DNA of 42,049 bases from Mediterraneibacter catenae (GTDB taxonomy: Bacteria > Bacillota > Clostridia > Lachnospirales > Lachnospiraceae): contig NZ_VMSO01000023.1 in NCBI RefSeq assembly GCF_008691045.1, positions 1 to 42,049 on the forward strand. Direction: 5' to 3'. Below, piece by piece: positions 1 to 42,049 of the stretch. A model generated the notes under the pieces. That model was given only the letters and a program-made list of their open reading frames with translations, was not told where the DNA came from and searched no databases. Numbering within the stretch: position 1 is the first letter of the stretch; each line of letters opens with the position of its first letter. The position numbers were made by a program, and so were the translations under genes.

Positions 1-684
1 CTTAGTCATACTCGAACCCAAAACATTCTTACCATTATTAAGTTTTAATGAATTAATCTGACTTGGGGCTATCCCTCCACGGCTTATTATCACCGCTTCG
101 CAGGTACATTGCCCCTACTCTCACTGACATAAACTGTGTTACCACAGACCGCCTCATTGGAATTGCACTTCCTAATCGTTGTCAGCTTTCCCCGTTCCTA
201 TTTTCCTATCTGTACATATACCCTTAGGCGCTCTCTTTGAGCCTGTAAGCTTGGTAGTGCCTGTAACACTACATGGATTTTCATAACGAATGTCTTACTC
301 ACCCACACTTACCTGACGTCACGTCATCAATGCATTTCTACATTGCCATTCTTTAGACCCTTTCCTTCAAGAGTTCGCCAGTTGCCCCTGTATAGGTAAC
401 ATTCTCGCCATAGGTATTTTATAGACTTCCGGCCTATCATCCACTCGACCACCTCTGGTTCGCAGTTCCTCGCCATTACGCGTTAGGGTGGCTCTCAGCC
501 GACTTCACCGAGCTTATAACCTCTCACGATGTGCAACTGTGAGACGCTATTCGGAGTATCAAAGGAGGCGTTTCAAGGCGTTACCCTGTCATTCCACCTC
601 TCGGAAAATAAGTTGTTGTCACAACTAGATAAACTAATTGCAACCCTCGCCCTTTGTTAATTTATGCGGCGAAACGGGTCGCAC
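1..684 (-). mobile_element. Group II intron, 5' part (runs off left edge)
   Basis: On the minus strand the sequence from 684 downward begins GTGCGAC, the usual 5' end of a bacterial group II intron, and lies exactly inside an otherwise intact reading frame. About 650 nt of non-coding, structured-looking sequence follow, as expected of domain I and the start of domain IV. At 9..7 an ATG opens a frame beginning MTK, the likely start of the intron-encoded reverse transcriptase/maturase, which lies outside the window. The exon bases before the junction (ATGAAA, 690..685) can pair with 291..286 (ATTCGT) in five of six positions, a possible but weak IBS1/EBS1. Domains V and VI are not in view, so splicing competence cannot be judged. 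The identification rests on the boundary motif, the gene interruption and the length of non-coding RNA-like sequence. Confidence 0.7.
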
Positions 685-1441
685 TTTCATGCACAGATGA
701 AGGAAGCACGTAAAAGTTCCCGTCTAGTTTCTCAGTGGCATCTTCAAAGAAGGACGGCACTGCCAGTACTCCCGCCCCAAACGTATCTCTATCTGTTGTT
801 CCCACATACAAAGGACTGGAAAACATGACAGGCTGATTCTGTTCGATTCCCATACTCTGCGCCATTTCCCTAAGCACTTCATCCATACTCCTGATGCTGT
901 ATTTCATCGTGTGCTGCGCTGCATCAAGTGCATCCTGATGAAGCTGATCCTGTGTAATTCCATAATTCCTCAATATCTTATTTGTGATAAGAACAGTTGC
1001 ATTTCCATTCTCCGTCTCACCGAGAGCAATACGGTAGACTGCAGCGAGATCTTCCAATTCCTGATGCGGTACCGATTGAAGAATCTCGGCATTCTTGTCT
1101 TTTCCAACCACTTCTACCGTGAGCATATCTTTCACCGCTCTGTAATCTTCAAGAAATCCCAGATTAAACTGTTCCTGTTCTCCCAGTGTTCCTACAATGT
1201 TATCTGCCAGTCCGTTCATTACAGCAGTAAACTGGCTTCCCGTCTGATAATCCAGAAAGGCGTCTTCCAGATTGATGCTTACTCCTACACGGCTTCCTTC
1301 CGGTGTAACAGAGATTCCAGAATATGATTCGCCCTGCAGCTTATTCACGGCAGTATCTTTGATTTCAGCGTTTCTGAGATTATCAGTGAGAAAGTCCGGC
1401 AGAGCTTCTTTCACCTTTTCTCTGAATTCATTGAATTCCAT
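662..1441 (-). CDS. DUF5688-type protein, 5' exon interrupted by the group II intron
   Basis: The frame starts at ATG 1441, seven bases after a strong AAGGAGG. It gives 252 exon-encoded residues, beginning MEFNEFREKVKEAL, before the intron junction at 685/684. Without splicing, translation reads seven intron-derived residues and stops at 662. The pattern of an N-terminal FxEFxxKV, a DAF-Y core and a late FYVLPSSVHE motif is typical of DUF5688, a soluble family of unknown function common in Lachnospiraceae. In the family the protein continues after SS(I/V)HE, so the 3' exon should lie beyond the intron, outside the window. Host gene and intron have the same orientation, so splicing could restore the protein. 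Family assignment is by eye. The gene has its own promoter and a leader hairpin (separate entries). Confidence 0.7.
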   Translation of the reverse strand: MEFNEFREKVKEALPDFLTDNLRNAEIKDTAVNKLQGESYSGISVTPEGSRVGVSINLEDAFLDYQTGSQFTAVMNGLADNIVGTLGEQEQFNLGFLEDYRAVKDMLTVEVVGKDKNAEILQSVPHQELEDLAAVYRIALGETENGNATVLITNKILRNYGITQDQLHQDALDAAQHTMKYSIRSMDEVLREMAQSMGIEQNQPVMFSSPLYVGTTDRDTFGAGVLAVPSFFEDATEKLDGNFYVLPSSVHESATRFAA

Positions 1442-1471
1442 ACTGTTCCTCCTTCGAATCTGATTTTGAGC

Positions 1472-1523
1472 AAAAAAATAGAGCGTCCATCCATTCTCCT
1501 GTGAGAACACATAAACGCTCTAT
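1472..1523 (-). terminator. Terminator-like leader hairpin before the DUF5688 gene (possible attenuator)
   Basis: ATAGAGCGT (1486..1478 complement) and ACGCTCTAT (1523..1515 complement) form a 9-bp stem that on the minus strand is followed directly by a run of seven T. It lies between the predicted promoter (1534-1562) and the AAGGAGG/ATG at 1441. A transcript starting near 1527 would therefore meet a complete intrinsic terminator within its first 60 nt, the layout of an attenuator. The loop carries AGGAGA followed by an ATG that opens a short leader frame (MDGRSIFLL...) overlapping the DUF5688 start. It could instead simply terminate upstream transcription. Confidence 0.6.
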
Positions 1524-1533
1524 GTAAAATCTT

Positions 1534-1572
1534 ATTCTATTGTACTGTCAGCTCCCTGCCAAGAGCTGACAG
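1534..1572 (-). promoter_or_regulatory. Promoter with overlapping perfect dyad, DUF5688 gene
   Basis: On the minus strand TTGGCA (1562..1557), a 17-nt spacer and TAGAAT (1539..1534) form a good sigma-A-type promoter. A perfect 10-bp inverted repeat, CTGTCAGCTC/GAGCTGACAG (1545-1554 and 1563-1572), brackets the -35 box and reaches into the spacer. That is the position of a repressor operator. The dyad has no T tract, which argues against a terminator. Confidence 0.5.
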
Positions 1573-1609
1573 CCGTGAAACCCGCCAAAATCAACGCTTT
1601 CCCGGCATC

Positions 1610-1759
1610 TCATCTGACTGTTCTTATTATGACACCATCATCCTTATGTACCGTACTCTTACTGATCCGAAACTGTTTCGCTGTCTGCCTCACCGTCGCA
1701 TTGTTCTCTATAATATAATTCGCAATCTCCACGGCTCTTTCCTCAATATAATCTTTCAA
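1610..1759 (-). pseudogene. spoIIID: Truncated SpoIIID sporulation regulator remnant
   Basis: From a TTG at 1759, preceded by AGGGGGA, the minus strand encodes 49 residues starting LKDYIEERAVEIANYIIENN and including the helix-turn-helix segment TVRQTAKQFRISKSTVHKD. This matches the start of SpoIIID, the mother-cell DNA-binding regulator of sporulation, almost residue for residue. After VHKD the frame turns into nine unrelated residues and stops at 1610, so the C-terminal half of the usual 80-odd residues, with the conserved NKAERHIRGG block, is missing. The cut protein keeps the HTH but should lack the C-terminal basic DNA-contact region. Most likely this is a decayed extra copy, with an intact spoIIID elsewhere if the organism sporulates. 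Confidence 0.8.
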
Positions 1760-1767
1760 AAAAATCC

Positions 1768-1801
1768 CCCTGCAAACATCGTTTTTACAATGTATGCAGG
1801 G
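1768..1801 (-). terminator. Hairpin upstream of the spoIIID remnant
   Basis: CCCTGCAAACAT and ATGTATGCAGGG form a 12-bp stem with one mismatch around a 10-nt loop. On the minus strand it is followed by GGGGATTTTTTT, giving an intrinsic terminator that ends just at the ribosome binding site and TTG of the spoIIID remnant. It may terminate the toxin-antitoxin transcript upstream. Confidence 0.55.
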
Positions 1802-1834
1802 AAAAAGGAAGTCATGCCCACTTACCGGAGTCTT

Positions 1835-1891
1835 TTACAAATACCGCTCAAACAAGGGTAAGTAACGAAGACTGTGTTTTTTATTTGCCAT
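1835..1891 (-). pseudogene. ParE/RelE-type toxin remnant (N-terminal 18 residues)
   Basis: An ATG at 1891 overlaps the stop region of the antitoxin remnant (ATGGCAAATAA), the usual coupling in type II toxin-antitoxin pairs. The 18 residues MANKKHSLRYLPLFERYL match the beginning of ParE/RelE-family ribonuclease or gyrase toxins (K-R-YLP-FE-DL). A TAA follows at 1835-1837, and no further toxin sequence is seen in any frame before the spoIIID remnant. The gene is therefore truncated and inactive. Confidence 0.55.
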
Positions 1892-2140
1892 GAATCACAC
1901 TCTTCACACTTCGGAATACGTCATCATGGCTTAATCTTTCTTCCGTGTTTTCCGCTATTTCGTCCGCCTCATCCAGTTTCATCTCCACATTGTCTACAAG
2001 ACTTGCATATTTCTCCAGACTCAATACAACCATTGCTCCATATCCGTTTTTGATAAATATACCGGTTGCCCCTCATTGACAAGCATTTCAATCTCAGGAA
2101 ATTAATTTCTCAAATCTGAAACAGGTCTAATCTGTATCAT
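1881..2140 (-). pseudogene. Phd/YefM-type antitoxin remnant with stop and frameshift
   Basis: Starting at ATG 2140 the minus strand reads MIQIRPVSDLRN, hits TAA, then continues FPEIEMLVNEGQPVY. After that the frame must shift by one base to go on as IKNGYGAMVVLSLEKYASLV and end VFRSVKSVIHGK at 1881. This is the classic Phd/YefM antitoxin layout: N-terminal DNA-binding part with PVSDLRN-F and NGYGAMV, then a toxin-binding tail. The region is 260 nt, one base short of a whole number of codons, consistent with a single deletion. With one nonsense change, one frameshift and a truncated toxin downstream, the module is dead. Confidence 0.75.
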
Positions 2141-2453
2141 AGTGCTCACTTTCTGTGCATAGATTTTTCTTTTTATTATCTTAATTTTATCATACCCGCA
2201 AGTTTTTCATCTCCTATTGCCGAATATCACCATATTTTTCTTAAATTCCCATCTTTCTCACGCAAATAATGTTATTGGGTGTAAAACAGCTATTATTGCT
2301 GTCTTCACATATAAGCCTTATCTGGAAGTTTTCGAGGAGCACATATCATCCTCTGTCTGATCACTCATCCGGCATCGGCTCGTCTTTTCCATTGAAAACC
2401 TCCGTTTCTTTTGCTAGTATTATATATATTTAAAACAATAAGGAGACCATCAC
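2141..2453. other. Intergenic region before the VOC gene
   Basis: This AT-rich stretch has no credible reading frame in either direction. Near its right end is a -10-like TATTAT with no clear partner at the right spacing, then the AAGGAGACC ribosome binding site of the next gene. Confidence 0.5.
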
Positions 2454-2825
2454 ATGAATTTCACATTCGCACACAACAACCTGAATGTCTATGACCTTGA
2501 CAAATCACTTGAATTTTACAAAGAAGCGCTCGGCCTTACCGTAACGCGCACAAAAGACGCCGACGACGGGAGCTTCACGCTTGTATACTTAGGTGACGGC
2601 ACCACACCTCATCTGCTTGAGCTCACCTGGCTCCGGGACATGGACCGCCCCTACAATCTCGGCGACAACGAGATCCATCTTGCATTTGAAGTGGATGATT
2701 TCGACGCTGCATATGCAAAGCATAAGGAAATGGGATGCATATGTTTTGAGAATCCGAAGATGGGAATCTACTTCATCTCAGATCCTGACGGTTACTGGCT
2801 TGAGATCGTACCTGCGAAAAATTAA
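2454..2825 (+). CDS. VOC-family protein (glyoxalase I-like)
   Basis: This 123-residue protein has the single-module vicinal-oxygen-chelate fold in its usual order, from FAHNNLNVYDLDKSLEFYKE to DPDGYWLEIVP. The likely metal ligands are H7, E56, H75 and E117, matching the His/Glu pattern of glyoxalase I. The product would be cytosolic and probably acts on methylglyoxal-thiol adducts as a lactoylglutathione lyase-like enzyme. However, clostridia often lack glutathione, so the true substrate is uncertain. AAGGAGACC precedes the ATG. The gene stands alone, with a terminator hairpin about 50 nt downstream. Length and all four ligands are normal, so it should be active. Confidence 0.85.
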   Translation: MNFTFAHNNLNVYDLDKSLEFYKEALGLTVTRTKDADDGSFTLVYLGDGTTPHLLELTWLRDMDRPYNLGDNEIHLAFEVDDFDAAYAKHKEMGCICFENPKMGIYFISDPDGYWLEIVPAKN

Positions 2826-2874
2826 TATTATCTCTTGAGATTTTTCGAACTCTTCAGCTAACCTATAAACTATT

Positions 2875-2916
2875 AAAACCGGAGGCCGCAGCATACTCAT
2901 CTGCGCCTCCGGTTTT
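2875..2916. terminator. Bidirectional terminator between VOC gene and hppA
   Basis: AACCGGAGGC...GCCTCCGGTT forms a long GC-rich stem, with CGCAG/CTGCG extending it inward. It is flanked by A-rich sequence on the left and TTTT on the right. The genes on both sides converge here, so it can serve both. Confidence 0.85.
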
Positions 2917-2983
2917 AATCATTTACGAACTCTTTTCTTTCTTCCTGCTGCTTTTATCTGATTCACGACTGATACTTATCACT

Positions 2984-5083
2984 TTAGAAGATATGATAAT
3001 TTACAACCAGTGCCGCAAACACGATCGATACCATCGACAGCAGCTTAATCAGGATATTGATAGACGGTCCCGATGTATCTTTGAACGGGTCGCCGACTGT
3101 ATCGCCGACAACAGCCGCTTTATGGCATTCACTTCCCTTGCCGCCGTGGTTTCCTCCCTCGATATATTTCTTCGCGTTGTCCCATGCACCGCCTGAGTTC
3201 GCCATGAAGATTGCCATGAGGAATCCAGTCGCAGTTGCTCCTGTGAGCAGTCCGATCACGCCATTGTATCCGAGGATCAGTCCTGTCACAACAGGGGTGA
3301 TGATCGCCAGAAGTGTCGGCAGGATCATCTCGTGGAGTGATGCTTTTGTACATATATCAACGCATGTCTCATAATCTGCATCTGCTTTGCCTTCCATCAG
3401 ACCTTTGATCTCTTTGAACTGGCGGCGTACTTCAACAACGATACTCTGTGCCGCACGTCCGACAGAGTCCATTGTAAGCGCTGCAAATACGAACGGCAGA
3501 CATGCTCCGATGAAGATACCCACAAGAACTGTCGGGTTCATAACACTCATATCGAGCGCGATATCCGCACCGCCCACTTCCTGTACTTTCTCCACATAGG
3601 AAGCGATCAGAGCCAGAGCTGTAAGGGCTGCGGAACCGATTGCGAATCCCTTTCCTGTAGCAGCTGTTGTATTTCCAAGAGAATCCAATGCATCCGTACG
3701 TCTCCTGACCTCTGCATCCAGACCTGCCATCTCAGCGATACCACCTGCATTGTCAGCGATTGGTCCGTATGCATCGGTTGCCAGTGTAATACCAAGTGTA
3801 GACAGCATGCCGACTGCCGCAAGAGCGATTCCGTAGAGTCCTCTTGTAGACTCGATAAATCCGCCTGACAGTGCATATGCAGCCATAACACATACCGCAA
3901 TAATGATGATCGGAACTGCTGTGGAAAGCATTCCGAGGCTCAAGCCTCCGATAATGATCGTAGCAGAACCGGTCTCAGATTTACCTGCCAGTTTCTGCGT
4001 TGGTTTATATGTATCCGATGTAAAATACTCGGTAAAGAATCCAATCAGTACACCGGCCAGCAGGCCGCCGAGGATCGCAAAGTAGAATCCGATAAAATCT
4101 TTACCAAGGATAAACCATACAAGCGGGAACGCAACGACCGCGATAATGATTGCACTTGTATTCGTTCCGCGTCTCAGCGCTTTCAGAAGTGTGCTCTGAT
4201 CCGTACTTTCTCCGGTTTTTACAAGGAGGGAACCGATAATAGAAGCCAGTACGCCGACTGCTGCCAGTACCATCGGGATCACGACTGCATTTACCCGGTC
4301 CACTGACTCTATCTTATTAAATGCGATAACCCCAAGGGCACATGCTGACAAAATCGATCCCACATAGGATTCATAGAGATCCGCTCCCATTCCGGCTACA
4401 TCTCCCACGTTATCGCCTACATTATCAGCGATAACAGCAGGATTTCTCGGATCATCCTCCGGAATCCCCGCCTCTACCTTTCCTACAAGGTCAGCTCCTA
4501 CATCTGCCGCTTTCGTGTAAATACCTCCGCCGACACGGGCAAACAGTGCCATTGAAGACGCTCCCATACCGAAAGTAAGCATTGTGCTCGTAATATCTTC
4601 AATTGAAAGTTTAAACACAAGCTTCAACAGAAGATACCAGATTGATATATCCAGAAGTCCCAGTCCGACTACCGTAAATCCCATGACAGAACCCGCAGAA
4701 AACGCTACGTTCAAGCCTTTGTTCAGACTCTTTTGACATGCTGCCGCAGTCCTTGCATTTGCCCTTGTAGCTATCTGCATTCCGATAAATCCGGACAGCC
4801 CCGAGAAGAATCCGCCGGTCACAAATGCAAAAGGAACAAACCATGTCAGAAGCCCCAGTGCTGCCATCACAAAAAGTATCACGAACATGATCGCAAAGAA
4901 TCCGATAAGGATCTTATACTGACGCCGCAGGTAAGCCATAGCCCCCTTATGGATGGATGCGGAAATCTTTTTCATGGTATCGTTTCCCTCTGGAAAACGA
5001 AGTACCTTCTGCGCTCTGCTTGCCACAAACAAAAGCGCGATAATGGAGCCGCATAGTGTCAGTAGTGCCAATTGATTGTCCAT
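2984..5083 (-). CDS. hppA: Membrane-bound ion-pumping pyrophosphatase, K+-dependent type
   Basis: This roughly 699-residue integral membrane enzyme hydrolyses pyrophosphate and uses the energy to pump Na+ or H+ across the cytoplasmic membrane. Visible signatures are many hydrophobic segments, the catalytic block DVGADLVGKVEAGIPEDDPR, the DNVGDNVGDVAG Mg-PPi loop, and a C-terminal GDTVGDPFKDTSGP. The segment GNTTAATGKG carries alanine where K+-independent enzymes have lysine. This places it in the K+-dependent group, many of whose clostridial members pump sodium; the ion here is inferred. I place the start at ATG 5083, seven nt after AAGGAGA, rather than at the further upstream codon. A TATAAT at 5126..5121 on the minus strand is a likely -10 element. 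It appears monocistronic. Confidence 0.95.
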   Translation of the reverse strand: MDNQLALLTLCGSIIALLFVASRAQKVLRFPEGNDTMKKISASIHKGAMAYLRRQYKILIGFFAIMFVILFVMAALGLLTWFVPFAFVTGGFFSGLSGFIGMQIATRANARTAAACQKSLNKGLNVAFSAGSVMGFTVVGLGLLDISIWYLLLKLVFKLSIEDITSTMLTFGMGASSMALFARVGGGIYTKAADVGADLVGKVEAGIPEDDPRNPAVIADNVGDNVGDVAGMGADLYESYVGSILSACALGVIAFNKIESVDRVNAVVIPMVLAAVGVLASIIGSLLVKTGESTDQSTLLKALRRGTNTSAIIIAVVAFPLVWFILGKDFIGFYFAILGGLLAGVLIGFFTEYFTSDTYKPTQKLAGKSETGSATIIIGGLSLGMLSTAVPIIIIAVCVMAAYALSGGFIESTRGLYGIALAAVGMLSTLGITLATDAYGPIADNAGGIAEMAGLDAEVRRRTDALDSLGNTTAATGKGFAIGSAALTALALIASYVEKVQEVGGADIALDMSVMNPTVLVGIFIGACLPFVFAALTMDSVGRAAQSIVVEVRRQFKEIKGLMEGKADADYETCVDICTKASLHEMILPTLLAIITPVVTGLILGYNGVIGLLTGATATGFLMAIFMANSGGAWDNAKKYIEGGNHGGKGSECHKAAVVGDTVGDPFKDTSGPSINILIKLLSMVSIVFAALVVNYHIF

Positions 5084-5198
5084 TAAAATCTCTCCTTCCA
5101 TTTTGGTGTGTACGTGGTTTATTATAGCATCTATCTATATTTTTTTATATATTTTTATGAATATTTTTTCGATTTAATAATTATTTTTATGCAATTTT

Positions 5199-5243
5199 AA
5201 AAGCCATGACCAATCTTCTTACAGATATATCGGTCATGGCTTT
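5199..5243 (-). terminator. Terminator downstream of glgB
   Basis: AAAGCCATGACC and GGTCATGGCTTT form a perfect 12-bp stem. On the minus strand the stem ends in CTTTTAAAA, so it most likely ends the glgB transcript before hppA begins. On the plus strand the following T stretch is interrupted. Confidence 0.7.
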
Positions 5244-5315
5244 GCCCTTTTTAGTTTCTTCACTCTATATCTCTGCGCAGGTCACAGCGGCAGAGAATCA
5301 CCGTCATATCAAATA

Positions 5316-7241
5316 TCAGAACTCAAACACCGCAACTCCGTATGCCGGCAACGGATATGCAATGGAATATTTCTGTCCATCGCACTCCTGTTTTACAGGC
5401 TTATAGATTTTCGGTCTCTCAACTCCCGATCCGCCGTATTTCTTCTCGTCGCTGTTAAGCACAAGTTTCAGCTGTTTTCTTCGTGTAACTCCTACACGAT
5501 AATCCGGACGTTCCATCGGAGTAAAGTTGCATACAAACAGCAGATTCTTCTTATTGTCTTTTGAATGTCTCTCAAAGCTGTAAATGCTTCGGAAAATATC
5601 ATCTGCGTTGATCCATTCGAATCCCGCAGGATCAGAATCCATCTCATACAGTGCTTTGTTCTTTCTATACAAGTGAAGCAAATCTCTGTACCAGTTCTGG
5701 ATTGCCTGGTGCTCCGGCTCTGCCAGCAGGAACCAGTCTAGTTCTCTCTCCTCGCTCCACTCACGAAGCTGTGCGAACTCCTGCCCCATAAAGAGAAGTT
5801 TCTTACCCGGATGCCCTGTCATAAATGCATAAGCGACCTTCAAATTCGCATATTTATCAAATCCCAGGCCGGGCATTTTATTAAGCATGGAGCATTTTAA
5901 ATGCACGACCTCATCATGCGACAGTACAAGGATATAATTCTCGCTGTAAGCATATGAACTTGCAAATGTCATCATATGATGGGCATTTTTTCTGAAATAC
6001 GGATCCAGCTTCATATATTCGGTAAAGTCATGCATCCATCCCATATTCCATTTCAGACTGAATCCGAGTCCGTCGTCCTCCGGTGCTCCTGTCACTTTGG
6101 GCCATGCAGTGGATTCCTCAGCGATCATGACAGCACCTTTGTTTCTTCCGAGCACGACAGAATTCAGATGTTTGAAGAATTCTATCGCCTCCAGATTCTC
6201 ATTCCCGCCGTATTTGTTTGCCACCCACTGCCCGTCCTGTTTGCCGTAATCCAGGTACAGCATGGAAGCAACCGCGTCTACACGAAGCCCGTCTACATGA
6301 TAATGCTCGATCCAGAACAATGCATTGGCAATCAGGAAATTCTTTACTTCCGGCTTGCCGTAATCAAAGATTTTCGTCCCCCAGTCCGGATGTTCACCTT
6401 TCCGGGGATCTGCATACTCAAAGGTCGGTGTCCCGTCAAAATCAGCAAGTCCGTGAGCATCCCTCGGGAAATGTGCCGGTACCCAGTCAAGGATAACACC
6501 GATATTATTTCTGTGAAGTTCATTGATCATATATGCGAAATCTTCAGGAGTTCCATATCTTGACGTTGGTGCATAGTATCCGGTCACCTGATACCCCCAT
6601 GAACCGTCAAACGGATGCTCTGCCATCCCCATCAGTTCCACATGGGTATATCCCATATCTTTTACATATTTTATGATCGCATCGGCAAATTCTCTGTAAG
6701 TATAGAATCCTTCGTCATCTCTGCCCGGATGCCTCATCCAGGAGCCCAGATGGACTTCATAGATTGACATCGGATTTTTCTTGTGATCCCATGTCTCCCG
6801 TCGTGTCATCCATGCACTGTCTGTCCATTTCAAATGGGAAATATCTGTCACTCTGGAAGCCGTTCCCGGCCGCAGTTCTGCATAATTGGCAAACGGATCC
6901 GCTTTGAAAATACGTTTCCCCTGCTGCGTTTCGATACAGAACTTGTACAAATCTCCTTCTTTTACTCCCGGTACAAAGCATGTATAAATGCCTACCGGTT
7001 CCTGACGTTCCATATAATTTGCTTCAAAGTCCCAGCCGTTAAAGTCGCCTACAACAGCAACACGGCGCGCATTCGGCGCCCATACTGCGAAATAGACACC
7101 TTCCTTGCCTTTGTAGACCACCTTATGTGCACCCATCTTCTCATAAATCTCATAATGGTTGCCCTGACCGAACAGATACTGATCCAGCTCTCCGATCTCA
7201 AACGGCTCCAGTTTCTTCTTTGTGCTTTTTCCCTTTTTCAT
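5316..7241 (-). CDS. glgB: 1,4-alpha-glucan branching enzyme
   Basis: This 641-residue cytosolic GH13 enzyme forms alpha-1,6 branches during glycogen synthesis. Order of domains: short N-terminal tail, CBM48 module (about 45-125, with APNARRVAVVGDFNGW), catalytic barrel (about 155-520) and C-terminal beta domain. Catalytic residues visible are D322 in VDGLRVDAV, E375 in MIAEES and D443 in LSHDEVVH. The ATG at 7241 follows AGGTGG at the right spacing; the upstream in-frame ATG at 7262 has no ribosome binding site. After SHDEVVH the usual GK(G/K)S reads LKCS, a small deviation close to the active site. No other glycogen genes are adjacent. Confidence 0.95.
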   Translation of the reverse strand: MKKGKSTKKKLEPFEIGELDQYLFGQGNHYEIYEKMGAHKVVYKGKEGVYFAVWAPNARRVAVVGDFNGWDFEANYMERQEPVGIYTCFVPGVKEGDLYKFCIETQQGKRIFKADPFANYAELRPGTASRVTDISHLKWTDSAWMTRRETWDHKKNPMSIYEVHLGSWMRHPGRDDEGFYTYREFADAIIKYVKDMGYTHVELMGMAEHPFDGSWGYQVTGYYAPTSRYGTPEDFAYMINELHRNNIGVILDWVPAHFPRDAHGLADFDGTPTFEYADPRKGEHPDWGTKIFDYGKPEVKNFLIANALFWIEHYHVDGLRVDAVASMLYLDYGKQDGQWVANKYGGNENLEAIEFFKHLNSVVLGRNKGAVMIAEESTAWPKVTGAPEDDGLGFSLKWNMGWMHDFTEYMKLDPYFRKNAHHMMTFASSYAYSENYILVLSHDEVVHLKCSMLNKMPGLGFDKYANLKVAYAFMTGHPGKKLLFMGQEFAQLREWSEERELDWFLLAEPEHQAIQNWYRDLLHLYRKNKALYEMDSDPAGFEWINADDIFRSIYSFERHSKDNKKNLLFVCNFTPMERPDYRVGVTRRKQLKLVLNSDEKKYGGSGVERPKIYKPVKQECDGQKYSIAYPLPAYGVAVFEF

Positions 7242-7350
7242 AAAAGCCACCTCATCGCTCATTTTTTATAATAATACATATATTATACTTGATAGTGTCA
7301 GAAAAAGAAAGAGCTAAGCCGGGCAGAAACAGAAAAATAGTTCAAAGGAA

Positions 7351-7380
7351 AAGGCAGGCGACTGTTAAGCCGCCTGCCCG
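7351..7380 (-). terminator. Terminator after the TPR/AAA-like gene
   Basis: GGCAGGCG...CGCCTGCC gives an 8-bp GC-rich stem with a 10-nt loop, 27 nt beyond the stop codon at 7407. On the minus strand it is followed by TTTTCCTTT. Confidence 0.75.
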
Positions 7381-7406
7381 TATTTCCCCCCACAGGAGAT
7401 TTTCTT

Positions 7407-10400
7407 TTAAACATTAAAATCTTTTTCAGATAACAGAATTCTGTCTGAATCATCCGTATTCTTTCCGAATACACGCTTCACAAGTTTCTTCGCTGATGCT
7501 TTCTGTGAATGCTGGATTGCTTCATCCATAATTTCTTTAACCTCTGCCACGGTAACCGCATGATCCTCTCTCTGAAGTGAATCAATCTTACTGTACAGAG
7601 CCAGAATTCCCATCTCGTCAACTCTGTATCCATTTTCCTGAGCGTATGTCTGCCCGAACGTCACAAGTTCATCGTTGATAAAAATCGGCACTTCCAGGCG
7701 CGAGGTAAATTTTCTTCTAAATTCACGGTTCGAGGATAAAAGTCTGTCGATCGGTTTCCTCTGTTCCTCCAGAACAATCAGAAGCTCTCCGGTATCTTTT
7801 TCCATCGCCTTATTTAATCTGGCTACCGTCTTCTCATTCATCTTGCCCGCTTTTTCAATGATAAGTGCGCCACCGTAAAGTTTATCAAAAATATCTCCTA
7901 TCTTCTTCTTGTTCAGTGAATCACCTGTCACGATCGCCACTTTGCCCTGGCGGATATTTCTCTGCTTCTGGATCGCCTTAACAACATCCACCGCAAGTAC
8001 AGTTTTACCGTTTCCTTTATTTCCTACGATCAGCAGGTTTCCAGTTCTGGAAGTTCCCCGTCTGTTTGTACAGTTCTTATCCTGCTCAAGTACATCCACA
8101 AGCTGCTCGCTCATACCGCGTACCGGCACAAAGTAGGAGAATAATTTCTTCTGCTCTTCTGTAAGTCCGGCTCTTGTTCCGATTCCGCTCTGAAGCTCAA
8201 GGTCGTAACGGCCATGTACGATAAAGCCTGTATCAGTCATCGACAGTGCATCCGATATTTCATCCAGCGGAAGCGGCGCTGTCTTTCCGGTAGCGATCAT
8301 CTTTGCAGTCTCTTTCCGACTCAGCGGTTTCGTTGAAGAAAGGATATCCATATTGTCATCGTCGTCATCCGGAATCTCTCTGTCGTCCGGCATGTCGGAA
8401 TGCTCCGGATTAACCCTGAACTCTTCATGGAAATCTATCGCGTCTTCTACATAGTCTTCACTATCAAAGTACCCGTCTTTATCCAGAAAGTCTTCTTCAT
8501 CTTCCTCGAAGTATTCTTCCTCGTCCGCCGGCTCCTCTTCATCTACAAAGTCTTCTGCATCTTCATCGAAGTACTCTTCTTCGTCTGCAAACTCCTCCGC
8601 GTCTTCATCGAAGTACTCTTCCTCGTCTGCGAACTCTTCCGCGTCTTCATCGAAGTACTCTTCCTCGTCTGCAAACTCCTCCGCGTCTTCATCGAAGTAC
8701 TCTTCCTCGTCTGCGAACTCTTCCGCGTCTTCATCGAAGTACTCTTCCTCGTCTGCAAACTCCTCCGCGTCTTCATCGAAGTATTCTTCTTCGTCTGCAA
8801 ACTCCTCCGCTTCTTCGTCAAAGTATTCTTCTGCATCTTCAGCAAAATACTTTTCTCTTCCCGTCTCGTCGAGCTCATCGTCGAGATAATCTTCATCGTT
8901 AAAATCTTCATTATCTATACGGAGTGAATCTGCCACTTTTCCCATATTTTCGCGCGGCTCTTCTTTTCTCTTCAAAGTTCTCTTAACCGGCGTTTTCTCA
9001 ATTTCTTCCTGCGGCGGAATCACACCCTCAATCTCATCGATCATTCTCTGAATGTCCGGCGGAAGGATCGGTTCCGTTTTTCTGGTCTTTTGCTCTTCCA
9101 TAGTCTCCCCTGTTCTTTCCCCTGCTGTCATATCTATATCTGTCCCTTCTTCTGTTATCATATCCGGCTCGGCTTCTTCTGCTTCAGGCATCTCTTCCGT
9201 CAGCTCCGGCTCACTGTCTGCTTCGGACAGTTCTTCGTCTCCGCCTTCATAGGCCCCCTCTGCAATGTCCTCCCCTTCCATCTCAGAAAGATCATCTGCC
9301 TCTTCTGCCTCGAGATATTCCTCTTCTTCGAACGCTTCGATCTCTTCCGGCTCTGACGGTGCCTCTTCTACTAACATTTCGCCGTCCTCTGTTTCCGCCT
9401 CTTCATCTGCTTCCAATAAATCAGCATTCTCCGGCTCAAACAGATCCTCTCCCTCGTCGAGCTCTAATAATACATCCGATTCTGCCTCTTCCTCAATGCT
9501 TTCCGGTTTCCCTTCCCAGTCATTCAGGATGTCTTCCAGATTCATCTGTCCGTCGATCTGATCATCATCATCCGGTATGATTTCTGTCATCTCTCCTGCA
9601 GACGATGCCGCCCGCTTCTTTTTCTTCTCTGTAATCTGTTTTACCATATCTGCATCAGCAACGGCCTCGATTTCATCAATAGCCTGCTCGAGATCATCGA
9701 GAACCGGCTCTGCTTCCTCATTTATCTCTGACTCCGCATCATCTGTGTTTTTCGGGCGGAGCAGCTGACGGAGTGCCTCGTCCAGCGGCATAGTATTTCC
9801 TATTTTCGATTTCTTTTCTGGACTCCTGCCGCCTGCCGCTATGTCAGTAGAACTGATTTCCTTATCCTGGGTATCCTCAGCGACGTCCGTACTTTTTTCT
9901 GTACTGTCCGGAGTCCGCGATTCTTCTTCCGTGCCGGAGCTTTCCGGCTCTGCTTCCTGGTCTGTTTTTTCATCTGATGCTGTTTCCTGATCCATATCAG
10001 CATCTTCCGGCTCAGCTTCCTCCGCCTGTCCTGCATAGGCTGCTATATCAGGCATCTCTTCGGTCTCTGCAGACCCCTTTGAAAATCTCTTATCATACTT
10101 TTCCTGCTGTGAAGGCGTCAACGGCTTATACTGCATCTTCAGCTCCATTGCTTTATAAACATACTGTCCTTCACTGAACCAGAGGATCAGGTCATCACAT
10201 TCCTCGAGACATTCTGCTGTCATGCCAGCTTCCTGGTATAACTTCGCCAGTTCATACGCCCACTCTTCAATATACTCTGATTTTTTATACTCCTCCAGAG
10301 CTTCGATCTGCTGCTCGATCGGTTCGCCTTTGGCACGCAAAATCTGATATCTCAAAATATACTGATTCGGATCTTTCGGGGCAATCTGCATAAAATCATC

Positions 10401-10691
10401 ATAATAGTCGATCGCCTCATCTATATTTCCGGTTTTCAGAGCCAATGTGCACAGTTTGCTGATAATCTTCCGGCTTCCTTCGGCGCGCTGATATGCAAGA
10501 TTCAGTACATTATAGCTTTTGTCATACTCCTTATTCTTTTCATAAATATCACTGACATTTGTCAGCATGGCTGCATTCCGGACTCTCTTCCAGTCAATGC
10601 TGTCCGCGATCTCCGCTGCTTTCCTGTATGAGCCGTCTTCCATAAGTTCGAGCATCTGGTCTGTCTTTAACTTATATTCATACTTATCCAC
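7407..10691 (-). CDS. TPR / acidic-repeat / CbxX-type AAA-like protein
   Basis: About 1094 residues in three parts. The first ~190 are TPR-like helices (AAEIADSIDWKRVRN, AYELAKLYQEAGMTAECLEE). The middle (~210-790) is extremely rich in Glu/Asp and contains 14-residue repeats EYFDEDAEEFADEE. The last ~255 residues resemble a CbxX/CfxQ or SpoVK AAA ATPase: Walker A GNKGNGKT (about 890-897), then GGALIIEKAG where a Walker B ending DE(A) would be expected, and a pre-sensor/arginine region (SSNREFRRKF). So nucleotide binding is plausible but hydrolysis may be impaired. No signal peptide or membrane segment, so cytosolic. A GTG at 10691 follows GAGGTGA; another GTG lies at 10700. The overall architecture recurs in Lachnospiraceae as far as I recall, but no function is known to me. 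Confidence 0.8.
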   Translation of the reverse strand: MDKYEYKLKTDQMLELMEDGSYRKAAEIADSIDWKRVRNAAMLTNVSDIYEKNKEYDKSYNVLNLAYQRAEGSRKIISKLCTLALKTGNIDEAIDYYDDFMQIAPKDPNQYILRYQILRAKGEPIEQQIEALEEYKKSEYIEEWAYELAKLYQEAGMTAECLEECDDLILWFSEGQYVYKAMELKMQYKPLTPSQQEKYDKRFSKGSAETEEMPDIAAYAGQAEEAEPEDADMDQETASDEKTDQEAEPESSGTEEESRTPDSTEKSTDVAEDTQDKEISSTDIAAGGRSPEKKSKIGNTMPLDEALRQLLRPKNTDDAESEINEEAEPVLDDLEQAIDEIEAVADADMVKQITEKKKKRAASSAGEMTEIIPDDDDQIDGQMNLEDILNDWEGKPESIEEEAESDVLLELDEGEDLFEPENADLLEADEEAETEDGEMLVEEAPSEPEEIEAFEEEEYLEAEEADDLSEMEGEDIAEGAYEGGDEELSEADSEPELTEEMPEAEEAEPDMITEEGTDIDMTAGERTGETMEEQKTRKTEPILPPDIQRMIDEIEGVIPPQEEIEKTPVKRTLKRKEEPRENMGKVADSLRIDNEDFNDEDYLDDELDETGREKYFAEDAEEYFDEEAEEFADEEEYFDEDAEEFADEEEYFDEDAEEFADEEEYFDEDAEEFADEEEYFDEDAEEFADEEEYFDEDAEEFADEEEYFDEDAEDFVDEEEPADEEEYFEEDEEDFLDKDGYFDSEDYVEDAIDFHEEFRVNPEHSDMPDDREIPDDDDDNMDILSSTKPLSRKETAKMIATGKTAPLPLDEISDALSMTDTGFIVHGRYDLELQSGIGTRAGLTEEQKKLFSYFVPVRGMSEQLVDVLEQDKNCTNRRGTSRTGNLLIVGNKGNGKTVLAVDVVKAIQKQRNIRQGKVAIVTGDSLNKKKIGDIFDKLYGGALIIEKAGKMNEKTVARLNKAMEKDTGELLIVLEEQRKPIDRLLSSNREFRRKFTSRLEVPIFINDELVTFGQTYAQENGYRVDEMGILALYSKIDSLQREDHAVTVAEVKEIMDEAIQHSQKASAKKLVKRVFGKNTDDSDRILLSEKDFNV
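8551..8834 (-). repeat. 42-bp in-frame tandem repeats encoding an acidic stretch
   Basis: Seven 42-bp units encode the repeated 14-mer E-YFDEDAEEFADEE: five identical at protein level, flanked by one EEAEEF and one DAEDFV variant. At DNA level the units alternate between two forms, with GCAAACTCCTCC or GCGAACTCTTCC (plus strand). The array is therefore best read as duplication of an 84-bp double unit. Such arrays change length by slippage or recombination, so copy number may differ between strains or be mis-assembled. Confidence 0.9.
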
Positions 10692-10794
10692 TGCATTCAC
10701 CTCATCGAAAATATTCTTTTATCGATCTGTAACTCTTTACCGAAAGGCAATATTCTTTCAATAGTTTATCATATGAGGTGCATTATGTCAAAAA

Positions 10795-10826
10795 AATGCA
10801 TCCTCGATTGACATCGACGATGCATT
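10795..10826. terminator. Strong hairpin terminator
   Basis: AATGCATCCTCGAT/ATCGACGATGCATT is a 14-bp stem with one mismatch and a 4-nt loop. On the minus strand it is followed by TTTTTTGACA, so it ends transcripts arriving from the promoter at 11528-11556. The plus side is followed by TTTATAATTT and may also work. Confidence 0.8.
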
Positions 10827-11181
10827 TTATAATTTATTTAATTTTACCATCTTTATATATAAATCGGAGGAAATATGTAGATTATGTTCCTGTGAGACCT
10901 CTGCCATCTGTTATTCGATCTTCGGTCGATTTATTAAGACCTGCTTATTAAATCTTCCCTCCTTCAATAACAAATTGAGGTTCATAGCAGCATCCGTATC
11001 TCTTTCACTTTCGTTCCGGTTCCGGTACTATTTTATATTTTTAAAGAACTGCCGAGGTTATTATTCCTATAATTGTTCACCTGCAACAACATCTTTCCCG
11101 ATACTCTAACAGCTTACTTAATTATTACTTCTATAACCATATGTTCTTTTCTATAAAAATAATATTCTACTCAATGTTTCT
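10827..11181 (-). other. Non-coding tail of the minus-strand transcript
   Basis: All three minus-strand frames are broken by frequent stops. Short open stretches such as TDAAMNLNLLLKEGRFNKQ suggest decayed coding sequence belonging to the pseudogene upstream. I see no RNA fold I recognise. Confidence 0.35.
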
Positions 11182-11412
11182 TTACACATCTTTCGAAATT
11201 CTGCTATATGTGGTATCTATATTCAATACGTCTGCAAATGTTAAATCTAAATTTGATTTTCATCCGGTTTCCGTACTCTCCGATCATTCTCTTTCATTGT
11301 AAATATTTCCGGATTATTAATCTTCTCTCCAGCAAAGGTCTCTTACATCACAGGAACTTTCATTTGCCGTACCACTGACATATTGATAATTAACTGAAAC
11401 TATGCTGTCCAT
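11182..11412 (-). pseudogene. Frameshifted small gene, intact 31-residue N-terminus
   Basis: An ATG at 11412, preceded by AGGAGGTAAGTCCC, opens 31 codons (MDSIVSVNYQYVSGTANE...) that stop at 11317. Shifting frame just before the stop gives FAGEKINNPEIFTMKENDRR; a second shift gives LDLTFADVLNIDTTYSRISK, ending at 11182. Three consecutive coding-like stretches in shifting frames indicate a broken gene. The near-perfect promoter and ribosome binding site mean the 31-residue peptide is probably still made. The family is unknown to me. A genuine small peptide gene with a long non-coding 3' part is the alternative reading. Confidence 0.5.
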
Positions 11413-11527
11413 GGGACTTACCTCCTGGTGCTCTGTATTTTTAATCTAATCGAACAATCTATATTTTGTTCTCTTAGTTAAATATCCTTTTGAGATGTTG
11501 TTTTATTTATCTCTTTTGGATGGTTTT

Positions 11528-11556
11528 ATAATAGCACTCGCGCCCGCATTTGTCAA
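11528..11556 (-). promoter_or_regulatory. Consensus promoter upstream of the 31-residue ORF
   Basis: TTGACA (11556..11551), exactly 17 nt, then TATTAT (11533..11528). The predicted transcript has an approximately 110-nt leader, the AGGAGG-led 31-codon ORF, and reaches the hairpin terminator at 10795-10826 after about 730 nt. Confidence 0.75.
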
Positions 11557-11628
11557 CACATTTTCTGTATTTATTTTAAATAAATTTAATACTATTTAAT
11601 TTTGCATGAATTTTCTGATAATTAGCAT

Positions 11629-11962
11629 TTATTCTTGTTGTTTAACTCCACCTTCACCACTATATTTATTGATCATATTAAATGCAATGCAGACCGTATA
11701 TACATTTGTTTCTACAAATGTATACAATTCTCCACCATGCATCTCAACCATCTTTCTGACACTGCGCAGTCCGATCTGATTGCTCTCGGTTTCAGACGCA
11801 TCCGCCTGCCTTTTCAAGCGTTTCATTCCCGTTTTTTGCCTCTTCCAGTTCGTATCCCTCTCCGCTGAGAAGTATCCGGATAATCTCGCGGATCTCGGGA
11901 TTATCGTCCACAATCAGCACACGGGGCGCTGTATTTCCTGTCTGTTCAGAATATCCTTCCAT
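11629..11962 (-). pseudogene. Fused remnant of a response regulator and a sensor kinase
   Basis: From ATG 11962 (after AGGAGAGAGGGG) the frame reads into a receiver-domain start, RVLIVDDNPEIREIIRILLS, with the acidic pocket DD and the following GEGYELEEAKNGNE. It breaks off after about 45 receiver residues. Near 11815 a different frame takes over with IGLRSVRKMVEMHGGELYTF and a hydrophobic end, the last part of a GHKL/HATPase_c kinase domain, stopping at 11629. The phosphorylatable Asp and the output domain of the regulator are gone, as is most of the kinase. A large deletion joining two neighbouring genes explains this best. Confidence 0.65.
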
Positions 11963-12142
11963 CTCTGTCCCCTCTCTCCTTACTGCGCCACACAACTAAA
12001 AATCGGCTCAGGTATTGTCTTGTATGATTATACATGATTTCAGCCTCTCTGAAGAGTTTCTTAAGAATTCTTTAGATTCACTTCCGGCGTTTTTTAAGAA
12101 AGGTGTATTAATCTGTCATTGTTGAAAGGGGGAATGTAAACG

Positions 12143-14779
12143 ATGAAGAAATGGTTTTACCCCGTTTCCCTCATTTTACTTTTTATCATACTGATCACAG
12201 CCGTCATGCCGGACGGATATGTATACGGATCAAATACCGACTGGCTCAGCCAGCATGTCACACTGGCAGAAACGATACGAAATGCCTGCCTTGAACAGCA
12301 CACCCTGCTGCCGTCATGGATCGGTCTGGGCGGCGGCTCCAACGGATATCAGTTCGCCTACTACGGTTTCTTAAGGCCGGATATCCTGATCGGATGCCTG
12401 CTGCAGCAGATTCCCATGGTGGATATCATCATCGGATATATGACGGCTGTTTACCTCTGTTCAGTACTCCTCGTATATATCTGGCTGAAGGCAGAGCGGA
12501 TATCCCCGCTCCTGGCGTGGCTCGGAAGCGTGCTTTTTATGACAGCCGGCTGCCTCTTCCATATGCACAGACAGATCATATTCGTGAATTATCTGCCGTT
12601 TCTGCTTCTGGCTTTTCTGTGCATCAGAAAGCAGCGCTATAAATGGCTGCCGCTCTGTCTGCTTCTCATCTGCCTGTCGAGCTTTTACTTTTCCATATCG
12701 GCTTTTGCCGCAGTCGGATGGTACTGGTACAGGACAGAAGGGAAACGGTTCTGGCGGGGATCATTTCTGAAACGTTATATCCCCTCGGCTGCCCTGGCCG
12801 CGGCAATGGCGGCAGCACTCCTGCTTCCCACGGCTCTTGTACTTCTGGAACACAGCCGGCTTGGCGCAAATGCAGGGCTTCTGAAGCTGTTAGAACTGTT
12901 CGGGCCCAATCCGGTATTTAACAATATTCTGTTCAACGAATATGGAATGGGACTTACACTGATCTGCTTTTATGCCATACTGGCAGGACTGAAAATAAAA
13001 AATTTCCGGCAGGACAGCATTCTCTTCCTGCTGTTCGGGATGTTCGGGATCTTTTCTTATATACTGAACGGCACGTTGTACACTCGACCGAAGATCCTCA
13101 TACCGTTTATGCCGCTTGTCATCCTGCACTGTGTACGATATGCAGAAATTTGCAGAAAGACAGCAGGCCCTGTACGTGTACCGGAACCAGACTCCCGATA
13201 CCCTGAACAGGCCCCGATATACGGAATGCAGCTTCCTCCGCTCTGGCCCTTTGCCGTTATGCTCCCGGTGAGCCTGCTCTGGTTTAGTCAGGAACAGTTT
13301 CCCTGGATCTTACTGGAGCTGGCGATCCTCTTCTGTCTGTGCCTTGCCATAAGGCTGAGACAGAAATATGCCCGTCCTTCATTTGTTGCTGCATCGGGGT
13401 GGCTGACAGCCGTGCTTCTGCTCATATCTCCGGTGGGCATGTATCTGACGACAGCAGGCACAGAGGACTGGGTGAAAGAGTCTGAGATATCGCCGGGCTA
13501 TACCGCCGATGAGCTGGATCAGGTACAGTTTGACCCGCTCTATCACTTTGACAGCCTGTTAAGCCCTCTTGTGGACGGAAATGAGTTAAATACGCACCTG
13601 CACCGCAGCACAATGTATTCTTCTGTCACAAACGGGGAATATTCCGAATTATATTACGACATCCTCATGACACCGGTCAGGATCAACAACCGGGTAGCAC
13701 TGCTGACTTCGGATAATCCGTTCATGCTCAATCTTCTCGGTGTACGTTATCTGGAGACGACTGCCGGTCATATTCCTGCAGGATACGAGCCGATTCTTAA
13801 ATCCGGTGAAAATGTGATCGTCGAGAATCCCGATGTCCTGCCGTCTGTCTACTTTACGGATGACACTGTATCTCAGGAATGGTTTGACATACTTGATCCT
13901 ATGCAGAAACTGGACATTATCACCCGGAAGACAGTTGTGGAGGACAGTTCGCGGGAAGGATCGCAAGACAGTTTAACGGGCAGTTCGCAGAGCAGTTCTC
14001 AGAACGGCGCTGCGGGAGGATCAGTCGGTAATAATATGCGCCCTTACTCGCCGGAGCTGTCTCAGACTGATCTCCCTGAAGGTCTTGACATCAATCGGAC
14101 CGACAGTGGATGGGAGATCCGGGCAGAAAAAGAATTCACGCTGACCCTTGATATCGGGAATCCGCAGCCCGGCGGCATCGTCCTCTGTCAGTTCAAAGTC
14201 GAAAACCTGACTACACAGGCTGTCGTGATCGATATCAACAATATCCGCAACAAGCTGTCCGGCATGTTTGCCCCGTATCCGAATGGGAATGATCAGTTCC
14301 ATTATCAGTTTTCCGCGGATTCGTCCACAGGAGTGGACCGGCTGGAGATTACATTTTCCAAGGGGCATTACAGACTGAACGATATCCAGTGGTATCTGTA
14401 CGATCAGTCTCTTCTAAATGAAAAGAACTATGCGCCGCTGACCGCTGACCACTCCACAGGTTCCGGCTCTGCCGGCATCATGGATACCAAATATACCATA
14501 ACAGCGGAAAACGACGGATACCTCGCCACCTCCATTCCCATGCAGAACGGACTGGAGATACTGGTGGACGGAAAACCGTCGGATCTTGTGAGAGTAAATC
14601 AGGCTTTTGCCGGAACTTATCTGGAAAAGGGAGAACACACGATAGAATTTTGCTTCTTCCCGCCGGGAAAAACAGCCGGATGTGCCGTCAGCACAGCTGT
14701 ATCAATCGGATATGTCGTATATCTCTTGTATACATTTCTGCTCCAGACTAAACGCAATATAGGGAGGAATTGTCTATGA
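12143..14779 (+). CDS. YfhO-like polytopic membrane protein (glycosyl transfer)
   Basis: This 878-residue protein has an N-terminal membrane segment (MKKWFYPVSLILLFIILIT), then GSNTDWLSQH, a conserved loop of the YfhO/GT-C-like family. About a dozen hydrophobic segments run to ~440; a large extracytoplasmic domain with beta-rich sequence (about 450-850) follows, then a final membrane helix. In Bacillus subtilis YfhO works with CsbB and GtcA to put GlcNAc on lipoteichoic acid, using undecaprenyl-phosphate sugar outside the membrane. The same three types of gene sit together here, so surface-polymer glycosylation is likely. A Ser/Gly/Gln-rich low-complexity linker lies near residues 605-635. 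AAGGGGGA precedes the ATG. Its stop overlaps the next start. Confidence 0.8.
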   Translation: MKKWFYPVSLILLFIILITAVMPDGYVYGSNTDWLSQHVTLAETIRNACLEQHTLLPSWIGLGGGSNGYQFAYYGFLRPDILIGCLLQQIPMVDIIIGYMTAVYLCSVLLVYIWLKAERISPLLAWLGSVLFMTAGCLFHMHRQIIFVNYLPFLLLAFLCIRKQRYKWLPLCLLLICLSSFYFSISAFAAVGWYWYRTEGKRFWRGSFLKRYIPSAALAAAMAAALLLPTALVLLEHSRLGANAGLLKLLELFGPNPVFNNILFNEYGMGLTLICFYAILAGLKIKNFRQDSILFLLFGMFGIFSYILNGTLYTRPKILIPFMPLVILHCVRYAEICRKTAGPVRVPEPDSRYPEQAPIYGMQLPPLWPFAVMLPVSLLWFSQEQFPWILLELAILFCLCLAIRLRQKYARPSFVAASGWLTAVLLLISPVGMYLTTAGTEDWVKESEISPGYTADELDQVQFDPLYHFDSLLSPLVDGNELNTHLHRSTMYSSVTNGEYSELYYDILMTPVRINNRVALLTSDNPFMLNLLGVRYLETTAGHIPAGYEPILKSGENVIVENPDVLPSVYFTDDTVSQEWFDILDPMQKLDIITRKTVVEDSSREGSQDSLTGSSQSSSQNGAAGGSVGNNMRPYSPELSQTDLPEGLDINRTDSGWEIRAEKEFTLTLDIGNPQPGGIVLCQFKVENLTTQAVVIDINNIRNKLSGMFAPYPNGNDQFHYQFSADSSTGVDRLEITFSKGHYRLNDIQWYLYDQSLLNEKNYAPLTADHSTGSGSAGIMDTKYTITAENDGYLATSIPMQNGLEILVDGKPSDLVRVNQAFAGTYLEKGEHTIEFCFFPPGKTAGCAVSTAVSIGYVVYLLYTFLLQTKRNIGRNCL

Positions 14780-15168
14780 AAATGAAACGGGAACTAATTA
14801 CTTATCTCATCAGCGGAGGTGTGACCACGGGAGTCAATTATCTCCTGTATGCAGGTTTACTTGCGCTTCACATCCCTTATCTTGCTGCCAACAGCGCGGC
14901 ATGGGCGGGCGCTGTACTCACCGCATACGCCCTGAACCGTCAATGGGTCTTTCACTCAAAGAAACATATCGCCAGTGAACTTGCATCTTTCGCCGCACTG
15001 CGTTTCCTGACTCTGCTTGTGGAAAATATGCTTCTGTGGCTGCTCATCAGCCGGATGGACACGGCTGCATTTCCGGCCAAGCTCATCGTAAGCGTAGTCA
15101 CTGTAGTCGGGAATTATGTATTATGCAAATTTGGAATTTTCAGAAAGGAGGCTGTCACTCATGGATAA
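14776..15168 (+). CDS. GtrA-family membrane protein (lipid-linked sugar flippase candidate)
   Basis: A 130-residue protein with four predicted membrane helices and the GtrA hallmarks: ITYLISGGVTTGVNYLLY at the N-terminus and LNRQWVF after helix two. GtrA-type proteins are thought to flip undecaprenyl-phosphate-linked sugars for a partner GT2 enzyme. ATG 14776 follows AGGGAGG by eight nt and overlaps the yfhO-like stop as ATGA. A TTG at 14770 is possible but poorer. Its 3' end overlaps the glycosyltransferase start by eight bases, indicating translational coupling of all three genes. Confidence 0.85.
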   Translation: MKMKRELITYLISGGVTTGVNYLLYAGLLALHIPYLAANSAAWAGAVLTAYALNRQWVFHSKKHIASELASFAALRFLTLLVENMLLWLLISRMDTAAFPAKLIVSVVTVVGNYVLCKFGIFRKEAVTHG

Positions 15169-16090
15169 GATCAGTATCATAGTGCCATGTTATAACGAAG
15201 AGAAGGCCCTGCCGGAATTTTACCGGGTCACTTCCGATGCGGTAAACGGTATCGAAGGGGCGGTATGTGAATTTATCTTTGTAGACGACGGGAGCAGCGA
15301 TCACACTTCCGATATCCTGGAGAGCTTCGCCTGCGCGGACAGCAGGTGCAGATATATTTCATTCTCCAGGAACTTCGGGAAAGAAGCCGCCATGTATGCC
15401 GGACTCCAGAATGCCTCCGGCGACTACTGTGTCTTCATGGACGCGGATCTGCAGCATCCGCCGCAGCTTTTAAAAGAAATGTATCATGTACTGAAAACAG
15501 AGGGTTACGACTGCTGCGCAGGTTTAAGAGAAGACCGGACCGGAGAAAATAAGCTTCGCAGTATCCTCTCACGTACATTTTATAAGATCATCCGCAAAAC
15601 CTGCAAACTGGATATGGGAGACGGAAAAGGGGATTTCCGCATGATGAACCGGACAATGGCTGATTCCATTCTCGAACTGAAAGAATACAACCGATATATG
15701 AAAGGAATCTTTTCTTTCGTCGGCTTTGACACAAAATGGATTCCCTTCCACAATGTCGAGCGGACTGCCGGTGAGACTAAATGGTCGCTCCCCTCCCTGT
15801 TCCGGTATGCTATAGACGGTATCCTGTCCTTCTCCTCCGCACCCGTGACCATGGCAGGGACAGCCGGCGCCCTCCTGTTCCTTGCCGCGATAGTGACCGG
15901 GATATGGGCTCTGCTATCCGGGAACGGACTGACCGGTATACCTCTGCTCGTCTGCCTGATCCTGCTGCTCAACGGAGTGCAGATGTTCTTCATATCCATT
16001 CTGGGGCAGTACGTATCGAAAGATTATATGGAGAGCAAGAAACGGCCGATCTATATCGTCAAAAAGAAAGGAGGATTTACAAGTACTTAA
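15161..16090 (+). CDS. GT2 glycosyltransferase, CsbB/GtrB/DPM1-like
   Basis: 309 residues. The GT-A catalytic domain (about 1-230) begins KISIIVPCYNEEKALPEF, has the nucleotide-binding VDDGSSD and the metal-binding DADLQHPP (DxD), and the family motif GDFRMMNR. Two C-terminal membrane helices (about 230-290) anchor it to the inner face of the membrane. Its role would be to charge undecaprenyl phosphate with a sugar from a UDP-sugar, for flipping by the GtrA protein and transfer by the YfhO-like protein. The ATG at 15161 follows AAAGGAGG. The sugar cannot be read from sequence; GlcNAc or glucose are the usual ones. Confidence 0.9.
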   Translation: MDKISIIVPCYNEEKALPEFYRVTSDAVNGIEGAVCEFIFVDDGSSDHTSDILESFACADSRCRYISFSRNFGKEAAMYAGLQNASGDYCVFMDADLQHPPQLLKEMYHVLKTEGYDCCAGLREDRTGENKLRSILSRTFYKIIRKTCKLDMGDGKGDFRMMNRTMADSILELKEYNRYMKGIFSFVGFDTKWIPFHNVERTAGETKWSLPSLFRYAIDGILSFSSAPVTMAGTAGALLFLAAIVTGIWALLSGNGLTGIPLLVCLILLLNGVQMFFISILGQYVSKDYMESKKRPIYIVKKKGGFTST

Positions 16091-16115
16091 ATTCCGGATT
16101 TATCGTACAGGCTCA

Positions 16116-16430
16116 TAATTGAAAAACAGCACAAAACAGATTGATACAGCACAGACAATTCACGTATCCACGGACGGAGGAAGATTGATTCCGGCTCCGG
16201 TTACAGAATATAACAGGAACTAGCAAAGCAGGACGAGTGCTAAATACAAATCGATCAAACGGAGAACTCCCAAAGGTCAGACACCTCCGTTTGATCGATT
16301 AACGCAATCGTCCTGCTTTTAAGTTCCTCTAATATTCTTCCAAAGTCGCCGGAATCAATCTTCCTCTGTCCGCGGAATGTGCATCAGATCGGCTGTATCT
16401 GCCTGCTTTTCTGCTCTTTCTCATCCATAA
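16116..16430. repeat. Long imperfect palindrome, about 310 nt
   Basis: Centre near 16275. Pairing blocks from inside out: 16249-16264 with 16285-16300 (16 bp, perfect); 16225-16236 with 16308-16319 (12 bp, perfect); AGGAACT with AGTTCCT; 16171-16195 with 16348-16371 (near-perfect, AGGAAGATTGATTCCGG core); and an outer diverged block pairing GCTGTATC-type sequences around 16116-16150 and 16390-16425. Loop 16265-16284. Each arm also reads in part like coding sequence (right arm, minus: RKIDSGDFGRILEELKSRT; left arm, plus: GRRKIDSG), so an inverted duplication of a decayed gene fragment is one explanation, a structured RNA another. Confidence 0.75.
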
Positions 16431-16491
16431 GCCAGTTCGATAAATCCTCATACAAACCAGAAGAGATGGGAGCCTCATCGTAACGATTGAT
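16384..16491 (-). pseudogene. Possible coding remnant next to the palindrome
   Basis: The minus strand reads INRYDEAPISSGLYEDLSNW and continues WLMDEKEQKSRQIQPI to a stop at 16384; beyond the stop the same frame stays open for more than 40 codons into the palindrome arm. The amino-acid pattern looks like real protein, but there is no start, no ribosome binding site and I do not recognise the family. Confidence 0.3.
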
Positions 16492-16610
16492 AGCTCAACA
16501 TTTATTTGCAGAATCTTTTCTGCTTATCGATAGAAAAGGAATCTTAGTCGAAAAAGATCCGGTTTTGTTCCTTCGTTTGAGATTCGATTTTCGGGATGGG
16601 AAAGAAAGCA

Positions 16611-16741
16611 GCCGGGAGGTATGTATTGTGTACGCACCGTTGGAGCGGCGTCGGCACTTAGAGCGCGTTTTTTGCGCTCTTATGTACCGCTACGCCGCGA
16701 CCGAGTGAAAACGTGTGCGATAACAATACATACCTCCCGGC
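16611..16741. repeat. 131-nt hairpin with perfect 19-bp ends
   Basis: GCCGGGAGGTATGTATTGT (16611-16629) pairs perfectly with 16723-16741. Inside lies a smaller hairpin AGAGCGC-TTTTTT-type loop-GCGCTCT (16660-16680) with further GCGGCG/CGCCGC pairing between. It stands 33 bp beyond the treC stop and could end treC transcription, though there is no terminal T run. The inner sequence resembles intergenic repeats I associate with Lachnospiraceae genomes; that memory is unverified. Confidence 0.75.
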
Positions 16742-16773
16742 GGACTCTTTCTCAGTCAGATAAATCCGGAATT

Positions 16774-18441
16774 TTAGCGATACCATACGGCTGCTTCATA
16801 CGGCTTCAATTTCATCGTACCATCCTCAGCAATCTCTGTCTCTTCATAATTCCCCAGCACTTTTCTGAATCCGTTAAGATCCGGCGCGCCTTTCCACTGA
16901 TATTCTTTTTCGTAGAAATTCGCCGTCACAATCAGCTCATGTCCCTCATAGGTCCTGCGGTACGCAAATACGGACGGATCTTTCTGGGCCAGAGGCTCCA
17001 CATCACCGTAAGCGATAACATCGGACTCTTCGGAGTCTTTTCTGAGGGCGATCAGCTTCTGATAATAGTGGAAGATGGAATCTTCATCTTTCAGCTGGTC
17101 TGCCGCGTTGATCTTTTCGTGATTGCTGTTCACTGCAATCCACGGCTTCTTGCTGTCCTCTGATGTGAAGCCGGCATATTGGGAAGCATCCCACTGCATC
17201 GGTGTACGTCCGTTGTCACGGGAATGGATCTGGATGATACGCAGGGCATCGGAAGCGGACAGTCCTTTATCCTGAAGGATCTGGTAGTGATTGAGGCTTT
17301 CTACATCCTTGAACTGCGAGATGTCCGTAAAGTCTGTATTTGTCATTCCCAGCTCTTCGCCCTGATATACATACGGTGTACCGCGCAGGCAGTGGATGAT
17401 GGTTCCGAGCATCTTGGCTGATTCTTTCCAGTATCTGCCTTCATCGCCGAAACGGGATACGACACGGGGCTGATCATGATTGCACCAGAATACAGCATTC
17501 CATGCATTGTGCTCTGCCATCTTTGTTTGCCACTCAAAAATGATGTCTTTGAGTTTTTGGAAGTCTGCGGGTACAAGCACCCATTTTTCATTTCCCATGA
17601 AATCTACTTTCAGATGATGGAAGCTGAAGACCATGGACAGTTCACCAGTGTCACGGCCCGCGTACTGGTAGCAGTTATCGATCGTTGTACTGGACATCTC
17701 GCCCACAGTCACGAATCCGTCAGCCTGCCCGAATGTCGTATCATGCATCTCTTTCAGATACTGGTGGATCTTCGGACCGTCGGTATAGAATCTGCGGCCG
17801 TCGCCAATATCGTCGTCCTCGTAACAGGCTTTACTGATCAGGTTGATCACGTCAAAGCGGAATCCTTTGACACCTTTCTCCATCCAGAACTTTAAGATCT
17901 TCTGAATCTCTCTTCTGACATTTTCATTTTCCCAGTTCAGATCCGCCTGAGATACGTCGAAGAGATGCAGATAATACTCGTCAAATTTCTCTACATATTC
18001 CCATGCGTTTCCCCCGAACTTGCTCTCCCAGTTGGTCGGAGGTTCGCCGTTGTCCTTTCCTTTGCGGAAGATGAAGAAATCTTTATAATATGAATCCCCC
18101 GCCATAGCTTTCCGGAACCACTCATGTTCTGTTGAAACGTGATTAAACACCATATCGAACATCAGGCCGATTCCCCTCTTATCTGCCTCTGCGATCAGCT
18201 CTTCCACATCTTCCATCGTTCCGTATCCGGGGTCAATGTTATAATAATCCGCCACATCATATCCGTTGTCATTCTGCGGGGATACGAAAAAAGGAGTAAG
18301 CCAGATGTAATCAACGCCGAGTTCTTTTATATAATCAATTTTGCTTATAACGCCGCGCAGATCGCCAAGTCCGTCTTTGTTTGTGTCACAGAATGATTTG
18401 GGATAAATCTGATATACAGTACTTTTTCTGAAATCTTTCAT
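16774..18441 (-). CDS. treC: Trehalose-6-phosphate hydrolase (phosphotrehalase)
   Basis: 555 residues, the usual length for GH13 phospho-alpha-glucosidases of the TreA/TreC type. It cleaves imported trehalose 6-phosphate to glucose and glucose 6-phosphate in the cytosol. Catalytic residues: D197 in GFRFDVINL, E248 in TVGEMS, D323 in NHDQPR; first strand STVYQIYPKSFCDTNKDGLG is diagnostic of oligo-1,6-glucosidase relatives. Start at ATG 18441, after AGGACAGGGG; an upstream in-frame codon at 18486 would overlap treP. It lies 35 nt downstream of treP, so both are on one transcript. The neighbouring trehalose PTS and TreR-type repressor support the substrate. Confidence 0.93.
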   Translation of the reverse strand: MKDFRKSTVYQIYPKSFCDTNKDGLGDLRGVISKIDYIKELGVDYIWLTPFFVSPQNDNGYDVADYYNIDPGYGTMEDVEELIAEADKRGIGLMFDMVFNHVSTEHEWFRKAMAGDSYYKDFFIFRKGKDNGEPPTNWESKFGGNAWEYVEKFDEYYLHLFDVSQADLNWENENVRREIQKILKFWMEKGVKGFRFDVINLISKACYEDDDIGDGRRFYTDGPKIHQYLKEMHDTTFGQADGFVTVGEMSSTTIDNCYQYAGRDTGELSMVFSFHHLKVDFMGNEKWVLVPADFQKLKDIIFEWQTKMAEHNAWNAVFWCNHDQPRVVSRFGDEGRYWKESAKMLGTIIHCLRGTPYVYQGEELGMTNTDFTDISQFKDVESLNHYQILQDKGLSASDALRIIQIHSRDNGRTPMQWDASQYAGFTSEDSKKPWIAVNSNHEKINAADQLKDEDSIFHYYQKLIALRKDSEESDVIAYGDVEPLAQKDPSVFAYRRTYEGHELIVTANFYEKEYQWKGAPDLNGFRKVLGNYEETEIAEDGTMKLKPYEAAVWYR

Positions 18442-18476
18442 AGTTGTACATCCCCTGTCCTTCCTTATTTTAATTA

Positions 18477-20477
18477 TTAATCCCAAGAGATAACAGTTGT
18501 CTCTCCTGCTTTTGCATCCATGCCGGAATGCATCCGGATATTAGCTGCGCTTCCCTCTGCGGTCACGATCAGCATTGTCGTGCACGGATGTCCTGCTGCT
18601 TTGATCTTCTCAGGATCGAACTCGATAAGTTTCTGTCCTGCTTTCACATGGTCGCCCTCATTTACAAGAAGCTTAAATCCGTCTCCGCCCATATCGACTG
18701 TGTCAACGCCGACATGGATCAGAAGTTCCACTCCGTTGGGAAGTGTCAGGCCGCACGCATGGCCTGTATCAGCCATTACAACGCTAACGTCGCAGTCAGC
18801 CGGAGCTGTCACAACTGTATTGGACGGTTCGATTGCAACGCCGTCGCCCATGATCTTCTGTGAGAATACATCGTCCGGAGCCTCCTCGATGGGCATTACC
18901 TTACCGTCAAGGATTGATTTCAGTTCTTTTACATCAGCTGCGTCTGTACTGGAAACTGCTGCAGAGTCTGCGCTGTCTGCTGCCTGTGCTGTTTCAGCGG
19001 ATTCTGTACCTTCTGCTGACTCAATTGCCGGAGCAGCATTTTCTTTGCCGAATCTGTCTTCTTTTGAAAGTTTGATCTTTCCCACGATAAATGTCAGGGT
19101 AAACGGGATCACAATCGCGGCTGCCATAGCCAGGAGGAAAAGTCCCCAGTACTCCGGTTTAATGGACAGGATTCCCGGAAGACCGCCGACGCCGATGCTC
19201 AGCGCCTCTATCCCGAATCCTACGGAGATCATTGCCGCACAGCAGGAACCGATCATACCGCATACAAGCGGGAATACATATTTCAGGTTGACACCGAATA
19301 ATGCAGGCTCTGTAACTCCCAGATAACAGGAAATACATGCCGGGACATTGATCTGCTGCGCGCGCTCGTTTTTCTTCTGGAGCACGCTCATTGCAAGCAC
19401 ACTGGAGCCCTGCGCGATATTGGAAAGGGCGATCATCGGCCAGAGGATCGTGCTCTTTGCCGGAGTGTTGAGTAACTGTGAGTCGATAGCATTTGTCATA
19501 TGGTGCAGGCCGGTCATAACAAGCGGTGCATATAACAGGCCGAATACTGCTGCAAACAGGAATCTGAAGTCAGATGTAAGTCCTGCGTATACTACGTCTC
19601 CGATAGCGTTTCCGATGGTCCAGCCGATCGGTCCCACGATTGTATGAGCGATGATAACCGCCGGAACAAGGGAACAGAAAGGAACTACGATCATACTGAT
19701 CACTTCCGGGCATATCTTCTTAAAGAACTTCTCCAGATATACAAGGACGAAACCTGCCATCATCGCCGCGATGACCTGCCCCTGATAACCGATCATCTCA
19801 ACCTGGAAGAATCCGAAATCCCATACCGGAATCTCATCCGCCGGTGTGGACGATACGCTGAAGCCGTTCAGGAGCTGGGAAGACACAAGCGTCAGTCCAA
19901 GGATGATACCAAGAATCTGAGTCGTTCCCATTTTCTTAGTGATCGACCACACGATACCTACCGGCAGTAAGTGGAATACCGCTTCACCGATCAGCCAGAG
20001 GAAATTGTACATTCCCGACCAGAATTGGGAGACATCTGCAAGACTCTGTGTTCCGTTGTTAAAGAAGTTGATCTCACCGATCACATTTCTGAAGCCGAGC
20101 ACAAGACCTCCGCAGATCAGGGCCGGAATCAGAGGTGCAAATATCTCGCCCAGTGTTCCCATGATCTTCTGAGCAATATTCTGATTCGTCTTCGCCGCTG
20201 CTTTCACGGCATCCTTGCTCACACCCTCGATGCCCGCATATTTCGTAAATTCATTATAAAATACAGACACGTCATTTCCGATGATGACCTGGTACTGTCC
20301 TGCCTGTGTAAATGTCCCCTTTACACTCGGCAGATCCTCGATCGCTTTCTCATCTGCTTTCTTCGGATCGATGAGGACGAATCTCATCCTTGTCATACAG
20401 TGGGAGACAGCCTGGATATTTCCCTTGCCCCCGACGAGTTCAAGCAGACGTTTTACGTCATTATCATACTTTCCCAT
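18477..20477 (-). CDS. treP: Trehalose-specific PTS transporter, EIIBC with fused EIIA
   Basis: 666 residues in the cytoplasmic membrane. EIIB (about 1-85) has the phosphorylated cysteine C27 in AVSHCMTRMRF. EIIC (about 105-465) has ten or so membrane helices and the TGLHH motif. An Ala/Ser/Glu-rich linker (about 475-515) leads to a glucose-type EIIA domain (about 520-666) with active-site H588 in ELLIHVGVDTV. Carrying its own EIIA lets it take phosphate directly from HPr. It imports trehalose as trehalose 6-phosphate for treC. The IIA fusion is common in Firmicutes but absent from E. coli TreB. Transcribed from the TreR-controlled promoter at 20554-20582. Confidence 0.93.
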   Translation of the reverse strand: MGKYDNDVKRLLELVGGKGNIQAVSHCMTRMRFVLIDPKKADEKAIEDLPSVKGTFTQAGQYQVIIGNDVSVFYNEFTKYAGIEGVSKDAVKAAAKTNQNIAQKIMGTLGEIFAPLIPALICGGLVLGFRNVIGEINFFNNGTQSLADVSQFWSGMYNFLWLIGEAVFHLLPVGIVWSITKKMGTTQILGIILGLTLVSSQLLNGFSVSSTPADEIPVWDFGFFQVEMIGYQGQVIAAMMAGFVLVYLEKFFKKICPEVISMIVVPFCSLVPAVIIAHTIVGPIGWTIGNAIGDVVYAGLTSDFRFLFAAVFGLLYAPLVMTGLHHMTNAIDSQLLNTPAKSTILWPMIALSNIAQGSSVLAMSVLQKKNERAQQINVPACISCYLGVTEPALFGVNLKYVFPLVCGMIGSCCAAMISVGFGIEALSIGVGGLPGILSIKPEYWGLFLLAMAAAIVIPFTLTFIVGKIKLSKEDRFGKENAAPAIESAEGTESAETAQAADSADSAAVSSTDAADVKELKSILDGKVMPIEEAPDDVFSQKIMGDGVAIEPSNTVVTAPADCDVSVVMADTGHACGLTLPNGVELLIHVGVDTVDMGGDGFKLLVNEGDHVKAGQKLIEFDPEKIKAAGHPCTTMLIVTAEGSAANIRMHSGMDAKAGETTVISWD

Positions 20478-20538
20478 CGTTTCTCTTCCTCTCTTTCATA
20501 CTTGTTTTACCTGAAACCTTATTTTTACAAGTCAAACT

Positions 20539-20582
20539 TGTTTGAACATCTTGAATATACCATTCTTGTTTAAACAAGTCAA
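20539..20582 (-). promoter_or_regulatory. treP promoter with two TreR operators
   Basis: Minus-strand TTGACT (20582..20577), 17 nt, TATATT (20559..20554). A perfect 14-bp palindrome CTTGTTTAAACAAG (20565-20578) fills the spacer, and a second copy of the TGTTTRAACA core (20539-20548) sits just downstream of the -10, covering the start site. Binding of the GntR-type repressor at either site would block RNA polymerase. Confidence 0.85.
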
Positions 20583-20681
20583 CTGATTTTTGAAAAATAT
20601 TTCTTTTCTGTCATTATTCACAAAACAGAGCAAAAAAATTTGTGTACTTCTTCCGAAATAGGTTCTGCATGGATTTTTAGC

Positions 20682-20741
20682 TTGATTTTGGGAATATAGC
20701 TTTCTATAATAAAGATGTTTAAACAAATAGATGTTTGAACA
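20682..20741 (+). promoter_or_regulatory. treR promoter with two TreR operators
   Basis: TTGATT (20682-20687), 17 nt, TATAAT (20705-20710). TGTTTAAACA (20716-20725) and TGTTTGAACA (20732-20741) follow, covering the transcription start and early leader. Together with the treP side this gives four copies of one operator core, so treR is very probably self-regulated. Confidence 0.85.
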
Positions 20742-20766
20742 AGACATGCAGGAGAGAAGTGAGTTT

Positions 20767-21492
20767 ATGCCGAAAGCAAAATACGACTATATTTACAGAG
20801 ACTTAAAAGAAAAAATTGAGACGGAATACTATACTTATCAGGAACTGCTGCCGTCTGAACACGCTCTGATCACAGAATATGACTGTTCCCGCAATACCGT
20901 ACGCCGTGCGCTCGCAGAACTTACCGCCGACGGCTATGTCCAGCCCATGCACGGCAAAGGGGTGAGAAATATCTTCCAGCCCATTGAGCAGACTTCGTTT
21001 ACCGTAGGCGGTATTGAATCATTCAAGGAATCCGCCATCCGCAACCATCAGCAGGCATTTACAAAAGTGCTTCAGTTTGCTGAGATTACCGCGGATGAAA
21101 AAATAGAGAAAAAGACAGGATTTAAGAAGGGGACAGAACTCTATTATCTCCAGCGTCTCCACTCACTGGACGGGAAACCCCTGATCCTCAACCACAATTA
21201 TTTTTTGAAAGAGCTTGTTAAGGGGCTGACCCCGGAGATTGCCAGTCACTCCATTTACGATTATCTCGAAGGGGAACTGGGTATGACTATCACAACCAGC
21301 AAACGTACACTCACTGTGGAACATGTAACACAGATTGATGAGAAATATATTGATATGAAAGACTATAACTGCATGGCCGTGATCACCAGCCAGACATTCA
21401 ATGATGACGGAGTACAGTTCGAATTTACACAGTCACGCCACCGGCCGGATTATTTCCGGTTTCAGGATGTGGCGACAAGACGAAAAGGATGA
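20767..21492 (+). CDS. treR: Trehalose operon repressor, GntR family
   Basis: 241 residues from ATG 20767 (AGGAGA about 11 nt upstream; earlier in-frame codon at 20731 has no ribosome binding site and lies in an operator). The winged helix (about 1-70) shows YIYRDLKEKIE, the LPSEHALITEYDCSRNTVRRA helix-turn-helix and wing HGKG. The C-terminal UTRA effector domain (about 90-235) would bind trehalose 6-phosphate and release DNA. It is divergent from treP/treC with four matching operators between them. Confidence 0.93.
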   Translation: MPKAKYDYIYRDLKEKIETEYYTYQELLPSEHALITEYDCSRNTVRRALAELTADGYVQPMHGKGVRNIFQPIEQTSFTVGGIESFKESAIRNHQQAFTKVLQFAEITADEKIEKKTGFKKGTELYYLQRLHSLDGKPLILNHNYFLKELVKGLTPEIASHSIYDYLEGELGMTITTSKRTLTVEHVTQIDEKYIDMKDYNCMAVITSQTFNDDGVQFEFTQSRHRPDYFRFQDVATRRKG

Positions 21493-21514
21493 CCATTCCG
21501 GCCATCCCTTTTTT
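21483..21514 (+). terminator. treR terminator
   Basis: AAAAGGATG and CATCCCTTTTTT form a short stem that starts within the last treR codons and ends in six T. The opposing gene stops at 21537. Confidence 0.6.
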
Positions 21515-21536
21515 ATAATTGCTGCTGTATCTGATT

Positions 21537-23408
21537 TTATGCCTGTATCTGTTTTCCGGATACTTGGTGCGCTGGATCCGGCCCTCTCGCCTCTTCTATA
21601 TCAGTGACTCCTTTTCCTGTATTCGGATGGATCTGCGAATACACCGCATCTGCAAGGAAAGCGACCATCAGCACCGTACAGATAACCATGACTTTCCTTT
21701 CATTAAACCTGTTTACAAGATCGTCTATCACCGGCGCAATCACATAGACGATCGCCAGGCCGCCGATACCGAACACAAGCAGGCCTTCTGCACAGATGCG
21801 TCCGTTCAGATTCAGGAAATACCCACTGTAATCCCACCATTTCGTACCGCCGGTAGCGATTTCCATGACAAGCGACGTCATATACTCCAAAAAGCCGCAA
21901 ACCACAATGGTTGCCCCAAACTCAAGCGCAGGATTTCTTCTAAAACGGTTCAATACCGTCAGGATCAGAACAGCACCTGTCCCGTAGATTGGAAGCCATG
22001 GGCCGTGCAGAGCGCCGCGGTTAACAAATTCACCATAAGCTACAAGATGCATCCCCACTTCCCACAGCCATCCAAACACTGACATACTCAGGAAAACCGT
22101 GATCAACGACCAGATAGAGTAATGGCGCATGTAATTCAATGACTGTACAAGTTTCCGCCGTTCTTCCTCCGGAATCGGATACAGACGCACCGGATATGCC
22201 TCCCTCTGTACATCGTCGATCATAGAATGAACTCTTACATAATCTGCCTGATGGCGCTCATATGCGCGTTCCTGCTCTCTTCTCAGGAGGAGGACTCCGA
22301 AATTACGCGCCAGAAAGCCTCGCCAGCCGGTCAGTTTCTCTACCGTATCTTCCGGCTCCTCTATCACTTTGATCACATCCGGATATTTCGCCGCAATCAC
22401 ATAGGACTCTGCTTTCTCGTAGAGGTAAGTGTCATACAGAAGTTCCGATCCCGGAATGCCTTTCTCTATTGCCTCCGCTCTCAGTTCCGCATAGTAACGT
22501 GTAAAGGACGCCACCTGATACGGATTGGTATACAGAATGTTAAAAATTCCCAAAGTAAGTGCTCCGAGTACTTCCCACCCAAGGAAAGAAAGCTCAAACA
22601 CAAAACACTGCCACTTATGTCCTTTCATCATCTTTCTGGACAATGTGATAGCCTCCCGCGCCGTCATGTCCGGGTTCTCAGCCACAATATACGGTACGAG
22701 AAAGTAGGAGTAATGCTTGACTACGATTCCCACAAGGGTCAGACACCACAATGAATAGTAAACATATTTTACAAACATGATCCAGGAAGCCTTCAGCCAT
22801 TTCTTCACACGGAGAAGAAATACAAACCGCTGCGTAGTCACTCTGTCATAGATCATTCCCTCAAGAAATACGCGCCTGATCACTACCGGAAATGTATTCT
22901 GGATTAAGAACCAGAAAATAAACAGCCCCAGCGCTCCAATGATGATCAATATCAGAATCCCCAGATTATCCGAACCCGTGATTGATCCGATCGCTGCTGC
23001 CGCTGTCACGATGATCGAGCCTGAGCTTACCTGATTTACAATATTTGACAGTACGCCCCGCGTACGTCCGAACATGGGATTTCCATTTTCGGAATCTTCG
23101 ATGGCATTCTGCCGTATCTCCTGCGACATCTCCTTTCCGGCTTGCATGTTGTCCTCTACTATGATCCGGATCACGTCTCCCCAGCCGATACTGTCCACTC
23201 CGGTCTTGATTGAATAGGTGCTGTCTCCATTCAGATCACTTTGCACCTGATCATAAGTTGTCTCATAATTCTGTACCGTGGAAAAATTCAGAGAGCTGGT
23301 GAACTCCGACGCCAGAAATGCTGCGATCAGGCAGGCGGCCACAAAGATCACATAGTGCTTTTTCAGGGACATCCTTCCAAGCCGTTTCATCTGTTTTCTT
23401 GTCTTCAT
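21537..23408 (-). CDS. DUF975 - CmpB-type membrane protein fusion
   Basis: About 623 residues from the ATG at 23408. An N-terminal DUF975 part (about 1-380) has a basic start MKTRKQMKRLGRMSLKKHY and several long hydrophobic segments (ILILIIIGALGLFIFWFLI). A C-terminal part of about 200 residues matches the CmpB/ABC_trans_CmpB (YesK-like) membrane family: SVFGWLWEVGMHLVAYGEFV, NRGALHGPWLPIYGTG and FLEYMTSLVMEIATGGTKWW. Neither family has a firmly known function. The two are normally separate proteins, so a fusion suggests they act together in the membrane. The start is chosen because a promoter and hairpin lie directly upstream; the longer frame would run through both. Confidence 0.75.
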   Translation of the reverse strand: MKTRKQMKRLGRMSLKKHYVIFVAACLIAAFLASEFTSSLNFSTVQNYETTYDQVQSDLNGDSTYSIKTGVDSIGWGDVIRIIVEDNMQAGKEMSQEIRQNAIEDSENGNPMFGRTRGVLSNIVNQVSSGSIIVTAAAAIGSITGSDNLGILILIIIGALGLFIFWFLIQNTFPVVIRRVFLEGMIYDRVTTQRFVFLLRVKKWLKASWIMFVKYVYYSLWCLTLVGIVVKHYSYFLVPYIVAENPDMTAREAITLSRKMMKGHKWQCFVFELSFLGWEVLGALTLGIFNILYTNPYQVASFTRYYAELRAEAIEKGIPGSELLYDTYLYEKAESYVIAAKYPDVIKVIEEPEDTVEKLTGWRGFLARNFGVLLLRREQERAYERHQADYVRVHSMIDDVQREAYPVRLYPIPEEERRKLVQSLNYMRHYSIWSLITVFLSMSVFGWLWEVGMHLVAYGEFVNRGALHGPWLPIYGTGAVLILTVLNRFRRNPALEFGATIVVCGFLEYMTSLVMEIATGGTKWWDYSGYFLNLNGRICAEGLLVFGIGGLAIVYVIAPVIDDLVNRFNERKVMVICTVLMVAFLADAVYSQIHPNTGKGVTDIEEARGPDPAHQVSGKQIQA

Positions 23409-23420
23409 CGTCTTTTGTGC

Positions 23421-23499
23421 GCAGCGGACACTCAAAAATCCGCTGCTTCCCCCTTTGTTAGTCCACGTACAGTATACGCAGAAGAAGGGGGAATGGCAA
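23421..23499 (-). promoter_or_regulatory. Promoter and leader hairpin of the DUF975-CmpB gene
   Basis: Minus-strand TTGCCA (23499..23494), 17 nt, TATACT (23476..23471). In the leader, GCAGCGGA/TCCGCTGC (23446..23439 with 23428..23421) forms a perfect 8-bp stem 12 nt before the start codon, where it could limit ribosome access; no clear Shine-Dalgarno is seen between. Confidence 0.6.
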
Positions 23500-23661
23500 G
23501 CGGATTTTCGCCAGACTATGCAGTCAGGAATAAACCGATGAAACATTCTCGGATAAACTTTCGCTTCTTCTTTCTTTGATGTTATACTCCTCTTGTAAAT
23601 TTCGCGTAGCATATTAACCGCATATACCCCAATGCCTGCCGCAAAATAGCAAATCCCTTTT

Positions 23662-24111
23662 TCACTTTATATATTCCAGCAGTACGCTGACTTCCGCCCC
23701 ATCTTCATCACAAAACACATACCGGAACCGACTCTCTGCATTCCTGACAAGCATATAGAATTTTTCTCCCGCCTCCAAATCAAACTGAGTCTTTTTTTCC
23801 CCTGTAACGTTGACTTTTTCAAAGCACGAACTCTGTTCTACTTCAAGATATCTGAACTGTTCCACCGCCATGTCATAGATATTTTTACCGTCCTCGTTTG
23901 CCTCCATGACTCTTGTCAGGTATTCAGCATATTCCGGCGGAAGTACCTCTTCCGACGGAACGGTCATTTCCCTAGTATCGGATCTGCGCATTTTTGCGAT
24001 CAGAACAGCTATCATATCCGGGGATACGATAAGGAAATCACATTCTCCGGTAATCCATATCCGATAACAGTTCTCTTCATTTTTACCTTCCGGTATTTTA
24101 CAGCCGCTCAT
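23662..24111 (-). CDS. Small protein of unknown function, coupled to the ABC permease gene
   Basis: 149 residues from the ATG at 24111, which overlaps the permease stop as TGATG; a GTG at 24117 is an alternative. It starts MSGCKIPEGKNEENCYRIWI, has no signal peptide and no membrane helix, and a mixed alpha/beta-looking sequence with an acidic end (VFCDEDGAEVSVLLEYIK). I do not recognise a family. The overlap makes it the third gene of the ABC exporter operon, so it may be an accessory or an unrelated passenger. Confidence 0.7.
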   Translation of the reverse strand: MSGCKIPEGKNEENCYRIWITGECDFLIVSPDMIAVLIAKMRRSDTREMTVPSEEVLPPEYAEYLTRVMEANEDGKNIYDMAVEQFRYLEVEQSSCFEKVNVTGEKKTQFDLEAGEKFYMLVRNAESRFRYVFCDEDGAEVSVLLEYIK

Positions 24112-26318
24112 CAGCACTCCATCCCTCTCAGGCGCTCCACCAGCGCTTCTCTGGCAAAGCTTTTCATGGAAACAATTGTAATAAGGAGCGGCACGAGAAT
24201 CAGCACCACTACATATCCAAGTGCAAATTCAAACGGGAATCTGAACTGCATATAGACAGCGCCTATTCCCCGGAGCATACGGCACAGGATATAGCCGCAC
24301 AGTGTTCCGATGGTCATGGTCACTCCCACAGTCACACCCACAAGAAGCAGGCTCTCTCCCAGAAGCATCTTCCGGATCTGTCCTTTACTCATGCCGATAG
24401 ACTCCAGCATGGCAAGCTCCTGCTTGCGGGTCACGATATTTGTAATGAGCGTATTCATCATACTGAGGATACTGAACATCATGATAAATATGGCAAGCCC
24501 GCTGATGGCTCCGAATATCTGATCCGCACTCTGTTCGTATGCGATACGGCGTTCAGCCAGCGTTTCCATTGTAAGCTCCGATCTGTCTCCGACGATCTGT
24601 TCCAGACTCTCTCCCACTTCAGTCTCTTTTACAGGATCTGTACTGATAAGGAGGCTGCTGTTGATACTGTCATAAGATATCCAGCGAAGCACTGCCTGCT
24701 CCGGCATGACAAACCATCCTTCGATCCCGTTGTGATCCCGGTTAAATGCGTCGTTGAGCATTCCCGCGATCTCCACTTCCTTTTCTCTCATGCCGCTGCC
24801 GTCATAATAGTGCAGCGTCACTGTATCTCCCACCTGAAATCTCCATCCGTAGATTTCTTCTACAATATCATTTTCTGCCACAAGTACCTGATTGCCACTC
24901 AACAGAGCCTCCATATCAGCGGTTCCCTCTTCCAGATAGGAGCCAATCCCCTGCAGTTCCTCTTCCGTAAGCGGATAAATAATATCATTATTTCCATATT
25001 CATCATGCTGCGGGAAATCATACTGCACGCCGAAACCTTTGCGTTCGGTTATCTGCTCCACACCGTCAATGGACGCAATCTCTCCGATCATCTCATCTCC
25101 AAGTGGTGACCCTGCCTGCATTCCGCTCAGCCCGTTTTCATTCAATTCTACGGCAGACGGAGAATAGCTTATGATAAACTCTGACTCCTGAAAGTCTCCC
25201 TGTCTCGCATAGCTCTCCTTGCTGAAAGATGACATATAAGTGGCTGCCGTCATAAAAAGGATACCGCCAAGCCCGAGGGAGAGCATGGTGATGGCTGCCT
25301 TTTTCCTGTTTCTGGAGAAATTCATAATACCAAGCCCTGCAGGGGTAAGATCGCGGCACTGTTTTCTGCCGGAAGTCTGCTTCATGCCGTCCTGGGGCAC
25401 ATAACGGAGCGCTTCCATGGGAGACACGTTTCCTGCTATCTTTGCAGGTTTATGCACAGACAGCATCGTAATAATATAAATGATCACAAATACTGCTGCC
25501 GCTATGATCAATGTATTCAGTATACTGAATCCGCGTGGTTTCATAAAATATCCTGCCACGCCGCCGATGACAATGCCGATGAGAACAGATCTTAAAAACA
25601 GAAGCCGTCCTTCTCTTGAGACAAACTTCTTCAACTGCTTCTTTGTCATGCCGATCGTGCGGAGCTGGCCGAACTGATGGATCCTGCCGATGACTGACAG
25701 ATAGAATACACCATAGATCACCAGGACACAGAGCAGGATCTGCTGGCTGCCATTTTCGGCGTACTCCTCAGAGAAGAAAACAGAAAACTGCTTTGCCCCA
25801 TCGCCTCCTGCAAGGATACCGGATACGGTAAATGTCTCCTCAGTTCCGTCATAGAAATCAAGTGTCACACTGCTGCCCACTTTCGGCTCAATCCCCATAC
25901 GCTCGAGCATGGCTCCCTGCACGGCCGCCTCATTTTCCTTTTCCGGCAGAGTCCCCTCAGTCAGCTCCCCTATCCGGATCTCATCTGACATTTCGCTCAC
26001 ATAATAGGGCATCGCGGAGAAACCGTCCATATCAGAGAGGACTCCTGTCTTCACCCGAATCTGATATGCGATCCGCTCATCTGACGCAAGTGCCTGCACC
26101 TGATCATCAGTCAGATTGTAGTAGCCCACCTGCTGGGCATGGAAAAGTTCCCGCGCAGTCTCTGTCCGCTGTCCCTGTACAAACATCAGGATCGCCGTCA
26201 GCAGCGCTGCCGCCAGTACGATCGTGATGCTCACGAAAATATTGCGCATCCTGCCCGTCTTAAGGCTCTGTCTTGACATGAGCGCAATCATATGTTTCGC
26301 CGTTTTCTTTCCACTCAT
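24111..26318 (-). CDS. ABC transporter permease, FtsX/MacB type
   Basis: 735 residues, in the cytoplasmic membrane. An N-terminal helix (IFVSITIVLAAALLTAILM) is followed by an extracytoplasmic MacB-PCD-like domain, then FtsX helices around GRIHQFGQLRTIGMTKKQLK, a second large outside domain (about 370-590) and a last FtsX bundle with TRKQELAMLESIGMSKGQIR. Such permeases export peptides or lipids, or work in antibiotic resistance and sensing. The first outside domain seems short: FFSEEYAENGSQ runs directly into a membrane helix, where relatives as I remember them have some 60-80 more residues, so an in-frame deletion is possible. AAGGAGG precedes the ATG; the ATPase gene ends 13 nt upstream. 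Confidence 0.85.
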   Translation of the reverse strand: MSGKKTAKHMIALMSRQSLKTGRMRNIFVSITIVLAAALLTAILMFVQGQRTETARELFHAQQVGYYNLTDDQVQALASDERIAYQIRVKTGVLSDMDGFSAMPYYVSEMSDEIRIGELTEGTLPEKENEAAVQGAMLERMGIEPKVGSSVTLDFYDGTEETFTVSGILAGGDGAKQFSVFFSEEYAENGSQQILLCVLVIYGVFYLSVIGRIHQFGQLRTIGMTKKQLKKFVSREGRLLFLRSVLIGIVIGGVAGYFMKPRGFSILNTLIIAAAVFVIIYIITMLSVHKPAKIAGNVSPMEALRYVPQDGMKQTSGRKQCRDLTPAGLGIMNFSRNRKKAAITMLSLGLGGILFMTAATYMSSFSKESYARQGDFQESEFIISYSPSAVELNENGLSGMQAGSPLGDEMIGEIASIDGVEQITERKGFGVQYDFPQHDEYGNNDIIYPLTEEELQGIGSYLEEGTADMEALLSGNQVLVAENDIVEEIYGWRFQVGDTVTLHYYDGSGMREKEVEIAGMLNDAFNRDHNGIEGWFVMPEQAVLRWISYDSINSSLLISTDPVKETEVGESLEQIVGDRSELTMETLAERRIAYEQSADQIFGAISGLAIFIMMFSILSMMNTLITNIVTRKQELAMLESIGMSKGQIRKMLLGESLLLVGVTVGVTMTIGTLCGYILCRMLRGIGAVYMQFRFPFEFALGYVVVLILVPLLITIVSMKSFAREALVERLRGMEC

Positions 26319-26331
26319 CTCAAATTCCTCC

Positions 26332-27036
26332 TTACGCCGTTACCCTGCTGTCTGTTTCATATACGGTTTCGTCGCTCTGGATCCGCCCGTCCTCGATGCG
26401 GATCCGCCGGTCAGCTTTCTGCGCGATCTCCGGGTTATGGGTGATCATTACGATCGTCTGGTGGAATTTCTCACTGGTCATCTTGAGAAGATCGATAACC
26501 TTGTCACTGGTCCGGCTGTCCAGATTTCCTGTGGGCTCATCGCACAACAGGAGCGCCGGTTTTGTGATAAGCGCCCTTGCGATTGCGACTCTCTGCTGCT
26601 GCCCGCCGGAGAGATGGCTCGGATAGTTGGATAGCTTTCCGTCCAGTTCCAGAAAATTTACGATTTCCTTTAAGAACTTCTTATCTTCTTTCTTTCCGTC
26701 CAGCCGCACCGGGAGCACGATATTTTCATAAGCTGTGAGATAAGGGATGAGGTTGTAATTCTGGAAGATAAATCCGATCCTTTTCCTGCGGAATACAGTG
26801 AGCTGCTCTTCACTCATTTCCTCGAGTTTATTTCCCTCGATCTGTACACTTCCGGAAGTGGGAACATCCAGACCGCCCAGCATATTGAGAAGTGTGGATT
26901 TACCGCTGCCCGATGTACCGATAACGGCTGCAAACTGTCCCTCTTCGATGGAGACATTCACGTCGTCCAGAGCCTTTACAAGACTCTCATCCTTTCCATA
27001 ATATTTTTTCAGATGTGATGCAGTTAAGATTGCCAT
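26332..27036 (-). CDS. ABC transporter ATP-binding protein (MacB/LolD type)
   Basis: 234 residues from ATG 27036, which follows AAAGGAGA; the upstream codon at 27054 lacks a ribosome binding site. All motifs are present and normal: Walker A GTSGSGKST, Q-loop FIFQNYNLIPYL, signature LSGGQQQRVAIARAL, Walker B LLLCDEPTGNLD, and H-loop MITHNPEIA. It is the cytosolic engine for the permease encoded immediately downstream. No intact two-component system is adjacent, only a kinase tail beyond the 27.9 kb repeat. Confidence 0.93.
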   Translation of the reverse strand: MAILTASHLKKYYGKDESLVKALDDVNVSIEEGQFAAVIGTSGSGKSTLLNMLGGLDVPTSGSVQIEGNKLEEMSEEQLTVFRRKRIGFIFQNYNLIPYLTAYENIVLPVRLDGKKEDKKFLKEIVNFLELDGKLSNYPSHLSGGQQQRVAIARALITKPALLLCDEPTGNLDSRTSDKVIDLLKMTSEKFHQTIVMITHNPEIAQKADRRIRIEDGRIQSDETVYETDSRVTA

Positions 27037-27174
27037 GTCTGAGTCTCCTTTCACCTGTTACGCTGTGTTCTTAAAATACCCTTGCGGGAATATCTTCTGA
27101 CATACATCTTATTGAAACCGGAGAATTCTTCAATGGGAACTGCAAAAACTAATATTCAGGGTGCGAAATTTAAA

Positions 27175-27217
27175 AGAGCCGGGTATTTTCCCGACTCTGT
27201 GATCCTGACAGAGGGGC
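27175..27217 (+). repeat. 43-bp direct repeat, copy 1
   Basis: Forty-two of 43 bases match copy 2 at 27819-27861 (one G/A difference). Each copy contains a hairpin (AGAGCCGGG/CCCGACTCT) and the first half of a second GAGGGGC hairpin. On the minus strand copy 1 ends in CTCTTTTAAATTT, a plausible terminator or attenuator 140 nt ahead of the ABC ATPase. Confidence 0.85.
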
Positions 27218-27364
27218 ATCTTTGCCGCCTCTGATCCTATTATACAATTTCTTATTTTTCTGTCAAACATATCGTATAGCGCACTAATTTATTTTATGTT
27301 ACAATAATTGTACAAAATATGATTTGGAGCGTTCTTATTGCTCTGTTTTAAGAGGTGACAGAAT

Positions 27365-27592
27365 ATGCCATATGATGAAAAGTCAAAACAGCGGATCATG
27401 AAGTATCTCGAGAAGCTGAAAGAAATCCGTTTTCGCGTCAAACCAGACGAATTTACAAGATATGAAGCTGCGGCACGCAAAGCAGGATATCCGAGTATGA
27501 GACAGTTTTACCTTGATGCTTTAAATGAAAAAACAGACGATATCCTGAATTCCAAAGATGATAATCGACATATAGCGCACTATATGAAATAA
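27365..27592 (+). CDS. Small ribbon-helix-helix-like protein
   Basis: 75 residues, ATG preceded by GAGGTGAC. The core RFRVKPDEFTRYEAAARKAG, then YPSMRQFYLDALNEK, has the strand-helix-helix spacing of small RHH DNA-binding proteins of mobile elements and plasmids. It is probably a DNA-binding regulator; the target is unknown. A 10-bp hairpin and a 51-codon gene follow, and both genes lie between the two 43-bp repeats. Confidence 0.65.
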   Translation: MPYDEKSKQRIMKYLEKLKEIRFRVKPDEFTRYEAAARKAGYPSMRQFYLDALNEKTDDILNSKDDNRHIAHYMK

Positions 27593-27596
27593 TTCT

Positions 27597-27625
27597 ATTA
27601 AGCTGCAAAATTTGAGCAGCTTAAT
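27597..27625 (+). repeat. Perfect 10-bp hairpin between the two small genes
   Basis: ATTAAGCTGC (27597-27606) and GCAGCTTAAT (27616-27625). No T tract follows. It may be an operator for the RHH protein or an RNA processing or stability element. Confidence 0.6.
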
Positions 27626-27654
27626 AACCAGGCAGGTGGAGAAAGGAGTATATC

Positions 27655-27810
27655 ATGGATGAAATGGGAATCAGCGAAAAAGAATTAAAATTACTCATGA
27701 ACTTTATTAAAGATGATCTGGTGGAAGCGAAAGAATCCTCCGATGCAGCACAGAAAGACAAAAAGATTGAGCGGGTTCTCGAACATATCCAACAGTATCT
27801 CGAAGACTAA
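27655..27810 (+). CDS. 51-residue protein of unknown function
   Basis: ATG 27655 follows GAAAGGAGTATATC. The product begins MDEMGISEKELKLLMNFIKD and is almost all amphipathic helix with many charged residues. It stands 62 nt behind the RHH gene on the same strand, so the two form a small operon. No family recognised; the size and pairing recall toxin-antitoxin or excision-control pairs, but nothing in the residues proves it. Confidence 0.6.
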   Translation: MDEMGISEKELKLLMNFIKDDLVEAKESSDAAQKDKKIERVLEHIQQYLED

Positions 27811-27818
27811 CGTTAAAC

Positions 27819-27861
27819 AGAGCCGGGTATTTTCCCGACTCTATGATCCTGACAGAGGGGC
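27819..27861 (+). repeat. 43-bp direct repeat, copy 2
   Basis: Second copy, nine bases after the stop of the 51-residue gene and 20 bases beyond the stop of the converging kinase remnant. Here the second hairpin is GC-richer (GGGGCGG/CCGCC). The distance between copies is 644 bp start to start. Confidence 0.85.
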
Positions 27862-27881
27862 GGTCCTGCCGCCGCCTCACT

Positions 27882-28100
27882 TTACGATTTCTTTATCACC
27901 GGAAGTAATATCTTTAATGTAAACTTGCCGTCTTCCTGCCTTGTCGTACAGGTTCCCCCGTATTTCTCTGCCCCCACAGGCAGAAGTATCATAAAGTGGT
28001 GTCTCACCCCGCCGTACCGGCACAAATGCCAGGTCTGATATAAAAGGATCAGATAACAAAGCAGAGCGATCTTTCCGCAGATTCTGTAAACTGTTTTCAT
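27882..28100 (-). pseudogene. Deletion-fused sensor-kinase remnant
   Basis: From ATG 28100, with GGAGGG eight bases before it, 72 residues run without a stop. The first 25 look like the opening membrane helix of a sensor (MKTVYRICGKIALLCYLILL). The last 25 look like the end of a GHKL ATPase domain (EKYGGTCTTRQEDGKFTLKI). Everything in between (dimerisation and nucleotide-binding boxes) is missing. It is probably an in-frame deletion product; a short novel membrane protein is less likely. Confidence 0.45.
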
Positions 28101-28163
28101 AGTTATACCCTCCGTTTTCTCTACAAAGTTCTTTCTTCTGTACATCTGCTATTCTTTCGCAAC

Positions 28164-28634
28164 TTAATGTCCACGAAAATCAAGTTCTTCTAATAAATCC
28201 GGTCCATCTCCCCATGAATAAACAATATAGTATCCATTATCGCCAACTTTTTCCGAAAAACTTATCATGCTATGCTCTACCACTTCAATGATCTGATTCT
28301 TTTGCGGCTCAACTACATATGGTCATTCATTTTTCTGATAAGCAGAATAATAATCTTCCAAGTTATTTAATGATAGTTTACTTTTCAACAAAATTGCTCC
28401 AAAATATTGCATGCCATTTCCATTGCCGACTAATTTTCCTGCCCGCGAAACAGAATCGATAATCTTTGTTTTTTCCGGCAAAGGTGTTTTTCGTAATTCT
28501 TTCTCAACCTGTTTTGCATAGTGATTATTTGCAAGAGGAATTATAACGACAAATACTGAAATACTTATGACAACTATAAATATTATTACGATCAAAATAT
28601 TCCTTTTTTGAAATATAATACTTCCACAAAGCAT
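28164..28634 (-). pseudogene. Membrane-anchored protein broken by an in-frame TGA
   Basis: From ATG 28634 (a GTG at 28646 is possible, neither with a good ribosome binding site) the frame gives an N-terminal anchor (NILIVIIFIVVISISVFVVI), then ANNHYAKQVEKELRKTPLPE and on to YYSAYQKNE, where TGA stops it at 28321-28323. The same frame then continues PYVVEPQKNQIIEVVEHSM to a natural TAA at 28164. TGG to TGA (Trp) is the simplest cause. Function unknown; small extracytoplasmic proteins of this type are common near lipoproteins in Lachnospiraceae. Confidence 0.65.
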
Positions 28635-28848
28635 AACAACGCCCACTATTTACTGCGCTGCACTGCACATTTCGAATTGGTGCAGAACCCCATTTGGAAA
28701 CCACCGATAAATAAGGTGAAAAGGTATCAAGTTCATTTAGCACATCATCTTTCCATGCAAAATTTAAGGTTATTTTTGTCAGGCTTATCTCTTTGTCATA
28801 GTTTTTAAAAACCTCTTCTTTTGTAGGCTCATTTGATGTACAGCCTAG
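28525..28848 (-). pseudogene. Lipoprotein remnant lacking its signal peptide
   Basis: Just after AAAAAGGAGTAA the frame reads LGCTSNEPTKEEVFKNYDKE, i.e. a lipobox cysteine with a typical post-lipobox sequence but no start codon and no signal helix, as if those were deleted. It continues KITLNFAWKDDVLNELDTF, loses sense after about 70 residues where it overlaps the next gene, and stops at 28525. Confidence 0.45.
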
Positions 28849-28922
28849 TTACTCCTTTTTAATTATTACACAGCCATGATCAAAACTCCGCTGTCAAAAT
28901 GTCCGGTTTCTTCCACACTACG

Positions 28923-29722
28923 CTACCCGTTCTGGATATCAGCGTAATAATACTGCCATTCTTCATCCGTCAGACGGGGTGTATACCATAGTATTTCCAG
29001 AGTGTTATCCCATCCCGTAACCTGATTTGAAACATACTGAAAACTGCCATCTTCAAGTGGGCGCACGACCAATTCACTTGTAACAGCATGGTCCGTCATT
29101 TTCCGTTCCCATACCGCCTCTATAAAAAGTCGAATTGTTCCATCTTCCTGTTCTTCATATGATATAACTTCCGGATATGGTCCAAAAGGCAGTTCTGCAT
29201 CTTTAAATCCTCTTGGCCTGTACCGGTATGCTCTCTCGTGTGGCTCATACGCTGTATTTGCTGCAATCTGTTCTCTCTCAATCTGAAAATAGCTCTGAAT
29301 CACTTCTTCAAAATCCTGCTCTGGTATCTCATACTCAGCCCCCTCATTGGCTTCATATGGCACATAAGTTCCATATTTTATATAATATAGCCTTTCATAC
29401 AGATCATAAAAATCCAATTCCGAATAATCTTGCTCATCCCAGTCCGTAATTAATAACTTATTCCTCTCATATCCTACAGGATATACATATTTCCTGTTTA
29501 ATTCCCGGCAGGTCTGGTCAAGCGGTTTTACCCGAAATGCAAGTTCTCCCGGAGCACCGTCATATCCCGGCGGATGATATTCCTCGATAAAAAAGTATCC
29601 TTTTTCTGTATACTTCCAAGAGTGTATAAATCCCCCTGTTCTGTTTTGTCTTCTTCTGTTTCTTCATCTTTGTTCTGTTTACACCCAACACTTAACACCA
29701 ACATGGCTAAAGATAATAGCAC
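28923..29722 (-). pseudogene. Lipoprotein with a one-base frameshift in a G run
   Basis: A GTG at 29722 opens MLLSLAMLVLSVGCKQNKDE, a lipoprotein signal with lipobox SVGC and an acidic linker. Within CAGGGGGATTT (near 29628-29638) the frame must gain one base to continue WKYTEKGYFFIEEYHPPGYD and then read on unbroken through LLITDWDEQDYSELDFYDLY to ADIQNG at 28923. Restored length is about 266 residues. The family is not certain; it reminds me of DUF6070-like Lachnospiraceae lipoproteins. A single-base change in a homopolymer can be decay, phase variation or a sequencing error. Downstream half is very well preserved. Confidence 0.65.
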
Positions 29723-29735
29723 TACACTTTTTCCT

Positions 29736-29876
29736 CTACTCGGGAAAATATTGATTCAGAACCGCCTTATCTTTTGATACAACATAACCGCTGCCTCCCA
29801 TGTCTTTTACATTTTCCACCATGCTGATCATAAGGATTGGTGTTTCCACATTTATTTTAACTGCTTCCAAAATATA
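29736..29876 (-). pseudogene. C-terminal fragment of an unidentified protein
   Basis: 45 codons read ILEAVKINVETPILMISMVE, then VKDMGGSGYVVSKDKAVLNQ, ending YFPE-stop at 29736, without a start codon. The sequence looks like the end of a real gene whose front is missing. It ends just upstream of the lipoprotein start. Confidence 0.4.
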
Positions 29877-29886
29877 TTATGGTATA

Positions 29887-29915
29887 AGATTACGTCTGTA
29901 ATATTTATTTGTCAA
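29887..29915 (-). promoter_or_regulatory. Promoter with short dyad upstream of the broken lipoprotein
   Basis: TTGACA (29915..29910), 17 nt, TAATCT (29892..29887). ATTAC-AGAC-GTAAT, overlapping the spacer and -10, is a perfect 5-bp dyad whose TTACA/GTAA half-sites resemble BlaI/MecI-type operators; that likeness is only suggestive. Confidence 0.5.
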
Positions 29916-29965
29916 GTATTCGTCTGCCATCTTATTTTTTACAAGTCTCGAAAAAATAAAAATAA

Positions 29966-29989
29966 CCCGAAAAGCATTGACTTTTCGGG
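29966..29989 (-). terminator. Terminator after tRNA-Cys
   Basis: CCCGAAAAG/CTTTTCGGG, 9-bp stem, 6-nt loop; on the minus strand followed by TTATTTTTATTTTTTC. Confidence 0.85.
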
Positions 29990-29998
29990 CTATTTGAG

Positions 29999-30070
29999 AG
30001 GCGCAGACCGGATTTGAACCGGTGAATCAGGGTGTTGCAGACCCACGCCTTACCACTTGGCTACTGCGCC
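29999..30070 (-). tRNA. tRNA-Cys (GCA)
   Basis: Cloverleaf on the minus strand: acceptor GGCGCAG/CTGCGCC, anticodon loop CTGCAAC giving GCA, T loop GGTTCAAATCC, discriminator U73 as expected for Cys. CCA is not encoded. Follows tRNA-Glu. Confidence 0.95.
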
Positions 30071-30116
30071 TTACTATGAGCACTCAGCGACGTCATTTTG
30101 TTTGCTTATGTGCTAA

Positions 30117-30188
30117 TGACCCCGACGGGAATCGAACCCGTGTTACCGCCGTGAAAGGGCGATGTCTTAACCGCTTGACCACGGGGCC
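30117..30188 (-). tRNA. tRNA-Glu (TTC)
   Basis: Acceptor GGCCCCG/CGGGGTC, anticodon loop CTTTCAC giving TTC, T loop GGTTCGATTCC, discriminator A. No encoded CCA. It is 46 nt upstream of tRNA-Cys on the same strand. Confidence 0.95.
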
Positions 30189-30274
30189 ATAAAACAGTCA
30201 CTGCTTATGCGGTGACCGTTGTTTATATTAACACATAGAGTTTATAATTGCAAGCACTTTTTTCAATAATTCTG

Positions 30275-31237
30275 CTATAACTCATAATCCGCCTTACAAA
30301 ACGGGATTTCGAACGCCTTCATCGCTTCATCGATCTGCTCTGCATTTTTAGGGCCGTACAGTGGCGCGCAATCAAAGTCCTGCTGCCCGAAAAATCCCAA
30401 TACTACCTGGGACACTGTCGCATGATATTTTTCACAGAGGTCTTTTACTCTCTCCGCCATCTTTATGTTTCCTTCAGTACAGTACGCACTATCCTCGACC
30501 GCGACCAATCCTTTTGCAATATATTTATGGAAGAAACCACTGCACACTCCCATATACGGCATGAGAAGATTCCCCTTCATTTCTCTGTGGTATTGCTGCA
30601 TCTCTTCATCCGCATATACAAGCGTGTCATCGTCAAGAGGATTCATATATCTATATCCCAGATTCAGCAAAGCCTGGTTTGCTATAAAGCCTCTGTATCC
30701 TTGCTCCCGGCAGTATGCGTCAGCGGCTTTCATTCTGGAGGTTGTCCAGTTAGAGCAGGCGTAATAACGTATCTTTCCCTCCCGGCAGAACTTCTCCATC
30801 ACCTCGATAAGCTCTTCTACTGGCTGGGATATATCGTCCCTGTGGTAAAAATAAATATCGATCCAGTCTGTCCCGAGCTGTCTGAGTGATCCTTCCAGAT
30901 CATTGATCATGTCTTCCCGCTTCATCCTGCTGATGTGCGTGTCCGGATTCGCAGCCGTCATATCCGGATGGCCTCCCTTTGTGGCAAGCACGATCTGATT
31001 GCGCCTGCCACTGCGCTTCAGCCAGTCACCGATCACTCTCTCGCTTCTTGCCCTCTCCGGCTTTACCCAGTCAGAATAGACATGGGCCGTGTCGAGCAGG
31101 TTTCCTCCCATATCAAGAAATGTGTCAATTATCCTGCCGGTTTCTCTCTCATCCCATGCCAGTCCCGCATTGACAGTTCCAAGTCCCAGAGGATGTATTG
31201 TAATATCTGTATCGGGAATTGTGATTTTCGTTTTCAT
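30275..31237 (-). CDS. Aldo/keto reductase
   Basis: 320 residues, cytosolic NAD(P)H-dependent oxidoreductase of the AKR barrel fold. The catalytic tetrad is visible as D49 and Y54 (LLDTAHVY), K87 (LATKGGH) and H132 (YFYHRDD); GLGT at the start and the C-terminal LYGPKNAEQIDEAM (cofactor end) are also typical. The substrate is not evident. ATG 31237 follows GGAGGTAAGGAG. An inverted repeat about 30-50 nt upstream may be its operator. Single gene; it follows the tail of spmA on the same strand. Confidence 0.92.
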   Translation of the reverse strand: MKTKITIPDTDITIHPLGLGTVNAGLAWDERETGRIIDTFLDMGGNLLDTAHVYSDWVKPERARSERVIGDWLKRSGRRNQIVLATKGGHPDMTAANPDTHISRMKREDMINDLEGSLRQLGTDWIDIYFYHRDDISQPVEELIEVMEKFCREGKIRYYACSNWTTSRMKAADAYCREQGYRGFIANQALLNLGYRYMNPLDDDTLVYADEEMQQYHREMKGNLLMPYMGVCSGFFHKYIAKGLVAVEDSAYCTEGNIKMAERVKDLCEKYHATVSQVVLGFFGQQDFDCAPLYGPKNAEQIDEAMKAFEIPFCKADYEL

Positions 31238-31267
31238 TCTCCTTACCTCCATCTTCTGTTTAGACTA

Positions 31268-31286
31268 TTGTATCATTACAATACAA
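31268..31286. promoter_or_regulatory. Dyad upstream of the aldo/keto reductase gene
   Basis: TTGTAT-N7-ATACAA, a perfect 6-bp inverted repeat in the 130-bp gap between spmA and the reductase gene. Position and symmetry suit a regulator site (MerR-like spacing is possible). No confident -35/-10 pair was assigned. Confidence 0.4.
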
Positions 31287-31366
31287 ATAACGACTACAGC
31301 AAATTCTTCCGATTGCGGGTACTTTTTTGTAATAGTTCTGCCATCAGGGATGGGCGGGTTGAACTG

Positions 31367-31984
31367 TTACACTTTTTCTCTCCGGTCCATTATCTTGCAG
31401 AATATCACTGCCACACCTGTGCTTACCGCTGTAGCCACTATCCCAGCACCTACGATTCCGGCTGGATTTACACTCCCGTACTGGCTTCTGTATGCGATCA
31501 CATTAACAGGAATGAGCTGCAGCGACGAGATATTTATAATCAGGAATGTGCACATTTCATTACTGGCCACACCTCTGTGCCTCGCCAGGTTTAAAACTTT
31601 ATTATTTCTCCTGCATTCTTCAAGTTTACTAAGCTCTTCCATTGCCCTCAGGCCGGCGGGCGTTGCCGCCCAGCCAAGCCCCAGAAAATTTGCGATGAAA
31701 TTCGTAGATATATGTTCTTCTGCCTTATGCCTTTCCGGAAGATTCGGAAAAAGAAATCTAAGCAGCGGTCTCAACTTTCGCGCCGCCATCTGTATGATCC
31801 CGGCACGAGAAGCGATCTCCATAATACCGGTCCAGAACGCCATTACTCCGATCATCGTGATACACAATGTCACTGCTTCTTTCGAGGAATCCAGAGCAGC
31901 GGTCGTGATGTCCTGCATTCTTCCGTTAAAAGCCCCGAACACGATCCCTGCAAGGATCATCCCGGCCCACAGGTAATTCAGCAT
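31367..31984 (-). CDS. spmA: Spore maturation protein A
   Basis: 205 residues, mostly hydrophobic, of the nucleoside-recognition (Gate) family. Start MLNYLWAGMILAGIVFGAFN aligns with known SpmA starts; key stretches NFLGLGWAATPAGLRAMEEL and TFLIINISSLQLIPVNVIAY are diagnostic. With SpmB it is needed for proper spore-core dehydration. ATG 31984 lies two bases after the DUF885 stop; a GTG at 31993 is less likely by homology. Its usual neighbour spmB is 1.9 kb away on the other strand. Confidence 0.92.
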   Translation of the reverse strand: MLNYLWAGMILAGIVFGAFNGRMQDITTAALDSSKEAVTLCITMIGVMAFWTGIMEIASRAGIIQMAARKLRPLLRFLFPNLPERHKAEEHISTNFIANFLGLGWAATPAGLRAMEELSKLEECRRNNKVLNLARHRGVASNEMCTFLIINISSLQLIPVNVIAYRSQYGSVNPAGIVGAGIVATAVSTGVAVIFCKIMDRREKV

Positions 31985-31985
31985 A

Positions 31986-33761
31986 TTACTCACCCATCTC
32001 CCACATATATTCTTCTACGATTTCAAAAGGCGCCGGTCCTACTTCCAGGACAGCCTCATGAAACTCTTTCTGTGAAAATGCCTCTCCCTTTTCTTCTGCC
32101 CATGCCTTCTTCAGCTCCAGAAATTCCACATATCCGATGTAGTATTTCAGATAATTTCCCGGAGATCCTATGATGAGCTCATAAATCCGCTCCACTGTCT
32201 CAGCATCCGTAATTCCGTAATTACTGAAAAATGCCACTGTATCCATCCTGCTCCACCCATCATAGTGGATTCCCATATCAGCCAGCGCGTAGAGCCCCAG
32301 TATGATCGAGCTGTTCTTCTGGAGCAATGTAGCCTGTTCTTTTGATAAAGGTGTCAGATAGTAACTGCCCATCTCCGCATAGGTAGCCCAGCCTTCTACA
32401 TAACCTCCGAAGTCCATTATGCTCCGGATCGGATCCGGATCTGTACTCTCGTAGTAAACAGTCTGGTACAGGTGACCGGGATATCCTTCATGGGCAAGCG
32501 TCGTAAACAACGTCAGGTCATCACTCATGTGCGCCTGGTTTATATAGATTACATTTTGCTCCGTATTATCGATCGCAGGAATCATATAAAAAGCCGGGCT
32601 TAAATGATCTTCCATCTCTTCCGGCACATATTTGACTTCCAGTACTGTATCAGGTGCCTCGGGAAATGTTCCGCTTATCCCTTCCTGAAGACGGGTAAGT
32701 ATCAGCTCTGCTGAAGTCTGCGCTATGGCTGCCGCTGCCTCCTGCGCCTCTTCTGTGGTGATTCCCAAAACTTTTTCCATTGCTTCAAGGTCATCCGTTA
32801 TCTGGCGGCGCGTGAGGTCTTCCATTTCTTCTACTGACCGCTCGGAACCGGTTGACTGCCGGACAACCAGTTCATAGTAATCAATTCCCTCCGGCAGATA
32901 AGAAAGCCCTTTCTCATTCTTACCGCTCCCTCGTAACTGTTCCAGATCAGAAATCAATTTTTCGTATGCCGGAAATATACAGTCGCTGACCGCAAGAGCA
33001 TTATCCTGAATATAGTCACTTTTTTCTTCTTCTGTCAACTCATTTACATCTTTGATGCGATTTGCAAACGTTGAATAGAGATAATTTCCATCTCCCATAT
33101 CTAAAAAAGCCTGGCACTGCTCAATAACAGTATCTAAGGCATAATCCGCCATAAATAATCCCGCAGAGGCTTTCTCCCGCTCAAATTTGATCAGACTGTC
33201 AAAATATTCCCCTGTCATTTCCAGAAGTGCAAGATATGTCTCTACATCCTGACGGTCATAAAACTGATATTCCGATAATACGACAGGGAACTGCGTCTGT
33301 ACTCCGCTCACCAGTCCAAGGGGTTCTTCATACAAAATAAAATCTGCACTTTGATCCGCCGCCTTTATCTGATAATCCAGAATGTCAAACGTAATTTTGT
33401 TCTGAAGATCCAGCTCATCATATGAAAAATTCTCAAGTGACCGCCGCATATTTTCCACTGAAGCCTTCACCATATCCGCATCAGTCTCGAAGCTCCCCAA
33501 AACAGCTGCATCCTCAGTAATTCCATAATCTTCGGGATTCTTCAATGTGTAATGAAGATTAATGGTATTTGACGATACTTCACTGCAGAACAGTTCTTCT
33601 GTATAGGCTTCAAATTCTGCGTTTTGATCTTTCTGTTCCCTCGCTCCGCAGGCACACAACAGAACAGCGCCGCCCAAGATTCCGGCCGCCATAAGTAAAT
33701 TCATGTATTTCTTTTGATATGTATAAATGGATTTTATGTGAAAAAAAACAGTGTGCAGCAT
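31986..33761 (-). CDS. DUF885 lipoprotein, putative zinc peptidase
   Basis: 591 residues from ATG 33761, which follows CAGGAG. A signal region ending AVLLCAC (a second Met, MNLLMAAGILGGAVLLCAC, fits a signal peptide better) makes it a membrane-anchored lipoprotein. DUF885 proteins are M32/M3-like metallopeptidases; the HEGYPGH zinc motif near residue 420 and PAFYMIPAIDNTEQNVIYIN are present, and a downstream GGYVEGWATYAE supplies the third ligand. Substrate is probably short peptides outside the membrane. The stop is two bases from the spmA start, so the two are cotranscribed; spmB starts divergently 112 bp upstream. Confidence 0.85.
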   Translation of the reverse strand: MLHTVFFHIKSIYTYQKKYMNLLMAAGILGGAVLLCACGAREQKDQNAEFEAYTEELFCSEVSSNTINLHYTLKNPEDYGITEDAAVLGSFETDADMVKASVENMRRSLENFSYDELDLQNKITFDILDYQIKAADQSADFILYEEPLGLVSGVQTQFPVVLSEYQFYDRQDVETYLALLEMTGEYFDSLIKFEREKASAGLFMADYALDTVIEQCQAFLDMGDGNYLYSTFANRIKDVNELTEEEKSDYIQDNALAVSDCIFPAYEKLISDLEQLRGSGKNEKGLSYLPEGIDYYELVVRQSTGSERSVEEMEDLTRRQITDDLEAMEKVLGITTEEAQEAAAAIAQTSAELILTRLQEGISGTFPEAPDTVLEVKYVPEEMEDHLSPAFYMIPAIDNTEQNVIYINQAHMSDDLTLFTTLAHEGYPGHLYQTVYYESTDPDPIRSIMDFGGYVEGWATYAEMGSYYLTPLSKEQATLLQKNSSIILGLYALADMGIHYDGWSRMDTVAFFSNYGITDAETVERIYELIIGSPGNYLKYYIGYVEFLELKKAWAEEKGEAFSQKEFHEAVLEVGPAPFEIVEEYMWEMGE

Positions 33762-33873
33762 AGGAACTCCTGCCGAAATGTCTTTAATGCATCTTATGAT
33801 ATGCCATACCGCGATATTCCACAGGAGAGGTGCATATAGATAAACAGAGCGTAAATATCTCCGGGAGGATTCC

Positions 33874-34407
33874 ATGAATATTTTTATTTATATTTCCGAT
33901 TACATTATTCCATTTATCATTCTGAGTATTGTCGTCTACGGAATTTTAAAAGGGATCAATGTATATGAAACCTTTATCAAGGGAGCCAAAAGCGGATTCC
34001 TTACCGTGATCCGTCTGATGCCCACACTGATCGGACTGATGGCCGCAGTCGGCATTCTGCGCGCTTCCGGATTCCTGGATCTTATTTCTGATGCGATCGG
34101 ACAGTTTTCCGGTTTGATAGGCTTTCCGGGGGAACTTGTTCCGCTTACCGTGGTAAAGATGTTCTCTTCTTCCGCAGCTACCGGGCTTTTACTGGATATT
34201 TTTAAAGAGTTCGGAACAGATTCCCGGATCGGACTGATCGCTTCAATCTCACTGTGCTGTACAGAAACGATTTTTTATACAATGAGCGTCTATTTCATGA
34301 CAGCCAAAGTCCGGCACTCCCGATACACTCTGGCAGGTGCGCTGCTGGCTACTTTCGCCGGGCTTGCGGCGAGCGTTGTCCTTGCGGATCTTATGTTGGG
34401 ATTGTAG
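33874..34407 (+). CDS. spmB: Spore maturation protein B
   Basis: 177 residues, same length as Bacillus SpmB. Gate-family signatures GILKGINVYETFIKGAKSGF, IRLMPTLIGLMAAVGILRAS and TVVKMFSSSAATGLLLD are clear. Membrane protein acting with SpmA in spore-core dehydration and heat resistance. GGGAGGA precedes the ATG. Normally spmA and spmB are adjacent and collinear; here a DUF885 gene lies between and spmB is inverted. It is followed by an unrelated ABC ATPase gene. Confidence 0.92.
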   Translation: MNIFIYISDYIIPFIILSIVVYGILKGINVYETFIKGAKSGFLTVIRLMPTLIGLMAAVGILRASGFLDLISDAIGQFSGLIGFPGELVPLTVVKMFSSSAATGLLLDIFKEFGTDSRIGLIASISLCCTETIFYTMSVYFMTAKVRHSRYTLAGALLATFAGLAASVVLADLMLGL

Positions 34408-34499
34408 GAGACCGGTCTTTGTGCTAAAATATCCGTATAGCCTAACATAATACGCTGTTTTTCTGCGTTACAAAGAAAAAAAGATGTGGAGGTTTCTTT

Positions 34500-35153
34500 A
34501 TGGCAAGTGTGACATTAAAGCATCTGACTAAAACCTACCCAAACGGATTCGTCTCCGTAAATGACGTCAGCCTTCATATAGAGGACGGAGAATTTGTTGT
34601 CTTCCACGGACCGAGCGGATGCGGTAAATCAACAATCCTGCGGATGATCGGCGGCCTGGAGGACATCACTTCCGGTGAAATATGGCTTGGAAAGGATCTT
34701 CTCAATGATATCCTTCCCCGAGACCGTCGTCTTGCAATGGCATTTCAGAATTATACTCTGTACCGTCATTTTAACGCATATGACAATATGGCACTGGGAC
34801 TGCGGCTCAGAGACCTTCCGCGTACAGTAATCGACAGCCGTGTAAAGTCTGCTGCAGACTTCTTCGGAATCAGCAATATCCTGAACAAGAAGATCCGCGC
34901 TCTCTCAGAGACGGACAAGCAGAGAGTAGCTCTCGGACGGGCTGTCGTCTGCCAGCCGAAGGTTCTGCTGGTTGATGAAGACTTTGCCCGCCAGGATGAT
35001 GCAAGACGTATGGAGATGCTTGGTGACATTCTTAAGATAAACGAGGAGATGCATATTACTGTCCTCTATGTAACAAATGATTATCAAGAAGCTGTGAGCT
35101 TAAATAAAAAAGTCATATTTATGAAAGACGGAAAAATAACAGACATCAGATAA
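34500..35153 (+). CDS. Degenerate MalK-like ABC ATPase
   Basis: 217 residues, lacking the C-terminal regulatory domain of MalK/UgpC proteins (usually ~360). Walker A GPSGCGKST and Q-loop MAFQNYTLYRHF are normal. The signature is LSETDKQRVALGRAVV instead of LSGGQ, Walker B region reads LLVDEDFARQDD instead of DEPLSNLD, and the H-loop is YVTNDYQEA, with Asn in place of the switch His. So ATP binding is likely but turnover doubtful. No permease gene is nearby. ATG follows GTGGAGG. It may be a regulatory or stand-alone ATPase. Confidence 0.8.
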   Translation: MASVTLKHLTKTYPNGFVSVNDVSLHIEDGEFVVFHGPSGCGKSTILRMIGGLEDITSGEIWLGKDLLNDILPRDRRLAMAFQNYTLYRHFNAYDNMALGLRLRDLPRTVIDSRVKSAADFFGISNILNKKIRALSETDKQRVALGRAVVCQPKVLLVDEDFARQDDARRMEMLGDILKINEEMHITVLYVTNDYQEAVSLNKKVIFMKDGKITDIR

Positions 35154-35170
35154 CTGATGTCTGTTATTTT
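35133..35170 (+). terminator. Terminator overlapping the stop codon of the ATPase gene
   Basis: AAATAACAGACATCAG and CTGATGTCTGTTATTT pair perfectly around the loop ATAA; the TAA stop codon is in the loop. T-rich sequence follows (TTTTTCCTCTTTTT). Confidence 0.9.
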
Positions 35171-35201
35171 TCCTCTTTTTGCCACTCAATTCGTTTTTAA
35201 A

Positions 35202-36053
35202 TCAATTTTTAAGTTTCTCAAGATAGCTATATACATCTCGTTTAGAGACGCCTCGGTCTTTCGCTGTTCTCTTCATAGCTTCTTTTCTCTCTAACCCCTG
35301 GGACAAATAATATCCCACATGGTCTTCAATGCTCATATCCGACCATTTTTCTTTTTCTTCCCGCTCAGCCGTCTCACGGCTCATCCCCTCTACGACAATC
35401 ACACACTCTCCTTTTGGCTCGTGACTCTCATAGTATTCAGCCGCTTCCGAAAGAGTGGCACGATAAACAGTCTCATGGCGCTTCGTCAGTTCCCGGCAGA
35501 CACTCACACTGCGCTCTCCTCCCAGCCTGTCTTCCAGCAGTTTCAATGTCTTTGTCAGCCTGTGAGGCGCCTCATATAATACGATTGTCCTCATCTCTCT
35601 TTCCAGAGACTGGAGTACATACTCCCTCTCTTTTTTATCCGACGGAAGAAAGGCCTCAAATGCAAATCTTCTTGTCGGCAGACCGGATATTGTAAGTGCA
35701 GTGACACATGCGGCCGGGCCGGGAACAGCCGTCACACATATCCCTGCCTCATGGCACATATATACAAGCTCCTCGCCCGGATCTGATATCCCCGGTGTTC
35801 CTGCATCAGTGATCAGCGCAATATCACTTCCCTCGAGCAACTTTTCAACCAGTTTTTTCCCCTTGTCATATTTATTATATTCGTGGTAACTGGTCATGGG
35901 CGTATGGATATCAAAATGATTCAGAAGCTTCACGCTGTTGCGCGTATCTTCCGCCGCGATCAGATCAACTTCCTGCAGTATACGCACAGCCCGAAATGTC
36001 ATATCCTCAAGATTGCCGATCGGAGTCGCACACAGGTATAAAGTTCCAGCCAT
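35202..36053 (-). CDS. rsmI: 16S rRNA (cytidine-1402-2'-O)-methyltransferase
   Basis: 283 residues, SAM-dependent tetrapyrrole-methylase fold. Hallmarks: GTLYLCATPIGNLEDMTFRA, AEDTRNSVKLL, ITDAGTPGISDPGEELV, VPGPAACVTALTISGLP and the YEAPHRL motif. It methylates C1402 in the decoding centre of 16S rRNA. ATG 36053 follows AGAGGAGAG; an earlier frame start at 36104 is not supported. Last gene of the minus-strand operon that starts at 40848; the T-rich hairpin at 35133-35170 lies beyond it. Confidence 0.95.
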   Translation of the reverse strand: MAGTLYLCATPIGNLEDMTFRAVRILQEVDLIAAEDTRNSVKLLNHFDIHTPMTSYHEYNKYDKGKKLVEKLLEGSDIALITDAGTPGISDPGEELVYMCHEAGICVTAVPGPAACVTALTISGLPTRRFAFEAFLPSDKKEREYVLQSLEREMRTIVLYEAPHRLTKTLKLLEDRLGGERSVSVCRELTKRHETVYRATLSEAAEYYESHEPKGECVIVVEGMSRETAEREEKEKWSDMSIEDHVGYYLSQGLERKEAMKRTAKDRGVSKRDVYSYLEKLKN

Positions 36054-36125
36054 TCTTCTCTCCTCTTCTAAACTTACTTTTCTCGTATGAAATGTTTGTC
36101 TCACCCGTGCCCGGCGGCCCCGGTA

Positions 36126-36857
36126 TCAGTCCTTCTGCCGGCTGCCTTCCCCGCCGTATATTATGATCGGAGGCTCCACAGTTACTCTGGGCCTGGCCCC
36201 TCTCACTCCTTCGATCAAAACCAAAACCGGCTCCTTATCTATATACGGATGAATAAACCGTATCCGCTTGGGTTCTATCTTATAATAATTCATCTTGATC
36301 ATGATCTCTGTCAGACGAAACGGTCTGTGTATCATGTAAAACCGTCCTTTATCCTGCAGAAGCCGCATACTCTCCCGCAAAATATCGTCCAAAGTACACA
36401 GCACCTCATGCCGTGCAATGGCTTTTGCATCATCCGGATTGCGCATGCCGTGCTCTGAAAGCATGTAAGGCGGATTTGTCGTGATCACATCAAAAAAGGC
36501 CGGCCTGAATATCTCTGCCGCCTCTTTGATGTCTCCGGTCACAATTTCAATCTTCTCTTCCAGATGATTATAGACAACACTGCGTCTTGCCATGTCTGCC
36601 GTGTCTGGCTGGATCTCCAGTCCGGTAAATTTCTCACCTTGTGTTTTGGCAGACAACAGGATCGGGATAATCCCGTTTCCTGTTCCCATATCAAGTACAG
36701 TCTCTCCGGGTTTTACCTTTACGAAATCCGACAGAAAGACAGCATCCACTCCAAAACAGAATCCCGCCGGATTCTGGATCAGCTCAAGACCGCCGATCTG
36801 CAGATCGTCCAGACGTTCACCGGGCTTTAACAGTTCCGCTCTCCTGTTATTTGTCAT
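36126..36857 (-). CDS. trmN6: tRNA1(Val) A37 N6-methyltransferase family
   Basis: 243 residues. Class I SAM methyltransferase with VLDMGTGNGIIPILLS (SAM loop, about 53-68), acidic GLEIQPD, and the catalytic DVITTNPPYM, the N/DPPY motif of adenine-N6 enzymes. N-terminal DDLQIGGLELIQNPAGFCFG, with GVDAVFLSDF following, is characteristic of TrmN6/YfiC/YabB proteins. Its ATG overlaps the ricT stop (ATGACAAATAA), so translation is coupled. Substrate follows the family name and is not proven. Confidence 0.9.
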   Translation of the reverse strand: MTNNRRAELLKPGERLDDLQIGGLELIQNPAGFCFGVDAVFLSDFVKVKPGETVLDMGTGNGIIPILLSAKTQGEKFTGLEIQPDTADMARRSVVYNHLEEKIEIVTGDIKEAAEIFRPAFFDVITTNPPYMLSEHGMRNPDDAKAIARHEVLCTLDDILRESMRLLQDKGRFYMIHRPFRLTEIMIKMNYYKIEPKRIRFIHPYIDKEPVLVLIEGVRGARPRVTVEPPIIIYGGEGSRQKD

Positions 36858-37752
36858 CTAACTTTGACGCTCCTTGTCCTTTTTCAAGTACCGCCAGTTT
36901 CTTCATCTCTTCTTTGGAGATTTTTTTCTTCTTCTTTCGCGGTTTAAATTTTAATTCCTCTGCCAGGTATTCCCTGATCTCTTTCTCGTCATTTTCCAGA
37001 TTCACTACAACTTTCACCAGTTTGCGCAGGACACTCAGAGACTGTACCGTCCCTGTCAGACCTTCCTTTGTTGTAACTGTATCACCGACTGATGGAAGCT
37101 GACTGTTCAGCATTTCGTATGTCTCTTCTTCATTTGTAAGGCAGCACATAAGTCTTCCGCAAACGCCCGATATTTTAGTCGGATTAAGCGATAGATTCTG
37201 CTCTTTAGCCATCTTGATAGAAACTGCAGAAAACTCTGTAAGATATGTGCTGCAGCACAACGGACGACCGCAGATTCCAATGCCGCCGCGGATTTTTGTC
37301 TCATCGCGCACCCCGATCTGCCGAAGTTCGATTCTGGTCCTGAATACAGCCGCAAGATCTTTTACGAGCTCACGGAAATCAATTCTTCCATCCGCTGTGA
37401 AATAAAATAATATCTTATTACCATCAAAAGTGTACTCAACATCAATCAGTTTCATTTCCAAATTGTGTTTGCGGATCTTTTCAAGACATATTTTAAATGC
37501 CTCTTTTTCTTTCTGCTTATTTTTTTCAACTGTCTTGCGGTCCTGATCAGACGCCATCCGGATCACGGATTTCAACGGCTGCACGACATCCTCATCATTT
37601 ACCTCTTTTGGTCCGCTCACAACACGTCCGAATTCGATGCCGCGCGCAGTCTCAACAATTACATTATCCCCGCGTTTTATCTGAAATTTTCCCGGTGCAA
37701 AGAAGTAAATTTTCCCCGCTGTCCGGAATCTGACTCCTATTACTTTTGTCAT
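36847..37752 (-). CDS. ricT: RicT/YaaT, PSP1-domain protein
   Basis: 301 residues. The PSP1 domain (about 1-250) shows VIGVRFRTAGKIYFFAPG, VETARGIEFGRVV, and the cysteine cluster GICGRPLCCSTYL and VCGRLMCCLTNEE that can hold Fe-S clusters with RicA/RicF. In Bacillus the Ric complex promotes RNase Y processing of mRNAs and affects sporulation and competence. The tail is a lysine-rich stretch (KFKPRKKKKKISKEEMKK). AAAGGAGA precedes the ATG; holB ends four bases upstream, the arrangement conserved across Firmicutes. Confidence 0.93.
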   Translation of the reverse strand: MTKVIGVRFRTAGKIYFFAPGKFQIKRGDNVIVETARGIEFGRVVSGPKEVNDEDVVQPLKSVIRMASDQDRKTVEKNKQKEKEAFKICLEKIRKHNLEMKLIDVEYTFDGNKILFYFTADGRIDFRELVKDLAAVFRTRIELRQIGVRDETKIRGGIGICGRPLCCSTYLTEFSAVSIKMAKEQNLSLNPTKISGVCGRLMCCLTNEEETYEMLNSQLPSVGDTVTTKEGLTGTVQSLSVLRKLVKVVVNLENDEKEIREYLAEELKFKPRKKKKKISKEEMKKLAVLEKGQGASKLDDK

Positions 37753-37756
37753 TCTG

Positions 37757-38752
37757 TCAATTCTCCTTTACCGTCAGTAAAAGCAGCTCCATCACCAGTT
37801 CAAAATTAACATTGGCTTTCAATCTCGCTTTTGCTTTTTCCAGCGCATCGAGTATGTTCTCGATTCCCTCATAAGAGCTTTTTCTTGCCCGCTCTTTGAT
37901 ATATTTCATCTGATCAGAAAATACAACTCTGTCTACGCTCTTTGTCGCCTTATAAATAAGTACATCCCTGTACCAGATTGCAATAATATCAAGATAGTCG
38001 TTGATCTCAAGCTTATAGGTCATGCACCGTTTCACTGCTTCTGTGAGCTCAGGAACCGTCATCTCATCTATGTTCCTGAGCAGGTGGACAGCCTCTTCTT
38101 TGATCTCATTAAAATACTCGGAATGTGCCAGCATAATGGCTTTTCCCATGTTTCCTTGAGCAAACGCTACGCATACATCTGCTTTATAATCCGGCACCTC
38201 CAGCTGTTCCATGAGATATTTTTTCACGAGCTGATCTTTTATATTGCGCAGCTTCATCATAACGCATCTTGAACGGATCGTCGGAAGGAGTGCCTCCGCA
38301 TTTTCTGTAAGCAGCATGATCACTGCATATGACGGCGGCTCCTCAATCGTCTTAAGAAGGGCATTCTGCGCCTGCACAGTCATCAGGTCCGCATCCGCTA
38401 TGATATAAACCTTATATTTGCTGCTGTAAGGACGGATCACGATATCATCATTTACCTGTACTCTTATGTCGTCCACACTGATTGTATTCGGCTTTTCATG
38501 AGTTACGCGGATTATATCCGGCTGATTACCACTCATAGCCTGCTTGCATGACTGACATTTTCCGCATGCATCTCCATCTTCATCACGATCCTGGCACTGC
38601 ATGCTCATCGCGAACAGATTAGCGAGCAGTTTCTTGCCCGATCCTCTCTCACCGTTCAGTATATAAGCATGGGAGACCGCATCTGCCGTTACCGCATTCT
38701 GGATATATTTTATTATATTTTTATGGCCGACCACATCTTTGAAACCACTCAT
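37757..38752 (-). CDS. holB: DNA polymerase III subunit delta'
   Basis: 331 residues, clamp-loader AAA fold. Starts MSGFKDVVGHKNIIKYIQNA; the P-loop is GERGSGKK (the usual final S/T replaced by Lys-Leu, common in delta', which does not hydrolyse ATP). A zinc-finger-like CQDRDEDGDACGKCQSCKQ (four Cys), and TIRSRCVMMKL with the SRC motif follow. It holds the DnaX/HolA clamp loader at the replisome. ATG 38752 has GGTGAG just before; the frame can be extended to 38761. Next to ricT, as in most Firmicutes. Confidence 0.93.
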   Translation of the reverse strand: MSGFKDVVGHKNIIKYIQNAVTADAVSHAYILNGERGSGKKLLANLFAMSMQCQDRDEDGDACGKCQSCKQAMSGNQPDIIRVTHEKPNTISVDDIRVQVNDDIVIRPYSSKYKVYIIADADLMTVQAQNALLKTIEEPPSYAVIMLLTENAEALLPTIRSRCVMMKLRNIKDQLVKKYLMEQLEVPDYKADVCVAFAQGNMGKAIMLAHSEYFNEIKEEAVHLLRNIDEMTVPELTEAVKRCMTYKLEINDYLDIIAIWYRDVLIYKATKSVDRVVFSDQMKYIKERARKSSYEGIENILDALEKAKARLKANVNFELVMELLLLTVKEN

Positions 38753-38816
38753 TTTTCTCACCTGCCGTATATTTTCATAAATTTACTTATTTAGTATAAC
38801 ACATTATTAAGTGAAG

Positions 38817-39395
38817 TTATAGCCCAATATATTTTTGAATATCCGATAAACATTCCGAAAGGTCTCTGTTTTCAAACCTGCGGGTAATACCGGCACTCTG
38901 CAGATTCTCCTCAGAAAAGTCCCCGGCGTCTGCCAGAAAACGTCTGCACATTTCCGCATACTTAGGTACAGCCTGCTTCTTTTCTCTTGCAAGAGCACGT
39001 TCCAGTCTCTCTCCGTCCTCTACTTCAATATAGATTGGTATAAGTACGTCAGCTCCGAAATATTTTTTCATCGCCCGATAGGAGACCAGTGTGCCGATCA
39101 GGAGATAATCAAACTGTTCCAGATCGATCTGTCCGTCGTCTGCAGTAAAATATGTCCAGATCCCGCACTTTGTATTATAAGAGCGTACCTCTATAACCTG
39201 ACCTGTCTCCTGCATTTCATTTAGCCGTTTCTCGTCTACAAAGTAATATTCAACTCCGTTTTGTTCCCCTTCACGGATAGGCCGGGTCGTATAGGGAACT
39301 ATCGTATGAAACATCGGATATCTTTCCAGCAGCTTCTTGTATATTGTATCTTTCCCCGAAGAGCTTTTCCCCATTACATAATAAATCTTACCCAT
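38817..39395 (-). CDS. Guanylate-kinase-like protein
   Basis: 192 residues. P-loop MGKSSSGKDT near residue 8, then IVPYTTRPIREGEQNGVEYY, which is the GMP-binding motif of guanylate kinases, and IEVRSYN. It resembles Gmk but is shorter and more divergent after residue 100, and may be a second kinase rather than the essential Gmk. ATG 39395 overlaps the end of the decarboxylase gene by eight bases. It belongs to the housekeeping operon reading toward rsmI. Confidence 0.82.
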   Translation of the reverse strand: MGKIYYVMGKSSSGKDTIYKKLLERYPMFHTIVPYTTRPIREGEQNGVEYYFVDEKRLNEMQETGQVIEVRSYNTKCGIWTYFTADDGQIDLEQFDYLLIGTLVSYRAMKKYFGADVLIPIYIEVEDGERLERALAREKKQAVPKYAEMCRRFLADAGDFSEENLQSAGITRRFENRDLSECLSDIQKYIGL

Positions 39396-40848
39396 TATCC
39401 AGTACCTCGATCTTTCCTTTTTCCAAAGTGCCCTGAATATCAAATCCTGTCTGCTGATATTGTATAATCTGCCGCACCGTTCCCTCTGAAATTCTTTCCC
39501 CCGGTACGATCAGGGGGATTCCCGGCGGATATATATATGCATATTCTTTAGAAATATATCCAGAAGATTCTTGAATGTAGATCTTTTTTGCTTTATTTGT
39601 AAATTTATACATTTCTCCGCTTGAGTATACCTGCTCATTTATGTATGATGTCAACTTCTCACAGCCGTCAAATGAATTGTATGATTCATCTTCGTTATTT
39701 TTTGCAAGTTTTCCGTCAATTTCATTTAACGCTGCAATTAATCGGCTCATTCCCACCGCTGTATCTCCGGGAGCAGTCATGGCTATTGCGTAATTGGGAG
39801 CTGCCATTTCAAGCTGAAGTAAATATTTTTCTCTTAAATCATTATATAATTGTTTTCCTGTATATTTTTTTGTTTCCTCTTCGGTAATTAAACTTCCATC
39901 CGTAGATATCAATAATTTTGAATAGTCGTAAACCGGGCATTCCCACAATCTTAAGTGCTCCATACTCTTTAATTGTTCCCGAGTTGACTGCAGCATATCT
40001 ACATACCTGTTAAATATCTCTTCCCGCTTTTCTTCTAGGAGCCTGATGCATTCATCCATTGACGCCATAAGTACATATGAGGGACTACTGGATTGCAGTA
40101 TTCCAAGATACATACGTATCCGTTCTCGATCCGCAATATTTCCATTCATATGTAAAAGGGCAGTCTGTGTAAGTGAAGGAAGCGTCTTATGCAGGCTGTG
40201 TATTACCACGTCCGCTCCCATCTCATTCCCGTTTTTCGGAAAATATGAATGAAAGCCGAAATGAGCACCATGTGCCTCGTCTAAAATCAGAGGAATATTC
40301 CATCTATGTACACAATCCGCAATCGCATGAACATCGGAAATAATCCCGTCATATGTAGGCGACGTGATGACTACAGCAGCAATATCCGGATTTTTCTGCA
40401 GCGCTTCCCCTATCTGCTCTGCCGTGACCGGTCCATTCAAATCTGCTTCTGCTTCCCTTCCTGAAGAAAGCAACTCCGGATAAATATACACTGGTCTCAG
40501 TTGATTCAAAAATACTGCATTATAAACCGATTTATGGCAGTTGCGCGCCATCAGTATACTGTTTCCTCTCTGTGTGCACCCTAATACTGCGCTTAGAAGC
40601 CCTACGGTGCTCCCATTGATCAGATAGTGTGTCTCATCCGCATGATAAGCCATAGCAGCTCTCTTCTGGGCATCCCTTAGTACTCCCTCAGCATGGTGAA
40701 GATCATCAAATCCATCAATCTCTGTAATATCAATCTCATAGGGCAGTTTTACTCCCGTAAGCAATCCATTCCGCTTATGACCTGGCATATGAAAGCCATA
40801 GATGCCCGAATATTCAAGTTTTTTCAGTTTATCATATAAATATTCCAT
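39388..40848 (-). CDS. PLP-dependent Orn/Lys/Arg decarboxylase family protein
   Basis: 486 residues, fold-type I PLP enzyme of the SpeA/Cad/LdcC short form. Visible: GFHMPGHKRN near the start, DITEIDGFDDLHHAEGVL, ILDEAHGAHFGFH (D190 of the PLP site) and the PLP lysine K221 in HSLHKTLPSLTQTA. The C-terminal motif YPPGIPLIVPGE is typical. It makes a diamine or agmatine from lysine, ornithine or arginine; which one cannot be told. First gene of the operon, with a weak GGGGAAA before ATG 40848. In many Firmicutes it is likewise followed by gmk/tmk and holB. Confidence 0.9.
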   Translation of the reverse strand: MEYLYDKLKKLEYSGIYGFHMPGHKRNGLLTGVKLPYEIDITEIDGFDDLHHAEGVLRDAQKRAAMAYHADETHYLINGSTVGLLSAVLGCTQRGNSILMARNCHKSVYNAVFLNQLRPVYIYPELLSSGREAEADLNGPVTAEQIGEALQKNPDIAAVVITSPTYDGIISDVHAIADCVHRWNIPLILDEAHGAHFGFHSYFPKNGNEMGADVVIHSLHKTLPSLTQTALLHMNGNIADRERIRMYLGILQSSSPSYVLMASMDECIRLLEEKREEIFNRYVDMLQSTREQLKSMEHLRLWECPVYDYSKLLISTDGSLITEEETKKYTGKQLYNDLREKYLLQLEMAAPNYAIAMTAPGDTAVGMSRLIAALNEIDGKLAKNNEDESYNSFDGCEKLTSYINEQVYSSGEMYKFTNKAKKIYIQESSGYISKEYAYIYPPGIPLIVPGERISEGTVRQIIQYQQTGFDIQGTLEKGKIEVLDNG

Positions 40849-41206
40849 AGTTTGAATTTCCCCGTTAAATCGCCGTATAGAAGTCCTGGTTCTTCGTACT
40901 TTCCTAAATATTTCTTTTTCTATAAACTGGCCAAATCAACTCCAAGCGATAAATTAACTTCTTTTTTATATAATCAACACATATTCCTCACATTTGACGG
41001 TTATATTATAGACATCAAAGCAAAAGTGCTTTTTAATATACATTTCCTCTTTTCTCAGCCGGTAATCAATTCCCGGCTTTTTATTTATCTCTGTATTTAT
41101 GATATTGGGGGCAAAAGCCACAACTATGATGCCTGCGAATTGTTCCGTACTGCGCAGTTTTCGCTGCCGCATCGGCCGGCGCATTATATATGAAAAATAG
41201 AAAAAT
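40849..41206. other. Intergenic region upstream of the decarboxylase gene
   Basis: No credible gene. It contains one hairpin, GCCGG-N10-CCGGC (41058-41077), followed on the plus strand by TTTTTATTTAT, i.e. an intrinsic terminator or leader structure with no obvious plus-strand gene before it. The promoter of the minus-strand operon must lie here but no clear -35/-10 pair was found. Confidence 0.5.
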
Positions 41207-41232
41207 AACCGGGGAAGCATCTTCCTCGGTTT
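41207..41232 (-). terminator. Terminator of the tRNA array
   Basis: AACCGGGGAAG...CTTCCTCGGTT forms the stem; on the minus strand it is followed by ATTTTTCTATTTTTC, 12 nt beyond tRNA-Lys. Confidence 0.85.
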
Positions 41233-41243
41233 TCTAATTTCAC

Positions 41244-41316
41244 TGAGCGTGCGGGGATTCGAACCCCGGACAACTTGATTAAAAGTCAAGTGCTCTACCA
41301 CCTGAGCTACACGCCC
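41244..41316 (-). tRNA. tRNA-Lys (TTT)
   Basis: Acceptor GGGCGTG/CACGCTC, anticodon loop CTTTTAA giving TTT, T loop GGTTCGAATCC, discriminator A, no CCA. Last gene of the array. Confidence 0.95.
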
Positions 41317-41378
41317 TTATTTAATTGTTTTCTCTGTCAGTATGCATTATATATTACCTGTTTTCTTGCAGAGAAAAA

Positions 41379-41451
<73 letters not shown>

Positions 41452-41486
41452 ATTTGACACGTATACATAGCATTGCAACGTGTAAG

Positions 41487-41560
41487 TTGCGGGAGCAGGA
41501 TTTGAACCTGCGACCTTCGGGTTATGAGCCCGACGAGCTTCCAGACTGCTCCACCCCGCG
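41487..41560 (-). tRNA. Initiator tRNA-fMet (CAT)
   Basis: Anticodon CAT with the three G:C pairs in the anticodon stem (GGG/CCC) and an unpaired C1-A72 end (CGCGGGG...CTCCCGCA): both are initiator features, distinguishing it from elongator Met and from Ile-CAT. Confidence 0.93.
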
Positions 41561-41593
41561 ATATTAAATTATTGCTATGCCTCTCTGAGGCAA

Positions 41594-41666
41594 AGCCGAT
41601 GATCGGACTCGAACCGATAACCTGCTGATTACAAATCAGCTGCTCTGCCAATTGAGCCACATCGGC
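41594..41666 (-). tRNA. tRNA-Thr (TGT)
   Basis: Acceptor GCCGATG/CATCGGC, anticodon loop TTTGTAA giving TGT, T loop GGTTCGAGTCC, discriminator U. Confidence 0.95.
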
Positions 41667-41670
41667 ACAC

Positions 41671-41738
41671 TGGATGAAAAGGATTCGAACCGTTTTAGTT
41701 TTAGTAAATCGGCTACTCTCTTGAATCACTCAACATCA
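41671..41738 (-). pseudogene. Degenerate tRNA-like sequence
   Basis: It starts two bases after tRNA-Tyr and runs 68 nt. It keeps a T loop (GGTTCGAATCC) with a mismatched stem, a partial acceptor (GATG/CATC, then mismatches) and an anticodon-like arm TTTA-CTAAAAC-TAAA whose loop would present AAA after a proper U33. The D arm is not convincing. The 3' end reads CATCCA. A dead tRNA is most likely; a non-canonical tRNA-like RNA cut from the array transcript is possible. Confidence 0.55.
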
Positions 41739-41739
41739 G

Positions 41740-41821
41740 TGGATGGAGAAGGATTCGAACCTTCGAAGGCGTTGCCAACAGATTTACAGTCTGCCCCCTT
41801 TGGCCGCTCGGGAATCCATCC
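41740..41821 (-). tRNA. tRNA-Tyr (GTA)
   Basis: 82 nt with a long variable arm (GGCAACGCC region), acceptor GGATGGA/TCCATCC, anticodon loop CTGTAAA giving GTA, discriminator A. Confidence 0.95.
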
Positions 41822-41834
41822 ATAATTTTTTAAG

Positions 41835-41907
41835 TGGGGCCTACAGGGCTCGAACCTGTGACCCTCTGCTTGTAAGGCAGATGCTCTCCCAGCTGAGCTA
41901 AGACCCC
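41835..41907 (-). tRNA. tRNA-Val (TAC)
   Basis: Acceptor GGGGTCT/AGGCCCC, anticodon loop CTTACAA giving TAC, T loop GGTTCGAGCCC, discriminator A. Confidence 0.95.
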
Positions 41908-41912
41908 ACAGA

Positions 41913-41986
41913 CGACCCAGAAGAGACTCGAACTCTCGACCTCCGCCGTGACAGGGCGGCGCTCTAACCAACTGAGCCACTGGGCC
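41913..41986 (-). tRNA. tRNA-Asp (GTC)
   Basis: Acceptor GGCCCAG/CTGGGTC, anticodon loop CTGTCAC giving GTC, discriminator G as expected for Asp. First tRNA of the array seen. Confidence 0.95.
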
Positions 41987-41995
41987 ATTCTTCAA

Positions 41996-42021
41996 TTTTC
42001 AGGGATTATATACCCTGAAAA
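41996..42021. other. Hairpin at the probable rRNA-operon boundary
   Basis: TTTTCAGGG/CCCTGAAAA is a perfect 9-bp stem with an 8-nt loop. Its right flank, read on the minus strand, is TTCTTTGTATGTAGTTTTCA, a spacer type often found next to rRNA genes in Firmicutes. It is probably an RNA-processing site between an rRNA operon just beyond the right edge and the tRNA array. Confidence 0.45.
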
Positions 42022-42049
42022 CTACATACAAAGAATCAATCATCCATCT

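What the first reader, a model, noticed from the sequence alone, without database searches (positions are those of the whole stretch)
16089..16774. Intergenic tract made almost wholly of nested and neighbouring long inverted repeats
Between two convergent genes lie a perfect 16-bp bounding repeat, a ~310-nt imperfect palindrome with perfect blocks of 12-16 bp, and a 131-nt hairpin with perfect 19-bp ends. This is far beyond a terminator. Arms of the large palindrome partly read as related peptides, suggesting an inverted duplication of a gene fragment; but compensated pairing would point to a large structured RNA or a foldback mobile element.
Basis: seen in the sequence. Interest (0 to 1): 0.75.

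Follow-up and report, generated by a model that had tools for sequence, protein, structure and literature searches.

The report
Folded repeat wedged between stop codons
The gap between two genes that point at each other is filled by one copy of a non-coding repeat, predicted to fold on itself, whose two ends touch both genes' stop codons; dozens of related copies lie in this bacterium and many more in its relatives, and they likely descend from a mobile element that took over the tail ends of genes.

Summary
Window 16089-16774 is one of three near-full-length copies (the others 98% and 95% identical to it) of a dispersed non-coding repeat. It has a perfect 16-bp inverted end motif and two foldable modules, M1 and M2, both with strong compensatory change across species; neither reached an Rfam cut-off.

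The surprise is position. Of 55 outer ends listed in the genome, 47 lie within 4 nt of the stop codon of a gene reading into the element; in 9 of the 14 copies with both ends listed, both do, so the element is the whole spacer. Relatives without it have 24-147 nt there at the one pair compared. Orthologous junctions tend to keep the same stop-to-end distance while the sequence just inside differs. M1 is found in 48 of 58 genomes of the genus, M2 in 73 of 200 of the family.

Best reading: a non-autonomous, mobile-derived, modular repeat, comparable with pneumococcal BOX, that lodged at gene 3' ends and likely replaced native spacers and terminators. No mobilising enzyme, target duplication, canonical terminator or transcript was shown. 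The gene-fragment idea found no support; the foldback and structured-RNA ideas are partly supported.

The parts
16089..16774 (.). whole element, stop codon to stop codon (686 bp)
16089..16104 (+). left end motif AAATTCCGGATTTATC; its first two A complete the stop codon of the left gene
16759..16774 (-). right end motif, inverted copy of the left one
16096..16447 (.). large imperfect palindrome that contains module M1
16185..16360 (+). module M1, full-length match to model R2 (164.2 bits); strand as modelled
16249..16300 (+). M1 terminal hairpin: perfect 16-bp stem, loop AACTCCCAAAGGTCAGACAC
16600..16752 (+). module M2, full-length match to model R1 (185.2 bits); strand as modelled
16611..16741 (.). 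131-nt hairpin, core of M2
15116..16090 (+). left gene (324 aa; glycosyltransferase-like by my recall); stop TAA at 16088-16090 overlaps the left end motif
16774..18486 (-). right gene (570 aa ORF; alpha-glucosidase-like by my recall); stop at 16774-16776 overlaps the right end motif

Best explanation
The tract is one copy of a dispersed non-coding repeat with inverted end motifs and two covarying modules, and its ends coincide with the stop codons of both flanking genes; it is likely a non-autonomous mobile-element descendant that inserted at gene 3' ends, would have displaced the native spacer and terminator, and is predicted to serve now as the folded 3' end of both transcripts. Shown: copies, end motif, stop abutment, a native spacer in some relatives, covariation, and a stop-to-end distance that agrees between species while the inside differs. 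Inferred: the end motif was the site of a trans-acting transposase or recombinase. Because the motif begins AAA, an insertion after the T of any stop codon rebuilds TAA at once, so the stop is the most upstream silent landing point. Later events exchanged or inverted the inside. At convergent pairs the native spacer was lost in a way not seen here, possibly by recombination between elements at the two stops. The structures would then act as barriers in both directions and be kept because the native terminators are gone.
For: Copies at unrelated genes, near-identical. 47 of 55 listed outer ends at -4..+4 nt of a stop, 21 at exactly -2; 9 of 14 copies with both ends listed abut stops on both sides (lists). 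Other species: 35 of 61 gene ends that face an M2 element carry the end motif by the stop. Native state: ABC-F/DegV pair without element in 10 of 29 other loci, gaps 24-147 nt, 603 nt here; 8 own convergent pairs without element have gaps 40-158 nt. Stop-to-motif distance agrees in 202 of 263 orthologous pairs (shuffles 97, 0 of 5000 as high), or 66 of 110 without the largest group (shuffles 33.6, 0 of 5000), while 4 of those 110 agree just inside. Covariation of M2 and M1.
Against: No target-site duplication was seen in the 16 copies printed. No coding frame or autonomous partner was found in the copies looked at. No canonical terminator in the tract: 0 found, 0.9 expected. No intermediate with an element at one stop and native spacer left before the other was recognised. 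G-T pairs are scarce and in M1 fewer (14) than A-C mismatches (35), which does not favour RNA on the modelled strand. Orthologues also tend to keep the same stop codon, and the equal distances could come from repeated targeting.
Confidence: 0.55

Rival explanations
1. Repeated, targeted insertion: an unknown enzyme keeps placing elements at the same gene ends, so equal distances reflect target choice, not inheritance of one old junction.
For: Orthologous ends hold different inner sequence at the same distance; 21 of 55 ends sit at exactly -2.
Against: Locus-specific leftovers of 6 and 7 nt recur in different species at two genes, easier by descent; no enzyme found.
Confidence: 0.2
2. Static host modules: spacers are vertically inherited folded 3' regions, kept alike within a genome by gene conversion; nothing is mobile.
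For: In several near relatives the same gene ends are occupied; structure is conserved.
Against: At ABC-F/DegV 10 of 29 other loci lack the element; copies 95-98% identical stand at unrelated genes; copy numbers differ widely between species.
Confidence: 0.15
3. DNA-level palindromes: the inverted repeats are kept by template switching or as cruciforms, without an RNA function.
For: Few G-T pairs; in M1 14 against 35 A-C; perfect stems of unrelated sequence.
Against: Conserved unpaired loops in M1 and a GAAA tetraloop in M2; in M2 G-T exceed A-C, 90 to 17, or 48 to 17 without one constant G-T pair.
Confidence: 0.15
4. Palindromes of the REP type, moved by a Y1 (RAYT-like) transposase.
For: The genome has one Y1_Tnp match; palindromic repeats by gene ends.
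Against: Y1_Tnp in 36 of 73 genomes with M2 and in 80 of 127 without (p 0.07, the wrong way); the own Y1 gene is flanked by another repeat, GGGGACGTAG.
Confidence: 0.04
5. Inverted duplication of a gene fragment.
For: The arms read as short similar peptides by eye.
Against: 0 Pfam families; pairing is kept through compensatory change.
Confidence: 0.03

Closest known systems
Pneumococcal BOX, RUP and SPRITE repeats (PMC3049150, passages)
   Same: Short non-coding repeats in many copies, foldable; BOX is modular and 67-637 bp; all three are over-represented between convergent genes; in 36 genes a BOX encodes the stop codon.
   Different: BOX and RUP make target duplications, none seen here; here most ends abut stops to within 4 nt and the element often is the whole spacer; letters and modules differ; this group is found across a family rather than a few streptococci.
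Bacterial MITE-like small mobile sequences (review PMC2229807, passages)
   Same: Non-autonomous, terminal inverted repeats, no protein; many ends here also read TA at the junction.
   Different: Those are given as under 200 bp, A+T-rich and with target duplications; here 419-896 bp in the printed complete copies, no duplication seen.
E. coli REP palindromes near stop codons (PMC12306157, passages)
   Same: Palindromes after stop codons; those within 15 nt are said there to stall ribosomes.
   Different: Only 446 of 4,072 REPs are within 15 nt of a stop there; no link to Y1 transposase here.
Clostridiales-1 (RF01699) and TwoAYGGAY (RF01731) candidate RNAs (PMC2864571, table passages)
   Same: Structured candidates from Clostridiales and gut; each lies some 190-200 nt from an M2 copy in one other genus (G169, G094).
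   Different: Neither matches the window's tract. Clostridiales-1 in G169 scores 40.9 bits, below its cut-off 48; TwoAYGGAY in G094 scores 68.7, above 43.

Membership tests
MITE-like repeat (BOX/RUP/ERIC type) | terminal inverted repeats | tested here: met
   Perfect 16 bp, and 52 motif matches in the genome against 0 for the control.
MITE-like repeat (BOX/RUP/ERIC type) | many copies at unrelated sites, no coding frame | tested here: met
   70 matches; arm peptide 0 Pfam families.
MITE-like repeat (BOX/RUP/ERIC type) | target-site duplication | tested here: inconclusive
   None seen by eye in 16 printed copies; no strain-level empty site was available.
MITE-like repeat (BOX/RUP/ERIC type) | transposase with matching ends | tested here: inconclusive
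   No motif pair 1-3 kb apart noticed among 52 matches; only Y1_Tnp was searched as a family.
REP/RAYT system | presence goes with a Y1 transposase | tested here: not met
   36 of 73 with M2, 80 of 127 without.
Rfam families (4227 models) | match at the gathering score | tested here: not met
   Window 15900-17000: only two sub-threshold plant miRNA matches up to E 5.
intrinsic terminator | short hairpin followed by a T run | tested here: not met
   0 found, 0.9 expected in shuffles; the scan takes loops of 3-8 nt only.
structured RNA | compensatory base changes | tested here: met
   M2: 35 of 52 pairs, all five measures above 500 of 500 shuffles. M1: 37 of 40 pairs, four of five measures; pair types reached by 118 of 500 shuffles.
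structured RNA | is transcribed | not testable with these tools

The most novel reading that the evidence does not exclude
A family-wide class of mobile 3' ends: structured cassettes that settle with nucleotide precision on stop codons by a mechanism that senses the end of translation or of the gene, replace the native terminators of dozens of genes per genome, and then swap their contents while the junctions stay fixed.
Probability: 0.2. Interest if true: 0.92.

Novelty: new variant of a known kind. Interest (0 to 1): 0.74.

Why it matters
Spacers between convergent genes are usually read as private terminators. Here many of them are copies of one kind of repeat that starts and stops on stop codons, in a large family of gut bacteria. 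If confirmed, this is a natural system in which the 3' ends of genes are exchangeable parts. It also gives two covarying modules that reached no Rfam cut-off here, ready for tests of function, and a sharp puzzle: how an element comes to sit exactly on a stop codon, and where the native spacer went.

Tried and rejected
Gene-fragment duplication: 0 Pfam families for the arm peptide. Y1 transposase: no positive association. Plasmid or phage carriage: no match in either collection; the exact 16-bp motif in 10 viral stretches was not followed up. Canonical terminator: none. Rfam: nothing at cut-off in the window; neighbours in other genera, and one weak Clostridiales-1 match (24 bits) overlaps an M2 copy on the other strand in L345. 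M2 pairs about 0.75-1 kb apart as ends of an autonomous element: in the three cases read, the long frame between them looks like an ordinary host gene (by eye). Zero-spacer natives as the cause of exact position: possible at miaB-spoIIIAA, but own convergent pairs without element have gaps.

Counts and dropped rows. One search lists 22 rows: 8 gaps of 40-158 nt without motif, 3 overlaps (-37, -11, -4), one 8-nt row between two frames inside an element, one 514-nt gap without motif, and 9 gaps of 207-683 nt with an end motif on at least one side; 135 ends after removal of repeats, out of 643 with repeats, in loci picked for elements or their orthologues, so no genome rate; its shuffles scanned fewer positions than the data. 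One search aligned 46 of the 55 distinct M2 sequences. One search used the 23 of 32 M1 sequences that one search kept. One search used 59 of the 84 rows (same places twice, weak, cut-off and antisense rows left out), 46 of the 55 M2 places (9 left out, mostly the most diverged) and 54 of the 55 rows; the 55 ends were listed by hand; one miss (L103 right) used a coordinate inside the element. Searches used ends with offset -2..+8; one group (HndD) holds 153 of the 263 pairs. Match counts are capped per genome.

Papers. Listings only. Passages: PMC2864571, PMC12306157, PMC3049150, PMC2229807. These searches listed no paper that I recognised as describing this repeat; subscription papers, preprints and supplements were not seen.

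Full report
What is there. The window is contig 16 of a 3.18-Mb genome in 63 contigs. The best named matches of the left gene are Candidatus Mediterraneibacter genomes, 91% and 89% identical, a genus of Lachnospiraceae. It is repeated: BLAST gives 70 matches in the genome, two nearly full length at other genes (98% and 95%), many others mosaics that share the ends and the right part. The end motif occurs 52 times with up to 2 mismatches against 0 for the reversed control. At least 21 of the 126 contig ends of the assembly fall in or within 90 nt of a copy (my count).

Position. Of 55 outer ends that I listed, 47 lie within -4..+4 nt of the stop codon of an open frame of at least 100 codons that reads into the element; 21 are at exactly -2, where the T of the stop is followed by the AA of the motif. 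Of the 14 copies with both ends listed, 9 abut a stop on both sides (L089-L092, L095, L096, L098, L102, L110); the element is then the whole spacer. In the other 5 one end abuts a stop; in L093, L106 and L119 the next long frame reads away, and in L103 the far side is a promoter region. Over all fetched loci, the end motif passes a shuffle threshold at 135 distinct gene ends; it starts at -2..+6 nt from the stop in 129 of them and further out in 6. In 40 M2 loci of other species, 35 of 61 gene ends that face the element carry the motif; the 26 misses are mostly in more diverged copies. The last residues of three flanking genes (VKRTIN, LAE, LTK) are shared with orthologues, so these genes are not cut.

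What was there before. In the own DNA at hand, 8 convergent pairs without an element have gaps of 40-158 nt, while rows with an end motif span 207-683 nt (remaining rows are listed under Tried and rejected). For the ABC-F/DegV pair, 10 of 29 other fetched loci show the same convergent pair without an element, gaps 24-147 nt, several with what looks by eye like a terminator; here the gap is 603 nt, all element. At miaB-spoIIIAA, 17 of 30 loci could be read. Six have the miaB stop directly before a GTCATA box (recalled as the kind of a sigma-E promoter), four have a spacer in between, three (own, L140, L142) carry an element from the stop to a few nt before the box, L144 and L145 hold long inserts with the motif at the far end only, L141 looks like a remnant, and L167 holds another insert.

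Junctions agree, contents do not. In 25 groups of orthologous gene ends (89 ends), 202 of 263 pairs share the distance from stop to motif (97 in shuffles, 0 of 5000 as high), while 5 of 263 agree at 12 or more of the 16 bases at positions 15-30. One gene, HndD, supplies 153 of these pairs; without it 66 of 110 agree (33.6 in shuffles, 0 of 5000) and 4 of 110 agree inside; 16 of 25 groups agree fully. Odd distances recur: 6 nt in three species at one gene, 7 nt in two at another. Stop codons agree too (239 of 263 pairs), which orthologues may do anyway. At the window's own locus G009 has a 308-bp gap, and L010 has the two modules in reverse order. Repeated targeting of the same spot remains possible.

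Two modules. M1 and M2 were aligned across species. M2: 97.9% of cells pair, 35 of 52 pairs change on both sides, all five measures above 500 of 500 shuffles. M1: 91.5%, 37 of 40 pairs, four measures above all shuffles, the fifth (number of pair types) reached by 118 of 500. Slid controls are far lower for both. M1 stems of unrelated letters carry the same loop, AACTC..TCAGACA. M2 has a mostly GAAA loop closed by U-A 29 or C-G 16 times. Against a plain RNA reading, G-T pairs are scarce: in M1 14 against 35 A-C mismatches; in M2 90 to 17, of which 42 are one constant pair. Strand, and whether RNA or DNA is selected, stay open.

Spread and polarity. Model R2 finds M1 in 48 of 58 genomes of the genus, with 22 matches here. 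M2 is found by DNA in 39 of 58 and by model R1 in 73 of 200 genomes of the family, each of another genus. In a draw of 291 genomes of the class 7 match, all in the own family. M1 starts 83-107 nt after a stop, in sense, in 42 of 59 matches used; M2 ends 18-26 nt before an opposite stop in 34 of 46, and 0-49 nt before one in 25 of 54 matches in other genera. In G094 four of four M2 copies fetched lie 29 nt from a stop, behind another end that also begins with A.

How it most likely works. I read it as a non-autonomous, modular, mobile-derived repeat. Its leading AAA makes the stop codon the most upstream silent landing point, since T plus AA restores TAA. That would fit the pile-up at -2, and that ABC-F genes without element mostly end in TAG or TGA (9 of 10) while 7 near relatives with other ends after the stop have TAA; the own gene keeps TGA. 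What removed the native spacer at convergent pairs is not shown. The modules then probably act as 3'-end structures in both directions; no canonical terminator was found and no transcript was seen.

Comparison. Pneumococcal BOX is nearest in kind; REPs close to stops are said to stall ribosomes. No family was met in all features tested. Rfam's Clostridiales-1 and TwoAYGGAY lie beside M2 in two other genera and may be further modules of such elements.

Noticed in passing
L355 (G000 contig 18, Y1_Tnp match at 16828-17154): A single Y1 (RAYT-like) gene flanked on both sides by a GGGGACGTAGTAAA palindromic repeat; the same kind of repeat follows gene stops in relatives (e.g. L177, L211, L222-L225). 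It looks like a separate REP system.
   Followed up: partly
L170, L176, L205, L206, L140, L142 and others: Other element families with the end ATTCGTGTTTGTT also start directly after stops and are large palindromes of two inverted halves; 685 nt shared at 88% between different genes.
   Followed up: partly
L328/L340 (G169) and L326 (G094): Rfam Clostridiales-1 (below cut-off) and TwoAYGGAY (above cut-off) lie about 190-200 nt from M2 copies, so these candidate RNAs may belong to the same kind of element.
   Followed up: partly
L341, L342, L343, L371, L372, L374, L376 and others: In other genera M2 often occurs as two copies pointing outward, in L341 between convergent genes with both stops 0-5 nt away.
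   Followed up: no
L349 (G167 contig 21): Three M2 copies in a direct tandem row about 187 nt apart.
   Followed up: no
L275-L284: The exact 16-bp end motif occurs in ten stretches of viral contigs; chance or real was not tested.
   Followed up: no
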